NCBI RefSeq assembly: GCF_000332115.1 | Contig: NC_020156.1 | Coordinates: 3,287,501 to 3,351,500 of the forward strand | Source: Nonlabens dokdonensis DSW-6 | Lineage (GTDB): Bacteria > Bacteroidota > Bacteroidia > Flavobacteriales > Flavobacteriaceae | DNA length: 64,000 nucleotides | Reading direction: 5' to 3' | In this document: positions 1-64,000 of the stretch, piece by piece | Layout of the letters: each line of letters starts with the position of its first letter | Position numbering within the stretch: the first letter of the stretch is position 1 | Translations under genes and position numbers: made by a program | The notes under the pieces: model-generated | Database searches by the model: none | Seen by the model: the letters and a program-made list of their open reading frames with translations, nothing else | Told to the model about the DNA's origin: nothing

Positions 1-165
1 TGCATATTTAATAGGATCAGTTTCGTTAAAATCAATAGCAAAATCAATGTCTGACGTATCATTGAAATCTTCTCTCAATACAGAGCCAAAAGCAGCAAGC
101 GTACTTACTTTATATTCCACACAAAGTTTCTTTAAAGAGTTAAGATGTTTTTTACTAATTTTCAT
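1..165 (-). CDS. Nucleotidyltransferase-domain protein (partial, C-terminus outside window)
   Basis: The open frame starts at the ATG at 165 and runs off the left edge after 55 codons. The visible N-terminus has the polymerase-beta-like nucleotidyltransferase signature: Gly27-Ser28, then Arg31, and the metal-binding pair Asp39-x-Asp41 in the context SDIDF. This is the MNT/KNTase-type fold found in small stand-alone nucleotidyltransferases, often half of MNT/HEPN-type pairs. Whether a HEPN partner follows cannot be seen. A perfect TATCTTTG core lies only 5 nt upstream of the ATG. Substrate unknown. Confidence 0.75.
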   Translation of the reverse strand, partial: MKISKKHLNSLKKLCVEYKVSTLAAFGSVLREDFNDTSDIDFAIDFNETDPIKYA

Positions 166-170
166 AATAT

Positions 171-178
171 CAAAGATA
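171..178 (-). promoter_or_regulatory. TAnnTTTG promoter core (TATCTTTG)
   Basis: Perfect match to the Bacteroidota -7 element, separated from the nucleotidyltransferase ATG by only 5 nt, so the transcript may be leaderless or nearly so. No convincing -33 TTG at normal spacing was seen. Confidence 0.5.
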
Positions 179-285
179 GATAATTACTTTGCAAATTCGT
201 AACTACATTATATTGTCTGATAGACAGAGTGATAAATTTTTAATTTGAACTGTCTAAATGAATGTGTTGGAAATTAAAACTAATA

Positions 286-1602
286 TTACTCCAACCTATA
301 AATCCTCACCTTACGTTTCTTAATCTTAGAATCATTCAATTCCTGACAAAGTTGATAAGCCTTTTCAAAAGGAACAGCCACAAAAGCACAATCTTGCTTT
401 AATTCTATAATTCCTAATTCATTTTTATCAAGATTTCCTTGTTTAAAGAACAGTCCTGCGATATCACCTTTAGAGATTTTATCTTTTCTACCGCCAGAAA
501 TAAAAAGGGTTTCCCATTTTTGATCTTGTGTTACTTTAAGGCGTTCTGTGTATTCGAGTGGCGTGCTTTCTTCTATATAGTCTGGTAAAGGGTGTTTTTT
601 ATTGTGGAGAATGTAGGCAGTTCCATCGGCATGCATTCTTGCAGTACGGCCATTTCTATGGGTAAATTCTTCTTTATGAAAAGGCAATTCATAATGAATG
701 ATAAAATCCAATTCTGGCACATCTATTCCACGAGCGGCAAGATCTGTAGCAAGTAAAAGCTGGTGCGTTCCGTTTCTAAACTTAATTAAAGCACGCTCAC
801 GATCTCGTTGTTCCAATCCTCCAAAGAATACCGAATGTGATATATTACTACTTTCTAAAAACTCACTGACTTCTTCAATAGAGTCTTTAAAATTACAAAA
901 GATGATTCCGTTGCCGTTGCCTGTTCTAGCGATAATTTGTTCCAGATTAATAAATCGATTCTTAGAATCAGAAGCTAATGTCTTTATTTTTAGAACACTA
1001 TCCGTTTTCTTTTCAAACTTCAACACCTGCGGATTCTCCAATCCTACAAATGAAGGAACTTTTGCTTTGAAAGTCGCTGATGTGAGAATATTGCGTCCTA
1101 CATTCGGTAAGGCATTTACGATTTCCTTCATTTCTTTTTCAAAACCGGTTTCTAGCGATTTATCAAATTCGTCAAGAATCAATGTTTTGATAAATAAAGG
1201 ATCAAAAGATTCACGTCTCAAATGATCTGCAATTCTTCCTGGCGTTCCTACGAGTATAGTAGGAGTGTGGTTCAAATCTTCTTTATCCTTTGCACCAGCA
1301 CGACCACCATAGATCGCGTTGGCTTTATAGCCTGTTCCCATTTCTCTTATGACTTGTTCTATTTGAATAGCAAGTTCGCGAGAAGGAACAAGAATTAAAG
1401 CTTGAACTTCAACAAGGTCAGGATTTAATTGTTCAATTACTGGTAATAAAAAAGCAAGTGTTTTTCCAGTTCCAGTAGGAGAAATGAGTACCGTATCACG
1501 ATGATTTGTAATCGCCTCATGAGCTTGAAGCTGCATGTCGTTTAATGATACAATTCCTAATTTATCTAGAATTTGCTGTTGTGATTTTATGGAATTGTTC
1601 AT
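286..1602 (-). CDS. DEAD-box family ATP-dependent RNA helicase, DbpA-like
   Basis: 438-residue RNA helicase predicted to remodel RNA or ribosomal precursors in the cytoplasm. Visible motifs are motif I SPTGTGKT (41-48), motif II at 144-147 reading DEFD instead of DEAD, SAT (175-177), ARGID (about 290-294) and motif VI HRNGRTAR (315-322). The last ~65 residues form a basic domain resembling the DbpA C-terminal RNA-binding domain, which in E. coli DbpA recognises 23S rRNA helix 92. The DbpA-like assignment rests on that tail and is an inference. The gene stands alone on the minus strand and a plus-strand frame inside it is a shadow. Confidence 0.88.
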   Translation of the reverse strand: MNNSIKSQQQILDKLGIVSLNDMQLQAHEAITNHRDTVLISPTGTGKTLAFLLPVIEQLNPDLVEVQALILVPSRELAIQIEQVIREMGTGYKANAIYGGRAGAKDKEDLNHTPTILVGTPGRIADHLRRESFDPLFIKTLILDEFDKSLETGFEKEMKEIVNALPNVGRNILTSATFKAKVPSFVGLENPQVLKFEKKTDSVLKIKTLASDSKNRFINLEQIIARTGNGNGIIFCNFKDSIEEVSEFLESSNISHSVFFGGLEQRDRERALIKFRNGTHQLLLATDLAARGIDVPELDFIIHYELPFHKEEFTHRNGRTARMHADGTAYILHNKKHPLPDYIEESTPLEYTERLKVTQDQKWETLFISGGRKDKISKGDIAGLFFKQGNLDKNELGIIELKQDCAFVAVPFEKAYQLCQELNDSKIKKRKVRIYRLE

Positions 1603-1695
1603 TTGATTTTGTTTTTACTTTTAATACAAGCTATCGAGATTATACCAGCATTTGTAAACCTTTCCGACCAATGTTCGTTTCACTCACATTGCCCA

Positions 1696-1717
1696 CCTTT
1701 CCTTTTCTAAGGAAAGG
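1696..1717. repeat. 8-bp stem hairpin in intergenic spacer
   Basis: Perfect inverted repeat CCTTTCCT / AGGAAAGG with a 6-nt loop, between two minus-strand genes. A short T-tract follows on the plus strand only, so it is not an obvious terminator for either neighbour. It may be the remnant of a dispersed repeat. Confidence 0.4.
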
Positions 1718-1764
1718 AGCTTTTAAAAATTGCAAGTTGATTTTAATTCAGCTAGCTTACCTTA

Positions 1765-2436
1765 TTACTTTAAAACCCTTTTCTCCAGCCACGCTTTCAT
1801 GTCATAAAAATTATCTCTGGCAACTCCATGACCTATTGGATAATCTTTAAAAACATAATCGGCACCTATTTCTTCCATGATGGCTGGTGCTTGCTTTGCC
1901 CATGCATAAGGTACGACTTGATCAACGGTTCCATGAGATATGAAGTAGTTTGTTTTGATCTCGCTTTCGCGAAAGCGGACTGACAAATCACTTCTTCCTG
2001 CAATTAAATCTTCATTAATATAACCGCTCATCGCCACCACATTGCGAAATAAACCTGGTTGCGAAAGGCTCAATCCATAAGATAGAATCGCGCCCTGACT
2101 AAAACCAAGAACGTTCAAATTATTAGGATCGATGGAGTAAGTTGCTTTTAATTCTTCTAAGAAAGTAGTGATTTTCATCATACTTTCTCTAGCCTGATCG
2201 TTATCACTAAACTTGCCACCAGCAGCATCAAAATTGATCGCATACCAGGCATGACCGTAAGGCTGTAAATCAAAAGGTGCCCTTGCCGAAACTATAAAAA
2301 TGTCTTCACTGATCTCTGGGGCAAATGAAAATAAATCTTCTTCATTACTGCCATAACCGTGAAGTAATAGGAGTAAAGGTGCGTTTTCTTGTCGCGCAGG
2401 ACGCGTGAGATGATGTAATGTAAGTGAGGTATTCAA
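1765..2436 (-). CDS. Alpha/beta-hydrolase, phospholipase/carboxylesterase family
   Basis: 223-residue soluble serine esterase of the carboxylesterase/acyl-protein-thioesterase-like family. The nucleophile elbow is GFSQG (111-115, Ser113). Asp172 (in HGTVDQVVP) and His203 (in IGHG) complete the triad, and LLLLHGYGS near residue 30 supplies the oxyanion loop. The length is typical for the family. The palindrome CGCTTTCGCGAAAGCG lies inside the gene and is read as RFRES around residues 154-158, in a loop before the acid residue. It follows the DUF4870-like gene closely (5 nt between them), so probably the last gene of the operon that begins at 5936. Confidence 0.88.
   Translation of the reverse strand: MNTSLTLHHLTRPARQENAPLLLLLHGYGSNEEDLFSFAPEISEDIFIVSARAPFDLQPYGHAWYAINFDAAGGKFSDNDQARESMMKITTFLEELKATYSIDPNNLNVLGFSQGAILSYGLSLSQPGLFRNVVAMSGYINEDLIAGRSDLSVRFRESEIKTNYFISHGTVDQVVPYAWAKQAPAIMEEIGADYVFKDYPIGHGVARDNFYDMKAWLEKRVLK
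1962..1977. repeat. Dispersed 16-bp palindrome, copy 1 (in esterase CDS)
   Basis: Exact CGCTTTCGCGAAAGCG, translated in the RFRES frame within the esterase gene. Confidence 0.9.
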
Positions 2437-2441
2437 ATTGT

Positions 2442-2798
2442 TTATTTAATAAAAGTGAACCATTGCTGGAAGTACTTTCCTATAAATGGTAATTCATCTT
2501 GTTGATTGCGGTAAGCACTGGTAAATCCTAATAGCGCTAATAAAACCATGAGGCTTAATACGGTAAGACCAACCCAAATATTCTCTACGCGATTTGTAAA
2601 AATACTGGCGATTATTGTCATAGCACCTATTCCGAACATTTGTCTAATATGGAAAGAAGCAAATTTATTCCCTTTATTCTGGTTCAAAATTATGGCAACG
2701 CCAAAGGCTCCAATAAAAAATAAAAGAGGTAAATAGATCAAGATAGCACTACCATAAGCAAGTAATGCAAGATTCTTCCCAGCCGGATTTTTACTCAT
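2442..2798 (-). CDS. Small membrane protein, DUF4870/Tic20-like
   Basis: About 118 residues with three to four hydrophobic segments (roughly residues 8-35, 50-68, 74-92) and the central phrase FASFHIRQM, which resembles the HxRQ motif of DUF4870/Tic20-type membrane proteins. I chose the ATG at 2798, which overlaps the upstream stop in the 8-bp arrangement ATGAGTAA and suggests translational coupling. A start at 2831 would add 11 residues and deepen the overlap. No enzymatic residues are seen. Function unknown. Confidence 0.7.
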   Translation of the reverse strand: MSKNPAGKNLALLAYGSAILIYLPLLFFIGAFGVAIILNQNKGNKFASFHIRQMFGIGAMTIIASIFTNRVENIWVGLTVLSLMVLLALLGFTSAYRNQQDELPFIGKYFQQWFTFIK

Positions 2799-4041
2799 TC
2801 CAAATAGCTTTTTTATTGTTGACGATTCCAATGACTCTTCCTTTCATAGGTTTTCCTATGAATGCTGAGTTCTTTGAGGTGGACACAATATGTTTCTTTT
2901 CAAATGTATAAGACGTACCTGGCTCAAAAAGAGTCAAGTTAGCCAGTTCACCTTCTTCTATTATTGGTCTTTTCTGATTGAAAACCTCATAGCCGTTTGT
3001 TAATAGCTCCACTGTTTTCTGAGTATCGATAAGATTATTCAAAGCTCCAAAAGCACTTTCTAATCCTATTGTACCAGCAGATGCTCGATCAAATTCTAGA
3101 TCTTTATGTTCTATGGTTAACGGTGTGTGATCACTTGTAACCACATCTATCACTCCAGAATTAAGATGTCTTTGAAGTTGTTTTACTTCTTTCTCATCTC
3201 TAAATGGTGGTTGTACTTTAAAGTTTGCATCAAAAGATTCTAACTCATTACTAGACATCGTTAGATGGTGTATGGAAACACTGCAACTTACATTTTGAGC
3301 AGTTTCTTTATATTTTTTAATCAGTTTTAAACCTTCGCTGGTGCTTACAGTCGGAATATGTAATCTACCTTTTGTATAACTCGCGATTCTCAAATCTCTA
3401 GCTATTTGAAGTTCTTCGGCTAGGCTAGGCATGGACTTAAGTCCCAAGTTAGTTGTGGTGACATCTTCATTTACCATACCTTTTCCTGCAATGTCTTTAT
3501 TTTGTGGGAATGATTGTACCACACCTTGAAAAGAAGAGGTGTACTGCAGTCCTACTTTAAGCAAGTTGGCATTAGTTACTTCCTTTTTATAATCATAAAA
3601 CGATACTGCACCTGCATGCTGCATATCATATAGTTCGGCAAGATGTTCTCCTTTTTGGTTTAATGTAAAAGAACCTACAGGTAGAATGGTAACCGCTTGA
3701 TTTGCAGTTACGTTTTTAAGGTATTTGATTCCTGATTGATCCTGTGGATTAGGCTGATTATTAGGGTTGAGCATGATGGTAGTAAAACCACCATTTGCGG
3801 CTGCTTTAATACCATTTTGAATGGTTTGTCGTTCTTCAAAACCTGGTTCTCCTAGACTTACACTGGTATCGATCCATCCTATGGAAATGTGCATATTGTC
3901 ACGCTCAACGATTTTAGCATCCTCATTTTCAATGGAAACACCTATTTTTTCAATTTTCCCATTTTTAATGAGAAGATCTCTTTTTTTCCCATTTAGAGGA
4001 GAACTGGCATCTACGATAATAGCGTTTTTAAGTAGAATCAT
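2791..4041 (-). CDS. Dihydroorotase-like amidohydrolase lacking metal ligands
   Basis: 416-residue protein with the overall fold markers of class I dihydroorotase: a beta-sandwich N-terminus, a GGFTT motif near 84-88, SDHTPL at 303-308 and a C-terminal sandwich. The catalytic metal ligands are missing. The D-x-H-x-H strand is replaced by DTSVSL (58-63), the region normally carrying a ligand His reads QSFPQNKD (about 176-183), and the usual HVST reads TVST (231-234). This looks like a non-catalytic PyrC paralogue such as those that scaffold aspartate carbamoyltransferase in some bacteria, or a protein with a new role. Overlaps its upstream neighbour by 4 bp (ATGA). Confidence 0.82.
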   Translation of the reverse strand: MILLKNAIIVDASSPLNGKKRDLLIKNGKIEKIGVSIENEDAKIVERDNMHISIGWIDTSVSLGEPGFEERQTIQNGIKAAANGGFTTIMLNPNNQPNPQDQSGIKYLKNVTANQAVTILPVGSFTLNQKGEHLAELYDMQHAGAVSFYDYKKEVTNANLLKVGLQYTSSFQGVVQSFPQNKDIAGKGMVNEDVTTTNLGLKSMPSLAEELQIARDLRIASYTKGRLHIPTVSTSEGLKLIKKYKETAQNVSCSVSIHHLTMSSNELESFDANFKVQPPFRDEKEVKQLQRHLNSGVIDVVTSDHTPLTIEHKDLEFDRASAGTIGLESAFGALNNLIDTQKTVELLTNGYEVFNQKRPIIEEGELANLTLFEPGTSYTFEKKHIVSTSKNSAFIGKPMKGRVIGIVNNKKAIWNE

Positions 4042-5936
4042 TTTACAAACTTTAAAATCAGTATTTCACAAATTAGGAAGAAAAGTGCTCCCATCACAAA
4101 GTATTTCCACAAAGATAGAATGTTCTCTTCCTGGTCCAGTTTATACAACAAGTCATTAATTGACGTAGATAGATTATTACCTAAATCTGCGTCAGAATAA
4201 TATTTTAACTGGTTTTCTTGACGTTTTGCATTAAAGCTAAGAGTAGAAACCTTTTCATCTTTTATAGTGACGTCATAATTACCTGCGGTAGAAAAATCTT
4301 GTCCAGCGTTTACTAACACGTAATTATCAAAAGCTTGTTGTCGTGGAATGAACTCAGAAGTACCATTTGATAAACTAATGATTTGATCTTGATTTAAAGT
4401 AGTATTTACAGCAATAGCATTGCTGCTGTCTAGGTCGTAATACAATTGAGAAATAGGTAATGAACTCATTGCCATGTTATAGAAAACAGGCACAATTAAC
4501 GGTGAACTCTGAAAATTACTGTTCTCTAGATTTAGACCAGATGTGAAAACGTAAGTGTTTTGATTTTTATAAAGGAAACTACTGCCATCTTCATACTTCA
4601 GAATAGGATTAATTGCATTAGTGCTTTTTAGAACAGTTTGAACGCTAGGATACTGAAAGTTAGTAACGCGCTTATTAAAAACTCCTTTAAATAATGGGTG
4701 ATTAAAATTTATTTCGGTTATTTTTTTTGATGATTCGTTTAATTCGATACCAGACATTCCTATGGAATCGTAGCCAGAAGAATTTGCAGCAGGAATAAGG
4801 ACTAAATAACCTCCATTTTGAGTAAGCTGATTTAATTCAGTACTCAAACTTGCTGGAATATTACTTACTTCATTAATTACTACAATATTTTGATCTTTAA
4901 TCAGATTATAATTGACATCTCTTTCTTTGACACTCAAATATTCAAACTGATCGTCATTATATAATCGATCTAGGAAGTTAGAATCGGCACCATTGATGCT
5001 TAGAACTTTAATTTTTTGTTTTGCACCAGTGCTTATGAATAGCTCGTTGTCAAAAGAAATACCTTGATCTTCTATATAAATTCTTCCTGTTATAGGTTCA
5101 TCAATCTCGATATCAAAATTTGCCGTCCCTTTCTGGTTTTCAAGAAGTACAGAAGTTTTTGCGAGTAAAACTGTATTATTTTCTAAGGTTAAAGTAATTG
5201 GTTGTTCTACATTATAATTAGAGCTTAAATCAACTTGAAGTTTAAGATTAGCTCCAGATTGATCCACGATAAATGCTGTGTCAATAGAAATATTGTTCGT
5301 TTCTTGAGGTTCTAATTTTACTAATTCTCTTTTTACGCCTTTTAATGTATCGGGAAAAGCAGCACCATTTGTATTCTGAAAATCTGAAATAAAAATAATC
5401 TCTTTAGCAGCTGTTTTATTATCGAGTAGGGAAGAGGCCTTAAGCTGTATTTGCTCAAAAGAAAGCAACTCGCTTGAATAATTATTAGCTAGTAATTCGT
5501 TTGTAATTTGCTGTCTATTGGTATTGGTAAAAATCTTATCATTTGTAAATAATGTAAAAACTTTATCTGCTGGCAATTTTTCTAATAACTGGCTGGTAGC
5601 ATTTTTATACAACGGTCCATTTTTACCATTCAATTCCATTGAGAAGGAATTATCAAGATAAATAGCGGTTTGTTTTTCTTGTGTAGCAGTATTACTACCA
5701 GGGAGAAAAGGCTGAGCAAAAGCTATAACTATACAAGCTACTGCAAGACATCGAGCAAGAAGAGTGAGCCATTTTTTGAGCTGGCGACTTTTTCTTGTTT
5801 GATTGATTAAAGGTTTGAGAAAATCGACGTTAGTAAAGGCAACTTTACTAAATTTTCTGAGCTGAAACAGATGAACAATAATAGGAACTATTAAGAAAAA
5901 TAGACCGTAAAGAATTATTGGGTTTTTAAATATCAT
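4038..5936 (-). CDS. BatA-domain membrane protein with vWA-like region
   Basis: 632 residues. The N-terminal ~80 residues match the BatA/aerotolerance-regulator N-terminal module: a first membrane helix at about 7-25, a basic stretch, and a second helix at about 57-77. A von Willebrand A-like region follows (IYLDNSFSM near residue 90, with DNS-x-S in the MIDAS position), then a long periplasmic beta-rich region and a final membrane helix (about 610-630). Family members are membrane-anchored and often occur near MoxR ATPases, but none is seen here. It is coupled to the dihydroorotase-like gene by a 4-bp overlap. A TATCTTTG core lies 17 nt upstream of the ATG. Confidence 0.82.
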   Translation of the reverse strand: MIFKNPIILYGLFFLIVPIIVHLFQLRKFSKVAFTNVDFLKPLINQTRKSRQLKKWLTLLARCLAVACIVIAFAQPFLPGSNTATQEKQTAIYLDNSFSMELNGKNGPLYKNATSQLLEKLPADKVFTLFTNDKIFTNTNRQQITNELLANNYSSELLSFEQIQLKASSLLDNKTAAKEIIFISDFQNTNGAAFPDTLKGVKRELVKLEPQETNNISIDTAFIVDQSGANLKLQVDLSSNYNVEQPITLTLENNTVLLAKTSVLLENQKGTANFDIEIDEPITGRIYIEDQGISFDNELFISTGAKQKIKVLSINGADSNFLDRLYNDDQFEYLSVKERDVNYNLIKDQNIVVINEVSNIPASLSTELNQLTQNGGYLVLIPAANSSGYDSIGMSGIELNESSKKITEINFNHPLFKGVFNKRVTNFQYPSVQTVLKSTNAINPILKYEDGSSFLYKNQNTYVFTSGLNLENSNFQSSPLIVPVFYNMAMSSLPISQLYYDLDSSNAIAVNTTLNQDQIISLSNGTSEFIPRQQAFDNYVLVNAGQDFSTAGNYDVTIKDEKVSTLSFNAKRQENQLKYYSDADLGNNLSTSINDLLYKLDQEENILSLWKYFVMGALFFLICEILILKFVK

Positions 5937-5953
5937 TTATTTCTAGGATTGAT

Positions 5954-5961
5954 CAAAGATA
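5954..5961 (-). promoter_or_regulatory. TAnnTTTG promoter core (TATCTTTG)
   Basis: Perfect -7 element, 17 nt before the start codon of the BatA-domain gene. It probably drives the operon 5936 to 1765. Confidence 0.5.
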
Positions 5962-5985
5962 ATATCTTCTCTAAGATTGTCCTAC

Positions 5986-7182
5986 TTATTTTGATACAGT
6001 AATTATGAATTCAGTTCCTTTACCTAATTCTGAATTGACGCTTATGAAACCGTTAAGTTTATTTACTAACTTTTTTACCGTACTTAAGCCTATGCCGTTT
6101 CCTTTTTTACCATTACGGTCTTTCACATCAAGCGTACTAAACATTTTAAAAATCTCCTCTTTTTTATCCTCAGAAATTCCTATACCGTTGTCAATTACTT
6201 TGAAAATATAGAAGTTATCTTTTTCAACAGCATCTATTTTGATAATAACTGTTTCCTTATCGTTATATTTTAAAGCATTTGCAATAAGATTGAATAGAAT
6301 TTGCTCAAGAACACTTTTATTAATATTCACTAAAATATTATCCTCAGGCAATTGAAAACCTACATCATCTGGAATTGCTAGTATGTCTTGAATAGCTTCA
6401 AGTATTGTATAAATATCAAAGACTTCTCTATCTTCAATTAAAAAAGTGTCACTTTCATAATGTGATAATATCTGGCCTACATAGTCAGAAAGGCCAAATG
6501 CGGCGTCTTTTATAAACTTCAAGTATTTTTTTCCAGAATCATCAATGGCTTCTCCATATTTTTTTGAAACGATATCAGTAGTAAGAACCATGTTTGCAAG
6601 TGGCATTTTCATATCATGAGAAACTGTATGAGCAAAGCTTTTGAGCATTTCATTGTTCTCTTCAAGTATCGCTGTTTGTACTAAGAGGTCTTCATTGAGT
6701 TTCTTTAATTCAAATTGTCTTTGGATTAAATCACCTACCATAAGAAGCGAGTTTTTATCTTCTTCGCTCAATTTATGAGGTTTATTATCTAGCACACAAA
6801 TAGCACCTATGGGATAACCATCTTTAGACATTAATTTGACTCCTGCATAAAAAATAATAGGATCAACTGCAATTACTTCTGGATGATTTTCAAGTGATTC
6901 TATTTTACGCGCATCTTCAATGACAAACACTTCTTCATTTGAAGCGATTACTTTACTACAAAAAGATAATTCTCTTTTACTAGAATTTAATTCTAATCCT
7001 TTTTGAGATTTAAACCAGACTTCATCTTTTTCAACAATACTTATCAAAGATCTTGGTACTTCGGTTAAACGACACGCCAGCTCAGTAAGCTCATCAAACA
7101 CCTTTTCTCGATCTCGGGAAATCCTAAGCTTCTGTATGGCTTTTAATCTAGATTCTTCTGTTAATTGAATGGCGGCTGTCAT
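5986..7182 (-). CDS. GAF-domain sensor histidine kinase
   Basis: 398-residue soluble sensor kinase without membrane helices. Residues ~25-160 form a GAF domain (FYAGVKL and PIGAICVLD motifs). A short coiled coil (160-182) follows, then the HisKA dimerisation domain with phospho-acceptor His189 in SHDMKMPL. The HATPase domain has an N box (NLIANALKYN), a G1 box (DNGIGI) and a G2 box (GNGIGLS). Proteins of this layout in Flavobacteria may act as redox or light sensors. The ligand cannot be inferred. No response regulator gene is adjacent, so it is an orphan kinase. Confidence 0.9.
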   Translation of the reverse strand: MTAAIQLTEESRLKAIQKLRISRDREKVFDELTELACRLTEVPRSLISIVEKDEVWFKSQKGLELNSSKRELSFCSKVIASNEEVFVIEDARKIESLENHPEVIAVDPIIFYAGVKLMSKDGYPIGAICVLDNKPHKLSEEDKNSLLMVGDLIQRQFELKKLNEDLLVQTAILEENNEMLKSFAHTVSHDMKMPLANMVLTTDIVSKKYGEAIDDSGKKYLKFIKDAAFGLSDYVGQILSHYESDTFLIEDREVFDIYTILEAIQDILAIPDDVGFQLPEDNILVNINKSVLEQILFNLIANALKYNDKETVIIKIDAVEKDNFYIFKVIDNGIGISEDKKEEIFKMFSTLDVKDRNGKKGNGIGLSTVKKLVNKLNGFISVNSELGKGTEFIITVSK

Positions 7183-7201
7183 AACTAAGGTTGGATTTAT
7201 T

Positions 7202-7209
7202 CAAAGTTA
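7202..7209 (-). promoter_or_regulatory. TAnnTTTG promoter core (TAACTTTG)
   Basis: Perfect -7 element 19 nt upstream of the histidine kinase ATG. Confidence 0.5.
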
Positions 7210-7249
7210 GTTTATATATAAATCAGTAAATGAGTGCTTTAACAGAATT

Positions 7250-8017
7250 TTATAATTCTTTAAACGCACCTAGTCCGAATAACGCAAAATCATACTTCAC
7301 AGGATCAACAGGATCAAATTTACGCAGTACTTTTCCTAGCTCAGCAACCGCTTTTGCGTCGTTTTGCTTGCGTTTAAGCATTTTGAGTTTACGAGCTATA
7401 TTTCCAGTATGAACATCTAGAGGTAAGGAAAGTGCACTCATAGGAATCTTATTCCAGATGCCAAAATCAACACCAGCATTATCTTTTCTTACCATCCATC
7501 TTAAAAACATATTGATGCGCTTTGCACTACTATTTTTCATGGGATCGCTCACGTGTTTTTGGGTGCGTGGCAGATGCTTTATTTCAAAAAAGATGGTTTT
7601 AAATTGAGAGATTGCCTCTTGTAAATTTGATTGTTCTCGGTACGCTTTCGCGAAAGCGTGCTCTAAACCACCATATTTGCTTTCTATATACTGCAATGAT
7701 CGCATAAAAGTCTTGCAATCTTCACTATTGAAAGTGCGGTGCACAAAACCCTCAAAACGATTAAGATCGTTCTCTTCGTGATTTTTAATGAAATCTACCG
7801 GAGCATTATCCATAAGATCCATCAGTTTGTGAGCATTATTAATGATGGATTTACGATTACCCCATGCTATAGTCGCAATAAGAAATCCAGAGATCTCGAT
7901 ATCTTTTTTATCAGTAAAAAGATGCGGAATTTGAATAGGATCGTGAGGTATAAAGTCAGGAGTGTTGTACTGCTCGACCTTTGCGTCTAGAAATTCTTTA
8001 AGCTCTTTGCGATTCAT
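7250..8017 (-). CDS. TIGR02757/DUF2400 family protein
   Basis: 255-residue protein matching the conserved bacterial family TIGR02757 (DUF2400). Recognisable phrases are FIATIAWGNRKSI-like near residue 45-58, MFLRWMVRKD near 170 and LPLDVHTGNIARKL near 198-211. The last resembles the helix-hairpin-helix and following region of DNA glycosylases, so a nucleic-acid role has been suggested for the family, but the activity is unproven. The gene starts directly after the stop of the ABC ATPase gene (TAA-ATG), so the two are co-transcribed. One copy of the palindrome is read as AFAKA near residues 120-124. Confidence 0.85.
   Translation of the reverse strand: MNRKELKEFLDAKVEQYNTPDFIPHDPIQIPHLFTDKKDIEISGFLIATIAWGNRKSIINNAHKLMDLMDNAPVDFIKNHEENDLNRFEGFVHRTFNSEDCKTFMRSLQYIESKYGGLEHAFAKAYREQSNLQEAISQFKTIFFEIKHLPRTQKHVSDPMKNSSAKRINMFLRWMVRKDNAGVDFGIWNKIPMSALSLPLDVHTGNIARKLKMLKRKQNDAKAVAELGKVLRKFDPVDPVKYDFALFGLGAFKEL
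7643..7658. repeat. Dispersed 16-bp palindrome, copy 2 (in DUF2400 CDS)
   Basis: Exact CGCTTTCGCGAAAGCG, translated as AFAKA. Confidence 0.9.
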
Positions 8018-8677
8018 TTATAAGAATTTACCGTCGCTCATGACCAGTTTTCGGTCTGCTAGATCTGCCAGTTCTTCATTGTGTGTAACGATAACAAAGG
8101 TTTGATTAAACTCTTTACGTAGTTGAAAAATGAGCTCGTGAAGATCGTTTGCCGTAGCGCTATCTAGATTTCCAGTAGGCTCGTCTGCAAAGATTACTTT
8201 AGGATTGTTTATCAAAGCTCTTGCTACAGCAACGCGCTGTTGCTCACCACCAGAAAGTGCGCCAGGTTTATGATCAAATCTACCTGAAAGTTTTAAATAG
8301 GAGAGCAATTCTTTGGCTCTTTTTTCTGCGACTGCCTTATCTGTATTTGCTATATATGCTGGGATACATACATTTTCTAAAGCAGTAAATTCTGGTAGTA
8401 ATTGATGAAATTGAAATATAAAACCTAAGGAATTATTACGAAATTTACTCAGCTGCTTTCCTTTAAGCTTTAAGATGTCAGTACCATCAATGTAAAGACT
8501 ACTCTCCTGTTTTGTGTCAGGTTGTTCTAAAGTACCTAAAATATGCAGTAGAGTTGTTTTACCAGCTCCAGAACTTCCTACTACACTTGCAATTTCGCCT
8601 GTTTTTATTTCTAGATCAACACCTTTAAGGACTTGAAGGTCACCAAAACTTTTATAAATCTGCGTAGCTTTTATCAT
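8018..8677 (-). CDS. ABC transporter ATP-binding protein, LolD-like
   Basis: 219-residue ATPase of the LolD/MacB group. Walker A is GSSGAGKT (34-41), the signature LSGGEQQ is at 141-147 and Walker B VIFADEP at 161-167. The D-loop (GNLD) follows and the switch His is in VTHNEE near residue 200. The length is typical of stand-alone LolD, which powers lipoprotein release from the inner membrane. No permease (LolC/E-type) gene is adjacent, so the partner must be elsewhere. It is co-directional with the DUF2400 gene, with no gap. The exact substrate is an inference. Confidence 0.9.
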
Positions 8678-8697
8678 AAGAACAAAGAAATAGTTTT

Positions 8698-11142
8698 TTA
8701 AGCTTTAAACCATCCTTTTGCATCATTAAAGTCTAAGAAATAAGTGACTCTTAATGAAATGTTGTGTCGTACTGGCTGTGTGAATAATTCATCTAGACTA
8801 TCTTCAAAACCTATTTCTCCTTGATTATCAAAGTTAAAAATACTATTTCTGTACAGTAATGAAGCTTCACTGCCTGGGGCAAAGCGCCATCTATACGAAA
8901 GGTCTAGGTTCCAAACATTAAAGTTTGCATCTGGATCAAAATCATCAGTTAATTCATAATCTGATGGTAATAAAGTACCATCAAGAGCAAGTTCATTAAA
9001 TTCTCTGCTAAACCTGGCTCTAGACCAGAAATTCCTAAAAGATAAGCTGAGTGCTTCTCTATTATTAAAATTAAAAGTTCCTGAAATAGAATTCTCAACA
9101 GTATGTGTATCTCGTCTACTTACGATGGGTTCATCATTATCTGCAGTAGTCACATAGCTTATTCGATTATTATTTTTACTCCAAGAAAGCGCATAGATCA
9201 AAAGAAATTTATCTGAGAATCTGTATCGAGGACTAAACCTGAAGTCATAGCTTTCTTCTGCATCATCAAATCTCTTGAAACGTCCCATTCTGTAATCAAA
9301 AGCAAATTTCTTTCGGTAATCTGTGGAGACAAAACCGCCTGTAAAATAACCAGACTCGTACCGGACTACTTGCCCTTCTTTACGCGACTCAAACTGATTT
9401 AGATTTCTAGAGAAAAAATTGAAATCGGCTCCAAAAGCCAGACGTTCTCTAGTAAAAAAGAATGGGTTTAATGTATATTCTGTGTTAGTATGTAAATCAG
9501 GATCTATTTGTCTTCTATGACGTACTCTAAAATCTACATCAAACCGATTAAAAATTCCTACTGGTGTGAACTGATTATAACTTAAATCTGCAGCAAAGGT
9601 TTGGGTGTTTGTTTGAAAATTACGACCTAAATCATTAGGGTTCCAATTCTTGTCTCTATAAAAGTGTGCTAATCTAGGTCTCCATTTCCCTATCGTTCTG
9701 CGCCATTGAACCTCGCTAGAATAACCAGTATTTGTTCCGGTAGGAGTAAAGCGGTTACTCATTCTTATTTCTCCACGATAATTATTTGCAGCATTCTTAT
9801 CATTGTGATCTAGAACTATCGCTGTGACATTTGCATCAGTAAAGCTACCATTTCTTAAAGTGCTTGCATTAGAGATGGCAATGGAACTATTTTTACTGAA
9901 TTGTTGATCTAGCACAAACATATTATAATTAGTAAACGCTTCGGTAACTTGTGTTCTCCTTTCACCAGTTACGGTGTTTTGAATAGTAGCTTCAGTTTTA
10001 TCAGTAATTGCATTTAAGAAACCAATTCCTAACCTATTTGCTGTTCTACCAGTTACTTTAACTGCATTGAGTAATTGTGCATTGCTGGGGTTATCAATAA
10101 TATCTTCATCATCAAACAATTCTACATTGCTAAAGCCGCTTGGAGTTTGACCTATTCTACGAGAAAAGAACAATCCTCCTTTATTGAACAAGTCTGTTCC
10201 TTCATTGAAAAAGGCTCGATTCTCTCCAAAAAGCTGTTCAAATGGTCCCAAATTGAGCTCCACCTGATCAAAAGCTACTTGACCAAAATCTGGAATTAAA
10301 CTCGCATCTAGGGTAAATGCATCGTTAATTCCATATTTAATATCCATTCCGGCATTGTATTGCGTGGTAGAATTTCCATCAAAATTATCATTAATAACCG
10401 TTGCATATGGATAAAGATTCAATCGCAATGGTGGATCAATATTAGAAACACCAGTCATAAGTGCATCGTATTGCGTGTTGATTCCCTGTGTAATATCGAT
10501 ATAGTTATAACTGTATTCTTCGTTAAGTGATGTAATACGTCTAAAGATCTGGAAACTCCAGTCTTGCACTTCTACTTCTGGAAAGCGCAGCGTCCGGTAA
10601 GGGATTTTCATTTCTACAAACCATCCTGCATCATTGATGCTGGTTTCTGATCTGAACACTACGTTGTAACTAAAATCTTGTCTATTACCTTCTACAATGG
10701 CATCACCCAAGGCGTTTGCACTTGTTGCAAAAAACCTAGTTTGATTGATCTGGTTATTGTAGTTGTTAATGTAAAAGCCAAAAACATCAGCTTGTGTGAA
10801 TACTTGATCTCTTTGAGAGAATTGCCTTGCTATACTTTCTGGATCATCATCATATAAATATGCCGCTAGGTATAAAGCATTATCATCGTAGGCTATTTTA
10901 AACTTTGTTTGATGTGTTTCTCGTTCTTTTTGCCCGTTTGTAGGCTCAATCATCACAAAGTCGCCACCTGCAGGGATTTGATCCCAAAACTTCTCAAATG
11001 GTTTACCGTCTATTTTTGGTGCAGTGGTTACTCTCTTTGCTTTATAAACTTTTCTTTGAATTTGTAGAGAGTCTTGTAGTTCTTGCGATTCCGCTTTCGC
11101 GAAAGCGAGAAAAACAAATAGTAAAACGATTAATCTTTTCAA
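8698..11142 (-). CDS. DUF5916-family outer-membrane protein with CBM9-like N-terminal domain
   Basis: About 814 residues: a signal peptide ending in AFAKAESQ, an N-terminal carbohydrate-binding-module-9-like domain ([15 protein letters not shown], then [19 protein letters not shown]) and a long C-terminal beta-barrel-like region rich in alternating aromatic strands and ending LRVTYFLDF. This matches DUF5916 proteins, common in Bacteroidota outer membranes and of unknown role. No ATG precedes the signal peptide. I prefer TTG at 11142, because a TTG at 11169 would overlap the TAATTTTG promoter core. The signal-peptide end is encoded by the dispersed palindrome. Confidence 0.82.
11092..11107. 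repeat. Dispersed 16-bp palindrome, copy 3 (signal peptide of DUF5916 gene)
   Basis: Exact CGCTTTCGCGAAAGCG, translated as AFAKA at the signal-peptide C-region. Confidence 0.9.
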
Positions 11143-11166
11143 TTTTATATGGCTATGAGAAAAACG

Positions 11167-11174
11167 CAAAATTA
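11167..11174 (-). promoter_or_regulatory. TAnnTTTG promoter core (TAATTTTG)
   Basis: Perfect -7 element 24 nt before the proposed TTG start of the DUF5916 gene. It argues against the longer TTG start at 11169, which it overlaps. Confidence 0.45.
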
Positions 11175-11260
11175 ACGGCTTTAAATCACGAATTCATTAA
11201 AGACATGTTAATTAAAATAACACAACAAAATATGTGATGTAACTTGCTAATAAAAGAAAC

Positions 11261-11788
11261 ATGAAAACAGCAATACTAGCAGGAGGCTGCTTCTGGTGTA
11301 CCGAAGCCGTTTTTCAAAGAGTAAAAGGAGTAGAGAAGGTACGATCAGGTTTTTGTGGAGGTCATATTAAAAACCCACCATATAGAGAGGTAGTTCAAGG
11401 AAGAACAGGTCATGCAGAGGCAATAGAAATTACATATGATGAAAATCTAGTAAGTTTTAAACAGTTGTTACAAGTATTTATGGCAACCCACGATCCTACC
11501 ACTTTAAATAGACAAGGCTATGATGTAGGTACACATTATAGAAGTGCTATTTTATTTCTTAATGAAGAGCAAGAACGAATAGCGAGATCATACGTAGAAG
11601 AACTAGAAAACGAGGGAGCTTTTAATGATCCTATCGTTACCGAGATAGCTCCAGCAACCACCTTTTATCCCGCTGAGGAAGTTCATGATAATTATTACAA
11701 TAATAATAGGGAACAAGGATATTGTCAGGTTATCATAGATCCAAAGATTAGAAAATTACTAACTGGATTTAAAGAATTAGTCAAATAA
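11261..11788 (+). CDS. msrA: Peptide-methionine (S)-S-oxide reductase MsrA
   Basis: 175-residue cytoplasmic repair enzyme reducing methionine-S-sulfoxide in proteins. The N-terminal GGCFWC motif supplies the catalytic Cys10, and further family phrases are GHAEAIEITYD, GTHYRSAI and a C-terminal YCQV that can supply a resolving Cys. The length matches single-domain MsrA and no MsrB domain is fused. Its start follows a divergent spacer shared with the DUF5916 gene, and a strong hairpin terminator follows the stop. Confidence 0.96.
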   Translation: MKTAILAGGCFWCTEAVFQRVKGVEKVRSGFCGGHIKNPPYREVVQGRTGHAEAIEITYDENLVSFKQLLQVFMATHDPTTLNRQGYDVGTHYRSAILFLNEEQERIARSYVEELENEGAFNDPIVTEIAPATTFYPAEEVHDNYYNNNREQGYCQVIIDPKIRKLLTGFKELVK

Positions 11789-11789
11789 T

Positions 11790-11816
11790 AAAAAAGCTCC
11801 TTAATGGAGCTTTTTT
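11790..11816. terminator. Bidirectional rho-independent terminator
   Basis: Stem AAAAAGCTCC / GGAGCTTTTT with a 5-nt loop between the convergent msrA gene and the 103-residue membrane-protein gene. The A-run on one side and T-run on the other allow use in both directions. Confidence 0.85.
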
Positions 11817-11817
11817 A

Positions 11818-12129
11818 TTATCTGTGATCTACGTCTATAACCGTCTTTCCTTTATTATTTTCTTCACTAGGATTTATGAGATAAGTGTAACACCACATGA
11901 TAGTAAATGATGGTATAATGTCCATACCAGGCATCAATTCTTCAATAGTAGTTAGAACACCAGCGGCAACACCAGATTTTCCAGGATATAATTTAGTCAT
12001 TATAAAACCAGCAATAGGCGCCCAACCCAAATCTGTAATTTCTCCAAATATGGGTATAAGGTAAGATCCTATACCTATGAGATCTAGCAAGATACCAGCA
12101 ATGAGTTTAGATCGTTTTGATTGAAACAT
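11818..12129 (-). CDS. Conserved small membrane protein of unknown function
   Basis: 103 residues with a basic N-terminus (KRSK), a first hydrophobic segment around 9-27 (AGILLDLIGIGSYLIP), a second around 33-45 and a third around 75-90. Similar short proteins are common in Bacteroidota, but I cannot name a function. It overlaps nothing, and folE lies upstream with a 51-nt spacer, so it may be the second gene of a folE transcript. Confidence 0.65.
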   Translation of the reverse strand: MFQSKRSKLIAGILLDLIGIGSYLIPIFGEITDLGWAPIAGFIMTKLYPGKSGVAAGVLTTIEELMPGMDIIPSFTIMWCYTYLINPSEENNKGKTVIDVDHR

Positions 12130-12180
12130 AATTATTTGTTTTTAATCATTTATAGACAAATAACGTTCCAAAAAGTGATT

Positions 12181-12780
12181 TTAGTGCAAATTAGAAGTGA
12201 TAAGGGTCATGAACTCTGCACGAGTTTCTGTTTTTTCAAATTGACCTCTAAATCCGCTAGTTGTAGTAGAGCTATTTTGTTTTTGAACGCCTCGCATCAT
12301 CATGCACATGTGAGAAGCCTCTATAACTACAGCAACACCTTTAGGTTTTAAAGTATCGTCTATACATTCTAATATGTCGTGTGTGAGCCTTTCTTGCACT
12401 TGTAATCGTCTAGCAAATACATCTACTATACGAGGAATCTTTGATAAACCAACTATATGTCCATTAGGAATATAGGCTATGTGTGCTTTTCCAAAAAACG
12501 GTAACATGTGATGCTCGCAAAGTGAATATAGCTCGATATCTTTAATAATAACCATATCGTTATAATCTTCAGCAAACATGGCTCCTTTTAAAATTTCGGC
12601 AGGATCAATGTCATAACCAGAAGTAAGAAACTGCATAGCTTTTGCTGCTCTTTCTGGTGTTTTTAATAGGCCTTCTCTTTTTACATCTTCGCCTATTTCG
12701 GTGATGACATCTCTATATTTATCTTTAATTTCTTCGGTTGTTTCAATGTTGTATTCTTCAAAAGTGCGGTATGGTGCCAT
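12181..12780 (-). CDS. folE: GTP cyclohydrolase I
   Basis: 199 residues. Converts GTP to 7,8-dihydroneopterin triphosphate, the first step of tetrahydrofolate and pterin synthesis. The zinc ligands and active site are visible: [10 protein letters not shown] (Cys and His near 86-90), [11 protein letters not shown], and [12 protein letters not shown] containing the second Cys ligand and catalytic His. The length is typical. A TACCTTTG core lies 18 nt upstream of the ATG. Confidence 0.96.
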
Positions 12781-12798
12781 CTTATATTTTTAGTTGAT

Positions 12799-12806
12799 CA
12801 AAGGTA
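12799..12806 (-). promoter_or_regulatory. TAnnTTTG promoter core of folE (TACCTTTG)
   Basis: Perfect -7 element 18 nt upstream of the folE start codon. Confidence 0.5.
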
Positions 12807-12847
12807 TCTTTTTTATGTTTAACTAATTTAAAATAAAGTTAAACATT

Positions 12848-13735
12848 TTAGAAATTTAAGGTGACTCCGATGGCGTTGCTGGTTGCAGTAAAACTAAAGA
12901 CCATTTTTTGAGGATCTCTTCCTGTTCTTCCCTTTCCGTAGCGTTTATCTCCATATCCATTTCTAGTATCTAGATAACGGTCTACGGCCTCAACTGTGGC
13001 GATAGTTATCGCGAGACTCAAAACAATGTCTGTAAGGAAATGAGCACCTGACCATAAACGAGATACTGGAGAAATAAGTCCTACTGTGTAAATACCGGCT
13101 TTTACGTATGGATTATCAAAATGTTTTGCAAGAGCATATGCTGTTGTAAATGATAAAACAGTATGTCCTGAAGGAAATGATCGATAACCAGATTCTCCAG
13201 AAAATGGACGGAATTCATGTTTACCGAGACCGGTTTCTGGCCGTGCTCTTCCTGTTACCGCTTTAAGAACCTGTTGCAGTAATCCACCAGCGCTGGCACT
13301 TGAAATCATAAGGACTCCTGTGCGTCGCCATTCTGGGCTTTTAGCAAGTAATCCATAGGTATAAATTCCTGCCGTAACTCCATAGTTATTTTGTGGGCTA
13401 CCAAAGTACCATCCAAAATCGCGTAATAATTTTGGAACATCCTCTTTTTGGTCTCTAAAAAAGTCACTAGAATCTTCATCAAATGTGTAAATTCCGCCTA
13501 CTAATAAGGTAGTTGCACCAGCTCTGTAGAAATCCGTTTTCCCCCAATGGAATGGTCTTGAATACGCATATGCAGCACCATTGAACATATGAAGGCCATC
13601 ATATTTAAGTAATTCCCATGTAGACATATTAGATACATCGCTAGCACTATAAGAATCTGGTTTAAAATTTTGTGAGAATAAGGATGAAACTGTTAATAGT
13701 AAGATCAACAGTAAAGATTTTTTAAATAAATTCAT
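12848..13735 (-). CDS. PAP2-superfamily phosphatase, exported
   Basis: 295 residues with a signal peptide (cleavage around LFSQ, residue 22). The three PAP2 acid-phosphatase motifs are in order: KAVTGRARP (KX6RP), the PSGH motif in SFPSGHTVLSF, and SRLWSGAHFLTD (SRX5HX3D). Such enzymes dephosphorylate undecaprenyl pyrophosphate, phosphatidate or lipid A in the envelope, and the substrate here is not determinable. The region before the first motif has only modest hydrophobicity, so it may be periplasmic and membrane-associated. A TAATTTTG core ends 5 nt before the ATG. Confidence 0.88.
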   Translation of the reverse strand: MNLFKKSLLLILLLTVSSLFSQNFKPDSYSASDVSNMSTWELLKYDGLHMFNGAAYAYSRPFHWGKTDFYRAGATTLLVGGIYTFDEDSSDFFRDQKEDVPKLLRDFGWYFGSPQNNYGVTAGIYTYGLLAKSPEWRRTGVLMISSASAGGLLQQVLKAVTGRARPETGLGKHEFRPFSGESGYRSFPSGHTVLSFTTAYALAKHFDNPYVKAGIYTVGLISPVSRLWSGAHFLTDIVLSLAITIATVEAVDRYLDTRNGYGDKRYGKGRTGRDPQKMVFSFTATSNAIGVTLNF

Positions 13736-13740
13736 GTGGG

Positions 13741-13748
13741 CAAAATTA
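13741..13748 (-). promoter_or_regulatory. TAnnTTTG promoter core (TAATTTTG), 5 nt from ATG
   Basis: Perfect -7 element separated from the PAP2 gene ATG by 5 nt. A TTG lies 23 nt upstream of it. The expected transcript would be leaderless. Confidence 0.5.
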
Positions 13749-13830
13749 ACAATTTCAAGGGGTTATTAGATCAATAATAAAAATAGAATCTTTAATTTTA
13801 AAAATAAGTAGTGACTTTATAAAATAATAC

Positions 13831-13838
13831 TATATTTG
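13831..13838 (+). promoter_or_regulatory. TAnnTTTG promoter core of the tRNA gene (TATATTTG)
   Basis: Perfect -7 element 27 nt upstream of the mature tRNA 5' end. Confidence 0.6.
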
Positions 13839-13865
13839 CAACCGCTTAGAAATAAGCAACGATTA

Positions 13866-13939
13866 GGTCGCGTAGCTCAGCTGGATAGAGCATCTGCCTT
13901 CTAAGCAGACGGTCACAGGTTCGAATCCTGTCGCGATCA
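13866..13939 (+). tRNA. tRNA-Arg (anticodon UCU)
   Basis: 74-nt cloverleaf: acceptor stem GGTCGCG / CGCGATC with discriminator A at 13939, D-arm AGCTCAGCTGGATAGAGC, anticodon stem TCTGC / GCAGA with loop CTTCTAA (anticodon TCT at 13900-13902) and T-arm with GTTCGAATC. The 3' CCA is not encoded. It reads AGA codons. Confidence 0.97.
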
Positions 13940-13946
13940 CTAGTAA

Positions 13947-14005
13947 AGAAAAGGTTAAAAGAATTTTGAGTTTGCTCATGGTTTCTTTTAACCTTTTCTC
14001 TTTTT
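13947..14005 (+). terminator. Terminator downstream of tRNA-Arg
   Basis: Perfect 17-bp inverted repeat (13947-13963 with 13983-13999) around a 19-nt loop, followed by TTTTT at 14001-14005. Confidence 0.85.
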
Positions 14006-14169
14006 ACGGGCTTAGCTCGTAGACTTGCTCATCATATATACTTATTAAACAAATATTTAAACGATATAAGAGTCCTACTCATGTCAGTCTGATTAAGTTG
14101 TTTTTCATTTCAATCATTTCAGACTTTTAAATAAAAAGGTATCTTTATTACAGACAAAAGCAAGTCACA

Positions 14170-14664
14170 ATGGAAATTGATCAACAAATTGTTTTAAGAC
14201 CTAGATTTCAAGAAGTGTTATCACTGGAAAAGAAAGATATCCTCAATCTTTTTAACCAAGAGGCTGTCAAGAAGGAATATATTATCAGTATAATTGATGA
14301 TCATGTTTTTGTAAGAATACCTGCTGTAAGAGCACATTTTTGGTCTCCAGAGTTACATTTAGAGCTGGTAGAAAAAAATGAAGGAACTGTATTGGTTAAA
14401 GGTCTTTTCGGTCCTAAACCTACTGTTTGGACCATGTTTATGTTCTTTCATTTTGCTGTTGCTGGACTATTTATAGCGTCTGGGATTTGGCTATATACTC
14501 GATTCACTTTGGGTGAACCAATAAGATTTCCATTAATCAGTATGATTTTAATGATTCTCGTTTGGTTTGTATTATATGTTTTAGGAAGAATAGGAAGGAA
14601 AACAGGATCTGAGCAAATGCATGAGCTCAAGATATTTCTGGATTCCTTAATTAAAATCAAATAA
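14170..14664 (+). CDS. Membrane protein with two C-terminal helices, unknown function
   Basis: 164 residues. Residues 1-80 are soluble and contain a beta-rich segment (DDHVFVRIPA, HFWSPELHLELVE, VLVKGLFGPKP). Two membrane helices follow at about 86-108 and 118-140, then a short basic tail. This layout is common in Flavobacteriaceae, but I know of no function. It is monocistronic, and a TATCTTTA box (7 of 8 matches) lies 22 nt before the ATG. No catalytic motif is seen. Confidence 0.75.
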   Translation: MEIDQQIVLRPRFQEVLSLEKKDILNLFNQEAVKKEYIISIIDDHVFVRIPAVRAHFWSPELHLELVEKNEGTVLVKGLFGPKPTVWTMFMFFHFAVAGLFIASGIWLYTRFTLGEPIRFPLISMILMILVWFVLYVLGRIGRKTGSEQMHELKIFLDSLIKIK

Positions 14665-14737
14665 CAATTTTTAAATTTTTTATGTTCTTTATAGATCAGT
14701 TATATGAGGATCGCTTTTGGCAATTAATTTATAACAA

Positions 14738-14769
14738 TAAAAAAAGCTCTATTGTTGATCAATAGAGCT
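14738..14769 (-). terminator. Terminator of the 14795-15583 lipoprotein gene
   Basis: Perfect 10-bp stem AGCTCTATTG / CAATAGAGCT with a 5-nt loop. On the minus strand it is followed by a T-run (A-run at 14738-14744 on the plus strand). It could also serve the convergent plus-strand gene. Confidence 0.8.
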
Positions 14770-14794
14770 ATATATTTTGTTGACGATAGGGAAT

Positions 14795-15583
14795 TTAATT
14801 CACTGTATGTCCTGTCAACGTTTGTTCTGATTCAATATTTGCACTTTGCGGTACTGGTAAGGAAATACCTAAAGCGGAGAAGTCTTCTAACGTATAGTTA
14901 AGTTCATAATCTGATCTTATCAATCCGATATCTTTTGCCCAATAATTGTCTACAACTATCGCATCTTGTGGTTCTAAAACAGGAACTTGTTGTGTAAATC
15001 CAGCTATAGTAATTTCGGTCAATATAGATAAGTTTACAATTAGTTGGGAATGAATCACATCTTGATAAGTAGTTCCATTCACCATCATTTGAGAAATACT
15101 TGATTGCTGCACCGTCTTTACTACATAGTTAAAATCTAGATCATAGGTCTGAATCGTTTGTGTATTAGTTCCTTGAGTCGAGAAAAGCTCTGAGTTTGCG
15201 CTTGCATTTTGATCGTAAAGCACACCATTTGTAATTGGAACATTAAAGTTATTTAATCCTTGTAAATTTAAACCGATAACACCATTTCCTATTAATTTAC
15301 CTGATTCTGCTTTTAAATCACCACCGGTAAGAATTTGTGACATAAATCCAGTAGGAGTACTTGGATTAGAGGTAAGCGTATACTCTGAACCAGTAACAGT
15401 TGCGACCGTAAGAGTTTCAGAAGAAGTATTAGTACCAGTACTCACATCATAATCCCAACTATTGCTCACAGTCAATGGAAAATATTGAAAATCATTATTT
15501 GTTCTACCAGAATCTCCATCGTCGCTTGGGTCACAAGAAGCTAAAGAAATCACACATAACGCAAGAAACAGTCTTTTTATCAT
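14795..15583 (-). CDS. Secreted lipoprotein, unknown function
   Basis: 262 residues from the ATG at 15583. The signal peptide ends in the lipobox LASC, followed by acidic residues (DPSDDGD), the pattern seen in Bacteroidota surface lipoproteins. The mature part is Thr/Ser/Asn-rich and beta-rich, with no motif I can name. A longer in-frame start at 15652 exists, but it would place a second hydrophobic stretch before the lipobox and overlap the TATATTTG core, so the shorter start is preferred. Confidence 0.75.
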   Translation of the reverse strand: MIKRLFLALCVISLASCDPSDDGDSGRTNNDFQYFPLTVSNSWDYDVSTGTNTSSETLTVATVTGSEYTLTSNPSTPTGFMSQILTGGDLKAESGKLIGNGVIGLNLQGLNNFNVPITNGVLYDQNASANSELFSTQGTNTQTIQTYDLDFNYVVKTVQQSSISQMMVNGTTYQDVIHSQLIVNLSILTEITIAGFTQQVPVLEPQDAIVVDNYWAKDIGLIRSDYELNYTLEDFSALGISLPVPQSANIESEQTLTGHTVN

Positions 15584-15601
15584 TAGATTTTTATTTGAGT
15601 T

Positions 15602-15609
15602 CAAATATA
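15602..15609 (-). promoter_or_regulatory. TAnnTTTG promoter core (TATATTTG)
   Basis: Perfect -7 element 18 nt upstream of the chosen ATG at 15583. It supports the short start. Confidence 0.5.
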
Positions 15610-15678
15610 TTAGAATTAAAATAATTACAGCTATTATATTTTTATATAGCATACTGTTAACAGCTTGATTTTTAAAGT

Positions 15679-16473
15679 TTACTCTATAGGAGCATAAGTT
15701 ACCGGTACTGCAAAGGGTACTTTAACATTTTTACCATCTGCTCTTCCTGGAAGCATTTTAGGAAGTGTAAATATTACTCTTTTTGCTTCTAGAGTTAAAA
15801 ATCTGCTTTGGGATCTTCCTTGTAGATCTATTAACTGTCCATCAATATCTACTTTAAAAGATATGTAGGTACGCACCTTTTCATAGATGCCAAATATATT
15901 TCCAATTTCAGAATTATAATTAGCAACCAAGTGATCTCTTATGACTTCATTAAAACATTTCTTAACTTCCATATTCGTAGCTTCTGGACAAGAAGTAAAA
16001 CGTGGTAGTTCATCAACAGGTTGAAAAGGCAGTGTCTTCGCATCCATTTTCTCAACTTCCTCTTTTGAAAAGGTCTCCTTTTCATCTTTGTTTTGTTCGT
16101 TTTCTTTTCTCCATTTTTCTTCTTTTATATTTAACTCTAGGAGCTGTAACGCTTTAGTTTTATATGGAGAATAAGCTTTTTCCATATCAATTACTTGTTG
16201 ATAGGCCAGTCTAGCATCTGTAGTTTCTCCATAAGCATGAAGAATAAAACCTTTTAGAAAATACAATTCATCTAAATGAGTCCTTTCATTTTCATCAATC
16301 GCTTTTTCAATAGCATCTAGACCTTGATCGTATTGGGCATTGGCAAGATATCTTTTTGCATTTTCATAATTTGTAACAGCAACTACACCGGTAGTATTTG
16401 AAATGTTAGATTTTGATTTACAACCGCTTAAGGCGATTGCAAATAGTGTTATAAAGAAGAGTTGTTTTTTCAT
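15679..16473 (-). CDS. TPR lipoprotein with TonB-C-like C-terminus
   Basis: 264 residues. A lipoprotein signal (LSGC at about residue 18) is followed by a tetratricopeptide-like helical region (about 35-115: ENAKRYLANAQYDQGLDAIE, then LYFLKGFILHAYGE). After a charged linker comes a C-terminal domain resembling the TonB C-terminal fold (YISFKVDIDGQLIDL, then PKMLPGRADGK, VPFAVPVTY). Envelope-anchored, perhaps a scaffold or energy-coupling protein, but the partner is unknown. It is divergent from aroC across a 70-bp promoter region. Confidence 0.75.
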   Translation of the reverse strand: MKKQLFFITLFAIALSGCKSKSNISNTTGVVAVTNYENAKRYLANAQYDQGLDAIEKAIDENERTHLDELYFLKGFILHAYGETTDARLAYQQVIDMEKAYSPYKTKALQLLELNIKEEKWRKENEQNKDEKETFSKEEVEKMDAKTLPFQPVDELPRFTSCPEATNMEVKKCFNEVIRDHLVANYNSEIGNIFGIYEKVRTYISFKVDIDGQLIDLQGRSQSRFLTLEAKRVIFTLPKMLPGRADGKNVKVPFAVPVTYAPIE

Positions 16474-16507
16474 TATGTAATTATTAATTCTTAATCATTA
16501 TAAGAAA

Positions 16508-16515
16508 CAAATCTA
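16508..16515 (-). promoter_or_regulatory. TAnnTTTG promoter core (TAGATTTG)
   Basis: Perfect -7 element 34 nt upstream of the TPR lipoprotein ATG, in the short divergent spacer shared with aroC. Confidence 0.5.
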
Positions 16516-16530
16516 ATGCTTCTCAAACAT

Positions 16531-16538
16531 TATATTTG
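16531..16538 (+). promoter_or_regulatory. TAnnTTTG promoter core of aroC (TATATTTG), 5 nt from ATG
   Basis: Perfect -7 element ending 5 nt before the aroC ATG at 16544. It includes the first base of a possible GTG start, which makes the GTG unlikely. Confidence 0.5.
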
Positions 16539-16543
16539 TGGCT

Positions 16544-17608
16544 ATGGCAGGAAACACCTTTGGTAAGCAATTTACCGTTACTACATATGGAGAATCTCAT
16601 GGAGCCGCATTGGGCGGTGTAATTGACGGTTGTCCCGCAGGAATTGAAATTGATCTCGATGCAATACAACTAGATTTAGACAGGCGTAAACCTGGACAAA
16701 GCAAGATTGTAACTCAACGTAAAGAAAGTGATACGGTTAAATTCTACTCTGGAATTTTTGAAGGTAAAACTACTGGAACACCCATAGGTTTTCAGATTGT
16801 AAATGAGAACCAAAAATCTAAGGATTATTCTCATATAAAAGATACCTACCGTCCTAGTCATGCAGATAAAGTCTATGATGATAAATACGGTCATCGTGAT
16901 TACCGTGGTGGTGGACGCAGCAGCGCTAGAGAAACCGCAAGTAGAGTAGTGGCTGGTGCCATCGCAAAACAACTTCTTTCTCAAGTTCAAGTTACCGCTT
17001 ACACCAGCAGTGTAGGTGATCTTATTATGGATAAACCCTATCAAGAACTTGATTTCTCAGAGATAGAAAATAACATGGTGCGTTGTCCTGATATCGCTTT
17101 CGCGAAAGCGATGGAACAAAAAATAGTGGAAACTAGAAAAGAAGGTGATACCATAGGAGGAACGATTACTTGTGTCATTCAAGGAGTTCCTGCAGGATTA
17201 GGAGAACCAGTTTTTGATAAACTCCATGCAGATCTTGGTAAAGCCATGCTTTCCATCAATGCTGTAAAAGGCTTCGAATATGGCAGTGGTTTTGCAGGTT
17301 CACAAATGAAAGGAAGCGATCATAATGACTTGTATCAGCAAGATGGAACGACGCATACCAACCAAAGCGGCGGAATTCAAGGTGGTATTTCAAATGGAAT
17401 GGATATTTATTTTAGAGTCGCTTTTAAACCAGTCGCTACGATTATGCAATCGCAAGAAACCATTAATTCTAGCGGTGATGTCGTGCAAATGCAAGGTAAA
17501 GGTAGACACGATCCATGTGTAGTTCCTCGAGCTGTGGTTATTGTAGAAGCAATGGCAGCTCTCGTTCTAGCCGATCATCTTTTAAGGGCGCGAACTTCAA
17601 AATTGTAA
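16544..17608 (+). CDS. aroC: Chorismate synthase
   Basis: 354 residues. Converts 5-enolpyruvylshikimate-3-phosphate to chorismate with reduced FMN, the last step of the shikimate pathway. Family signatures are TYGESHG near the N-terminus, [18 protein letters not shown] and [16 protein letters not shown] in the central FMN/substrate region, and [12 protein letters not shown] at the C-terminus. I chose ATG 16544 over the GTG two codons upstream because the GTG overlaps the promoter core. A copy of the palindrome is read as AFAKA in the middle of the enzyme, so the motif is tolerated inside a conserved housekeeping protein. Confidence 0.97.
17095..17110. repeat. Dispersed 16-bp palindrome, copy 4 (in aroC)
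   Basis: Exact CGCTTTCGCGAAAGCG, translated as AFAKA within chorismate synthase. Confidence 0.9.
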
Positions 17609-17609
17609 C

Positions 17610-18107
17610 ATGACGGTTAAAGACTTATTTAGATTAGTATTTAAAAGCATTGGGCTAGGTGTTTTTTTCTACAGCACCATCAACATATTTGCATTGATCG
17701 GACCTTTATTATATACTGAAGAAAAAACTCATTTCTTTCTATATCTAGCTGGTAGTTTGTTAGCTCTTATTTTAGTTTACCTATTGTTTTTTGTTTTCAT
17801 AGATCGGCTTATATCCATATTAAAACTAGATCAAGGTTTTGATAGTCAAGTGGTTCATTTAGGTGAGATTTCAACTAGCAAGGTTTTTGAAATTGTTTTA
17901 TTCACTTTAGGAATGATAAATATTGTTAGCGTTCTACCTGACTTTGCGCACTGGTTTTTCATGAAGTTTCAGAGTGATGTTTCTCATCAATCTACAGACC
18001 TTTATGTACAAATCAACAATTATGATATTGCTTATAACTGTTGTTATTTAGCTATCGGAGTTTTGGTTATTTTACTCAGAAAACAGATAGTCAAGCTGTT
18101 AGAATAG
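17610..18107 (+). CDS. Four-helix membrane protein, unknown function
   Basis: 165 residues with hydrophobic segments at roughly 12-32, 43-68, 95-118 and 140-158. It starts 1 nt after the aroC stop and is probably co-transcribed with it, but has no visible link to aromatic synthesis. No conserved motif recognised. A copy of the palindrome lies 11 nt after its stop. Confidence 0.7.
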   Translation: MTVKDLFRLVFKSIGLGVFFYSTINIFALIGPLLYTEEKTHFFLYLAGSLLALILVYLLFFVFIDRLISILKLDQGFDSQVVHLGEISTSKVFEIVLFTLGMINIVSVLPDFAHWFFMKFQSDVSHQSTDLYVQINNYDIAYNCCYLAIGVLVILLRKQIVKLLE

Positions 18108-18118
18108 TGTTTATATTT

Positions 18119-18134
18119 CGCTTTCGCGAAAGCG
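18119..18134. repeat. Dispersed 16-bp palindrome, copy 5 (intergenic)
   Basis: Exact CGCTTTCGCGAAAGCG between the four-helix protein gene and the symporter gene. Confidence 0.9.
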
Positions 18135-18194
18135 GAATCACCACAAAAACTTTACTTATATTACACCTCAAGTCTCAAATACTTACTTTATCAC

Positions 18195-19523
18195 ATGAAG
18201 AAAATAGCATTACACTGGCAAATATTAATAGGAATGGTTCTTGGAATCGCTTTTGGGTTTATTATGACTCAGGTGGATTGGGGAAAAGACTTTGTAGGAG
18301 ATTGGATCGAGCCTTTTGGAAAAATATTTGTCAATTTATTAAAATTGATCGCAGTACCATTAATTCTAGCCTCTCTTATTAAAGGGATTTCTGATCTAAA
18401 GGACATTGCCAAATTCCGTAATATGGGATTGCGTACGGTGCTTATTTATATTGCTACAACAGTTATTGCTATCACGATAGGATTAGGTCTGGTAAATTTA
18501 TTTAAGCCTGGTGAAGGTATTTCTGAAGAAACGATTGCCAATTTAAGTTCTACGTATGAAGGAAATGAAAATATTAAAGGTAAACTAGCCACTGCAGCAG
18601 CGCAAAAAGATGCTGGACCTTTGCAAGCGCTTGTTGATATGGTTCCTGATAATGCGGTTGCTGCCATGTCTAACAATAGTTTGATGTTGCAAGTGATCTT
18701 CTTTGCTATATTTTTAGGAATATCCATGTTATTAATAGGAGAGAAGAGAGCTCAACCTTTAAAAGACTTTTTTGATAGTTTAAATGATGTAGTTCTTAAA
18801 ATGGTGGACTTAATCATGTTAACTGCACCTTTTGCGGTTTTTGCTTTATTAGCAACTGTAGTAGTTACCTCAGACGATCCAGAAGTATTACTTGCTTTAT
18901 TGTATTATGCTTTAACTGTGGTAGCTGGTTTATTTTTAATGATTGTAGTATACTGTTTGATTTTTACGATTTACGTAAAAAAATCTCCTTTTTGGTTTCT
19001 TAATAAAATTGCACCAGCTCAATTGTTAGCTTTTTCTACTAGTTCTAGTGCTGCGACCTTACCAGTTACAATGGAAAGGGTAGAAGAACACATGGGCGTA
19101 GAGAAAGAGGTATCTAGTTTTGTTCTTCCAGTAGGTGCTACGATAAATATGGATGGTACTAGTTTATACCAAGCGGTTGCTGCTGTATTTGTGTGTCAAG
19201 CATTGGGAATCGACCTTAACTTAGGAGCTCAACTTACTATTGTACTTACTGCTTTATTGGCTTCTATAGGTAGCGCGGCTGTCCCTGGTGCTGGAATGGT
19301 AATGCTCGTTATTGTTTTAGAATCTATCGATTTCCCAAGTGAATTATTGCCAGTAGCCCTTGCTTTAATTTTTGCAGTAGATCGCCCATTAGATATGTTG
19401 CGTACCACTGTAAATGTTACCGGTGATGCTACTGTTGCATCTGTAGTTGCAAAGAGCTTAGGTAAATTTGGTGAACCAAAGGTTAAAGAATGGGACGACC
19501 ATCTCGACGAAGTGTCGTCTTAA
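18195..19523 (+). CDS. Dicarboxylate/amino acid:cation symporter (DAACS family)
   Basis: 442-residue inner-membrane transporter of the GltP/GltT/DctA family, which takes up glutamate, aspartate or C4-dicarboxylates with sodium or protons. The re-entrant hairpin motif SSSAATLP and the cation/substrate motif NMDGTSLYQ are present, followed by GSAAVPGAG (second hairpin) and a C-terminal DRPLDMLRTTVNVTGD containing the conserved substrate-binding Asp, Arg and Asn residues. Length and hydrophobic pattern are normal. The substrate is not resolvable from sequence alone. Confidence 0.93.
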   Translation: MKKIALHWQILIGMVLGIAFGFIMTQVDWGKDFVGDWIEPFGKIFVNLLKLIAVPLILASLIKGISDLKDIAKFRNMGLRTVLIYIATTVIAITIGLGLVNLFKPGEGISEETIANLSSTYEGNENIKGKLATAAAQKDAGPLQALVDMVPDNAVAAMSNNSLMLQVIFFAIFLGISMLLIGEKRAQPLKDFFDSLNDVVLKMVDLIMLTAPFAVFALLATVVVTSDDPEVLLALLYYALTVVAGLFLMIVVYCLIFTIYVKKSPFWFLNKIAPAQLLAFSTSSSAATLPVTMERVEEHMGVEKEVSSFVLPVGATINMDGTSLYQAVAAVFVCQALGIDLNLGAQLTIVLTALLASIGSAAVPGAGMVMLVIVLESIDFPSELLPVALALIFAVDRPLDMLRTTVNVTGDATVASVVAKSLGKFGEPKVKEWDDHLDEVSS

Positions 19524-19598
19524 GGAATAGTTAAATACTAATTGACGTTTTTTACAATTCGTTAAACTAATTTCATTAGATTTATAGAGTCAAAAGTA

Positions 19599-19606
19599 TA
19601 TTTTTG
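19599..19606 (+). promoter_or_regulatory. TAnnTTTG promoter core (TATTTTTG)
   Basis: Perfect -7 element 17 nt upstream of the ATG at 19624. Confidence 0.45.
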
Positions 19607-19623
19607 ATATAAAATAACCTCTG

Positions 19624-21450
19624 ATGAATAAATTCTTTACTCTAATTATCTTGTTGTCAGGTTTTCTAATGACCGCCCAAGTAGGAATAGGAACGGCTAC
19701 TCCTGATCCTGCAGCAGCATTAGATATCGACTCGCAGTTGCCAGATGGCTCATATGGAGGTTTAAAATTACCTACCATGACTCTGGCAGATCGTGCTACG
19801 ATAGCAACTCCTATTCCTGACGGTTTGATGATATATATACAAGATGGAGCAACGAGGTGTGTACAAATTTGGGATGCTACACAATCTAGCTGGATGAATT
19901 GGTATTGTATGAATCAATTACCTGTTGCTAGCGCTGTAAATTATACAGGGACCAGAGAAGTAGGTGAAACGCTTACTGGTAGTTATACTTATACAGACTT
20001 TGAGAATGATACCGAGTCAGGGACTTCTTTTCAATGGTACAGAGCTACTGATGTTAGTGGAACAGGTAGTGCACCTATTAGCGGAGCGACTTCAATAGCT
20101 TATACCACCATAAATGCAGACGGAAATCAATTTTTAGCTTTAGGTGTTACTCCACAAGCAAGTAGTGGAGCAAGTCCAGGCGTTGAAGTATTAAGCACTT
20201 TTCAACAAATTTCATTCGTACCAACTTTATTGGAGTTTGATAGAAACGCGACAACTATTCCAGAAGGAGATTTTAGAACTATTCCTATAACGATTTCGAA
20301 TCCTAATCCAACTACCGCAACTACTGTGGAGATTGCTTTAGATTCTGGAAACACGAGCACATTTGGTGTTTTAGGAACTGACTATACGATTGATAATGAT
20401 GGTACAAATGTTACTGGTTATCCTTTTACCGTTACCATTCCTGCTGGTGCAACTACTTTCAATAATGTAACGATATCCATTCTCCAAGACAATGATAATG
20501 CTATTAATGAAGAACTCTATTTAATATTACAAAATCCAAGTGGTGGTACTACCGCTGCGTTAAGCGGTAATCAAAATGATCATGTAGTTTATAGTGATGA
20601 CGATGAGTTTCCTACTGAAGTAGAATTTGTTTCTACATCTTCTAGTGTTGAAGAGCCAGTAACTCCAGATAATACACGTACTATCAATATAGCAATAACA
20701 AACCCATCATCTACTGCATCTACTACGGTCTTAGTGACTTTAAATGCGAGTAGCACAGTTGAATCTGGTGATTATTCTATAGATTATGATGGAAGTCCAG
20801 TAACATTTCCTTTTACGGTAACTTTTCTTGCGGGACAAGCGGCAAATGAAAGTTTTACCATAACCTCATTAAATGATATAGACACTGACGATGAGATTTT
20901 AAATATTGACCTCATATCTCCAGCAGGCGGAATACCTGCCGCTGCTATAGGAACTAATGATGCTCATGAGTTAACAATTAATGATGATGAGACGCCAGCA
21001 GGAGCTTCAGATTTGTTTATTTCGGAATATATCGAAGATGGCGGTGAGAAGGGTTTAGAAATAGCTAATTTCACTGGAGCACCTGTAAATCTAAATGATT
21101 ACACTATAAGAGGATATCAGAATTCGAATACTGCAGTTGGGTGGTCGGTAGCTCTTTCAGGTACATTAGCGAATGGAGATGTTTACGTAGTGGCATCAAG
21201 TTCAGTATCAGTTACGAGAGATCAAACAACTTCAAGTTTTCAATTTAACGGTAATGATGCTGTTGCTCTAGAAACAGATGGTGGTACATTAATCGATTTA
21301 CTTGGAACCATTGGAACAGCGACCAATTATGGAGAAAGTACAGTTTTAAGAAGAAGACCAGGTTTCGGTCCATCAACTACATATGATGTAAACGAATTTG
21401 ATACTTATTCAAGTTCTATATTAACAGGCTTTGGCTCTCATACTTTCTAA
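19624..21450 (+). CDS. Secreted multidomain protein: Calx-beta-like repeats and lamin-tail domain
   Basis: 608 residues. A signal peptide ends in MTAQ. Next comes a ~80-residue N-terminal module (VGIGTATPDPAAALDI, GGLKLP, WDATQSSWMNWYC) that recurs in the next gene. Residues ~95-195 are Ig-like. Two Calx-beta-like repeats follow (about 200-325 and 335-455), each ending in an acidic INEELYLIL/DDEILNIDL strand and a DDDE-type loop. Residues ~460-600 look like a lamin-tail domain (LFISEYIEDGG, LEIANFTGAPVNL). No T9SS sorting domain is obvious at the C-terminus. Probably a surface or matrix protein; role unknown. Confidence 0.8.
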   Translation: MNKFFTLIILLSGFLMTAQVGIGTATPDPAAALDIDSQLPDGSYGGLKLPTMTLADRATIATPIPDGLMIYIQDGATRCVQIWDATQSSWMNWYCMNQLPVASAVNYTGTREVGETLTGSYTYTDFENDTESGTSFQWYRATDVSGTGSAPISGATSIAYTTINADGNQFLALGVTPQASSGASPGVEVLSTFQQISFVPTLLEFDRNATTIPEGDFRTIPITISNPNPTTATTVEIALDSGNTSTFGVLGTDYTIDNDGTNVTGYPFTVTIPAGATTFNNVTISILQDNDNAINEELYLILQNPSGGTTAALSGNQNDHVVYSDDDEFPTEVEFVSTSSSVEEPVTPDNTRTINIAITNPSSTASTTVLVTLNASSTVESGDYSIDYDGSPVTFPFTVTFLAGQAANESFTITSLNDIDTDDEILNIDLISPAGGIPAAAIGTNDAHELTINDDETPAGASDLFISEYIEDGGEKGLEIANFTGAPVNLNDYTIRGYQNSNTAVGWSVALSGTLANGDVYVVASSSVSVTRDQTTSSFQFNGNDAVALETDGGTLIDLLGTIGTATNYGESTVLRRRPGFGPSTTYDVNEFDTYSSSILTGFGSHTF

Positions 21451-21451
21451 T

Positions 21452-22240
21452 ATGAAACTTATCTATTACATTTCATTTTTAATAATAGGTTTTTTCTCAT
21501 CTGCCCAAATAGGAATCAATACTAATGATCCTGACGCTGCCGCTGCACTTGATATAAATGCTCAAAACACAATTAATTTTGGAGGATTAGCAATACCTGT
21601 AGTTTCAGAAACGCAAAGAAATACGATCGCAGTAACGGCAAGTAGTGAAGGGACTATGCTATTTGTTACCTATGCAAGTGGTGATAGATGTCTAGAAATT
21701 TATGATGGTATTCAAGATACCTGGCAAAAGATCAATTGTTTAACCATAGGACCATTAATTCTTTGGCAACAAGATTTTGACACTAATACTACATGGAATT
21801 ACTCAAGTGATGTGTCATTCTTTGACAATGGGTCTGATGGATTTTATGGTATCACAACTACTTTACCTTTCTATAGCTCGACCATTATGCAAAATGACTT
21901 TGTCGGAATAGATGACTTAAATGATGAAGGTAATGGAACCAGTGGTTTTGCTACCTTAACTTTCGATACGGTTGCTGTTTCTGGTAATAATATAAGTATC
22001 CAATTTGATTATGATATTCAAGAATGGGATAACAATGATGATGTTTATTATACTGCAGTAGTGGATGGAGTGGATCAAACAGAAGTATTTTTCTTTGATG
22101 GTATAGGAGATTTAAGTGCAAACGGCACAGAGATTATAAGTGTTCCTAACGGTACATCAACGGTAGGTTTTAGAATAAGATTTAGACAAAATGGCCCTGA
22201 TCGAGGAGGCTTTGATAATTTTAGGGTCGTAAGGAACTAA
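21452..22240 (+). CDS. Secreted protein sharing the N-terminal module of its upstream neighbour
   Basis: 262 residues from the ATG at 21452, one nt after the previous stop. A longer frame from 21431 would overlap that gene and spoil the signal peptide (IGFFSSAQ). Residues ~20-100 repeat the neighbour's module (IGINTNDPDAAAALDI, FGGLAIP, IYDGIQDTWQKINC). The C-terminal ~150 residues form a different beta-sandwich-like region (LWQQDFDTNTTWNY, then VGFRIRFRQNGPDRGGFDNF), of the kind found in adhesive or carbohydrate-binding domains. No sorting domain is seen. Probably co-transcribed with 19624-21450. Confidence 0.75.
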   Translation: MKLIYYISFLIIGFFSSAQIGINTNDPDAAAALDINAQNTINFGGLAIPVVSETQRNTIAVTASSEGTMLFVTYASGDRCLEIYDGIQDTWQKINCLTIGPLILWQQDFDTNTTWNYSSDVSFFDNGSDGFYGITTTLPFYSSTIMQNDFVGIDDLNDEGNGTSGFATLTFDTVAVSGNNISIQFDYDIQEWDNNDDVYYTAVVDGVDQTEVFFFDGIGDLSANGTEIISVPNGTSTVGFRIRFRQNGPDRGGFDNFRVVRN

Positions 22241-22253
22241 TATTTTTGTATCT

Positions 22254-22269
22254 CACTTTCGCGAAAGCG
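22254..22269. repeat. Dispersed 16-bp palindrome, copy 6 (intergenic, 1 mismatch)
   Basis: CACTTTCGCGAAAGCG, one base off the consensus, after the stop of the secreted-protein gene. Confidence 0.85.
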
Positions 22270-22369
22270 GAAAAACAATCCCTATCCTTTTAATTATTAG
22301 AACTTCTTAACGCAATACATCATATTTTCTTCTTAGTTTGCGTCCTTATTCAACCAAAAAAACGAAGAC

Positions 22370-23401
22370 ATGAACATTTGTTTTATTATGTATCCTTGGG
22401 AAGAAATTAAAGCAGAAGAGGATTCTACGCTTACTTTGATCCATGAATGCATCAAACGTGGGCATAAAGTGGCCATCGCTACTCCTGCAAATCTTACTAT
22501 AAGAAACAGTATTGCATATGCATTTTCTAAAGTAATCAAGAAAATGGATAAAGTACCTGCTCAAATCAAGTCCTTTTACAAACAAGCCGAACTGAAAGAG
22601 AAGATGTTGCCACTCGCTGGTTTTGATGTGATTATGATGAGAGCAAATCCGCCATTGGATCCTATTGCTTTAAACTTTTTGGATTCCGTAAAAGATGATG
22701 TGTTTATCGTAAATGATATTGAAGGGTTGAGAGAAGCCAATAATAAGTTATATACCGCTTGTTTTGACGATCCTAACAATGAGATTATTCCAGCAACTCA
22801 TGTTTCTAAGAATAAGCAATATCTTAAAAGTGTGATCAAGGAAAATCCAAGAGATAAAATGATCATGAAACCATTAAATGGATATGGTGGAAGTGGCGTT
22901 ATTATGATAGAAAAAAGTGCGATGGGAAATGTGAATTCCTTACTTGATTTCTATATCGATAATAAAGACGGTACTACAAACTATGTGATTCTACAAGATT
23001 ATATAGAAGGAGCAGATCAAGGCGACTCCCGTATATTATTGCTTAATGGGGAACCTATAGGAGCTGTGAGACGCGTTCCTGGCGATGAAGATCATAGATC
23101 TAATATTAGTGCCGGAGGAACTTTCCAACGTCACCAGCTTACTAAAGCAGAGAAAAATCTTTGTAAAAAAATAGGTCCTAAGCTAATTAAGGATGGGCTT
23201 TACTTTGTTGGCATAGACGTCATTAATGGTATGCTGGTAGAAGTGAATGTAATGTCTCCTGGTGGAATCGTTCAAATCAACAAAGCCTCTAAAGTAAAAA
23301 TACAGGCAAAAATTATAGACTATTTTGAAGATGTAGTTCAAGACCGTATTAAGTCTTTAGAACGTCGCAATAAACTTAAAAGCACCATTGTAGATGCTTA
23401 A
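22370..23401 (+). CDS. ATP-grasp ligase, glutathione-synthetase-like
   Basis: 343 residues. The N-terminal domain has a GshB-like pre-ATP-grasp fold (MNICFIMYPWEEI, then DVIMMRANPP). The ATP-grasp core shows MIMKPLNGYGGSGV for nucleotide binding, LQDYIEGADQGDSRI, and the Mg-binding VEVNVMSPGGI near the C-terminus. The order and spacing match glutathione synthetase/RimK-type carboxylate-amine ligases, but the partner amine and acid are unknown. It opens a three-gene overlapping cassette with an N-formylglutamate-amidohydrolase-like gene and a DUF1704 gene, which suggests a gamma-glutamyl- or peptide-type small molecule or modification. Confidence 0.85.
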   Translation: MNICFIMYPWEEIKAEEDSTLTLIHECIKRGHKVAIATPANLTIRNSIAYAFSKVIKKMDKVPAQIKSFYKQAELKEKMLPLAGFDVIMMRANPPLDPIALNFLDSVKDDVFIVNDIEGLREANNKLYTACFDDPNNEIIPATHVSKNKQYLKSVIKENPRDKMIMKPLNGYGGSGVIMIEKSAMGNVNSLLDFYIDNKDGTTNYVILQDYIEGADQGDSRILLLNGEPIGAVRRVPGDEDHRSNISAGGTFQRHQLTKAEKNLCKKIGPKLIKDGLYFVGIDVINGMLVEVNVMSPGGIVQINKASKVKIQAKIIDYFEDVVQDRIKSLERRNKLKSTIVDA

Positions 23402-24224
23402 ACTCTCTATTTTACAGATCATAGAGCGCATAGAAAAAGAAGAGACTTTTCATGCGGTCGTTGAGGATTATTCCTTTTCTATTAAAATTGATGATTATGT
23501 TCCCTATGCATGCGCAGCAGTGCATGATGGGCATCATTTTTCCAAAGACTTATGGGATAATTGCTTGCATACAGAACATGATCGCTGGTATGAAGAAGAT
23601 CCTTGTACCGGTCAGATGATTTCTGGTTTACCTATTACTTTAATAGCACATGACAGCAGGTTTGAATATGATCTTAATCGTCATCCAGATACTGCTATTT
23701 ATGATACCGCATGGGGGAAAAAGTTATGGAAGAAGCCTCTGACAGAAAAACAAAAAGATAGAGCTTTAACAAAGCACGATAATTTTTATAAGGTAGTACT
23801 TACATTATCGGTGAAGTTAGAAGAGCTTTTTGGAAGTTGTGTTTTTTATGACATGCACTCTTACAACTGGAAGCGATGGGATCGCAAGGTTCCCGTTTTT
23901 AATTTAGGTACTTCAAATGTTGATCAAGAAAAATATAGTGTCGCTATTAAACAGTGGCAAGAAATTCTTGACGACATGCCGCTACCTTTTGAAGAGAAAG
24001 TTACTTGTACGATAAATGATGTTTTTCAAGGGAATGGGTTCTTTTTAAAGTATGTTACTTCAAATACAGTAAACACTCTAGTTTTAGCTACCGAAATCTC
24101 CAAGATCTACTGTGATGAGTTAACTGGACAAATATTTCCAGAAGTAGTTCATTCTGTGCAAGATTTATTTCGTTATTATATTAAAGCACACGCACATCGT
24201 TTTTATGACCGACATGATGTCTAA
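23394..24224 (+). CDS. N-formylglutamate amidohydrolase family protein
   Basis: 276 residues. It has the metal-dependent amidohydrolase pattern of the FGase family: HDGHHFSKDLW (about 41-51), HDSRFEYDLNRH (about 83-94) and YDMHSYNWKRW (about 152-162), which carry the His/Glu/Asp residues expected at the active site. The classical enzyme removes formate from N-formylglutamate in histidine breakdown, but no hut genes are near. The 8-bp overlap with the ATP-grasp gene and the tie to DUF1704 point to a different, cassette-specific substrate. Confidence 0.8.
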   Translation: MLKLSILQIIERIEKEETFHAVVEDYSFSIKIDDYVPYACAAVHDGHHFSKDLWDNCLHTEHDRWYEEDPCTGQMISGLPITLIAHDSRFEYDLNRHPDTAIYDTAWGKKLWKKPLTEKQKDRALTKHDNFYKVVLTLSVKLEELFGSCVFYDMHSYNWKRWDRKVPVFNLGTSNVDQEKYSVAIKQWQEILDDMPLPFEEKVTCTINDVFQGNGFFLKYVTSNTVNTLVLATEISKIYCDELTGQIFPEVVHSVQDLFRYYIKAHAHRFYDRHDV

Positions 24225-25392
24225 CAATACCACTGATACAGACCTTTCCCAATATCAAGACGTTCTTGATATTGATGCAAATATTCACAGAATTGTAAAA
24301 AATCTAGAGCTTCTAGCTTACATCAATCCTTTGAACATTGCCCAAGAGCGAAAGGAATTTTTTAAGTCAAAATACACTCACGAGCCAAAATTCAAGTATC
24401 GTAAACTTAAATTTAAGCCCTATAAATTGCATCGCATGTTTTTTAGCCAGCGGCTAGAGCGCATTGAAGATGAAGATATTAGATCGTTGTATAAGGATAT
24501 TATTTATACATACAGTGGTTTAGTACAATGCATTGAGACCATTAGCGAGTCTAATAGTAAGTTCTATTTTAACAGCTTGCGCTTTTTTGGAACACCTACA
24601 GAAAAGATGGTAGAAAATGCAAAGTTTATCTTGCATTTTCAAAATGAAGAGCTGGTAGAAAAAAAGCATGATGCTATTTTGAGCACAGAAGAAGCCGAAG
24701 CTTTTTTCATCAACTATCGAGAGTTGTACGATTTTGATTTTACCATAAAGACCAGCAGCGCTATGAGTGCAGCTGCGATGGTTTCTAATAAAGACAGGTC
24801 GCTTATTTTAAAAAAGGGACATTTATATTCACAACATGAGCTCAATGTACTTGCTCATCACGAAATAGGAGTCCATCTGGTTACTACTTTTAATGCTATA
24901 GATCAACCTTTAAAAATTTTTAGTAATGGTTTTCCTAACAATGTAGAAACGCAAGAAGGACTTGCTGTAATGTCAGAATATATGAGCGGTAACCTTACTT
25001 TAAATCGCTTAAAAGAACTGGCTTACCGTGTGATTGCTACAGATTCTCTTATCAAGGGATATTCTTTTGCAGATACATTTGACCTGATTCACAGTCAGTA
25101 TAAACTTGATCGTGAGCGAGCTTTTAATATAACCTTACGTACCCATCGTGGAGGTGGTTTTACTAAGGACGCGTTGTACCTTTCTGGACTTAAAAAGATT
25201 TACGATCTTCATAAATCAAATACAAATTTTGATAATATGCTCTTAGGTAAGTGTTCATTAGAATACAATCCGATCATAGAAAAAATGAAAGGTTTGAATT
25301 TAGTTCTTCCTGCAGCTCATCACGCTAAAAGTTTTGATGTTCAGCTTAATAATAATCCGACTATAGATTTTATCTTAAATAATTTAAAATAG
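24205..25392 (+). CDS. DUF1704/QEGLA-motif metallopeptidase-like protein (TIGR02421 family)
   Basis: 395 residues. The family, annotated as flavohemoglobin expression-modulating QEGLA motif protein, is related to the tubulin carboxypeptidase MATCAP. Visible residues fit a zincin: His219-Glu220-x-x-x-His224 in HHEIGVH, the QEGLA motif at 250-254 supplying a further Glu, and a late THRGGGFTKDALY segment. It overlaps the upstream gene by 20 bp, and internal ATGs at 24214 and 24217 are alternatives. A carboxypeptidase acting on the ligase product is plausible but is inference. Confidence 0.85.
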   Translation: MTDMMSNNTTDTDLSQYQDVLDIDANIHRIVKNLELLAYINPLNIAQERKEFFKSKYTHEPKFKYRKLKFKPYKLHRMFFSQRLERIEDEDIRSLYKDIIYTYSGLVQCIETISESNSKFYFNSLRFFGTPTEKMVENAKFILHFQNEELVEKKHDAILSTEEAEAFFINYRELYDFDFTIKTSSAMSAAAMVSNKDRSLILKKGHLYSQHELNVLAHHEIGVHLVTTFNAIDQPLKIFSNGFPNNVETQEGLAVMSEYMSGNLTLNRLKELAYRVIATDSLIKGYSFADTFDLIHSQYKLDRERAFNITLRTHRGGGFTKDALYLSGLKKIYDLHKSNTNFDNMLLGKCSLEYNPIIEKMKGLNLVLPAAHHAKSFDVQLNNNPTIDFILNNLK

Positions 25393-25415
25393 GAGAGTAG
25401 AAGTTGTTGTAATTC

Positions 25416-25431
25416 CGCTTTCGCGAAAGCA
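25416..25431. repeat. Dispersed 16-bp palindrome, copy 7 (intergenic, 1 mismatch)
   Basis: CGCTTTCGCGAAAGCA, 23 nt after the DUF1704 stop. Confidence 0.85.
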
Positions 25432-25505
25432 ATATCTTAACAGCTTTTTTACTTAAAATTGCATTTGAGATGTTTACATATTTTGTAGAATGATGTACTT
25501 ATCAA

Positions 25506-25730
25506 TCAATCTAAAATCTCATAATCAATATCTAGCTTTCTCAACGCTCGTAATGCTGACCCAGAATTTTTATCGGCTACTTCAATCTGAACCGCATCAC
25601 CTTCCAGCAATATTTCGGTAAGTTCATGTGCTAAAGACGGTTCTAATTGCGTAGAAATTTCTAGCATACAAGCTGTTATTGCTCTTTTATCAGGTCTTAT
25701 GGAATCACAGGATAGTAAGTTTAATTTCAT
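25506..25730 (-). CDS. Small conserved-looking protein, unknown
   Basis: 74 residues, soluble, with an alternating beta-alpha pattern: a strand, helix 17-45, a strand (DAVQIEVADK), helix (GSALRALRKL) and a final strand (DYEILD). The last part loosely resembles the C-terminal fold of ribosomal protein L7/L12, but I do not claim homology. Its composition and normal codon use suggest it is real. Neighbours give no clue. Confidence 0.55.
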   Translation of the reverse strand: MKLNLLSCDSIRPDKRAITACMLEISTQLEPSLAHELTEILLEGDAVQIEVADKNSGSALRALRKLDIDYEILD

Positions 25731-25868
25731 AGCAATGGTTTCTTGCTAAGATACTTTAGAATTTAATAGTATTGGCATACCATAAATTCAAAACAAGACC
25801 ATTTCAATAAACTAATTCTAATTATTTAAGTTGTTCACTTATCAATTTGAAGATACCAGATGAAATCT

Positions 25869-27701
25869 CTAATTCTTATAAATTTTCTGTTTAGTAATTT
25901 GACCGCTGGAGCTCAAACCTTTTATAACGTATAATCCATTTGATAGTTGTGATATATCTATCTTATTTACGCCTTCCTTTAAACTTCCTGTTTTCAATAG
26001 TTTCCCACTTAAGTCATATAAGGAATAGGTTGCATTTTGCTTTGTGCTTACAAATAGTTCTTCTAAAGCTGGATTAGGATAAAGTATCCACATATCTTCA
26101 TGCTGTAAATTCTCTGTAGACAGCGTGTTACTTACAACTGTAGAATAAGTATTAGTAGTGATCGGTAAGTTGTAATCAAAATAAATATTTGCAGTTGCTT
26201 CAAAATCATCACCTAAAACAGCTGTACTTTTTGACTTGATTTTGTAGAAAATCCATCCGTGGCTATTGGGCTCATTTGTAGTGCTATCTTCTAAATTAAT
26301 ATTGTTGAATGTGTAAGTAAGTTCATTCCCATTGTTTAAGGATGTGGTGTAGGAATGAGACGCAGTTAACGGTTGAAATGTGCTCCAGTCTAATTCTTGA
26401 TCTAATGTGGTTTTTACAATAATATTCACTGCCGAGGCTGTTCCTGTATTTTGGAAACGGATTCTATATGTCAAATCATCTCCTACTTGAGCTGGTGTTA
26501 TTTGATCACCTTCAATACACAAAACATCATTGGGGTCATAAGCATTAACTACTGGCTGATCAAAATCAATATTATTATTTGAAGGATTTACGTCTGTAAG
26601 AGGTGTGATATTACCAGTAAAATTTAAAGTCTCACCAGAATTAACTGTAGGTGGTGTAAAAATATTGAATGTTAATGTGATGTTCCTTATCTCTAGTGGA
26701 GTCAAATTACTATAATTCCAGGTGATGGAATTGCTGCTAATGTTTGAAGGTGTTATTGAAGAAGATAGGTATGTCATCTTAGTTGCATCAAAATTTAATA
26801 CAATCGATTCTGATCCTGTGGTTATGTTTCCGTTGTTTGTATAAATAAGATCATAATCTACATCAAAGCCAGGTCTTGCAAGCGTTTGACTTATAAGTTG
26901 AGTGCTTACATCTACTCCGTTTATATTACTCTCAAGGCAAAAGTCATTGTTCAAGTAAGAATTTGTGGTAGCATCTATCGTTAAGTTAATTGAGTTAGGA
27001 GTAGAAATCAGATTACCGCTATTTACTGGCTCAATTGTGAAGTTGCCAGTAATATTTGGCAATAAGAAAGTGTAATTGCCATTTATAGTAGATGTGAATG
27101 AAGTAGAATTATCTCCCAAGTTTGTAATTTTCATAGGGTAATTATTGAGCATATTAGGATTTGAACAACTTGCTGCATTAATTGAACCACTAACTATTTT
27201 TGGATTATGAATTCCTAAACTTGCACCATCGAGAAAAAACTGGCAACTAGGAATTGTAATTCTAAGCTGGTAGTTACCTGCTTGAATATTTGAAAAAACT
27301 AAGAGACTATTTTTAGGATTGGGCCAGCCTGTACAAGTTCCTGCTACAGTATTTATGGTAGTAGCACTAATCGCAGCATTGTTAGAGTCTATTAATTCAA
27401 AAATCGCTGGGGTTCCTGTATAAATAATACCATATTCTAATTCTAACTGGTAAAAGCCATCAGCTCCTATACCAAATATAGGAGAGGTTACTGTTGCGTT
27501 TGGGTTCCCTAAATTATCCACAAAAATAGATTGACAACCACCATTAAACCACGAGTTAGAAACTGTACTTGGTAACACAGTCCAGTCGGCAACATCTGCA
27601 GCGGTTGTAAATGAACTAGATGGAATAGGTACGTTCTGACTTTGAGAGATTTGAGCGGAAAGTAAACTGATAATACCGATAATAAGTAAAGCTTTTTTCA
27701 T
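25869..27701 (-). CDS. Large secreted protein with T9SS C-terminal sorting domain
   Basis: 610 residues: a signal peptide (ISLLSAQISQSQ), an N-terminal beta-sandwich, then repeated DUF11/conserved-repeat-like segments (NNGNITTGSESIVLNF, YRIRFQNTGTASA) typical of surface filaments. A C-terminal type IX sorting domain follows (ILYPNPALEELFV, YDLSGKLLKTG, LSNGLYVIKG, KQKIYKN). The DPNDVLCIEGDQI block with the repeat before the CTD is a recurrent flavobacterial architecture. It is predicted to be exported by T9SS and attached to the cell surface, perhaps for adhesion or gliding. A TACCTTCG box with a TTG 16 nt upstream lies before it at 27737-27763. Confidence 0.88.
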   Translation of the reverse strand: MKKALLIIGIISLLSAQISQSQNVPIPSSSFTTAADVADWTVLPSTVSNSWFNGGCQSIFVDNLGNPNATVTSPIFGIGADGFYQLELEYGIIYTGTPAIFELIDSNNAAISATTINTVAGTCTGWPNPKNSLLVFSNIQAGNYQLRITIPSCQFFLDGASLGIHNPKIVSGSINAASCSNPNMLNNYPMKITNLGDNSTSFTSTINGNYTFLLPNITGNFTIEPVNSGNLISTPNSINLTIDATTNSYLNNDFCLESNINGVDVSTQLISQTLARPGFDVDYDLIYTNNGNITTGSESIVLNFDATKMTYLSSSITPSNISSNSITWNYSNLTPLEIRNITLTFNIFTPPTVNSGETLNFTGNITPLTDVNPSNNNIDFDQPVVNAYDPNDVLCIEGDQITPAQVGDDLTYRIRFQNTGTASAVNIIVKTTLDQELDWSTFQPLTASHSYTTSLNNGNELTYTFNNINLEDSTTNEPNSHGWIFYKIKSKSTAVLGDDFEATANIYFDYNLPITTNTYSTVVSNTLSTENLQHEDMWILYPNPALEELFVSTKQNATYSLYDLSGKLLKTGSLKEGVNKIDISQLSNGLYVIKGLSSSGQITKQKIYKN

Positions 27702-28302
27702 AATAATTTATCTTTAAAAGAATGAAACTTAGTACTCGAAGGTATCTGTTTAAGTCGTCTCAAATAACTTGCAACTGTTTAAAGGAAGACATGAATAGAT
27801 CAATGAAGGATTTCACACTATAAAGTGTAATAGGCTCTCTGTGGAATAGAAACTTTATGCTTACAATTCCTTTATAACTTGTTATATTTTTTCTTGTGTT
27901 ACAAAATCAGTGGATCTATTAAAGGGCTAAGCAATCTTGAATGATTATTGACACGTTATAGATGGATCTGATCTCGCTTTCGCGAAAGCGGAATAACATA
28001 AAATTCTTAGCTTTTTAAAGAAAATTTGCGAGCTATTAACTATTTATAATTTAATAGTTGTCGGGATTACGACAGAAATCATTGAACAATTTTATAAGAT
28101 TTCATTCTTAAAGTGGCTGTATTTACCCAAATTGAAATTCTAGTATTTATACTGTTTTAAATCATTGATTATCAACCTACTTTTATCATGCGTTTCAAAA
28201 CAATCTATCGATTGAGTAGCTACAATTAGTTTTAAACGTGAAAGGCGTAATCCGAAAAGCCTAATTTTTTAATAGAGTAGGAGAACCAAAATACTTAATA
28301 TT
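27702..28302. other. 600-bp intergenic region upstream of the peptide operon
   Basis: Divergent spacer between the T9SS gene and the small-peptide gene. It holds a promoter-like TACCTTCG/TTG pair for the minus strand at 27737-27763, one exact copy of the dispersed palindrome at 27975-27990, a weak hairpin AGGC...GCCT followed by a T-run at 28243-28270 just before the peptide gene, and a GGAG at 28279-28282 that may serve as ribosome-binding site. No perfect TAnnTTTG box is seen before the peptide. No other gene found. Confidence 0.6.
27975..27990. repeat. Dispersed 16-bp palindrome, copy 8 (intergenic)
   Basis: Exact CGCTTTCGCGAAAGCG, 313 nt before the small peptide gene. Confidence 0.9.
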
Positions 28303-28482
28303 ATGAGTAGTGAAATGAAAATGAACAAAGCTGAGATTTTATCCCAATTAAAAAAAGAAGGGGTAACAAGTTTAGATGAGTTTGCAGATATGCTTATCAA
28401 GAAAACACACAAGGATGGTGATGAAAACAAACCTATTGTTATGGCTGCAATAGTTTACCAACACGGTTTCGTATCGCACTAG
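28303..28482 (+). CDS. Putative RiPP-type precursor peptide (59 aa)
   Basis: 59 codons from the ATG at 28303 to TAG at 28482, shorter than common gene-calling limits. Residues ~7-37 are a charged amphipathic helix (KMNKAEILSQLKKEG, then SLDEFADMLIKKTHK), like leader peptides of RiPP precursors. An acidic hinge DGDE (38-41) comes next. The C-terminal 18 residues begin NKPIV and end with the hydrophobic stretch AAIVYQHGFVSH, a plausible core. There is no signal peptide or double-glycine motif. A hairpin terminator lies 8 nt downstream and three coupled genes follow. Calling it a modified-peptide precursor is inference from architecture; it could also be a small regulator. Confidence 0.7.
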   Translation: MSSEMKMNKAEILSQLKKEGVTSLDEFADMLIKKTHKDGDENKPIVMAAIVYQHGFVSH

Positions 28483-28490
28483 ATTTATCA

Positions 28491-28530
28491 AACAGGTTGT
28501 AGCTTTTAAGGTACAGCCTGTTTTATTTTA
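28491..28530 (+). terminator. Attenuating terminator between peptide and downstream genes
   Basis: 10-bp stem AACAGGTTGT (28491-28500) / ACAGCCTGTT (28513-28522) with one G-U pair and a 12-nt loop, followed by the T-rich run TTTTATTTTA. It sits between the 59-aa gene and the first large gene, the usual place for a partial terminator that keeps precursor mRNA in excess over modification enzymes. Confidence 0.75.
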
Positions 28531-28547
28531 ATACAAATACTCATTTT

Positions 28548-29498
28548 ATGACTGCTTTACTGAATGCAAAAGATCAAAAAAAAATGCTAGACGGCCTATT
28601 AATGTGGTTAAATTCTAACATGTTACATTTTTGCACTCCTAATGAAAGGGAATTTATAGGAATTCATCCAGAAGAAATAGAGCCAGAGATTACTAGAAAA
28701 GCATTCACAGAGTTGGGACTGGCAATTAGGTTTGCACAAAATTCTAAGAAGGTATGCCACCATCCTGTTTTTATAGAACTAAAGAACAAATGGATCAAAA
28801 ATATTACGGATAGCTCCTTTTTCTTTGATACTAAAAGAAGATTAAGGTTATTTCCTCATAGAACTCTAGCATACGCAACATTAAGATCTTTAGGAATCGA
28901 GAACAAGCAAGTTAAACATGACCTTGAAACGGTAATGAGTAGAAATTATATGGATAGAGTAGAACGTAGTGCTTGGGATAAACTGGATATGAAATATTAT
29001 ACTGAAATTGCTCAATTACCCAACGATTTTCCTAGTTACCGAAGATTATTTCAGGATTCCATTTTAGAAAATTTGCCTAGTCATTCTTATGCACAAAATT
29101 TAGATTTTTATGGCTTAACACATTTGATATTTCATCTTTCTGATTTCTCTAAAAATGACATGAAAATAATCGCTGGAAAAAAGTTTGAAGAAATCCAAGA
29201 GTACATAGATGCGACTCTTTGTTTATGTCTCATAGAGCAAGATTGGGATCTGGTGCAAGAGCTTTTAATCAATCAATACTGTATGAGAAAAACTTTTACA
29301 GAATTAGATGTATACTCAGCAAGTGCTATTAAAGATATACAGCAACCACAAGGTTTTATACCAGGAAGAAACTGGGTTAAGAATCAACATAAGGATGTGA
29401 ATTTTGATAAAAACCAACACAGTTTTGAAGATGTTTATCACCCAACCATATTAGGTTTATTTTTATTAATCCTTGAATTAAAAGATACTGATGAATAA
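28548..29498 (+). CDS. All-helical protein of the peptide operon, unknown family (DUF6895-like?)
   Basis: 316 residues, no signal peptide or membrane helix. Predicted almost wholly helical. Conserved-looking clusters are THLIFHLSDF (His192, His196, Asp199), DWDLVQELL (Asp232, Asp234, Glu238), QGFIPGRNWV (about 266-275) and a late YHPTILG (His298). Their spacing suggests an alpha-toroid or a metal- or ligand-binding helical fold. The pattern recalls uncharacterised families such as DUF6895, but I cannot confirm that. It shares helical style and an N-terminal LWLN/MWLN motif with the next gene, with which it overlaps by 8 bp (ATGAATAA). Probable role: modification or binding of the upstream peptide. 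Confidence 0.75.
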   Translation: MTALLNAKDQKKMLDGLLMWLNSNMLHFCTPNEREFIGIHPEEIEPEITRKAFTELGLAIRFAQNSKKVCHHPVFIELKNKWIKNITDSSFFFDTKRRLRLFPHRTLAYATLRSLGIENKQVKHDLETVMSRNYMDRVERSAWDKLDMKYYTEIAQLPNDFPSYRRLFQDSILENLPSHSYAQNLDFYGLTHLIFHLSDFSKNDMKIIAGKKFEEIQEYIDATLCLCLIEQDWDLVQELLINQYCMRKTFTELDVYSASAIKDIQQPQGFIPGRNWVKNQHKDVNFDKNQHSFEDVYHPTILGLFLLILELKDTDE

Positions 29499-30348
29499 CA
29501 CATATAAACAGTCTTTACGAAACACATACCTATGGTTAAACAGCTTGTCAACCGAACGAATCAACGAACAAGTAATTGAACTTTTAGCTTTGATAAACGT
29601 TTGTAAGCTAGACAGTAGTGTTTTACAAGAAGAATTTGACTCATTAGGCACAAAATTTCTTAATCAAGTAGGTACTATAGATTATGTTAAGCAGGACTTA
29701 TTTCATGCCTTACTAGCTTTAGATTTTGTTGAACGTTTAGGAAACCCTACACAAAAAGCAGATGCAATAGCGTACAGATCTATTTTAAAAGAATTATGGA
29801 GTGAAGGACTTTATGCTGAAAAGAAAACTCTTTTAGATAGTATTTTTTGTGATAACAAAGAAAGTTCTGATACTGTAAACATGACCATAAGATTAGATCG
29901 ATTCAACTTAGATATTGATAAGGAAATTTTAAAATTTATTGAGCAAGTAGAAACGCAAAGTAATTATGGAAAGAAAACCATAATAACTGATGAGTTAAGC
30001 ATTCTAAAAATGGAAGCAATGGCAACTAGAGCTCAAAGGTCAAATGATATTATTACTGCAGCGAGATGTTTAAGGTCAAGAACATATTTATCAAACCATG
30101 ATTCATTACTTATGAAATCTGGCATGAAATTTTTGCTTTCTCAACAATGTTATGACGGTAGTTTTGGTGACTACGAAGCAGATATGCTTAAGATAAAAGA
30201 CTCGGAATCTCGAGATAAATCGACTCTTAAAATTAAATTGATAGTTTCTATTCAAATTATATGGACCGTTATGGAGTTTAACGGTCATAGTTTGTTTTCT
30301 TCTCTTCAACGTGATAACCACTACTCAATTGCAACAAATCGATACTAA
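29491..30348 (+). CDS. All-helical protein with terpene-cyclase-like QQ..DGSFG motif
   Basis: 285 residues, cytosolic, helical. Residues 218-226 read QQCYDGSFG, very like the Q-x-x-DGSFG strand-turn (QW) motif of squalene/oxidosqualene cyclases and prenyltransferase beta-subunits, in the same setting (helix FLL before, helix after). Only one clear copy is visible. No DxDD or other cyclase acid motif is seen, so it is probably a helical-toroid binding or processing protein. Its N-terminal LWLNSL parallels MWLNSN of the preceding protein, suggesting divergent paralogues. 8-bp overlap upstream and a 3-bp gap downstream make this a tight operon. Confidence 0.72.
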   Translation: MNNTYKQSLRNTYLWLNSLSTERINEQVIELLALINVCKLDSSVLQEEFDSLGTKFLNQVGTIDYVKQDLFHALLALDFVERLGNPTQKADAIAYRSILKELWSEGLYAEKKTLLDSIFCDNKESSDTVNMTIRLDRFNLDIDKEILKFIEQVETQSNYGKKTIITDELSILKMEAMATRAQRSNDIITAARCLRSRTYLSNHDSLLMKSGMKFLLSQQCYDGSFGDYEADMLKIKDSESRDKSTLKIKLIVSIQIIWTVMEFNGHSLFSSLQRDNHYSIATNRY

Positions 30349-30351
30349 ATT

Positions 30352-31092
30352 ATGCTTACTAAAGAACAAATAGAATCATTTAAAGAAGATGGAGTTTTAA
30401 TTCTCCGTAATTTTTTTCCAAAACAAGAGATGAACACATGGAGAAATGAAGCCCATGATTATCATAAAAATCCTTTAACAAGTGAAGATTGGAAAAACGC
30501 AATAATGAATTATTCTGGGAATACTTTTAATTTTAAAAATGATGCTCATCCAGCTTTTCATAATAAAATGAAGGATTTATATCAATGTTTTAATGACCAA
30601 ATAGAATGGAATGGTGAAAATGAACTAGTTGCTAGATGGCCAGAAATTGATGCAGAATGGCTGGGAGCGAGAACACCACATCTAGATTTTCCAGTTTATG
30701 ATAGAATAAGAACACTTGCAAATAGCGTTTTTTACTTAAATGATGTAACTATAAAAGGGGCGCCTTTAATGTACTGGAAAAAGAGTCACAAAGTAGCTTG
30801 GGAATATTTTAAAAAACACCCTTCACATTACATGGCTCAAGGAGAGTTAAGTCAAGGACAAATATTTGAGATCCTTACAGATGCTATGGATTCAGAACCT
30901 ATACCTTTTTACGGTAAAGCTGGAGATTTAATGATATGGCATTCTTTGATACTGCATTCACCATCTGTAAATTTATCTCATGATGCAAGGCTAGCAGTAA
31001 TAGGAAGATGGGGAGCAACGATTAAAGAAGATGAATTTAGATTTGATTTTTCTAAAGATATTTGGGACAAATGGAATCTAAATTCCATTTAA
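30352..31092 (+). CDS. Phytanoyl-CoA dioxygenase-family 2OG-Fe(II) oxygenase
   Basis: 246 residues. A PhyH-type non-haem iron, 2-oxoglutarate-dependent hydroxylase: HxD iron ligands at His110-Asp112 (PHLDFP), distal His202 (LILHSPS), and Arg213 in RLAVIGRW to bind 2-oxoglutarate. The segment NSVFYLNDVTIKGAPLMYW is the typical beta-strand with gating GAP, and GDLMIWH precedes the distal His. The family hydroxylates lipids, amino acids and peptide natural products. As the last gene of the operon it is the most likely tailoring enzyme for the 59-aa peptide, hydroxylating a side chain. No transporter or peptidase gene follows. Confidence 0.88.
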   Translation: MLTKEQIESFKEDGVLILRNFFPKQEMNTWRNEAHDYHKNPLTSEDWKNAIMNYSGNTFNFKNDAHPAFHNKMKDLYQCFNDQIEWNGENELVARWPEIDAEWLGARTPHLDFPVYDRIRTLANSVFYLNDVTIKGAPLMYWKKSHKVAWEYFKKHPSHYMAQGELSQGQIFEILTDAMDSEPIPFYGKAGDLMIWHSLILHSPSVNLSHDARLAVIGRWGATIKEDEFRFDFSKDIWDKWNLNSI

Positions 31093-31154
31093 TACACATT
31101 TTTTCATTGCATTTGATTAAATCATTAAATGATGATGGATAAATTTTAAACCTA

Positions 31155-33866
31155 TTAAAAGGTAGGATCTGGCTGTCTACGTTGATCCCATTTGATGTCG
31201 CTTAATGCACTGGCTTTTATTCCAATAAAGAAGAACCAGCTGTTTTGCGGTCCGATAGGAGTCCAGTTAAAGCTCATTGTAAAACTTTCTAGGTCTCGTT
31301 GAAACCTAATAGTACTGAAGGAAATACCTTTGTTAGCAAAGTCATAACCAGTATTACCACCTATGGACCAGCGAGGAGAAAGCTCTACATCACCACTTAC
31401 CATCAAACTTTGTTGATTGATCATGTTTTGTCGCTGTGCATTAATATAAGTCATCGTGTAAGCAAAATTCAAATTCCATGGTATTTTAAATCGGTACCGA
31501 TCCTTTTTGATATTAACATCTTGTTTTTCTACCTCTTGCGATTGATCACGACTATAATCTACTGATTCTCCAAATAATCCATCATCACGACCTCCGTTTT
31601 CCAAAGTTCGTTCTTGAGATTGTTTATCTTCTTTATCTTCAGTTTTTTCAAAATCTTTACTGCTCAACCTGAAGCTAGTTCTAAATCCAGCTCTTGTTAA
31701 GCGAAATAAACTACCACCATTGTTAATATTAAAGGTGTTGATTCTATTGTTATTATTGTCTAGTGCATAAGGATCAAAATTGGCATCTAGATTAATATCT
31801 ATATTCTTGGTTATAGGTATCACACCTCTTACTTGTAAAGGGCTCCAGTTTAATGAATCTCCGGCAAGATTATAAGCCGTATTAAAAGAGAGCGTTTTAA
31901 GAATTTGTATTTTTTTGAGTTCTGTTTTTGTAGAATCCCGATCCCTGACTTTTGCTTCTATATTATTCTGTACTCCTAAGTTGATGCTGCTAGAAAATAC
32001 ACGACCTGGTGCACCGAATAGTGTTCCGTCAAAACGGCTGTAAAACTGTTCCTCTCTTCCCGGAGCGTCTAGACCTTGCTCTGTCACTAGCCTGTCATAG
32101 TATTGATCAAAACTAGGATTTGCCGAGTAGCTGATATTAGGTCTTATGATGTGTCTTACGGCTTGTATTTTTGACTCAGGATTTTTTGATTTCCAGCTAC
32201 CGTAAATAGTAGTTCCCACGCTGGCACCATAACTGTAGGTCCTGTAAGCTGCAAAACCACTTATAGTGTCTCTAACTGTATTGAAAACTCCGTTATCATT
32301 TTCTTCAAGAGTCTGTCTAAAAGTTTCAAATACCCAATTTTCTTCAAAATTAGCATTGGCGCTCACACTAAAGTATCCTAATTTGAAGTTAGTGGCCACT
32401 GGAATACTATGTTGCAATCCCATTATGGCATTATCAAACATATTCTCAGAAAGGAAATCTTCATCTGTAGTAGTGATGCGATTCTCTCCTCTTAAATTAT
32501 ACTGTAGGTTAATATTTTGAAAAGCCCCTTTTTTAGTTCCTTCTTTGGGTGCAAAAGGGAACATTCTAGAAATACTACCTTGTAGAGTAGGTAAAGTGAG
32601 GTTGACAACATTTGTATTGGTGTTTTGATTGTGCGTTGCACTCGCACTTATGTTTACTTGAGGTTCTCCAGGAAAAGTTTTGCTATAAGTAACAGAACTG
32701 CTCAAATTATTGACCAGTGTCGCACTTTGATTCACCTGATTAAAGGATTGCCTAAAAAACTGGCTGCTACCTAGATTTACACTCGCACTAAATCTGGAAT
32801 TAGGATTAGATTTAGGATCTTGTGAGTGCTGCCAGTTGATGTTGTAGCGAGACGTTTGCGCAAAATCAGAAAATCCTCGCTCACTTTGCAATTGGTTCTC
32901 ATATAAAAATCTAAAACTACCGTTGAACTTGTAGCGCACTTTGTAATTACTTTCTACTCGTGCACCATAACTACCATTTGTAAAGTAATCTCCTAGAAGT
33001 GTAAGATCTAAATAATCATTTACTGCAAAATAATATCCACCATTTTGTAAGAAGTAACCTTGACTATTGTTATTCCCAAAGCTTGGTAAAATGACACCGC
33101 TTTTACGCTCATTAGTCATAGGAAAAAAAGCAAAGGGAAGTCCAAGTGGAGTAGGAACATCTGCTATGTACATGTTAACTAAGCCAGTAACTATCTTTTT
33201 CTTGGGCACAAACTTTATTTTTCTTGCGTAGAAATAGTATTCTGGATTCTTAGGATCTTTGGAGGTAGTGAATCTTGCGTTTTCCATGTAGAAAACAGAA
33301 TCATTAACTTTCTTAGTGGTTTCGGCAAGTACATTAAATTCACCTTGAGTGGTTTCAGAATTGTACGTAAGTGCTTTTTGAGAATCTTTATTAAATATAA
33401 TGGAGTCTGGCTTTACTACGTTAGTTCCTTGAGAAAACACTGGTTTTTGGGTATAACCTAAAGAATCTACTGTTATACCGTATGCAAAAACGTCTCCCGT
33501 ATTATTATTTATAACAATCTTTCCAGCTTCTATAGTTATATCGCCGTAGACTATTTTTGCCTCGTTATATAATGTGATCGTATTTCTTTTTCTATCTATG
33601 CGCTTATAGTCTTTGGCAGTAGATTCTATACGGTATTCTAGAAATGATTTTGGCTTCTTTACAGAGTCATTCTCCGTTGTATCAACTGCTTTAAGTGGTA
33701 TTTCTACTTTCTGCGGAATTTCCTTTTTCTCTTCTTGTGCTTTAGTAGGTTGTGGTTTTTCAGCGGGAATAGGAGTAGCTTCAGACGGTATTTCTTGAGC
33801 GGTAACCAGTGCGTTAACTGTTAAAAACAGTATGAACAAAATTATATACTTAATCTGTGAATGCAA
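31155..33866 (-). CDS. LPS-assembly protein LptD-like, outer membrane
   Basis: 903 residues. Signal peptide (to about VTAQ, residue 24), a Pro/Lys-rich linker, an OstA/LptA-like beta-jellyroll domain (TLYNEAKIVYGDITIEAGKI, about 100-160), then a long barrel region with LptD-type blocks (FFPMTNERKSGVILPSFGN and many aromatic strands) ending in a C-terminal strand. In LPS-bearing bacteria LptD forms the final pore placing LPS in the outer leaflet. Bacteroidota copies are long and divergent, as here. The start is TTG at 33866; no ATG precedes the signal peptide. It is divergent from the amidase gene. Confidence 0.82.
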   Translation of the reverse strand: MHSQIKYIILFILFLTVNALVTAQEIPSEATPIPAEKPQPTKAQEEKKEIPQKVEIPLKAVDTTENDSVKKPKSFLEYRIESTAKDYKRIDRKRNTITLYNEAKIVYGDITIEAGKIVINNNTGDVFAYGITVDSLGYTQKPVFSQGTNVVKPDSIIFNKDSQKALTYNSETTQGEFNVLAETTKKVNDSVFYMENARFTTSKDPKNPEYYFYARKIKFVPKKKIVTGLVNMYIADVPTPLGLPFAFFPMTNERKSGVILPSFGNNNSQGYFLQNGGYYFAVNDYLDLTLLGDYFTNGSYGARVESNYKVRYKFNGSFRFLYENQLQSERGFSDFAQTSRYNINWQHSQDPKSNPNSRFSASVNLGSSQFFRQSFNQVNQSATLVNNLSSSVTYSKTFPGEPQVNISASATHNQNTNTNVVNLTLPTLQGSISRMFPFAPKEGTKKGAFQNINLQYNLRGENRITTTDEDFLSENMFDNAIMGLQHSIPVATNFKLGYFSVSANANFEENWVFETFRQTLEENDNGVFNTVRDTISGFAAYRTYSYGASVGTTIYGSWKSKNPESKIQAVRHIIRPNISYSANPSFDQYYDRLVTEQGLDAPGREEQFYSRFDGTLFGAPGRVFSSSINLGVQNNIEAKVRDRDSTKTELKKIQILKTLSFNTAYNLAGDSLNWSPLQVRGVIPITKNIDINLDANFDPYALDNNNNRINTFNINNGGSLFRLTRAGFRTSFRLSSKDFEKTEDKEDKQSQERTLENGGRDDGLFGESVDYSRDQSQEVEKQDVNIKKDRYRFKIPWNLNFAYTMTYINAQRQNMINQQSLMVSGDVELSPRWSIGGNTGYDFANKGISFSTIRFQRDLESFTMSFNWTPIGPQNSWFFFIGIKASALSDIKWDQRRQPDPTF

Positions 33867-33954
33867 TCTAGGATAAACTATTTTCGTTGTTAGAATGGTC
33901 TGGTTTTTGAAACGTCAAAACTACATATAAATTTTAAGTGGATTGTAATAAATC

Positions 33955-33970
33955 CGCTTTCGCGAAAGCG
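33955..33970. repeat. Dispersed 16-bp palindrome, copy 9 (intergenic)
   Basis: Exact CGCTTTCGCGAAAGCG in the divergent spacer, 38 nt upstream of the amidase start. Confidence 0.9.
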
Positions 33971-34008
33971 AACTAATAAACAACACATTCACAACATACA
34001 GTTTGTAT

Positions 34009-35091
34009 ATGAAAACGAAGATATATCTTATTATTGCCTTGCTGATACTTCCTATTTTATCTGGGGCAAATATACCGATCGATTCTACTAAAACGAATCA
34101 AAAAAAGGTCTTTACCGTTGTATTAGACGCTGGACATGGTGGAAAAGACCCTGGTAAGTACGTTGCAAAAACAGCAGAAAAAGATATCGCTCTTAAAGTG
34201 GTTCAACTTCTAGGGAAAAAGTTAGAGAGTCATCCCAATATAAAAGTCATTTATACACGTACCACTGATGTATTTATAGGACTAGATCAACGTGCTGCTA
34301 TTGCAAATAAAGCAAAAGCAGATTTTTTTGTTTCTGTTCATTGTAATGCGGCTGCGGCAACTAGTGCCAAAGGAAATGAAACATTTGTACTAGGATTGCA
34401 TAATAATGCAGCAAATCTTGAGGTTGTGAAAAGAGAAAACTCTGTGATCGAGTTAGAGGAGAACTATCAAGAAAAGTATACTGGCTTTGATTTAAACGAT
34501 CCTTCTAGTTTTGCAACTAATTTAATGGTGCAAGAAGAATACCTCGATAACAGCATAGAAATGGGTGCGATGGTACAAACTAATTTTCAAAAAGATTTAA
34601 AGCGTAAAAATAGAGGTGTAAAGCAAGCAGGACTTGCTGTGTTGCGACTTTCTTACATGCCTAGTGTTTTAATTGAAACTGGGTTTTTAACTAATAAAGA
34701 AGAGCGCAACTTCTTAAGAAGCGAGGCGGGACAAAAGAAAGTTGCAGAGTCGATTTATGATGCTATTCTTGGATATCAGCAAAATAGGGACATTAATCTT
34801 TTTGAGGTAGAAGAAATCAATAGCTCTGCGATTGCGATAGAACCAGTCAATGAAAAAGCCATTTATAAGGTACAAATAAGCGCTAGTAGTAATAAGCTGG
34901 AGCCGCAATCTTACAACTTTCATAAGTTGCCTGAAATTTCACGAGAAAAGGAAGGCAATATCTACCGCTATTTTACCGGTAATTTTTCTTCACTTAAAGA
35001 AGCCACAAAATTAAAAGCTACAGCGGTTGCAAAAGGTTATAAATCAGCATTTATTGTGGTTTATGAAGATGGCGTGCGTCGCAGGCTGTAA
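34009..35091 (+). CDS. N-acetylmuramoyl-L-alanine amidase
   Basis: 360 residues from the ATG at 34009 (an upstream TTG two codons earlier is less likely). Signal peptide, then an Amidase_3 zinc hydrolase domain: DAGHGGKDPG (zinc His near 45), RENSVIELEEN (Glu ligand), VHCNAA (zinc His) and SVLIETGFLTN (catalytic Glu). It cleaves the lactyl-amide bond between MurNAc and L-alanine during cell division and wall turnover. A C-terminal SPOR-like part (about 285-360: KVQISASSNKLE, then AKGYKSAFIVVYEDG) should bind denuded septal glycan. It opens an envelope operon with the MCE protein. Confidence 0.92.
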   Translation: MKTKIYLIIALLILPILSGANIPIDSTKTNQKKVFTVVLDAGHGGKDPGKYVAKTAEKDIALKVVQLLGKKLESHPNIKVIYTRTTDVFIGLDQRAAIANKAKADFFVSVHCNAAAATSAKGNETFVLGLHNNAANLEVVKRENSVIELEENYQEKYTGFDLNDPSSFATNLMVQEEYLDNSIEMGAMVQTNFQKDLKRKNRGVKQAGLAVLRLSYMPSVLIETGFLTNKEERNFLRSEAGQKKVAESIYDAILGYQQNRDINLFEVEEINSSAIAIEPVNEKAIYKVQISASSNKLEPQSYNFHKLPEISREKEGNIYRYFTGNFSSLKEATKLKATAVAKGYKSAFIVVYEDGVRRRL

Positions 35092-35164
35092 TAATTACTA
35101 AAGAAATGTTAGCTGCTATATTTATAGCTTGTCTTATCTTTACATTCGCAAGAAAGACGTAATT

Positions 35165-36118
35165 ATGAAATTCTCAAAAGAAATCAAAGTTGGTATGCTC
35201 ACTGTAGGAGCTATTGCACTTTTTATTTTTGGATATCAATATTTGAAAGGGCGCAATTTACTCAATGATGATCGTACGTTCTATGCGGTTTATGATAATG
35301 TGGAAGGCCTTACTTCTTCAGCTCCGGTAACTGTAAATGGTTTACGCATTGGAAATATTGACAACATTGATTTTTTAGATAGTTCTGGACGTCTTCTAGT
35401 TAAGTTTCATGTAGACGAGTCTTTTAAATTTTCTTCAGAAAGTACGGCATCAGTTTATAGTACGGGACTTATAGGTGGTAAAGCTCTTGCTATCGTACCT
35501 AATTATGAGAGCACAGCAAGAGAGGCTATTGATGGAGATACTTTAAATTCTGAGATTGACGAAGGTTTACAGAGTCAAGTAATGAAAGAATTTATTCCAC
35601 TAAAAGACAAAATAGAAAACATGGTAGTAAGTGCAGACTCTGTGCTTACAGCTGTCAACAAAACGCTTAACCCTAAAACAAGAATAGCAATTACAAATAG
35701 TCTTGATGAAGTAAATAGAACTTTGGTAGAAATACGAGGTCTTTCTCGCAATGCTAATTCCTTATTATCAGATAACAGAGAACAATTAGATCGAACGATT
35801 TCTAACTTAGATACTACAACTAAGAACTTTGCTGCAATTTCTGATACGCTTGCCCAAGTAGAAATTGCTGGAACAGTAAAGGAATTAGAAAGTGCTATTT
35901 CTAAATTTAATGTCGTTCTCGATGATATCGCTTCTGGAAAAGGAAGCCTAGGTAAATTAATGACTGATGATAAGTTGTATGAAAACCTAGAAAGAACGAC
36001 TAGACAAGCAGAGATGCTTATGCAAGACATTAAGTTAAATCCTAAACGTTATGTTCATTTCTCAGTTTTTGGAAAAAGACCTGGAGAATATGAAAAACCA
36101 GAAGATAGAGACCAATAA
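35165..36118 (+). CDS. MCE (MlaD) family protein
   Basis: 317 residues from the ATG at 35165 (a TTG at 35129 would add 12 residues). N-terminal anchor helix (about 8-24: KVGMLTVGAIALFIFGY), then the MCE domain with VEGLTSSAPVTVNGLRIG and the SVYSTGLIGGKALAIVP block. A C-terminal coiled-coil (about 130-290) follows, of the length that forms tunnels in MlaD-like hexamers. Involved in lipid transport between membranes. A TATCTTTA box lies at 35135-35142. The permease and ATPase partners are not in the window. Confidence 0.9.
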   Translation: MKFSKEIKVGMLTVGAIALFIFGYQYLKGRNLLNDDRTFYAVYDNVEGLTSSAPVTVNGLRIGNIDNIDFLDSSGRLLVKFHVDESFKFSSESTASVYSTGLIGGKALAIVPNYESTAREAIDGDTLNSEIDEGLQSQVMKEFIPLKDKIENMVVSADSVLTAVNKTLNPKTRIAITNSLDEVNRTLVEIRGLSRNANSLLSDNREQLDRTISNLDTTTKNFAAISDTLAQVEIAGTVKELESAISKFNVVLDDIASGKGSLGKLMTDDKLYENLERTTRQAEMLMQDIKLNPKRYVHFSVFGKRPGEYEKPEDRDQ

Positions 36119-36124
36119 TTACAC

Positions 36125-37465
36125 ATGGAATATATACCTAACATCATTTTTATTCTACTCCTTGTTGCAGGAATAGGATATTTTGCAAGCAACATTAAAA
36201 AAATCATCCGTAATGTAAAATTAGGGAAAGAAGTAGATCGATCTGATCGTAAAGGTGAGCGCTTTGCTCAAATGGCGCGTATAGCGTTAGGTCAGTCTAA
36301 AATGGTAAAAAGACCTATTGCAGGCTTTCTTCACATTATTGTTTACGTAGGATTTGTAATCATTAATATAGAAGTTCTTGAAATTATTATAGACGGAATT
36401 ACCGGTAGTCATAGAATTTTTGCACCGTATTTAGGTGGTGTTTATGATTTCTTAATCGCAACCTTTGAAATTCTAGCGCTTCTTGTTTTAATTACTGTAG
36501 TTGTTTTTTGGGTAAGAAGAAACGCTTTGAATATCAAACGTTTTACAATGGGTGAATTAAAAGGCTGGCCTAAGAATGATGCCAATTATATTCTTTATTT
36601 TGAAGTAGTATTAATGAGCTTATTCTTAATAATGAATGCTACCGACTTTATTTTACAAACTAGAGGAGTAGAAGGTTATGCACATGCAGGTGAGATTTTT
36701 GGTTCATTTCCGGTATCCCAATTTGTTGCAATTCCATTTGAAACAATGGCAGATGGTACATTAATAGCTATAGAAAGAACCGCCTGGTGGTTGCACATTG
36801 CTGGGATTTTAGTATTTCTTAATTATTTATATTGGTCTAAGCATTTACATATTATGCTGGCTTTCCCTAACGTTTACTTTGCAAAACTTACACCTCAAGG
36901 ACAGTTTACTAATATGGAAGCTGTAACTAAGGAAGTAAAAATGATGATGGATCCTAATGCAGATCCATTTGCAGCGCCAGATCCTAACGAGGCAGATGAA
37001 GAACCAGCATCTTTAGGAGCAGCAGATATTTTTGATTTGAATCAAGTACAGCTACTTAATGCCTACACTTGTACAGAATGTGGTCGTTGTACCTCAGAGT
37101 GTCCTGCAAATATTACAGGTAAGAAACTCAGCCCGCGTAAAATCATGATCGATACTCGAGACAGGTTAGAAGAAGTAGGTTCAGTGATTAATAAAGAAGG
37201 TGAGTGGAAAGACGATGGTAAGACATTATTAAACGACTACATCACCACAGAAGAACTTTGGGCATGTACCACTTGCAACGCTTGTGTAGAGGCTTGTCCT
37301 ATAGGAATAGACCCATTGAGTATTATCATGGAAATGAGAAGGTATTTAGTACTTGAAAATAGTGCGGCACCTAGCGAACTTAATGTTACTATGGGTAATA
37401 TTGAAAACAACGGCGCGCCATGGCCTTACAATCAAATGGACCGTCTTAACTGGGCAAACGAGTAA
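36125..37465 (+). CDS. Membrane-bound 4Fe-4S electron-transfer protein
   Basis: 446 residues. The N-terminal part has about five membrane helices (3-22, 65-85, 108-130, 155-175, 215-240) with nitrate-reductase-gamma-like features. The C-terminal half carries two 4Fe-4S clusters: Cys316/319/322/326 (CTECGRCTSECP) and Cys381/384/387/391 (CTTCNACVEACP). This is the layout of HdrC/GlpC-related electron-transfer proteins. With the downstream CCG-domain protein it likely forms a membrane-bound thiol- or quinone-linked oxidoreductase. The true donor and acceptor are unknown. Confidence 0.88.
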   Translation: MEYIPNIIFILLLVAGIGYFASNIKKIIRNVKLGKEVDRSDRKGERFAQMARIALGQSKMVKRPIAGFLHIIVYVGFVIINIEVLEIIIDGITGSHRIFAPYLGGVYDFLIATFEILALLVLITVVVFWVRRNALNIKRFTMGELKGWPKNDANYILYFEVVLMSLFLIMNATDFILQTRGVEGYAHAGEIFGSFPVSQFVAIPFETMADGTLIAIERTAWWLHIAGILVFLNYLYWSKHLHIMLAFPNVYFAKLTPQGQFTNMEAVTKEVKMMMDPNADPFAAPDPNEADEEPASLGAADIFDLNQVQLLNAYTCTECGRCTSECPANITGKKLSPRKIMIDTRDRLEEVGSVINKEGEWKDDGKTLLNDYITTEELWACTTCNACVEACPIGIDPLSIIMEMRRYLVLENSAAPSELNVTMGNIENNGAPWPYNQMDRLNWANE

Positions 37466-37468
37466 ATT

Positions 37469-37900
37469 ATGAGTGAAGAACAATTTAAAGAAGCATTAAA
37501 TGAAGATGGATCGCTTGCTAGTCCTGTACTTGCAGATGGTGTCAAGAATTATTTAATTGATATAGACGGTACTGTTACAGAAGATGTACCTAATGAAGAG
37601 CCAGAAAGAATGGCGACTTGTCAACCTTTTCCTGACGCTTTAAAGACATTGAATGAGTGGTATGATGACGGTCATGTCATCTGTTTTTTCACTTCAAGAA
37701 CCGAAGAGCATCGAGAAGTTACAGAAAACTGGCTTCAAGAGCATGGCTTTAAATATCACAGCCTCTTGATGGGTAAACCTAGAGGTGGTAACTACCATTG
37801 GATTGATAATCACATGGTAAGAGCTACGCGTTATACAGGTGAGTTCACCCATTTAGTGGAGAAAGAAGTGACCATAGAGGTTTTTAAAAACCATAAATAG
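37469..37900 (+). CDS. HAD-superfamily-like phosphatase, unknown substrate
   Basis: 143 residues. The first HAD motif DIDGT (about 31-35) supplies the nucleophile Asp and the general acid. CFFTSRTEEHR (about 72-82) has the second-motif Thr/Ser, and HWIDNHMVRAT (about 110-120) the late Asp. It is a short, cap-less HAD member. Some databases call similar genes phosphoheptose isomerase, which the sequence does not support (no SIS domain). It lies between two Fe-S genes, with only 3 nt after the upstream stop, so it is probably co-expressed. Confidence 0.78.
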   Translation: MSEEQFKEALNEDGSLASPVLADGVKNYLIDIDGTVTEDVPNEEPERMATCQPFPDALKTLNEWYDDGHVICFFTSRTEEHREVTENWLQEHGFKYHSLLMGKPRGGNYHWIDNHMVRATRYTGEFTHLVEKEVTIEVFKNHK

Positions 37901-37911
37901 GTGAATAGGTC

Positions 37912-37927
37912 CGCTTTCGCGAAAGCG
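37912..37927. repeat. Dispersed 16-bp palindrome, copy 10 (intergenic)
   Basis: Exact CGCTTTCGCGAAAGCG, extended by one more symmetric base on each side (CCG...CGG). Confidence 0.9.
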
Positions 37928-37998
37928 GAATTCATACAACCTTAATTTATAAAATTACAATTCTGAATTCTAGAAGCAGAGTTCTCAATTAAAGAAAT

Positions 37999-38790
37999 AT
38001 GAGTAACAATTTAGTAGTACCAACAGCCGCAGAATTTATAGCACAAGGAAAACAGCCTGAGGTGTTGTTTTGGGTAGGATGTAGTGGAAGTTTTGACGAT
38101 AGAGCAAAGAAAATCACCAAAGCTTTTGTGAAATTGCTCAATAAGGCAGGAGTAGAGTTTGCAGTTTTAGGAGCTGAAGAAAGTTGTTCTGGAGATCCAG
38201 CAAAACGTGCTGGGAATGAATTTCTTTTCCAGATGCAAGCGATGATGAATATCGAGGTGTTGAATGGCTATGAGGTTAAAAACATAGTAACTGCTTGTCC
38301 GCATTGTTTCAATACTCTTAAAAATGAATATCCAGAATTAGGTGGTAATTATGAAGTAGTTCATCATACTCAATTTTTGAAAACCCTCATTTCTGATGGA
38401 AGATTAAAAATTGAAGGAGGAAAATTTAAGGGTAAGAAGATCACTTATCACGATCCGTGTTATCTAGGTAGAGCAAATAATGAATATGAAGCACCTAGAG
38501 AACTTCTTGAGAAATTAGATGTAGCGCTGGTTGAAATGAAACGCAGCCGTCGTAATGGTTTATGTTGCGGTGCTGGTGGAGCCCAAATGTTTAAAGAACC
38601 TGAAGAAGGAAATAAAGATATCAATATAGAACGTACAGATGAGGCTATAGATACTGGAGCCGATATTATTGCTGCAGGTTGCCCTTTCTGTAATACGATG
38701 ATGACAGATGGTGTTAAAGCCGCAGAGAAAGAAGAAAAAATCGAAGTACTAGACATAGCAGAATTAATCGCAAACGCAGAAGAATTATAA
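37999..38790 (+). CDS. CCG-domain Fe-S protein (HdrB/GlpC-like)
   Basis: 263 residues with two cysteine-rich CCG domains: CPHCFNT (about 97-103) and, in the second half, CYLGRANNEY, LCCGAGG and GCPFCNTMM. These CCG motifs bind non-cubane [4Fe-4S] clusters in heterodisulfide reductase subunit B, glycolate oxidase and related enzymes. No membrane helices, so it is the soluble partner of the membrane Fe-S protein at 36125. The enzymatic reaction in Flavobacteria is not established. Confidence 0.9.
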   Translation: MSNNLVVPTAAEFIAQGKQPEVLFWVGCSGSFDDRAKKITKAFVKLLNKAGVEFAVLGAEESCSGDPAKRAGNEFLFQMQAMMNIEVLNGYEVKNIVTACPHCFNTLKNEYPELGGNYEVVHHTQFLKTLISDGRLKIEGGKFKGKKITYHDPCYLGRANNEYEAPRELLEKLDVALVEMKRSRRNGLCCGAGGAQMFKEPEEGNKDINIERTDEAIDTGADIIAAGCPFCNTMMTDGVKAAEKEEKIEVLDIAELIANAEEL

Positions 38791-39416
38791 TGAAAAAACT
38801 AACCATCCTATTACTCGTATTTATTACCAGTACGATCGTCAATGCACAAAAATTTGATGATGCTGTTGTGACAGAACTTTCAGACAAAGTTTGTGAGTGC
38901 TTGAAAACAAAAGGAAAAATAGAAACAAAAGCGCAAGCTGAATTAGAATTAGGTACCTGTATGCTCAGTGCTTATTCCAAAAATCAAGAATACTTTGATA
39001 AAAATGGCGCTAACTTCCTTGAAGGCGATAATGCAGAAAAACTTGGAGAACAAATAGGAATAAAATTGGTGGGTTTTTGTCCAGAATCGTTACCATTATT
39101 TATGCTCTTTGCAGATGAATTTGCTGATGAAATGGAGTCCGAGTCTGATAACAATGAGGAAAATATAATTATCACTGGTAAAATTACAAAAGTTGAAAAC
39201 GATAAGTTCAAATCCTTTGAAATCAAAGATGAAAATGGACGTAAGCGTAATGTGTTATGGCTTACCTATGTTGATAATGATCAACTGCTAGAAGATGCTG
39301 TAAAAGGTAAAAAGACTTATCAATTCACCGCATTGGAACTAGATATATATGATCCTCGTATAGGAGAATACCGTAATATGCTAGTGTTAGACCGTATTGA
39401 AGAAAAGCAAGAGTAA
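38790..39416 (+). CDS. Exported protein of unknown function
   Basis: 208 residues. Signal peptide MKKLTILLLVFITSTIVNAQ, then a helical part with two Cys (about 31 and 51, in VCECLKTKG and GTCMLSA) that could form a disulfide. The C-terminal beta-rich domain (about 125-205: IIITGKITKVEND, then RMLVLDRIEE-like) may be an OB-like fold. The start codon overlaps the previous stop by 1 nt (TAATG), so it is translationally coupled. Common in Flavobacteriia, role unknown. Confidence 0.72.
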   Translation: MKKLTILLLVFITSTIVNAQKFDDAVVTELSDKVCECLKTKGKIETKAQAELELGTCMLSAYSKNQEYFDKNGANFLEGDNAEKLGEQIGIKLVGFCPESLPLFMLFADEFADEMESESDNNEENIIITGKITKVENDKFKSFEIKDENGRKRNVLWLTYVDNDQLLEDAVKGKKTYQFTALELDIYDPRIGEYRNMLVLDRIEEKQE

Positions 39417-39629
39417 TTGAAAGAAAAAACAGACTATAAAAGCATTGTGCTTTCCGGATCTTTTGGAGGTCTTGTTTACGCAATCCTCATGTCTATTTTC
39501 TATCAATTTACTGATGATAAAGGGTTTAGCATCATAAAGTTTGTGATAGACTTTACGATGTTTGGGATTTTAATTGCTGTAGTGATATGGTGGTCCATGA
39601 GAAAGTCAAAAAAGAATAAAAACAAATGA
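39417..39629 (+). CDS. Small two-helix membrane protein
   Basis: 70 residues, TTG start immediately after the stop of the previous gene. Two membrane helices (about 10-28 and 38-60) and a basic tail. It closely resembles in layout the 39818 gene (short polar N-terminus, Gly-rich turn, FxxD between helices, aromatic-rich second helix, basic tail), suggesting a tandem paralogue pair. No function recognised. Confidence 0.55.
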   Translation: MKEKTDYKSIVLSGSFGGLVYAILMSIFYQFTDDKGFSIIKFVIDFTMFGILIAVVIWWSMRKSKKNKNK

Positions 39630-39817
39630 GTTTATTTGACTGTGATACAAGTCAATTCAGTTTGGTATAGTAACTGGTTGAATGATGTCATTTTTTAGTT
39701 CAAAGTTGTTATTAAAACTGATTTGTAGTTTTTGAATTATTAGTTTTCTAATTATTTTATAAATAGGCACTTCTCGCTTCTTTCTTGCAGGAATAATGGT
39801 TAAAAAAAACTTCTAAG

Positions 39818-40033
39818 ATGATTGCAAATAAGGAAACTAGAGCATCGTTTCAATCGAGATTGATATATTCGATAGCTATTTCAGGTGGATTCACGTTGTT
39901 TTTTGAATCTTTAGATTACTTTTTTGTCGATGAGCCATTTCAAATATGGGTTGCTATAACTTCATTTATTCTATTTGCCATAGCACTTTTAATAATGAGT
40001 TATTATTTTATGACTAAAAAAGTAAAGCGATAA
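39818..40033 (+). CDS. Small two-helix membrane protein, paralogue of 39417 gene
   Basis: 71 residues with two membrane helices (about 14-31 and 41-62), ending KKVKR. Pattern similarity to the 39417 protein is visible (SGGF near the first helix, FVDEP in the inter-helix loop), although identity is low. It stands after a 188-nt spacer with no clear terminator. Confidence 0.55.
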   Translation: MIANKETRASFQSRLIYSIAISGGFTLFFESLDYFFVDEPFQIWVAITSFILFAIALLIMSYYFMTKKVKR

Positions 40034-40091
40034 AGACCAAAACAGAATAGAGTAAGGATCATCTAAACAAAAAGAAACAAAACTATAAATT

Positions 40092-40574
40092 ATGCATGCA
40101 AATTTTAAAGATCTTCCTGATGAGTCTAGAGTATGGATTTATCAAGCCAATAGACCCTTTACAACTGATGAGCTTAATGAGCTAAAACCTCAAATGGATA
40201 ACTTCCTTCAAAAATGGACCGCTCATGGCAAAGATCTTGTTGCTGGTGTAGAATATCCTTATAACCGTTTCATTGTAATAGGATTAGACCAGTCTAATGC
40301 AGGTGCAACTGGCTGCTCAATAGATGCTAGTGTACGTTTTATTCAGTCGGTCGAAAAAGCATTTCGTATAGATTTGATGGATAAAATGAATGTGACATTT
40401 AAAAATGGTCAATACGTTGCCCATAAAGAGTTATCTGATTTCAAAAAAATGGCTAAGGCAAAGTCGGTCTCTCCTAATACAATAGTTTTCAATAATCTGG
40501 TAGAAACTGTAGGAGAGTATAAAGAGAATTGGGAAGTTCCTGCTAGTGAAAGCTGGCATTCGAGATTTTTTTGA
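40092..40574 (+). CDS. Conserved Bacteroidota protein of unknown function
   Basis: 160 residues, soluble. Characteristic phrases are RVWIYQANRPFTTDEL at the start, GCSIDASVRFIQ in the middle (residues ~78-89) and SWHSRFF at the C-terminus. Databases often label such proteins ABC transporter ATPase, but no Walker A or signature motif exists, so that name is wrong. A conserved Cys (GCSIDAS) could be functional. A clear terminator lies about 110 nt downstream. Confidence 0.75.
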   Translation: MHANFKDLPDESRVWIYQANRPFTTDELNELKPQMDNFLQKWTAHGKDLVAGVEYPYNRFIVIGLDQSNAGATGCSIDASVRFIQSVEKAFRIDLMDKMNVTFKNGQYVAHKELSDFKKMAKAKSVSPNTIVFNNLVETVGEYKENWEVPASESWHSRFF

Positions 40575-40680
40575 TCTTTTAATTTTCATCGATTTTATAT
40601 CATTAAATACCTATAGTTAAATTTTATTGTGGCATCTGAGTTAATTTGCCTTATATAAACAGTTCATAAATCAGTTCACA

Positions 40681-40708
40681 AACCAGTCTAAATTAGGCTG
40701 GTTTTTTT
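40681..40708 (+). terminator. Rho-independent terminator
   Basis: 8-bp stem AACCAGTC / GGCTGGTT (one G-U pair) with a 7-nt loop and a run of seven T, downstream of the 40092 gene. Confidence 0.8.
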
Positions 40709-40787
40709 ATGCCATGCCTTTACTTTTCGGTATCTTTCGATTGAGGAACGATTGTTGGTTCCTTAATGAAAATGCAGGAAAAATAAT

Positions 40788-43721
40788 ATGAAATTTAAAT
40801 ATGCTTTAAGGCTTTTTGTGGTTGTAGCTTTCGCGAAAGCGTACACATCACAAGCTCAATTAAACAGCAACACTCCTTTAATATCAAATGATTCTATCGC
40901 ACAAAAACAATGGGTGGATAGTGTTTACAATAGTTTATCTCAGAAAGAAAAAATAGGTCAATTATTCATGGTGGACTTGTTTTCTAATAAGGGAAAAGCA
41001 CATGTGGACAAAGTGAGAAAACTAGTTACCGATCATAAAATAGGTGGAATCATCTTCTCTAAAGGTGGACCAGTGCAACAAGCATATCTAACAAATGAAC
41101 TGCAAGAAAAGTCCAAGACTAAAATGCTCATTGCGATGGATGCAGAATGGGGACTTGCAATGAGACTGGACAGTACGTATGCTTTTCCTTGGAACATGAC
41201 GCTAGGAGCGACGCCAGGTAAGCAATCTAGTTATGAAGTAGGTAAACGTATAGGAGAACATTGTAAACGGTTAGGAGTTCACATCAATTTTGCACCAGAT
41301 GTTGATATTAATACAAATCCGCTGAATCCTATTATAGGAAATAGAAGTTTTGGAGAAGACATGAATAATGTTACTGATAAAGCAAGTGCATTTATGAATG
41401 GTATGCAAAGTACGGGAACGCTCGCTTGTGCTAAACACTTTCCAGGTCATGGAGATACAGATACCGATAGCCATAAGACATTACCTACTGTAGATTTCAG
41501 TGCAGAGCGCATCGATAGTGTAGAATTATATCCTTATAAGAGGCTTATTGATAAAGGTATGGCCAGTGTGATGGTGGCTCATTTAAATATCCCTAGTCTA
41601 GAGCCCAGACCAGGATATCCTACCAGCATTAGTGAAAAAGTTGTTACAGACTTATTGAAAACCAAGTTAGGATTCAACGGATTGATTTTTACAGATGCTT
41701 TAAATATGAAAGGAGCCAGTAACTTTAGCGCTCCTGGAGAGATAGATTTGCAAGCTTTTAAAGCTGGAAATGATGTATTGCTAATTTCTGAAGACGTACC
41801 CAAATCAATTGAAAAAATTCAAGCAGCGATTGAGGCAGGAGAACTAACAGAAGAGCGACTGGAGCATTCGGTTAAAAAGATCTTGATGTCTAAGTATGTG
41901 GTTGGGCTTCACAATTATGAGCCAGTTCAAATCCCACAATTAGTTGAAGACCTCAATACAGAGAAGGATGATGTGGTTTATGAAAATGCTATTTCTGCGG
42001 CAGTTACTGTTTTGAAAAATAAAAGCGATATCCTTCCTATTAAGAATTTAGAAACTAAAAAAATTGCTTATGTAGAATTAGGCGATGACTCTGGAACGGT
42101 GTTTTTAAATGAGTTGAATAAATATACTCAGGTAGATCAAGTGAAAAGTACTCAACTAGACGGTTTGCTTAAAAATCTGGAAAAATATAATACGGTTATC
42201 ATCGGATTACACAGAAGTAATGAAAACCCATGGAAATCTTACAAATTAAAAGAAAAGGAACTAACCTGGCTCTACGAGATTTCACGTAAGCACGATGTGA
42301 TTTTTGACGGATTTGTAAGACCATACATGCTGGAGCAACTCAAGACTATTGAAAACTTAGAAGGTATCATAATGTCTTATCAAAATAGCGAATGGAGTCA
42401 GAAGGTGAGCGCTCAAATTATTTTTGGAGCTCGTGATGCTGTTGGAACCTTGCCTGTAAGCTCTGGACTATTTAAGGTAAATGAAGGGATTAAAGTGGAG
42501 AATATTAAACGACTTAGTTATGGAAGTAACCCTTCTAGTGTTGGCTTTGATTCTAAAATGGTATCAAAAATAGATAGTATAGCAATGCATACTATCAATG
42601 GTAAAGGTGCACCAGGAATACAAATTCTTGTAGCAAGAAGAGGCAAGGTCGTTCTAGATAAAACCTATGGTTATCATACCTATGATAAAAAAGATGCCGT
42701 TAAAAGTAATGACGTTTATGATATTGCATCAGTAACTAAGATTCTAGCAACTTTACCATTAGTAATGGAACTAGAAGAGAATAACGTCATTTCTTTAGAC
42801 GATGCCATCTCAAAACTTGATACAGACCTTAAAAGCACTAATAAAGAGCAAATTACTGTTAAACAGATGCTCTCTCACTATGGAAGACTCAAGCCTTGGA
42901 TTCCGTTTTATGTTTATACTCTAGATTCTATAACTAACAAGCCATCACCGCTGTTTTATAGTTCTGGTTCTAAATCTAGTTTCAATATTCCAGTGGCCGA
43001 TAGGTTATTTGCTAATGCGACTGTTCAAGACAGAATGTATAATCAGATTAAAGAAAGTGAGTTAAGAGATAAATTAGAATACAAGTACAGTGATTTACCT
43101 TACTATATAATGAAAAGGTATATAGAAAAACACTACAATAAAAACCTTGATGAACTCACACAGAATCATTTTTACAGTTCCTTGGGGATGAATCGTACTG
43201 GTTATTTGCCATTAAATAAATTCCCTAAAAAAGAAATCATTCCTACTGAAGATGACAAAACCTTTAGAAATCAATTGATTCATGGTTATGTGCATGATCA
43301 AGGTGCTGCTATGCAAGGTGGAATAGGTGGACACGCAGGAATATTCTCTACCACAAATGATGTTGCAAAAATGATGCAAATGTATTTACAAGGAGGTACA
43401 TACGGTGGTAGACAATACCTTAAGCAAGAAACCATTGATAAATTTAATACTTGTTATTATTGTGAAAATGATGTGAGACGCGGCGTAGGCTTTGATAAAC
43501 CTCAATTAGAAGATTCTGGACCTACTTGCGGTTGCGTAGGTAGAAGTAGCTTCGGTCATAGTGGTTTTACAGGAGCTTATACTTGGGCAGATCCAGAAGA
43601 GGAAATAGTTTATGTGTTTCTTTCTAACAGAGTACATCCAGATGCTGATAACAGGTTTATTATTCAAGAAAATATAAGAACTAATATTCAGCAAATAATC
43701 TATGACTCGATCATAGACTAA
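40788..43721 (+). CDS. GH3 (NagZ-like) and beta-lactamase-family fusion, exported
   Basis: 977 residues with a signal peptide ending AFAKAYTSQAQ. Residues ~45-400 are a glycoside-hydrolase family 3 domain with the NagZ catalytic loop KHFPGHGDTDTDSH (216-229) and nucleophile Asp303 in FTDALNMKG. Residues ~400-590 are a linker like GH3 C-terminal domains. Residues ~600-970 are a serine beta-lactamase/DD-peptidase-like domain with Ser648-x-x-Lys651 (SVTK), Tyr767-Ser (YSD) and a late GHSGFTG. It likely recycles or trims peptidoglycan. Such two-domain fusions are known in Bacteroidota. The signal peptide end is made by the palindrome. Confidence 0.9.
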   Translation: MKFKYALRLFVVVAFAKAYTSQAQLNSNTPLISNDSIAQKQWVDSVYNSLSQKEKIGQLFMVDLFSNKGKAHVDKVRKLVTDHKIGGIIFSKGGPVQQAYLTNELQEKSKTKMLIAMDAEWGLAMRLDSTYAFPWNMTLGATPGKQSSYEVGKRIGEHCKRLGVHINFAPDVDINTNPLNPIIGNRSFGEDMNNVTDKASAFMNGMQSTGTLACAKHFPGHGDTDTDSHKTLPTVDFSAERIDSVELYPYKRLIDKGMASVMVAHLNIPSLEPRPGYPTSISEKVVTDLLKTKLGFNGLIFTDALNMKGASNFSAPGEIDLQAFKAGNDVLLISEDVPKSIEKIQAAIEAGELTEERLEHSVKKILMSKYVVGLHNYEPVQIPQLVEDLNTEKDDVVYENAISAAVTVLKNKSDILPIKNLETKKIAYVELGDDSGTVFLNELNKYTQVDQVKSTQLDGLLKNLEKYNTVIIGLHRSNENPWKSYKLKEKELTWLYEISRKHDVIFDGFVRPYMLEQLKTIENLEGIIMSYQNSEWSQKVSAQIIFGARDAVGTLPVSSGLFKVNEGIKVENIKRLSYGSNPSSVGFDSKMVSKIDSIAMHTINGKGAPGIQILVARRGKVVLDKTYGYHTYDKKDAVKSNDVYDIASVTKILATLPLVMELEENNVISLDDAISKLDTDLKSTNKEQITVKQMLSHYGRLKPWIPFYVYTLDSITNKPSPLFYSSGSKSSFNIPVADRLFANATVQDRMYNQIKESELRDKLEYKYSDLPYYIMKRYIEKHYNKNLDELTQNHFYSSLGMNRTGYLPLNKFPKKEIIPTEDDKTFRNQLIHGYVHDQGAAMQGGIGGHAGIFSTTNDVAKMMQMYLQGGTYGGRQYLKQETIDKFNTCYYCENDVRRGVGFDKPQLEDSGPTCGCVGRSSFGHSGFTGAYTWADPEEEIVYVFLSNRVHPDADNRFIIQENIRTNIQQIIYDSIID
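40826..40841. repeat. Dispersed 16-bp palindrome, copy 11 (signal peptide of GH3 gene, 1 mismatch)
   Basis: AGCTTTCGCGAAAGCG, translated as AFAKA at the end of the signal peptide. Confidence 0.85.
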
Positions 43722-43732
43722 AAATACAATTA

Positions 43733-44869
43733 ATGAAACTAGCTATAGTTTGTTATCCTACCTTCGGAGGAAGTGGAGTAGTGGCTACCATGCTCGGTAC
43801 TGCACTTGCAGAGAGAGGACATGAAGTACATTTTGTTACCTACAAGCAACCAGTACGACTAGAATTGCTTTCTAGAAATATATTTTTTCATGAAGTAAAT
43901 GTAGAGGAATATCCATTATTTCATTATCAACCTTATGACCTAGCACTTTCTAGTAAATTAGTAAATGTAGTTCAAGAATATGGTATCGAATTATTACATG
44001 TACATTATGCGATACCACATGCTTATGCCGGCTATATGGCGCAGCAAATGCTCAAGGATCATGGAATTACCTTACCCATGGTAACTACACTTCATGGAAC
44101 TGATATAACTTTGGTAGGTAACCATCCAGTTTATAAACCTTCTGTTACTTTTAGTATTAATCATAGTGATGTGGTTACCTCTGTATCTGCTAGTTTAAAA
44201 AATGACACAATAGAGCTTTTTGATATTACTAAACATATAGATGTAGTTCCTAACTTTATCGATATGTCTCAATATAAAACCGAATTCAAAGACTGTGATC
44301 GTACGATCATGGCATTCCCGCAGGAGCGTATTATTACACATATCAGTAACATGCGACCAGTGAAACGCATTATGGATGTAGTTAAAGTCTTTGAAAAAAT
44401 AGAAAAGGAAATCCCTTCGATCTTAATTATGGTAGGCGATGGGCCAGAACGTTTTGCGGCAGAAGAATATGCCAACAAAGCAGGATTAAAATTGAAGATC
44501 AAATGGGTAGGAAACAGTACTGAAATAGATCGTATTCTCTGTTTTTCTGATTTGTTTTTACTACCATCTGAGAAAGAAAGCTTTGGACTGGCAGCTTTGG
44601 AGGCTATGGCAAATCGTACGCCAGTTATTTCAACTAACACAGGTGGATTGCCAGAAGTAAATGAGGACGGCGTTTCTGGTTTTACTTGCTCCGTTGGTGA
44701 TATAGATGGAATGGCTGCAAAAGCTATTAAAATATTACAAGAAGATCACGTTCTTGATACGTTTAAGAATGCCGCTTTCGCGAAAGCGGAACAATACGAC
44801 ATATTAAAAATAATACCACAATATGAGAAATTATATGAAACTGTGCTTGCTAGCTCTCACGATTCTTAG
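43733..44869 (+). CDS. bshA: N-acetyl-alpha-D-glucosaminyl L-malate synthase
   Basis: 378 residues, GT4 glycosyltransferase making GlcNAc-malate, the first step of bacillithiol synthesis. Visible family features are CYPTFGGSGVVATMLG for UDP-GlcNAc binding, LHVHYAIPHAYAGYMA, TTLHGTDITLVG, VPNFID, SNMRPVKR, and the GT4 E-x7-E block EKESFGLAALEAM. Bacillithiol or a related thiol is used by many Bacteroidota. A copy of the palindrome is read as AFAKA near residue 349. It is separated from the GH3 fusion gene by 11 nt and is in the same operon. Confidence 0.92.
   Translation: MKLAIVCYPTFGGSGVVATMLGTALAERGHEVHFVTYKQPVRLELLSRNIFFHEVNVEEYPLFHYQPYDLALSSKLVNVVQEYGIELLHVHYAIPHAYAGYMAQQMLKDHGITLPMVTTLHGTDITLVGNHPVYKPSVTFSINHSDVVTSVSASLKNDTIELFDITKHIDVVPNFIDMSQYKTEFKDCDRTIMAFPQERIITHISNMRPVKRIMDVVKVFEKIEKEIPSILIMVGDGPERFAAEEYANKAGLKLKIKWVGNSTEIDRILCFSDLFLLPSEKESFGLAALEAMANRTPVISTNTGGLPEVNEDGVSGFTCSVGDIDGMAAKAIKILQEDHVLDTFKNAAFAKAEQYDILKIIPQYEKLYETVLASSHDS
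44773..44788. repeat. Dispersed 16-bp palindrome, copy 12 (in bshA)
   Basis: Exact CGCTTTCGCGAAAGCG, extended symmetrically to CCG...CGG, translated as AFAKA. Confidence 0.9.
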
Positions 44870-45296
44870 TCTAAGTTCATGCAATAGTAAAAAAGGGATG
44901 AAAGATCTAACTCTCAAAACCAGTACTGAGGAATTTGTAGTTTTTATGGAGGATAGCAATACCAATATTATGGAACAAACAACCATGATAATAAGTTCTC
45001 AAAAAGAGTTAGAAACTTTTTTTACCGTGTTTAATGCAACTAAAAATCCCAAGGTAGATTTGCCAATTGTTGATTTTAAAAATCAAAGTGTTCTCGTTGC
45101 TGGAATGGGGCAAAAATCATCTGGCGGCTACTCATTTCAGGAACCTGAAGTAGTAAACAAAAAAACCAAAACTTATAACTTCAAGGTAATCTCACCTGGA
45201 CCAAAAGATCTGGTAACAATGTCGCTCACGACTCCAGGAATGATCGTTATTGCAAATCAGCCAGCAGAAAAGGTTAAAATAAACCTTGTTGATTAA
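44823..45296 (+). CDS. PrcB-like lipoprotein
   Basis: 157 residues. Lipoprotein signal with lipobox LSSC (residue ~20), then a domain resembling the PrcB C-terminal (protease-complex-inhibitor-like) fold: VLVAGMGQKSSGGYSFQ (about 93-109) and the late strand MTTPG-like before VIANQPAEKVKIN. The gene overlaps the end of bshA by 47 bp, and an internal ATG at 44835 would shorten the overlap to 35 bp. A regulatory role towards proteases is inference from the domain. Confidence 0.7.
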   Translation: MRNYMKLCLLALTILSLSSCNSKKGMKDLTLKTSTEEFVVFMEDSNTNIMEQTTMIISSQKELETFFTVFNATKNPKVDLPIVDFKNQSVLVAGMGQKSSGGYSFQEPEVVNKKTKTYNFKVISPGPKDLVTMSLTTPGMIVIANQPAEKVKINLVD

Positions 45297-45524
45297 TAGT
45301 TTTTATTGAAAACTAAGTTGAGCTTTCAAAGGTGAAAATCCCTAATTAATCATTTTATTATAACCTTTAGGTGAATCCAATTGCTCCAAATTGCTATTCT
45401 AAAACATTTAAGAGTTGATTTTTAAAATTAATTTAAGATAAGAGTATGGTTTATTAATATTCAATTTTATTTTCGTTTTGTATCTTTTGAAATCAACTTA
45501 TAAAAGCAGGATAACATTAAAAAG

Positions 45525-45758
45525 ATGAAAACGAAACCAGACGACAAAGTCCTAGAATTAAAGAAGGAAGTACAGGAAAGTAAAGCAACTTCTAAAACAG
45601 ATAAAAAAGCAGAAATAAAGAAGTCTTTTACTTATAAGTGGGAAAACCATCGTTATCTAGCAGTACGTGCTTCATATCAGTTTTTTAATGCCATCTGGAC
45701 TGTTGTAATGGCTATTGGGATGTTTCTAGCCTGGTTAATTGCTGTACTCGCTACCTAA
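45525..45758 (+). CDS. Small single-helix membrane protein with charged N-terminus
   Basis: 77 residues. Residues 1-40 are Lys/Glu-rich (KPDDKVLELKKEV, SKTDKKAEIKKSF), followed by an aromatic stretch and one membrane helix near 55-75. Composition suggests a membrane-tethered helper. It overlaps the next start codon by one nt (TAATG), so the two are coupled. No family assigned. Confidence 0.65.
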   Translation: MKTKPDDKVLELKKEVQESKATSKTDKKAEIKKSFTYKWENHRYLAVRASYQFFNAIWTVVMAIGMFLAWLIAVLAT

Positions 45759-46120
45759 TGCAAAGACGTCCATTAAAAAGTTTACATATAGTTTTTGTTA
45801 TTTGCTTGATTTTATATGCTATAGTTCAATTATTAAAATTTAAAGAATATCAAGCTAACTCATTTATATATAATTATTTAAATGATCTATTAGTCATCCC
45901 AATAGTAGCCTTCATCTGTTTAAATGCAGTATGGTTTTTAAAAAGAGATTATTCTATACGATTGAGCTTCATGAGCTTATTAAGCCTAGTGGCGTTGTAT
46001 GCTATTTATTTTGAAGTTTATTTACCTAGTTATCACGAGCGCTACACTGCAGATTTTTGGGATGTATTTTGTTATACGATTGGAGGACTAGTTTTCTACT
46101 TATTACAAAAGTTCCCTTGA
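45758..46120 (+). CDS. Small multi-pass membrane protein, unknown
   Basis: 120 residues with three to four hydrophobic segments (about 8-25, 42-62, 72-90, 104-118). The central block IPIVAFICLNAVW and the late HERYTADFWDVF pattern recall small proteins annotated in Bacteroidota as magnesium-citrate transporter-like, but the evidence is too weak to name it. It is coupled to 45525. Confidence 0.65.
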   Translation: MQRRPLKSLHIVFVICLILYAIVQLLKFKEYQANSFIYNYLNDLLVIPIVAFICLNAVWFLKRDYSIRLSFMSLLSLVALYAIYFEVYLPSYHERYTADFWDVFCYTIGGLVFYLLQKFP

Positions 46121-46164
46121 ATAACTAAATCTTTATGAATAAGAATATAATTGCAGTAATTACC

Positions 46165-47049
46165 TTATTCTTTATTCACGACTAAATTAAATTGAGATTT
46201 TAAATACTTATCAGACCATCTATCTTTAATGGCGATAGAACAGTTTATTGGATTAATTTTGACCTGATCATCGACAGTAATACTTCCAAAAATTTGCTTT
46301 TTGAGTTCTTTCGCTTCAACAGGATTGGGAATCATGTTAGGGTTTGTCATTAGTACCTCATTATTTGAGTCAGCAATCGTTACAGAACATTCTATGCTAA
46401 CCATTCCATTTTCATCCTGTACAAAACCTTCAAGCCCTTCTACGATAAAATAAACTTGCTCAAATGGCATTATTAAATTGTCAATTATAGATATATCTCG
46501 ATCACCGCTGTATAAATATAATATGTCGTATTTAATACCATTTACATCATTCAAGAACCTAGGATGATTGATAATGGTAAAACTTTTATTCCAATGATAA
46601 AATGCATCACTTTTTTTATCAATTATTTCGACATGTATGGAATAAGTCTTCCCTGGTAGAAATGGATCAGCAAATGTTACAGAATTAAAGAGATCTAGTT
46701 TACTTTCCTTAAACTCTTCCTTAAGATCATTAAAAAGATTTTCTTTAGACATCACGGTATCTCCTTTAACATCTAGTGCATAAATATTCATATCTAGATA
46801 AGCGATGCTATCGGTAAGTTTAAAACCAGTAATATTATCATAGTGAAAATCAACTTTTTCTCCATAATATATTTGCGACCTTTTAATCAAACCTGTATGA
46901 TTTGTCATTCTAATGCCTTCAAATTCTAGGACATTATTGGATTTTTCGAAGTTTTTAATATAAATGCTATTAGATTCCACCTCTTGTGCAGACCCCACTA
47001 AAGAAATTAACATTAACAGCTTACAACATAAATTAATTTTCAATTTCAT
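46165..47049 (-). CDS. Exported protein of unknown function
   Basis: 294 residues with a signal peptide (CCKLLMLISLVGSAQ). The rest is beta-rich and has no recognisable motif. It begins 4 nt after the NUDIX gene stop, so it is the last gene of the run from 49424. Confidence 0.68.
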   Translation of the reverse strand: MKLKINLCCKLLMLISLVGSAQEVESNSIYIKNFEKSNNVLEFEGIRMTNHTGLIKRSQIYYGEKVDFHYDNITGFKLTDSIAYLDMNIYALDVKGDTVMSKENLFNDLKEEFKESKLDLFNSVTFADPFLPGKTYSIHVEIIDKKSDAFYHWNKSFTIINHPRFLNDVNGIKYDILYLYSGDRDISIIDNLIMPFEQVYFIVEGLEGFVQDENGMVSIECSVTIADSNNEVLMTNPNMIPNPVEAKELKKQIFGSITVDDQVKINPINCSIAIKDRWSDKYLKSQFNLVVNKE

Positions 47050-47053
47050 ATAC

Positions 47054-47620
47054 TTATGAGTTTAATAAATACCATTGTAAGCTAATGATACTTATGGAAT
47101 TATGAAAATAATTGTTTTGTAATTTCTCTTTAATTTCAGACTTGGGAATTTTAATGAGTTGAATATCCTCTTTTTCAGAAATAGATCCTCCACCTTTGGA
47201 GGTTTTTTGTTTAGTTGTTACTTCTCCATAGAAAATACTAATTTGCTCAGATAGCATTCCTGGTGACGGGAAATACTCTACAATAAATTCTAATTCACTG
47301 ACTTGATAACCTATTTCTTCTTTCACTTCTCTAATGGCAGCCTCATGAGCTGTTTCCTTCTCATCAATTGCACCTGCAGGAATTTCGATCATCCAGGAAT
47401 GACCATGTCTAGAACTAGGATAACGGTACTGTTTTATAAATAAAAAGCTATCGGTATCTTTTTCGTATAATAAAACAGCAATAGCGTTACCACGATCTAA
47501 GGCTAAGCGAGTAGAGGTGATAGAATTTTCACTATTAAAACTGTCGTGGGTAACTTCAGCTTTATAAATTTTCAGGAAATCATTAAAAACGAGTTCTTCT
47601 TTGTTGATTTTATGTTTCAT
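47054..47620 (-). CDS. NUDIX hydrolase, ADP-ribose pyrophosphatase-like
   Basis: 188 residues. The nudix box spans 83-105, with Gly83, Glu89 and the catalytic REVKEEIG at 98-104. Preceding features (FIKQYRYPSSRHGHSWMIEIPAG) resemble the ADP-ribose/sugar-nucleotide pyrophosphatase subgroup. It hydrolyses nucleoside diphosphates linked to another moiety. It overlaps the nucleotidyltransferase gene by 4 bp (ATGA), which could link it to that enzyme's product. Confidence 0.9.
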   Translation of the reverse strand: MKHKINKEELVFNDFLKIYKAEVTHDSFNSENSITSTRLALDRGNAIAVLLYEKDTDSFLFIKQYRYPSSRHGHSWMIEIPAGAIDEKETAHEAAIREVKEEIGYQVSELEFIVEYFPSPGMLSEQISIFYGEVTTKQKTSKGGGSISEKEDIQLIKIPKSEIKEKLQNNYFHNSISIISLQWYLLNS

Positions 47621-48099
47621 AAATCTTTATCCCTAATTCGTTTTAACTCTTGAATATCAAGCAAATCTTTAGGTCTCCCAACTTTTATTTTACTAGTTAT
47701 CAAATCATCAAAAGACATGACTCTCCATCGCAAAACTTTCTCATCAATTACTTCAACTAGTTCACAATCTTTAAAAACATCATCAAAAGGTCGATTTACA
47801 GAGAATTTCGTTATTAATTCTAAATTAAGGCTTGACGGTGTAAATTTGATAGATATATTTTGTTCTTGATTTTTGACCTGATTTGGGAACTCGTTGATAT
47901 CATAATCTAGATCTTGAAAAACCTTTACTAATTGAGCTAAATTGGTTTCATTTGTGTCGATCCAGAAATCAATATCAGCAGAGTGCCTTTGATAACCATG
48001 GAAGTATACTGCTCCACCACCAACTAGAATCATTTTAACTTTGTGCTTATCTGCTAGAAATAAAAATTGTTTGATATGTTCGTCCCATCCTGCAATCAT
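47617..48099 (-). CDS. Nucleotidyltransferase-fold protein (AbiEii/DUF6036-like)
   Basis: 160 residues. ILVGGGAVYFHGY (about 25-37) and SADIDFWID (40-48) form the nucleotidyltransferase active-site pair with Asp42 and Asp44. A later FDDLITSKIKVGRPKDLLDI region (about 130-150) resembles the AbiEii-type toxin family C-terminal region. It is preceded by a 63-aa gene (1-nt overlap TAATG) and followed by a NUDIX gene (4-nt overlap). The small upstream gene is a possible antitoxin-like partner, but no toxicity evidence exists. Confidence 0.75.
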   Translation of the reverse strand: MIAGWDEHIKQFLFLADKHKVKMILVGGGAVYFHGYQRHSADIDFWIDTNETNLAQLVKVFQDLDYDINEFPNQVKNQEQNISIKFTPSSLNLELITKFSVNRPFDDVFKDCELVEVIDEKVLRWRVMSFDDLITSKIKVGRPKDLLDIQELKRIRDKDL

Positions 48100-48290
48100 T
48101 ATTTCTTCTTTTTTTCTAAAATAAAATTATCAGGATTAGGTTGAAATGGTCTTGCTTGAGGCATATTGATCATAGAAGTACTTATTGATATAAAACGCAT
48201 CAACCGTTCGCCACCAGACAGTTTCAAGAATTCTTCTTCTTGCAGTAGATTGCTTTGTTCTTTAGTTGTGAAGGTTACTTTCATTTGCAT
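48099..48290 (-). CDS. Small protein upstream of the nucleotidyltransferase
   Basis: 63 residues, starting right at the stop of the T9SS gene and overlapping the next start by 1 nt (TAATG). It begins MQMKVTFTTKEQS, has a helix (EEFLKLSGGERLMRFI) and a basic tail (EKKKK). Similar to small partners encoded with nucleotidyltransferase toxins, but not recognisable by motif. An alternative start two codons in is possible. Confidence 0.6.
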   Translation of the reverse strand: MQMKVTFTTKEQSNLLQEEEFLKLSGGERLMRFISISTSMINMPQARPFQPNPDNFILEKKKK

Positions 48291-49424
48291 TTAATTTCTT
48301 ACAACTAACTTTTTTGCGGTCGACCCATTCTCACCGACAATAATAACGAAGTAGATACCTTTCTTAATTTTTTCGGTATTAAACATAACCAAAGTACTGG
48401 AATTTTGTAAAGCTTTAATATTTAATTTTTTTCCTTTAACGTCATAGATAGAAACTTTTAAAACAGGAATTATACTTTCTATGTAAACCAAACCTTTAGA
48501 AGGATTTGGGTACATTTTAAAGACTGTGCTTTCTTGTGATTCTAGACTTAAGAAAACATTGATTTCTAAATAATCAGCAATACCAGAATTATCTGTATCA
48601 TCATCAGTAGGATCTCCATTATTATTATAATCCTCGTCTATGGTCAGCACGCCATCACCATCATCATCAGTATCCAGATAATTAGGAATAGAATCCATAT
48701 CAGTATCATCATCAGTTAATAACCCATTAGAATTTACATCCTCCCGTATATCAATAACCCCATCGTTATCACTATCTGTACAATCTAATGCCACTAACTC
48801 TAGTGAACTAACATCAAAACAAACTGGACTAGATGAGTTTTCTACTCGGACAAAAATAGTTTGATTATTAGGCGTAATATTGCTGTAGAGTTGTGTTAAA
48901 GCATTAGTATTGTTAGAAGCGTCTGTAAGATTTGAGTGATAGGAAATGCTTATATTTTGTACTCCAGTAGTTTGACCATTTACTATTTCCACATCTTTGG
49001 TTGATAAATCAAATACTTCAAATCCATCAAGATTAGAATCACAAACCTCAAATGGTGTTAATGAAACACCAACAGGAGCATAAGAGATAATCAAATCAAA
49101 TAAATGTTGATCCCAGCCTCCTGTTGAACTGGTAACTCTCGTATAAATAGTTTGTGGATTTGTTGAATTAACGAATGAATTTGGATTTGTAATAACGTCA
49201 GTATTAGAAATAGCACCTGCCTGACTTAAATGATATGATACGGTAAAATTATTAGGATTTTGATTTCCTAAAACTGTAGTATCAAAAATACTCAAATCAA
49301 ATGTTTCAACACCATCATTAGAAAGGTCGTCACAAACTTCAAAATCTGGAACAGGAAAGGCTATTTGAGCATTTGATAAATTTAATATTAATAGAACTAT
49401 TAGATAACAATATTTTTTTTTCAT
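48291..49424 (-). CDS. Secreted T9SS-type protein with calcium-binding D-rich repeats
   Basis: 377 residues. Signal peptide (LILNLSNAQ), then two beta-rich repeats each with DLS-containing blocks (ETFDLSIFDTTVLG and EVFDLSTKDVEIVNG) and a thrombospondin-type-3-like Ca-binding block (DCTDSDNDGVIDIRED, DTDMDSIPNYLDTDDDGDG). The C-terminal sorting domain of type IX secretion follows (KMYPNPSKGLVYIES, YDVKGKKLNI, KKGIYFVIIVGENG, KLVVRN). Surface-exposed, perhaps adhesive. First gene of the minus-strand run that ends at 46165. Confidence 0.85.
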   Translation of the reverse strand: MKKKYCYLIVLLILNLSNAQIAFPVPDFEVCDDLSNDGVETFDLSIFDTTVLGNQNPNNFTVSYHLSQAGAISNTDVITNPNSFVNSTNPQTIYTRVTSSTGGWDQHLFDLIISYAPVGVSLTPFEVCDSNLDGFEVFDLSTKDVEIVNGQTTGVQNISISYHSNLTDASNNTNALTQLYSNITPNNQTIFVRVENSSSPVCFDVSSLELVALDCTDSDNDGVIDIREDVNSNGLLTDDDTDMDSIPNYLDTDDDGDGVLTIDEDYNNNGDPTDDDTDNSGIADYLEINVFLSLESQESTVFKMYPNPSKGLVYIESIIPVLKVSIYDVKGKKLNIKALQNSSTLVMFNTEKIKKGIYFVIIVGENGSTAKKLVVRN

Positions 49425-49591
49425 ACCAGCAATTTAATCATTTTAAATACTATTGCAAAAAGACAAAACCTGTAAGATTCCCATTTAATGCATCTCAAAT
49501 AGAAATACATTTTAAAATGGTAAAACCTCACAGGTTATGTTTCAATCAGAAATTTTGATTTTCAAGATTTCTTAATCGATATACGGTCTTT

Positions 49592-50905
49592 TCACCTTTT
49601 TATCTCAGCATCATATTTATTCATATAACGCTCATAAAGTTCCGTTTGATGAGAATTTAAAGAAATGTCTCTACCGTCGATAAATGCTCTTGTCAGCTGG
49701 TTACCTCGCATATCTAATGCATTTCCTCTAGAAATAAATAGAGTAGCGCTTTTACCTTGCTCAAGTGAACCGTAATCTTTATCGATTCCTAGAATTTTTG
49801 CAGGAGTTAAAGTAATCATCATCAAAGCTTTTTCCATATCCATTCCATGACCTGCAACAGTACCAGCGTAGAAAGGGAAGTTACGAGCTTGATGTCTTTC
49901 CATACTTCCAGAATTTTCTAAAGCTACCATCACGCCCTTATCAGCTAGTAATTTTGGAAATTTATAGGGCATATCATAATCTTCATCTTCTCGAGCAGGA
50001 AGATCATGTACACGACTAGCAAGTACAGGAACATTCATAGCTACTAATTCTGCAGCAACTTTATCGCCTTCACGACCACCTACAATAACAGGCTTTTCGA
50101 CATTGTTTGCTTTCACAAAAGTTAAAACATCTCTAATACCTTTTTCTCCATCTACGTGAAAATAAATATTATCATCACCATTCATTGCGTCTTTCAATGC
50201 AGCATACTTTAAATTGACTCCTACTGGATTAGGTGTTGCGCTATATGCTTTTGCACTATTCAAAAAGTCTGTCAACTCCGTAACTTGTTCATCATAATTT
50301 TTACTTGGTTCTATGGGTCCTGGATTTCTCCATGATCCAGATCTACTAAAACTAGAAGGCCAGTTGATGTGAATCCCATCATCAGTGCGTATTGCGGCAT
50401 CTTCCCAGTTCCACGCATCTAACTGTACTACGCTAGATTTACCAGAAATACGTCCGCCACGAGGTACTACCTGCGCTATCAATACACCATTAGGTCTCAT
50501 AGATTCTACCACGCGACTCTCTGCATTATAAGCAATAATTGATCTTATATGCGGATTGTAAGTTCCTATCTCGCGCTCATCATCACTTGCGTTAACCGCA
50601 TCAACTTCAACAAGTCCTAAAGTAGAGTTCATGGCAATTATTCCAGGATATACATGCATTCCATAGGCATCTATTTTTTCTCCCTTAATATCCATGCGTA
50701 CCGTTGTAGCATCTGCAATAGCGGTAATTTTACCGTTTTCTATCACTATAACTGAATTCTCTATAACGTCACCATTTCCTATGTGAGCCGTAGCATTCAT
50801 AATAGTATAAACTCCAGTTTGTTCTGGTGCTGGGGTCTGTTGTGCTGTTGCATGTAAGGCAAATAAGGCACAAATTGTATATAATAATTTTTTCATTGTC
50901 TTCAT
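49592..50905 (-). CDS. Amidohydrolase-family protein, exported, degenerate metal site
   Basis: 437 residues from the ATG at 50905 (50896 also possible; longer starts overlap the upstream gene). Signal peptide (CALFALHATAQ), then an amidohydrolase-like beta-sandwich start (ITAIADATTVRMD) and a later block ending SLEQGKSATLFISRG, a typical C-terminal sandwich. Where active members have HxH, the sequence reads YPGIIAMNSTLGL (no His pair), so it may be inactive or use other ligands. It is adjacent to a 983-residue homologue of the same family. Confidence 0.78.
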   Translation of the reverse strand: MKTMKKLLYTICALFALHATAQQTPAPEQTGVYTIMNATAHIGNGDVIENSVIVIENGKITAIADATTVRMDIKGEKIDAYGMHVYPGIIAMNSTLGLVEVDAVNASDDEREIGTYNPHIRSIIAYNAESRVVESMRPNGVLIAQVVPRGGRISGKSSVVQLDAWNWEDAAIRTDDGIHINWPSSFSRSGSWRNPGPIEPSKNYDEQVTELTDFLNSAKAYSATPNPVGVNLKYAALKDAMNGDDNIYFHVDGEKGIRDVLTFVKANNVEKPVIVGGREGDKVAAELVAMNVPVLASRVHDLPAREDEDYDMPYKFPKLLADKGVMVALENSGSMERHQARNFPFYAGTVAGHGMDMEKALMMITLTPAKILGIDKDYGSLEQGKSATLFISRGNALDMRGNQLTRAFIDGRDISLNSHQTELYERYMNKYDAEIKR

Positions 50906-50906
50906 T

Positions 50907-53858
50907 TTACCAGTGGATTGTTTCGCATTCATACAGACCTTTGTCTTTTTTCTTCGGTGTTTGCGTTTTCATTCCTTTGTTCTTTGCAAGGATCATTTCA
51001 TTTACCAATTGTTGTCTTTCTTTTTTTATGCTTTCGCGAAAGCGTAAGTCACGTACCAGCTCAAAAAATACAATTCCATCTATCATGGTGATTTCTGGCT
51101 TTGCGGTAACACTCAACGGATTAGTATTCCAAAGCACTAAATCAGCATCTTTTCCTTTCTTGATACTTCCTGTACGGTCATCAATATGTAAAAGCTTTGC
51201 TGGGTTAAGAGTAACAAATTTCCATGCTTCTTCTTCACTTACACCACCGTACTTCACCGCTTTGGCAGCTTCTTGATTCAAACGTCTTGACATTTCAGCA
51301 TCGTCAGAATTGAATGCTGTAAGAACACCTTGCGAGTGCATGATGGCACCATTATAAGGTATGGCGTCATTAACTTCATATTTGTATGCCCACCAGTCGC
51401 TAAATGTAGAACCACCTGCACCATGCTCTGCCATTTTATCAGCCACTTTATAACCTTCTAAAATGTGTGTAAATGTGTTGATACGGAAACCGTGCTTCTC
51501 TGCAACTTTCATTAACATATTTATCTCGCTCTGTACGTAGGAGTGACATGAAACAAAACGCTCGCTTTCTAAAATTTCTAAAAGCACTTCCATCTCTTCA
51601 TCATACCTGAAATCACTTTTACCTTTAGAATTAGCATATTCTCTAGCTCTTGAGAAGTAATCTTCAAAAACTTGTTCAACACCCATTCGAGTTTGCGGAA
51701 AACGAACTCCATATTGATAACGAGATTGCTTAACATTTTCACCTAACGCAAATTTTATAAACTTAGGTGAGTTGTCATAAATCATCTCGTCTGCCTTATA
51801 GCCCCATTTTAGTTTAATGATCGCACTACGTCCACCTATAGGGTTTGCACTACCATGCAGGAGTTGAGAAGTAGTTACGCCACCTGCAAGATCACGATAA
51901 ATGTTGATATCTTCATGGTCTACCACGTCTTCTATGGTAACCTCTGCAGTAGAATTGTGTCCTGCCTCGTTTACTCCGTTATCAATGGCTATATGAGAAT
52001 GTTCATCGACAATACCTGAGGTTAAGTGTTTACCTGTTGCGTCTACAACACGTGCGCTTCCTGCGCTTAAGTTTTTACCGATTTTAGAAATCTTTCCATC
52101 TTTTACAAGTACGTCTGTATTTTCTAGGATTCCTTCTTCTTCGTTAGTCCAAACGGTTGCATTGCGATACAAAACAGTTTCCTCTTGAGGTTTTGAAATA
52201 CTACCGTAGCCAATATTAGGAAAGGTCATCGTTCCCATTTCAGCTATAGATTCATCTTTATCCTCATCTTTTGACTTGGATTCATCTTTAGTTTCTTCTG
52301 CCTTCACAGCTGTAAAACGAACCTCATTACCGTTAGTCAAGTATGCTGTTCCAGTGAGCTGCTCATTTTCAGAAGTTGCTAGAAAACGAGTGTAGGCTTT
52401 ATCTTCAGCATCTTTTTGAGTAGTAACGATATTGATCCAGTCACCATCATAAGTAATCTTTGACCCTAATGTTGTACTATCAATTTTCACAGTAACCTTT
52501 TTTCCTTTTCCTTTAATCGCAAGGTCGTAGGTAGTTCCACCGATAGTGGTAGTATAGTCACCATCGATATCCTTTGTCGTTCTATCTTTTAATATGTGTT
52601 TAGATCCTTTTACCCAATTCTCATAAATAACAGTATCGTCTTCAAATAATTTATCTGAGGTCATAATAAAATTGGCTAGCTTTCCTTTTTCTAAAGTTCC
52701 AACCATATTACTCACTTGTAAGATACTTGCAGGAGTAGTAGTCAAGGCAGCAAGAGCTTGATCTTCCGTAAGGCCATATTCTATAGCTCTTTTAAGATTT
52801 TTCATCAATTCAGCCGGCGATTTAAGATCTTTTGTAGTAATGGCATAAGTAATACCAGCTTTAGAAAGCATCATTAAATTACCTGGAGCTTGTTTCCATT
52901 CTCTCATGTCTCCTAAATTCACAAACCATTCTAGATTAGGATTAGAAACATCATAAGCATCAGGGAAATTGATAGGAACAATTAAAGAGGCATTAGTTGC
53001 TTTTATATCGTCTATCATTTCATAAGAGTCTTCACCACCTACGATAACAAATTGCTTTCCTACGCGATCACCTAGTTTATCAACTCTTAAAACATTTTTC
53101 TTGTTTCCCGCCTCAATAATTTGAACTAGATTTTTCTTTGCATTCAAAGCCTCTAAAGAAAGGTCTTTGGTTTTAGAATGACCGTTTGCATACCAGTCTG
53201 CATCAAAGTGAGTCTGACGTAGCAATGCAAGTGTCCCCATTAAAGAAGTAGGGTAAGACTGTCTGGACTGACGGCTTTTAGAAAGAGAAAAGAAATTACC
53301 ACTCTCTTGTTTTAAAATACGCTCGGCATTAGTGCCTTCATTATCTAGAGCAATCAACATACCATTACCACGAGCAATACCGTCGTGTAAATGTGTTTGT
53401 AATGTACCATAGCCAGCATCTATAAATTTCTGAGCTTCTTTTTCATCATATTCATAGAAATTCATGGCGCTTTGCTCTGCTCTGATGTGATCATTCCAGT
53501 AGTAGCCTTTTCGACCTTCATCATATTGAGCAACACTGCTTCCTGGCGCTCTAGGTGGAGTTTTCATCGCCACATCACCGTATGGTTCAATAAAGGATGG
53601 ATAGATATAATTACCGCCAGCATCTTCTACAACAGCGTTTTTAGGAATGGTAACATTATTACCTATGGCTTCAATCTTACCATTTTTGATAATTATGGTA
53701 CCATTAGTGATCATTTTTCCTGGACTCGTAACAATATTGGCATTTTTTATAACGCGAGTGATATGACTTACCGCGCTAATGTCATCATTGTTAGGGAAAT
53801 ACTCTTGTGCCTGCAAAGAAAAGCAAGCCAAAAGCATGAGAGATAGTATTCTTTTCAT
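50907..53858 (-). CDS. Tandem amidohydrolase-domain protein, exported
   Basis: About 983 residues from the ATG at 53858 (longer in-frame starts lack a good signal peptide). Signal peptide ending SLQAQ. The first half looks like an amidohydrolase domain whose HxH strand reads IYPSFIEPYGDVAM, without ligand His. A Lys/Glu-rich linker is in the middle (EETKDESKSKDED, about 535-560). The second half has a canonical HSH in GIVDEHSHIAID plus SCHSYV, NTFTHILEG and NSDDAEM, the usual imidazolonase/prolidase-like ligands. So one active and one degenerate unit are fused. Substrate unknown. The partner gene 49592 follows with 1 nt between. Confidence 0.82.
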   Translation of the reverse strand: MKRILSLMLLACFSLQAQEYFPNNDDISAVSHITRVIKNANIVTSPGKMITNGTIIIKNGKIEAIGNNVTIPKNAVVEDAGGNYIYPSFIEPYGDVAMKTPPRAPGSSVAQYDEGRKGYYWNDHIRAEQSAMNFYEYDEKEAQKFIDAGYGTLQTHLHDGIARGNGMLIALDNEGTNAERILKQESGNFFSLSKSRQSRQSYPTSLMGTLALLRQTHFDADWYANGHSKTKDLSLEALNAKKNLVQIIEAGNKKNVLRVDKLGDRVGKQFVIVGGEDSYEMIDDIKATNASLIVPINFPDAYDVSNPNLEWFVNLGDMREWKQAPGNLMMLSKAGITYAITTKDLKSPAELMKNLKRAIEYGLTEDQALAALTTTPASILQVSNMVGTLEKGKLANFIMTSDKLFEDDTVIYENWVKGSKHILKDRTTKDIDGDYTTTIGGTTYDLAIKGKGKKVTVKIDSTTLGSKITYDGDWINIVTTQKDAEDKAYTRFLATSENEQLTGTAYLTNGNEVRFTAVKAEETKDESKSKDEDKDESIAEMGTMTFPNIGYGSISKPQEETVLYRNATVWTNEEEGILENTDVLVKDGKISKIGKNLSAGSARVVDATGKHLTSGIVDEHSHIAIDNGVNEAGHNSTAEVTIEDVVDHEDINIYRDLAGGVTTSQLLHGSANPIGGRSAIIKLKWGYKADEMIYDNSPKFIKFALGENVKQSRYQYGVRFPQTRMGVEQVFEDYFSRAREYANSKGKSDFRYDEEMEVLLEILESERFVSCHSYVQSEINMLMKVAEKHGFRINTFTHILEGYKVADKMAEHGAGGSTFSDWWAYKYEVNDAIPYNGAIMHSQGVLTAFNSDDAEMSRRLNQEAAKAVKYGGVSEEEAWKFVTLNPAKLLHIDDRTGSIKKGKDADLVLWNTNPLSVTAKPEITMIDGIVFFELVRDLRFRESIKKERQQLVNEMILAKNKGMKTQTPKKKDKGLYECETIHW
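51029..51044. repeat. Dispersed 16-bp palindrome, copy 13 (in amidohydrolase CDS, 1 mismatch)
   Basis: TGCTTTCGCGAAAGCG, translated as RFRES near the C-terminus of the tandem amidohydrolase. Confidence 0.85.
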
Positions 53859-53994
53859 GTAATTAAAATTTATTTGATAAAGATAGCCAAATCCCAAAAG
53901 AACCTTTCTCATAAAGATTTCTTAAAACATGAATTTGAATTAAAACCTGTTGATAACCTAAGCTTTATTTAATCATCCATTAAAAATGACTCAC

Positions 53995-54027
53995 AAAAAA
54001 AGCTCAAATTCACAGTTAATTTGAGCT
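53995..54027 (-). terminator. Terminator of the 54051-54788 gene
   Basis: 10-bp stem AGCTCAAATT / AATTTGAGCT with a 7-nt loop and a T-run on the minus strand (A-run at 53995-54000 on the plus strand). Confidence 0.8.
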
Positions 54028-54050
54028 TATAATTTGTGTTCTAAAATGAT

Positions 54051-54788
54051 TTATTTCATCTTTCTGTTTGCTTTTTTAGCAAGACGTTTTACTTTTTTAT
54101 TCAGGTCTTTCATTAATTTTTCAACTGCACTTTCACACATAGGCTGTATCTTTTTAGGAGTCATCACTGGAATTCCACCTACCATTACTGCTTTCTTTTT
54201 GGACCCTGCAACTTCATTGAATTGAAAAATACTATTGTTATTATTAGTATATAGGTCCATACTATATCTCGCTTGGATACTTACATAGCCGAAGCTACCA
54301 ACACCGGTTTTTACAAAACCAAACGATAATTTCACAAACATAATAGCATCTACGTCTAGGGCTTCTGCAACTGATTTTAAAGCCTTAACATTATCTCTAT
54401 ATGCTGGAATTGCTTGATATCCATCAATAGCAACTGTAGTTTCAGAGTTCGTAATTAGATTTTTACCTTGTGAATACACTGGTTTGAAAGCTTTGTAGGC
54501 TTCATTATTCAGAACAGTTTGTTCATCAATTATTTCAAAATCAAAATTCTCTTTATACTCTGCAAAAAAGGCTTTGTGCAACTTTTTTAAAGGCTCCGTA
54601 AGATTAAAATTAGGATCTTCACTTAAACTGGTGTTCTTAGTTGCTAGGTCAGCGGCACCACTAATGTTCGATAAATCAATTGTTTTGTTAGCATAAAAGG
54701 TGATAACAGCGACTTTTTTCTTTTGAGCTGTTGAAAGCATACTTAGACAAAGAAATGCTATAAAAATGATAGTACTTAAATTTTTCAT
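54051..54788 (-). CDS. Exported protein of unknown function
   Basis: 245 residues. Signal peptide MKNLSTIIFIAFLCLSMLSTAQ, then a KKVAVITFYANKTI strand and a mixed alpha/beta body with VAIDGYQAIPAY and MFVKLSFGF. The C-terminal ~15 residues are very basic (KKVKRLAKKANRKMK). No known motif. Its own terminator suggests it is transcribed singly. Confidence 0.68.
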   Translation of the reverse strand: MKNLSTIIFIAFLCLSMLSTAQKKKVAVITFYANKTIDLSNISGAADLATKNTSLSEDPNFNLTEPLKKLHKAFFAEYKENFDFEIIDEQTVLNNEAYKAFKPVYSQGKNLITNSETTVAIDGYQAIPAYRDNVKALKSVAEALDVDAIMFVKLSFGFVKTGVGSFGYVSIQARYSMDLYTNNNNSIFQFNEVAGSKKKAVMVGGIPVMTPKKIQPMCESAVEKLMKDLNKKVKRLAKKANRKMK

Positions 54789-54849
54789 TAGGTTGATTTT
54801 TATTTATAAGATAGGAAAGGTAAACGTTTTCAAGCAAATAGAACGTTAC

Positions 54850-55908
54850 CTACTTATAATAATTCACTAACAAGGCTACCACATAACTATAAGTTTCCAT
54901 TCCGCCAGGTTGATTGTTTGCTTTGAGATAAGCGTTATAAGTGACTTGAGAAACATCTTCAATAACACCTTCATATTGCTTCCAGAAATCTCTTAGTTCT
55001 TTATAATTTTTAAAAATACCATCCTTGATTAATGGTCTAATGTTTTCATACTTTTCAAGATCACGTCGGTACAAATCATTAATACAATAGCGCAGTGCAA
55101 AAATGGACGCACTATACTGAAAATATAGATCGTCATGATTCATTCCTGCAATGATGGCAATAAAATTGGCCTCATTTTCTTTTGCAAAACCCAACTGATG
55201 CGACATTTCATGTAAGGTAAGAACTGGTGTTTTGTAATTATTGATCCAAGCGTTAGTATGCGCCTCACCAGTCAGCGGATTCAAATAACCGCTATATCCC
55301 ATGTAGGATAACGGTATGGTAAGTAAGGATTTTTTGATACTCGCATTTCCATAACTCAATGCTGGATAAATGTGATCAATATTTTCAAATCCTTGTGGTG
55401 CGAGTTCAAAAAGCTCTGATTGAGAACGCTCAAAAACAACTGGCAAAGAATCCACCGGCTGTAGTTGATCATGCAATTTATTTGAAGTATAAATCAGTTG
55501 ACGAACTACGGTTTCCAGTTCTTCGGTGGTATACTCATTATCTAAATCAAGAACTTCATGCAATGGTTCACGATAATAATTAAAACCCCACATGCAGTGA
55601 AAAAGGGCAATAATTATATTTAAGGAAAGAAATAGTTGTGTGTAACGCTTTCGCGAAAGCGAGATCAAATCCCTATTACTCAACCACAACCATCTTATGA
55701 TCATGATGATAGAAACCGAATAAACGATATCACCAAACGAGAACGGAATCCAACCAAGACCAAACCGCATCGCTTTTGCGATATAAGGATAAATTCCAGT
55801 GCTGTATAACGATTCTACTGTCGCAGGAAAATATCGCAAACTATAATAAAACAAGATTTGAAGAAAAAATAAACCAATGGCGATAAGCAGTAATCGATTT
55901 TTACGCAT
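54850..55908 (-). CDS. DUF3810-family membrane metallopeptidase-like protein
   Basis: 352 residues. Three hydrophobic segments in the first ~120 residues (about 6-24, 54-72, 90-108). The C-terminal part has a zincin-like HExxH site: His233-Glu234-x-x-His237 (HEMSHQLGFAKENEANF), with Glu in ENEANF as a possible third ligand. Matches DUF3810, a membrane family thought to be peptidases. The palindrome is read in the third frame as LSRKR around residues 83-87. A divergent palindromic promoter lies upstream. Confidence 0.82.
   Translation of the reverse strand: MRKNRLLLIAIGLFFLQILFYYSLRYFPATVESLYSTGIYPYIAKAMRFGLGWIPFSFGDIVYSVSIIMIIRWLWLSNRDLISLSRKRYTQLFLSLNIIIALFHCMWGFNYYREPLHEVLDLDNEYTTEELETVVRQLIYTSNKLHDQLQPVDSLPVVFERSQSELFELAPQGFENIDHIYPALSYGNASIKKSLLTIPLSYMGYSGYLNPLTGEAHTNAWINNYKTPVLTLHEMSHQLGFAKENEANFIAIIAGMNHDDLYFQYSASIFALRYCINDLYRRDLEKYENIRPLIKDGIFKNYKELRDFWKQYEGVIEDVSQVTYNAYLKANNQPGGMETYSYVVALLVNYYK
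55646..55661. repeat. Dispersed 16-bp palindrome, copy 14 (in DUF3810 CDS)
   Basis: Exact CGCTTTCGCGAAAGCG, translated as LSRKR, the third reading frame. Confidence 0.9.
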
Positions 55909-55936
55909 GCAGTAGGAACCTCTTTTAAATTTTACT

Positions 55937-55948
55937 CAAATATATTTG
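55937..55948. promoter_or_regulatory. Divergent palindromic promoter core CAAATATATTTG
   Basis: Overlapping perfect TATATTTG boxes on both strands (minus 55937-55944, plus 55941-55948) in the spacer between the DUF3810 gene and the sugar-nucleotidyltransferase-like gene, 28 nt and 45 nt from the respective start codons. Confidence 0.5.
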
Positions 55949-55993
55949 TTTTGGTGATTCTTTTACGACCTTTGAATTTCAAATTGATCAGAA

Positions 55994-57166
55994 ATGAACT
56001 TCATCCTATCAGACTTTAATAAACACACCACTTTATTACCATTTACATATACACGACCTACTTGTGAGCTGCGTTGTGGAATCTTAACACTACGAGAGAA
56101 ATGGGAAAAACTTCTAGGTGAAAAAGTAAGCTTTCAAACAGAAGAATACCTGCAGGCTAAATATCCTTTGGTGGAAACTGATGATAATATCGTTATTGCA
56201 GGAAATGTTTTTGCCACAGCTGCATTATGTAAAGCGATCAAGAATTTGAAACCAGAACAAAAATTGCTGGCTGGAAATGAGATCATCGCTTACCGCGTTA
56301 AAGAACTGCATACGCCTACCATAGAACTAGAGCAAGTTCTTTTCTTAGAAGAAGAAGTGGATGCTATAGACTTTACCTGGGATATTTTTGCAAAAAATGG
56401 TAAAGCCCTAGAAGCCGATTTTGATTTGATCACCGCAGGAAGAAAAAGTCAACCTATTCCTGATTCTGTAAATTATATAAATGAGGACCGCATTTTTATA
56501 GAAGAAGGAGCACAACTTCAATTTGCTACTTTAAATGCGTCTACAGGTTCTATATATATAGGTAAAGATGCCGAAGTGATGGAAGGATCTATCATACGCG
56601 GTGCTTTTGCACTTTGTGATCATAGTTCTACTAAACTAGGAACTAAAGTTTATGGGCCGACTACCGTAGGGCCACATTCGAAAATAGGCGGTGAAGTTAG
56701 CAACTCTGTTATTTTTGGCTTTTCTAATAAAGGACATGAAGGTTTTCTAGGAAATTCAGTTCTTGGAGAATGGTGCAATCTAGGAGCAGATACGAATACG
56801 AGTAACCTAAAAAACAACTATGCCGAAGTAAAGTTATGGAGCTATGAAACAGGCCGTTTTGCCAAAACTGGCTTACAGTTTTGTGGTTTGATGATGGGCG
56901 ATCATTCTAAATGTGGAATCAACACCATGTTCAACACAGGAACGGTGATAGGAGTAAGTGCTAATATTTACGGCGCTGGCTATCCTCGTAATTTTATCCC
57001 ATCATTCAATTGGGGTGGACCACAAGGTAATATGACCTATAAGACTAATAAAGCCTATGAGGTTGCCGATGTCGTTATGAAAAGACGTGGTTTATCACTT
57101 GAACAAATGGACATCGATATTCTAGATCATATTTTTGAGGCGACCACAAAGTACCGCAAAGATTAA
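55994..57166 (+). CDS. GlmU-like sugar nucleotidyltransferase with left-handed beta-helix
   Basis: 390 residues. The N-terminus (MNFILSDFNKHTTLLPFTYTRP) is unlike a standard GXGTRM loop, so catalytic nucleotidyl transfer is doubtful. From about residue 160 the chain is a left-handed parallel beta-helix (AQLQFATLNASTGSIYIG, GSIIRGAFALCDHS, PTTVGPHSKIGGEVSNSVI), as in GlmU C-terminal acetyltransferases, with QFCGLMMGDHSKCGIN near 300. This family is conserved in Bacteroidota and is often labelled GlmU family. It overlaps the convergent lipoprotein gene by 4 bp. Confidence 0.85.
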   Translation: MNFILSDFNKHTTLLPFTYTRPTCELRCGILTLREKWEKLLGEKVSFQTEEYLQAKYPLVETDDNIVIAGNVFATAALCKAIKNLKPEQKLLAGNEIIAYRVKELHTPTIELEQVLFLEEEVDAIDFTWDIFAKNGKALEADFDLITAGRKSQPIPDSVNYINEDRIFIEEGAQLQFATLNASTGSIYIGKDAEVMEGSIIRGAFALCDHSSTKLGTKVYGPTTVGPHSKIGGEVSNSVIFGFSNKGHEGFLGNSVLGEWCNLGADTNTSNLKNNYAEVKLWSYETGRFAKTGLQFCGLMMGDHSKCGINTMFNTGTVIGVSANIYGAGYPRNFIPSFNWGGPQGNMTYKTNKAYEVADVVMKRRGLSLEQMDIDILDHIFEATTKYRKD

Positions 57167-57546
57167 TTAACTCTGACATAACGCTCTCCGCAAGGTTCAA
57201 TGCAAAAATGATTTACTTCAAGCATGTTCCCATTGAGTACATAAGTACCTGTGCAATTATCTACATCTATCGTGGTGTTGGCTGTGTCATATGTACCTGT
57301 GGTTGTTGCTTGTGTTAAACTACCAAAACAAAAACTTACATTGCAATTTACCACTCCAGTAGATAGAAACTGAAGCGTTTTTCCAGTCGCTGGTTGGTAA
57401 GTACCGCTACCATCACCTGGATCGGCTAGAATTGCAACTAATTGCCAATTTCCCTCTATTCCTAGATTAGTATTAGAACTATCATCATCCGTATTACAAG
57501 AAATTACGATGAGTGTTAATGAAAATAAGAAAAGTAACTTTTTCAT
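57163..57546 (-). CDS. Lipocalin-like lipoprotein
   Basis: 127 residues. Lipoprotein signal (lipobox VISC), Asp-rich linker (NTDDDSSN), then LGIEGNWQLVAILADPG and KTLQFLSTGVVNCN, the pattern of small lipocalin-like (DUF-type) Bacteroidota lipoproteins. Convergent with the GlmU-like gene, sharing 4 bp at the stops. Function unknown. Confidence 0.75.
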   Translation of the reverse strand: MKKLLFLFSLTLIVISCNTDDDSSNTNLGIEGNWQLVAILADPGDGSGTYQPATGKTLQFLSTGVVNCNVSFCFGSLTQATTTGTYDTANTTIDVDNCTGTYVLNGNMLEVNHFCIEPCGERYVRVN

Positions 57547-57650
57547 GGCTGGGTCATTTATTCAATAGATGCAAGTAATATTAAAAGGTTGCGTTTCTAT
57601 TATTTTAATTCTTGTAAGAATCCGCTACCTTTAGTTTTTAAAATTAGCTC

Positions 57651-60068
57651 ATGAAAAGTTTCTATCACATTTTTTTGTTGTTTTTGTTGGTTTCCGCTTT
57701 TGCGAAAGCGCAATCCACAACATCATCTCAACCATTTACAGGCTATTACGATTTTACCTATAATGAAGATAAAGGAACTATACTTCTAGAGGTCAAAGAC
57801 TTGAATAAAGAATTTCTTTATGTCCACTCTTTAACTAGTGGTGTAGGATCTAACGATTTAGGATTAGATCGAGGACAATTAGGTGATGGAGTAGTAGTCA
57901 AATGGATCAAAAGTGGGAATAAGTTATTATTAATGCAACCTAATTTAAACTATCGTGCCAGTTCTACAAATCCAGACGAAAAAGCCTCTATAGAACAAGC
58001 TTTCGCACGATCAGTATTATTCGGTTTTGAGATAAAAGAAAAGAAAAACGGTAATTTCATAATCGATTTGACTCCATTCTTGATGCAAGATGCTCACGGA
58101 GTTGCAAAACGCTTAAAAGACCGCAAACAAGGTGCTTATAAATTAGATAAATCTCGCAGCGTTTTATGGATGGAAAACACCAAGAGTTTTCCTAAAAACA
58201 CCGAGTTTGAAGCCATGCTTACGTTTACAGGAACACCTACTGGTAGAGAAGTACGCAGTGTTGCACCAGATGCTAGTAGTATCACGGTTATTCAGCACCA
58301 TAGTTTTGTGGAGTTGCCAGATAGTAATTATGAACCAAGAGTATTTCATCCTCGTAGTGGATCGTTTTATAGAAGTTATATGGATTACAGCGCACCAGTT
58401 TATGAGCCGATTCAAAAGCGATTTATTACACGCCATAGATTAGAAAAGAAAAATCTGCAAGCTGCCGTAAGCGAGCCTGTAGAACCTATTATTTATTACC
58501 TAGATCGTGGCACACCAGAACCAGTAAGAAGTGCTTTATTAGAAGGTGCAAGCTGGTGGAATCAAGCTTTTGAGTCGGCTGGATATTCTAATGCATTTCA
58601 AGTAAAAATGCTACCAGAAGATGCCGATCCTATGGATGTGCGTTACAATATCATTCAATGGGTACATCGCAGTACGCGAGGCTGGAGTTATGGCGGTAGC
58701 GTGGTAGATCCACGAACTGGTGAGATTATTAAAGGTCACGTAAGTTTAGGAAGTTTGCGCATCCGCCAGGATTTTATGATTGCACAAGGGTTGTTAAAAG
58801 AACCATTTAATGAAAATGATGATAATCATGATGCGATGATGGAAATGGCGCTAGCAAGAATCAGACAACTAGGAGCTCATGAAGTAGGTCATACACTAGG
58901 TTTTGCTCATAATTTTGCCGCAAGTACTGAGAACCGCACAAGTGTAATGGATTATCCGCATCCTAAGTATGATATTATAGATGGTGAAATTTCTTTAAAA
59001 GATGCTTATGCTGAAGGAATCGGAAGCTGGGATGATTTGACCGTTCAATATTCCTATGGATTGCCTAATAAAAATCAAACTGAAGCCGAATATTTAGCAT
59101 CCATCCTGAAAAAAGCTACTGCCGCCCAGCATAAATTTATTTCAGATAGTGATGCAAGAGCTGCAGGTGGCGCAAATGCTAGTGCGCATTTGTGGGATAA
59201 TGGCGAAAATCCGGCAGAAGAATTAAAACATATATTGAACGTAAGACAGATTGCTATGAATCAATTCTCGATTCATAATATCAAGTCTGGTGAACCTTTG
59301 AGTGTTTTAGAAGATGTTTTTGTACCAGTTTATTTTGCCCATCGCTATCAAGTAGAAGCAACGGTAAAATTGATAGGTGGAGTAGCGTATGAGTATGAAA
59401 CAAAAGATGGAACAAATGCTGAGTTTAAAAATGTAGCCACTGTAAATCAAAAAGAAGCTTTGCGCGCAATTTTAAAAACCATCGATCCGGCGAATTTAAA
59501 AATCCCTAAAAATGTGTTGGACCTATTTCCACCACGAGCTTATGGTTATGGTAGAACTAGAGAAAGTTTCAAATCAAAAACCGGTGTTACATTTGATGCA
59601 TTAACAGCGGCTGCAACTAGCGTGGATATGACTTTTGATTTATTGTTTCATCCGCATCGTATGAATAGAATCGCTACTCAAAATGCTTTACATAAACAAA
59701 ATAATGCCGATTCTGATAGTGCTGCAATGACACTAGACGTAATTCTTTCTCAGATATCTGATCAAGTATTTATGGACAGAAATACTAACGATTCGTACGG
59801 AACTGCGATTATTCAAAGTAACCAAGAATTATTTTTAAATCACCTTATGAATTTAATCGCTAGCTCTAGAACTATCGTTCAAGTTAAAGCTGCTGCAAGA
59901 TATCAACTGGATGAAATAGAAAACGATTTAAGTAAAAGAAAAGCGTTTGACAAAGAACTCTTATCTCAAATACAACACTTCAATGCACATCCAGAATTAT
60001 TTAAAGTGAAGCCTTTGCCTAGTATTCCTGATGGAAGTCCTATTGGCTGTGGAGTTTCTGGAAGCTAA
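57651..60068 (+). CDS. Zinc-dependent metalloprotease (metzincin, DUF5117/DUF5118 family)
   Basis: 805 residues. A signal peptide (VSAFAKAQ) and an N-terminal beta-rich region (DUF5118/DUF5117-like: GYYDFTYNEDKGTILLEV, SEPVEPIIYYLDRGTPEP) precede a catalytic core with the metzincin site HEVGHTLGFAH (His410, Glu411, His414, His420). A downstream Met-turn candidate (SVMDYPHPKYD) and a long C-terminal helical domain follow. Secreted, or retained at the outer membrane. Substrate unknown. The signal peptide end comes from the palindrome (one mismatch). Confidence 0.9.
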   Translation: MKSFYHIFLLFLLVSAFAKAQSTTSSQPFTGYYDFTYNEDKGTILLEVKDLNKEFLYVHSLTSGVGSNDLGLDRGQLGDGVVVKWIKSGNKLLLMQPNLNYRASSTNPDEKASIEQAFARSVLFGFEIKEKKNGNFIIDLTPFLMQDAHGVAKRLKDRKQGAYKLDKSRSVLWMENTKSFPKNTEFEAMLTFTGTPTGREVRSVAPDASSITVIQHHSFVELPDSNYEPRVFHPRSGSFYRSYMDYSAPVYEPIQKRFITRHRLEKKNLQAAVSEPVEPIIYYLDRGTPEPVRSALLEGASWWNQAFESAGYSNAFQVKMLPEDADPMDVRYNIIQWVHRSTRGWSYGGSVVDPRTGEIIKGHVSLGSLRIRQDFMIAQGLLKEPFNENDDNHDAMMEMALARIRQLGAHEVGHTLGFAHNFAASTENRTSVMDYPHPKYDIIDGEISLKDAYAEGIGSWDDLTVQYSYGLPNKNQTEAEYLASILKKATAAQHKFISDSDARAAGGANASAHLWDNGENPAEELKHILNVRQIAMNQFSIHNIKSGEPLSVLEDVFVPVYFAHRYQVEATVKLIGGVAYEYETKDGTNAEFKNVATVNQKEALRAILKTIDPANLKIPKNVLDLFPPRAYGYGRTRESFKSKTGVTFDALTAAATSVDMTFDLLFHPHRMNRIATQNALHKQNNADSDSAAMTLDVILSQISDQVFMDRNTNDSYGTAIIQSNQELFLNHLMNLIASSRTIVQVKAAARYQLDEIENDLSKRKAFDKELLSQIQHFNAHPELFKVKPLPSIPDGSPIGCGVSGS
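57695..57710. repeat. Dispersed 16-bp palindrome, copy 15 (signal peptide of metalloprotease gene, 1 mismatch)
   Basis: CGCTTTTGCGAAAGCG, translated as AFAKA at the end of the signal peptide. Confidence 0.85.
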
Positions 60069-60088
60069 TCTTTTTAGAATTTGATTTC

Positions 60089-60104
60089 CGCTTTCGCGAA
60101 AGCG
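60089..60104. repeat. Dispersed 16-bp palindrome, copy 16 (intergenic)
   Basis: Exact CGCTTTCGCGAAAGCG, 21 nt after the metalloprotease stop. Confidence 0.9.
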
Positions 60105-60122
60105 AGATTTTAACAACAATAC

Positions 60123-60160
60123 AAAAGCTCCTAAAAGTTAGAAACCTTTTAAGAGCTTTT
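60123..60160. terminator. Bidirectional terminator between convergent genes
   Basis: 15-bp inverted repeat with one mismatch (60123-60137 with 60146-60160), loop 8 nt, A/T runs at both ends, between the metalloprotease and the PLP enzyme gene. Confidence 0.8.
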
Positions 60161-60181
60161 GATTTAATGATAAGTACTGTA

Positions 60182-62026
60182 TTAAATACTATTTACAAAG
60201 TCTTGAAAAACTTCTTTGTGTTTCTCTAAATCAAGATCTGGAGAAAGAGAAGCACGAACAATGTAATCTTTATCGCCTTCCTTTGTGGTTCCTTGAGTGG
60301 ATGTCGCTGGAATAGTCCAGTAGCAGCCTTTCAATTGCCCGTAGCTCACACAAAATTTACTTTCATCAGGAATTTCGGTGATCATTAAGTTGATCAATTT
60401 AAGATTTAACTCTCTTTTATATCGTTCCTTTTCTTCCTCAGTCGCTCCTTGAGTAGGTAAATCCATTGAGAATACAGAAGGAGTAAAACCTTCACTGGCA
60501 AGCTCTTCTGATACAAAATTGATTTTGGCACTAGGCAGTGTTTCCTCGATAAAGCTTACAAATTCACGTGTGTTTTTGTACGCATCTGCAATGCGCTGAT
60601 TCATAGATGGCAATTGCTCAGCAAGGATTTCATATTGAAGTTGTGTCGCTTCATTATCGCAAAGTTCTAGATGCAAGGAAATTTTATCCATCAATCGTTG
60701 TGTTTTATTGTTTCCTACGCAATAACCAGCGGTACAACGGCCACCACTAGGGAATTTAGATCCACTAGCATAAGCAATAGTTCTTACTGTGCTAAGCATC
60801 TTGTTTTCTCCTAAGAAGTGAACGTTGGGACAAAAAGTCTGATCGAGAATAAAAACTGGATCGATAGCGGTCTCCCCATTTGCTGTTTTACGTTCTTTAC
60901 TAAGAACTTCTTTCAATTTAACAAGATCTGGAACTTCCACACGTGGATTAGTTGGTATCTCTGCAATGATATAAGGTATGGCGTCTTGCTGTGCGATATT
61001 TTCTAAAACACGATCAATACTTTGCACCATATCATTTTCACCATCTACAGGAAGGTCTACAATTTCTATATGATCTAAGCAAGCAGCTACGCGTCTAGCT
61101 TGATCGTTTGTACCTCCATAACAATTAGGTGGAACAACAAATTTAATAGCTTTACCATGATGGTTTTCTTGTGCATCATGAATCAGTCCCATCATGATCG
61201 CGTATTGAACAGACAATCCACTAGAACCTACTAATGGAGTGATTTGAGTTCCTGTAATTTCCTTAATGGATTCTAAAACACTTGCTTTGTTATTCTCTAA
61301 ATTACTATCAACAACACCAATAGATTCACCAACAAATTCGTGCAATGCAGTTAGGGAGTCGGCTGGAGTCATGGCAACAGTTTCTCTTCTACGCACATGC
61401 TGTATATCGGCAACGTAATCGTTATTATCTTCACCATTAATGACAAGAATACTTCCTAAACGGCCATGCAAACTGATGGAAAAATCTACGTTGGGATTCA
61501 TTTCTACCGTATCAATTTTATCTTTTTTAGCGATGAAAATTGTACTACCATTAAAGGCTTTTATCTCAGAAATATTAGAAACTTGATTCAATTCAAAATG
61601 GTAACCATAAATTTCTTTAATCAATTGATCGTTAAAAGATTCAGGTAATTCACCTAAATAATTAATTTGGGTCTTTTTCTTATGAAATAAGTTTGCTCTC
61701 AACACCGCTAGAACTGGAACTGTTTGTGAAGCAAAACTAATAACATTCTCTGCATCAATGCCATGTTGCTTTGCTATTGCCCATTCTAACACACAAGAAA
61801 GCGGATGACCTAATCTAATATAATCATAAGCCGTAGGTAAGTTCTCTAAAGCAGCAGCATCTGCAACATCGTCCTTGTATAGGTTTTCAAAATACTCTAG
61901 GAACTGAGTTTTGGCCAGTTTTTCATTATAAATATCCAGTCTATGTGTGGTAATATCTACCCAGCCAGCTGGTTGATGATTTAATACTTGTTTTAAGAAA
62001 CTTACAATCTTTGCTTTTTGTGTCAT
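60182..62026 (-). CDS. PLP-dependent Cys/Met-metabolism-like enzyme with long N-terminal extension
   Basis: 614 residues from the ATG at 62026 (a TTG at 62047 overlaps the promoter core). Residues ~240-614 match the gamma-class aminotransferase fold of cystathionine synthases/lyases: a PLP-Lys in YASGSKFPSGG, EIPTNPRVEVPD, FILDQTFCPN for the PLP-binding Asp, and SYGQLKGCY late. Ordinary family members have ~390 residues, so the ~230-residue N-terminal part (SFASQTVPVLAVLRANLFH, ISLHGRLGSILVING) is an added domain of unknown role. The reaction could be a trans-sulfuration or C-S lyase step, but is undetermined. Confidence 0.8.
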   Translation of the reverse strand: MTQKAKIVSFLKQVLNHQPAGWVDITTHRLDIYNEKLAKTQFLEYFENLYKDDVADAAALENLPTAYDYIRLGHPLSCVLEWAIAKQHGIDAENVISFASQTVPVLAVLRANLFHKKKTQINYLGELPESFNDQLIKEIYGYHFELNQVSNISEIKAFNGSTIFIAKKDKIDTVEMNPNVDFSISLHGRLGSILVINGEDNNDYVADIQHVRRRETVAMTPADSLTALHEFVGESIGVVDSNLENNKASVLESIKEITGTQITPLVGSSGLSVQYAIMMGLIHDAQENHHGKAIKFVVPPNCYGGTNDQARRVAACLDHIEIVDLPVDGENDMVQSIDRVLENIAQQDAIPYIIAEIPTNPRVEVPDLVKLKEVLSKERKTANGETAIDPVFILDQTFCPNVHFLGENKMLSTVRTIAYASGSKFPSGGRCTAGYCVGNNKTQRLMDKISLHLELCDNEATQLQYEILAEQLPSMNQRIADAYKNTREFVSFIEETLPSAKINFVSEELASEGFTPSVFSMDLPTQGATEEEKERYKRELNLKLINLMITEIPDESKFCVSYGQLKGCYWTIPATSTQGTTKEGDKDYIVRASLSPDLDLEKHKEVFQDFVNSI

Positions 62027-62044
62027 ATCCTTGATTATTAATTG

Positions 62045-62052
62045 CAAAAATA
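62045..62052 (-). promoter_or_regulatory. TAnnTTTG promoter core (TATTTTTG)
   Basis: Perfect -7 element 18 nt upstream of the ATG at 62026. It supports the shorter start of the PLP enzyme. Confidence 0.5.
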
Positions 62053-62199
62053 GGGTTTATTAGAACCGATAGAAAAGCTTTAACAAGACCTTTTCATTGC
62101 GTAAAAGACGTCATATGATGAGCTTATTTAACAGAAAGTTATCTATTTCATGTTACTAATAATGACGGTTTGAGATTATCTTTATAGGAAATTAAGATC

Positions 62200-63009
62200 A
62201 TGAGATATATCTGTTTACTAGTAGCGTTTTGTATGAGTACAACCATTTTTGGTCAAGATATTTCCAGAACAAAGGTCGATGGTAAAATTATTGTAGAAGG
62301 AAGCGATATTTATGGGATCACCATTTACAATACCAATTCTAAACAGGGAACATTAACCGATGCAAAAGGAGCCTTTACTATAGAAGTTGCTTTGAATGAC
62401 TTGATTGAAGTGAGAGCCATTGAATATAAAAACTTTGATTTACGTATAAATCAAGCACAAATAGATTCTAAAAAGTTATTTGTATTCTTAATTGAAGAAA
62501 TTGAAAAACTAGACGAGGTAGTCATCGTTTCGGCCAACAAATTGACTGGAGACTTAAAACAAGATGTAACTAGATCCAAGCCTTATGTTTTAAATTCCAA
62601 CGCAGCTTACTTTGGAGTAAAGAAAGATATCAAAGACTTTGGTGGAAATAACAAAGAACAAATTGAAGAAATAGGTGTGCAATCTCAATCGATGCAAGTT
62701 GTTAATAGTTTGAACTTAACGAATGTTGTAGATCAATTGTTGATACCTCTTTTTAGATCTGAAGTTCAAGATAAAAAATCTGCTGGTGTACCAGAAGTAC
62801 CAGCTAAATCTATTAAATATTACTTAGGTTCTTCATTTCTGGTAAATAATTTCAATATACCAGAGCATCGAGTAGAGGAATTTATTCGTTATGTGGAATC
62901 AAAAAGTTTTGATTTCAACCTTTTAAATTATGGGAATGAACTGGAGTTTCTTGCGTTACTAGATAAAAAGAGTAAAGAATTTTTAAAGACTAAAACAAAG
63001 AAAGAATAA
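62200..63009 (+). CDS. Carboxypeptidase-regulatory-like domain protein, exported
   Basis: 269 residues. Signal peptide (LVAFCMSTTIFGQ), then a CarboxypepD_reg-like beta-sandwich (VDGKIIVEGSDIYGITIYNT, GTLTDAKGAFTIEV, then LDEVVIVS), as found at the N-terminus of TonB-dependent receptors. Here there is no barrel. The C-terminal half is helical and polar. Stand-alone proteins of this type occur in Bacteroidota. Role unknown. Confidence 0.75.
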   Translation: MRYICLLVAFCMSTTIFGQDISRTKVDGKIIVEGSDIYGITIYNTNSKQGTLTDAKGAFTIEVALNDLIEVRAIEYKNFDLRINQAQIDSKKLFVFLIEEIEKLDEVVIVSANKLTGDLKQDVTRSKPYVLNSNAAYFGVKKDIKDFGGNNKEQIEEIGVQSQSMQVVNSLNLTNVVDQLLIPLFRSEVQDKKSAGVPEVPAKSIKYYLGSSFLVNNFNIPEHRVEEFIRYVESKSFDFNLLNYGNELEFLALLDKKSKEFLKTKTKKE

Positions 63010-63012
63010 CCT

Positions 63013-63633
63013 CTAAGACTTTCTCAACCATCCTACCTTATATTTCCATAATTTCATCTCTTGCTGACGCGATTCAAGGTTATTAGGGCAATGGTTGTTT
63101 TCATTTACGGCTTGTGCTCTTATGATTTGAGTTTGCTCTTCTACAGTGTTCCATCCTAAATGGTTCCTTCTCTTGTTTACCGTTGATAGATCATCATATT
63201 TTTGCGGACTCAAAAGACCGTTGGCGTCCCAATCAAACTGAGTACAGAATAGTTGTGGTTGTTCCTCAAAAACGGCTATTCTATCGCTTAAATAAGCTAA
63301 TTGCTCTTTCGATATTTGACTAGGACTTTCCACTTTCATCAGCAACTCTTGATACCTTTTCATAAAACTAGGTAAACTTATGGCGTGCTGTACCACTAGC
63401 CATGCAGCTTGACTAGCTTCCTTACCTATTTTTTCGAGGATTGGAAATCCATATTGATCAATAATCTCGTTGAGCCTATGAGCATTAGAAATATGCAGCT
63501 CTTCCATTGCTTTATGGTAGCCTTCAAATAACTTTCCTTCTTTTACTAGCCGATCTCGCAAAGCTAAATCTGCTGTTTTGAGTGCAATAATCTCTTCAAT
63601 TACATCTTGATGGTACATTAAAAAAATAGTCAT
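63013..63633 (-). CDS. DUF6624-family protein
   Basis: 206 residues, mostly helical. The phrases RLNEIIDQYGFPILEKIGKE and EASQAAWLVVQHAI match DUF6624, a family of uncharacterised short helical proteins. It is adjacent to the 2OG-Fe(II) oxygenase gene with no gap (its start is 1 nt after the oxygenase stop), so co-transcribed. Confidence 0.75.
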   Translation of the reverse strand: MTIFLMYHQDVIEEIIALKTADLALRDRLVKEGKLFEGYHKAMEELHISNAHRLNEIIDQYGFPILEKIGKEASQAAWLVVQHAISLPSFMKRYQELLMKVESPSQISKEQLAYLSDRIAVFEEQPQLFCTQFDWDANGLLSPQKYDDLSTVNKRRNHLGWNTVEEQTQIIRAQAVNENNHCPNNLESRQQEMKLWKYKVGWLRKS

Positions 63634-64000
63634 TTATCGATATGGTGGCCCAGAAACCCAACCTACGATACTTTGTCTGGTGCCTTTGGTAATAGGAGTG
63701 ACGCGGTGCATAATAAAGGAAGGGAAAATAACTATGGTTCCTTTTTTCCTTGGTGCAGTCACAATTTCTTTATTAATCATAAACTGTAGATCGCCGCCTT
63801 CATACTCTTCTTCATCAGATAATTGAATGGTCATACTTAATTTTCTAGCAGAGATTTCTCCTGCTCCAAAATCTAAGTGCCAATCAAAAAAATTACCTTC
63901 AGAATACTTTGTGAGTTGAAGTTCTTGATGAAATCCTAATAAATCAAAATTATAGCGCTCTCTATTGCAATTGATGGCCAATGCTCCTAATTTGCTATAA
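63634..64000 (-). CDS. 2OG-Fe(II) oxygenase, PKHD-type hydroxylase (partial, N-terminus outside window)
   Basis: The frame is open to the right edge, so the 5' end is missing; an in-window TTG at 63981 is not the true start. The visible part has the HxD iron pair in DWHLDFG, a distal His in FIMHRVTP and an Arg in GTRQSIVGW that binds 2-oxoglutarate, all in double-stranded beta-helix context (YEGGDLQFMIN, GTIVIFPSFI). It resembles the PiuC/Ofd-like group of hydroxylases. Partner of the downstream DUF6624 gene. Confidence 0.85.
   Translation of the reverse strand, partial: YSKLGALAINCNRERYNFDLLGFHQELQLTKYSEGNFFDWHLDFGAGEISARKLSMTIQLSDEEEYEGGDLQFMINKEIVTAPRKKGTIVIFPSFIMHRVTPITKGTRQSIVGWVSGPPYR

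What the first reader, a model, noticed from the sequence alone, without database searches (positions are those of the whole stretch)
28303..31092. Compact peptide-modification-like operon: 59-aa peptide, two helical proteins, PhyH-type dioxygenase
Four genes on one strand, the last three coupled by 8-bp overlap and a 3-bp gap, are led by a very short gene whose product has a charged helical N-terminus, an acidic hinge and a hydrophobic C-terminus. The enzymes are not any standard RiPP enzyme (no LanB/LanM, YcaO, radical SAM, ATP-grasp). Instead there are two all-helical proteins, one with a QQCYDGSFG terpene-cyclase-like motif, and a 2OG-Fe(II) oxygenase with a complete HxD...H...R site. This would be a new class of hydroxylated peptide. 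Sequence shows the operon and the motifs; the peptide-product idea is inference.
Basis: partly seen in the sequence, partly recalled or inferred. Interest (0 to 1): 0.88.

Follow-up and report, generated by a model that had tools for sequence, protein, structure and literature searches.

The report
Peptide-tailoring operon with DUF6895 enzyme
A marine bacterium carries a four-gene cassette, also found in a distant soft-rot bacterium, that looks like a small factory for chemically altering one short peptide; the peptide is almost unchanged between species, which suggests a fixed product rather than a fast-changing antibiotic.

Summary
The 316-aa protein is DUF6895 (PF21836, E 1.4e-50), a family whose only literature trace here is a paper title naming a 'DUF6895 family epimerase' for a lasso peptide. 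The whole cassette (peptide, DUF6895, partner, PhyH) recurs in Nonlabens dokdonensis and Pectobacterium zantedeschiae. The smaller unit, peptide + DUF6895 + partner (sometimes fused), occurs in several phyla: 30 of 30 distinct loci with a recognisable partner have a short peptide gene just upstream on the same strand. A strong hairpin lies between peptide and enzymes in 9 of 27 folded gaps, the window's included. DUF6895 is predicted as an alpha/alpha toroid (pLDDT 90) with nine invariant polar residues in 27 of 27 aligned sequences. Best reading: a RiPP-like cassette in which DUF6895 with its partner epimerises the C-terminal segment and PhyH hydroxylates it. The chemistry is inferred; PhyH is limited to this sub-lineage (3 of 67 distinct loci).

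The parts
28303..28482 (+). Putative precursor peptide gene, 59 aa: helical-looking N-terminal 'leader' with EIL..LKKEGVTSLDEFA, acidic hinge KDGDENKP, hydrophobic C-terminus IVMAAIVYQHGFVSH
   Evidence: strong purifying selection; homologue in Pectobacterium 56% identical; peptide-profile hit upstream of DUF6895 in 30 of 30 distinct loci with a partner
28490..28523 (+). Terminator/attenuator-like hairpin (12-bp main stem, then a U-rich tract) between peptide and enzyme genes
   Evidence: z -4.9 and -6.3; one stem pair is G-U here and A-U in L009; a strong hairpin (z -2.9 or lower) in 9 of 27 folded gaps
28548..29498 (+). DUF6895 protein (316 aa), predicted alpha/alpha toroid; proposed peptide epimerase subunit
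29491..30348 (+). Partner protein (285 aa), no family; QW-like motif at residues 214-225; homologous to the C-terminal half of fused actinobacterial proteins, which is predicted as a second alpha/alpha toroid
   Evidence: the window partner itself was not modelled
30352..31092 (+). PhyH-type Fe(II)/2-oxoglutarate dioxygenase (246 aa), H110-x-D112, H202, R213
   Evidence: PF05721 E 3.1e-13; active-site residues conserved in L009 and L023

Best explanation
The cassette is a RiPP-like (ribosomally made, post-translationally modified peptide) locus. The 59-aa peptide is made in excess because a leaky terminator hairpin follows its gene. Its N-terminus is bound by the DUF6895/partner pair of alpha/alpha toroids. 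This pair inverts one or more residues of the hydrophobic C-terminal segment (MAAIVYQHGFVSH) from L to D by a two-base mechanism using invariant acid/His residues, and the PhyH oxygenase then hydroxylates a side chain there. Host proteases and exporters, not encoded in the cassette, release the product. Because the segment is nearly fixed, the product is probably a signal, siderophore-like or cofactor-like molecule rather than a diversifying toxin. Shown: gene order, family membership, co-occurrence of the peptide gene, constraint, predicted hairpin, predicted folds, intact oxygenase site. Inferred: excess, binding, epimerisation, hydroxylation, role.
For: PF21836 match; title of Shi et al. 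[quoted passage not shown] Same four genes in the same order in Nonlabens dokdonensis and Pectobacterium zantedeschiae, the peptide being the most conserved (97% and 56% identity, against 83/37, 62/26 and 78/43% for DUF6895, partner and PhyH). Peptide gene just upstream in 30 of 30 distinct loci with a partner. No further gene shared by more than 3 of the 30 neighbourhoods compared (crude gene calling). Hairpin after the peptide gene. In a second DUF6895 lineage the next gene is a PF00144 serine hydrolase (3 of 3 proteins tested), a family with known D-residue-specific peptidases (recalled). Nine invariant polar residues, among them two His; MslH, an unrelated peptide epimerase, places two His across the C-alpha (passages of PMC10406935).
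Against: No mass-spectrometric or structural evidence. The epimerase paper could not be read and concerns a lasso peptide, a different setting. No protease, exporter or recognisable recognition domain is in the cassette. The putative core is not variable. Flavobacterial DUF6895-like lipoproteins (L012-L014) have no peptide-profile hit below E 0.39 in their loci, so the domain need not act on a cassette peptide. With the Bacteroidota/Pectobacterium rows left out, the peptide profile does not recover that group (L025 0.18, L023 5.4, window 15, L024 not found). No hairpin of note in 14 of the 27 gaps (z above -2), and that of L023 has no U-tract. PhyH is absent from the other type I loci within the flanks fetched.
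Confidence: 0.55

Rival explanations
1. The small protein is not a substrate but a permanent third subunit or chaperone of a DUF6895/partner enzyme that acts on another peptide, protein or small molecule; PhyH works on that other substrate.
For: Peptide under strong purifying selection over its whole length with a lineage-fixed C-terminal motif; no protease or exporter shared by the neighbourhoods; in Dictyobacter the trio sits among gas-vesicle genes.
Against: A hairpin after the peptide gene in part of the loci fits a product needed in excess; Lederbergia L046 has three peptide genes for one enzyme pair; a DUF6895 protein is reported as a peptide epimerase (title only); the peptides differ in length and tail between lineages.
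Confidence: 0.25
2. DUF6895/partner catalyse some other peptide chemistry (cyclisation, dehydration, C-terminal modification) rather than epimerisation, with PhyH hydroxylating.
Against: The only functional label for the family found here is epimerase; no LanC-type conserved cysteine set (one Cys column above 60%).
Confidence: 0.15
3. A small-molecule (terpenoid-like) tailoring operon; the peptide is incidental.
Against: No DxDD motif in the window protein, and in only 1 of 27 aligned sequences; no prenyl-chain gene recognised by eye among the ORFs; peptide gene in 30 of 30 loci with a partner.
Confidence: 0.05

Closest known systems
DUF6895 (PF21836) lasso-peptide epimerase, Shi et al., ACS Catal. 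2026, doi 10.1021/acscatal.5c08590 (title only, in the reference list of PMC13352647)
   Same: Same Pfam family by name; peptide-modification setting
   Different: No lasso cyclase beside the window: the Asn-synthase matches of this genome lie at 0.03 and 0.65 Mb, the window at 3.29-3.35 Mb of 3.91 Mb, that is at least about 0.6 Mb away if the contig is circular. Here there is a partner protein, a PhyH gene and a short hydrophobic C-terminus
Polytheonamide-type proteusins (PoyD epimerase + PoyI Fe(II)/2OG hydroxylase; PoyI passages in PMC10373908, PoyD recalled)
   Same: Works like: an epimerase plus a 2OG hydroxylase on one peptide
   Different: Their epimerase is radical SAM and the leader nitrile-hydratase-like (both recalled); none of these here
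MslH (MS-271 lasso peptide epimerase; passages of PMC10406935)
   Same: Non-radical peptide epimerase proposed to use two bases
   Different: Calcineurin-like, metal-dependent fold; the window protein is predicted as an alpha/alpha toroid
Fe(II)/2OG RiPP hydroxylases CanE and DurX (passages of PMC10373908)
   Same: 2OG oxygenase acting on a precursor peptide
   Different: Those belong to lasso and lanthipeptide pathways with their own cyclases; sequence kinship to the window PhyH was not tested
Type II terpene cyclases and GH105-type toroids
   Same: Overall alpha/alpha toroid fold
   Different: About 10% identity, DxDD motif absent; fold likeness alone

Membership tests
DUF6895 (PF21836) | Profile match over the curated cut-off across the domain | tested here: met
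   172.7 bits against 23.8, residues 15-306
RiPP biosynthetic locus | Short precursor gene beside the modifying enzyme | tested here: met
   30 of 30 distinct loci with DUF6895 and partner; 14 of these 30 helped build the profile
RiPP biosynthetic locus | Conserved leader with variable core | tested here: not met
   C-terminal segment is at least as conserved as the leader
RiPP biosynthetic locus | Dedicated peptidase or exporter in the locus | tested here: not met
   none in the cassette and none shared by the neighbourhoods; a MATCAP-type predicted peptidase lies about 3 kb upstream in another operon, its link to the cassette untested
RiPP biosynthetic locus | Product peptide carries the modification | not testable with these tools
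   needs mass spectrometry
Lasso peptide cluster | Asparagine-synthetase-like cyclase close by | tested here: not met
   three PF00733 match rows in the genome, at about 31 kb and 648-649 kb; window at 3.29-3.35 Mb
Type II terpene cyclase | DxDD acid motif | tested here: not met
   absent in the window protein, present in 1 of 27 aligned sequences
Type II terpene cyclase | alpha/alpha toroid fold | tested here: met
PhyH 2OG dioxygenase (PF05721) | HxD...H...R metal/2OG site | tested here: met
   profile E 3.1e-13; site conserved in 3 of 3 copies

The most novel reading that the evidence does not exclude
A widespread RiPP-like class, not described in the papers searched here, defined by peptide + DUF6895 + a second toroid partner. 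It has a lineage-fixed C-terminal motif of the shape (aliphatic)2-x-x-polar-x-aromatic-aliphatic-[VS], so each lineage makes one invariant D-residue-containing molecule (signal, cofactor or metallophore). The PhyH cassette of Nonlabens and Pectobacterium is its hydroxylated branch, spread by horizontal transfer.
Probability: 0.35. Interest if true: 0.85.

Novelty: new variant of a known kind. Interest (0 to 1): 0.68.

Why it matters
If right, it widens a barely characterised epimerase family from one reported lasso setting to a set of precursor-plus-enzyme units found in genomes of Bacteroidota, Pseudomonadota, Actinomycetota, Chloroflexota, Bacillota and Cyanobacteria (record titles; phyla assigned from recall). 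It would offer small enzymes for putting D-residues and hydroxyl groups into peptides. It also poses a testable question: why would a modified peptide be kept nearly invariant?

Tried and rejected
Rejected: lasso peptide cluster (no cyclase nearby); terpene cyclase (no DxDD); known phage-defence protein (no PADLOC match at E 0.01 for the 4 proteins); chance small ORF (third-position substitution pattern).

Led nowhere: the first genome-contig scan, with the partner protein, found no relative; PDB sequence searches found nothing for DUF6895 (E up to 1) or PhyH (E up to 0.01); no Pfam or NCBIfam family above its cut-off for the peptides tried. Literature: PF21836, no paper; the conserved peptide strings, no paper; RiPP + Bacteroidota + genome mining + epimerase, 6 papers listed, none read, no title pointing to this unit. 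Profile comparison of DUF6895 with the partner was weak (34% probability, 73 columns); the lipoproteins L012-L014 match both profiles (DUF6895 7e-21 to 4e-16, partner 2.6e-6 to 7e-4), a hint that the two toroids are related. Alignment A8 mixed fused and single proteins badly and was not used further.

Limits: the profile of 15 peptides scores its own training rows high by construction; leave-out results: L058 6.6e-5, L026 1.4e-4, L046 9e-5 to 1.4e-4, L019 1.6e-3, L065 0.09, L045 0.68, L044 4, window/L023 left out together 0.38 and 1.8e-3, whole Bacteroidota/Pectobacterium group 0.18 to 15 or not found. 36 of 67 distinct loci give no hit with this profile; they belong to other DUF6895 lineages. 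In seven of these a different short peptide was seen by eye (L010, L016, L018, L064, L070, L071, L077); the rest were not examined fully. The scan used two short patterns, so its 58 loci (of 93 pattern matches) are no census. DUF6895 is rare near the window: 2 of 59 relatives, 6 of 397 family genomes, three of them the lipoprotein type, 1 of 395 phylum genomes, the own one. A PhyH match at E 1e-20 occurs in 1 of 395 class genomes, the own one. Four gaps (L055, L067, L073, L076) were bounded by an estimated start and may include coding sequence.

Full report
Observation. All four ORFs, the 8-bp overlap and the 3-bp gap are as stated. The window lies in a 3.91-Mb single-contig genome whose cassette has its nearest relative in Nonlabens dokdonensis (DUF6895 83% identical). 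The peptide ORF is a true gene: 13 of 15 substitutions against that relative fall at third positions, dN 0.014, dS 0.58. Its last 16 codons have three synonymous and no amino-acid changes.

Related loci. A collection scan gave 58 loci. The partner profile hits 32 rows, 30 distinct. In 30 of 30 a peptide-profile hit lies just upstream of DUF6895 on the same strand; the gap to the called DUF6895 start is at most 214 nt, and negative where the longest start was called. The profile hits 35 segments in 33 rows at E < 1e-3 among 12,104 six-frame segments; those not upstream of a DUF6895-partner pair are one downstream copy in L046 and one upstream of DUF6895 in L058, where no partner was recognised. 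Fourteen of the 30 were training rows. Leave-out tests recover the Bacillaceae, L026 and L058 peptides at E 1e-4 to 2e-3, but not the window group from the other phyla, so the link between those groups rests on position and on the shared enzymes. The record titles include Flavobacteriaceae, Pectobacterium, a deltaproteobacterial bin, Streptomyces, Geodermatophilus, Dictyobacter, Lederbergia and a cyanobacterial bin; plasmids of Pseudalkalibacillus and Kitasatospora also carry the unit.

The exact four-gene cassette occurs in Pectobacterium zantedeschiae (L023): peptide 56%, DUF6895 37%, partner 26%, PhyH 43% identical to the window. In the 69 rows the PhyH profile hits only the window, the N. 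dokdonensis copy (L009/L022) and L023 strongly; the one other row is L027 at E 0.07. In the genus of the window 2 of 23 genomes have DUF6895. In the 18 other genus genomes whose lptD flank was looked at, the slot behind lptD holds other genes (three genomes not looked at). The cassette is therefore accessory, and horizontal transfer between the two phyla is the simplest reading (inference; no tree was made).

Organisation. Between the peptide and DUF6895 lies a 12-bp hairpin followed by a U-rich tract (28490-28523; MFE -18.4 kcal/mol, z -4.9). In the N. dokdonensis copy a G-U pair is A-U. Of 32 peptide-to-next-gene gaps, 27 were long enough to fold; 9 have z of -2.9 or lower (window, L009, L019, L023, L024, L027, L045, L050, L065), 4 lie between -2 and -2.9, and 14 show little, most of them Streptomyces. 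The L023 hairpin is long (z -5.6) but has no U-tract. A hairpin after the first gene is usual where a precursor is needed in excess of its enzymes (recalled).

The peptide does not diversify. GYVLAW[ED][RK]YVLVV is kept in 18 of 18 printed sequences of the fused lineage, followed by a variable tail; the window and Pectobacterium share a YxHGFVS C-terminus. Apart from the peptide, DUF6895 and the partner, no gene is shared by more than 3 of the 30 neighbourhoods compared with a crude gene caller (this set has L058 and lacks the window itself, represented by L009).

Mechanism. The literature library holds one paper with the word DUF6895, and only in its reference list: Shi et al., ACS Catal. 2026, on a DUF6895 family epimerase in lasso peptide modification (the paper itself is not held). 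I therefore propose peptide epimerisation by DUF6895 with its partner, followed by PhyH hydroxylation, comparable in logic to PoyD plus PoyI in polytheonamides (PoyI passages in PMC10373908; PoyD recalled). In a second DUF6895 lineage the next gene is a PF00144 serine hydrolase in 3 of 3 tested, a family with D-specific peptidases (recalled), which fits D-residues. Against this stand the missing protease and exporter in the cassette, the fixed core, the DUF6895-like lipoproteins without a peptide-profile hit, the loci without a hairpin, and the absence of any biochemical test. The main rival is that the small protein is a stable subunit.

Verdict. A real, conserved, accessory cassette that very probably handles its own small peptide. 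The family of the main enzyme has one reported function in a different setting, so this is a new variant rather than a categorically new system.

Noticed in passing
L026 and L027 (Dictyobacter): The peptide-DUF6895-partner trio sits among gas-vesicle genes (GvpL/GvpF PF06386 E about 1e-55; a GvpO-like match below cut-off), and a larger upstream protein (L026 3618-5162, L027 4196-4978) ends in a segment resembling the small peptide's C-terminus (by eye; weak profile match in L026).
   Followed up: partly
L028, L030 (Streptomyces): Two DUF6895 genes close together; in L030 with a glycosyltransferase-like gene (below cut-off), an MFS transporter and a short upstream ORF ending ESGCVINNSKAL.
   Followed up: partly
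L012 9568-10590, L013 5440-6624, L014 255-1301: DUF6895-like proteins that look like lipoproteins in Flavobacteriaceae, without a peptide-profile hit below E 0.39; they match both the DUF6895 and, weakly, the partner profile.
   Followed up: partly
L046 5145-5384, 5440-5670, 7319-7495 (Lederbergia): Three related peptide genes around one DUF6895/partner pair.
   Followed up: partly
window 22370-25392: Glutathione-synthetase-like ATP-grasp (PF02955), N-formylglutamate amidohydrolase (PF05013) and a MATCAP-type predicted peptidase (PF08014) in one tight operon, about 3 kb upstream of the cassette.
   Followed up: no
window 25869-27701: Protein with DUF7619 and a type IX sorting domain beside the cassette; 74% identical copy in the other cassette-bearing Nonlabens genome (G010), at most 45% in the other rows listed; 22 matches in the own genome.
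   Followed up: no
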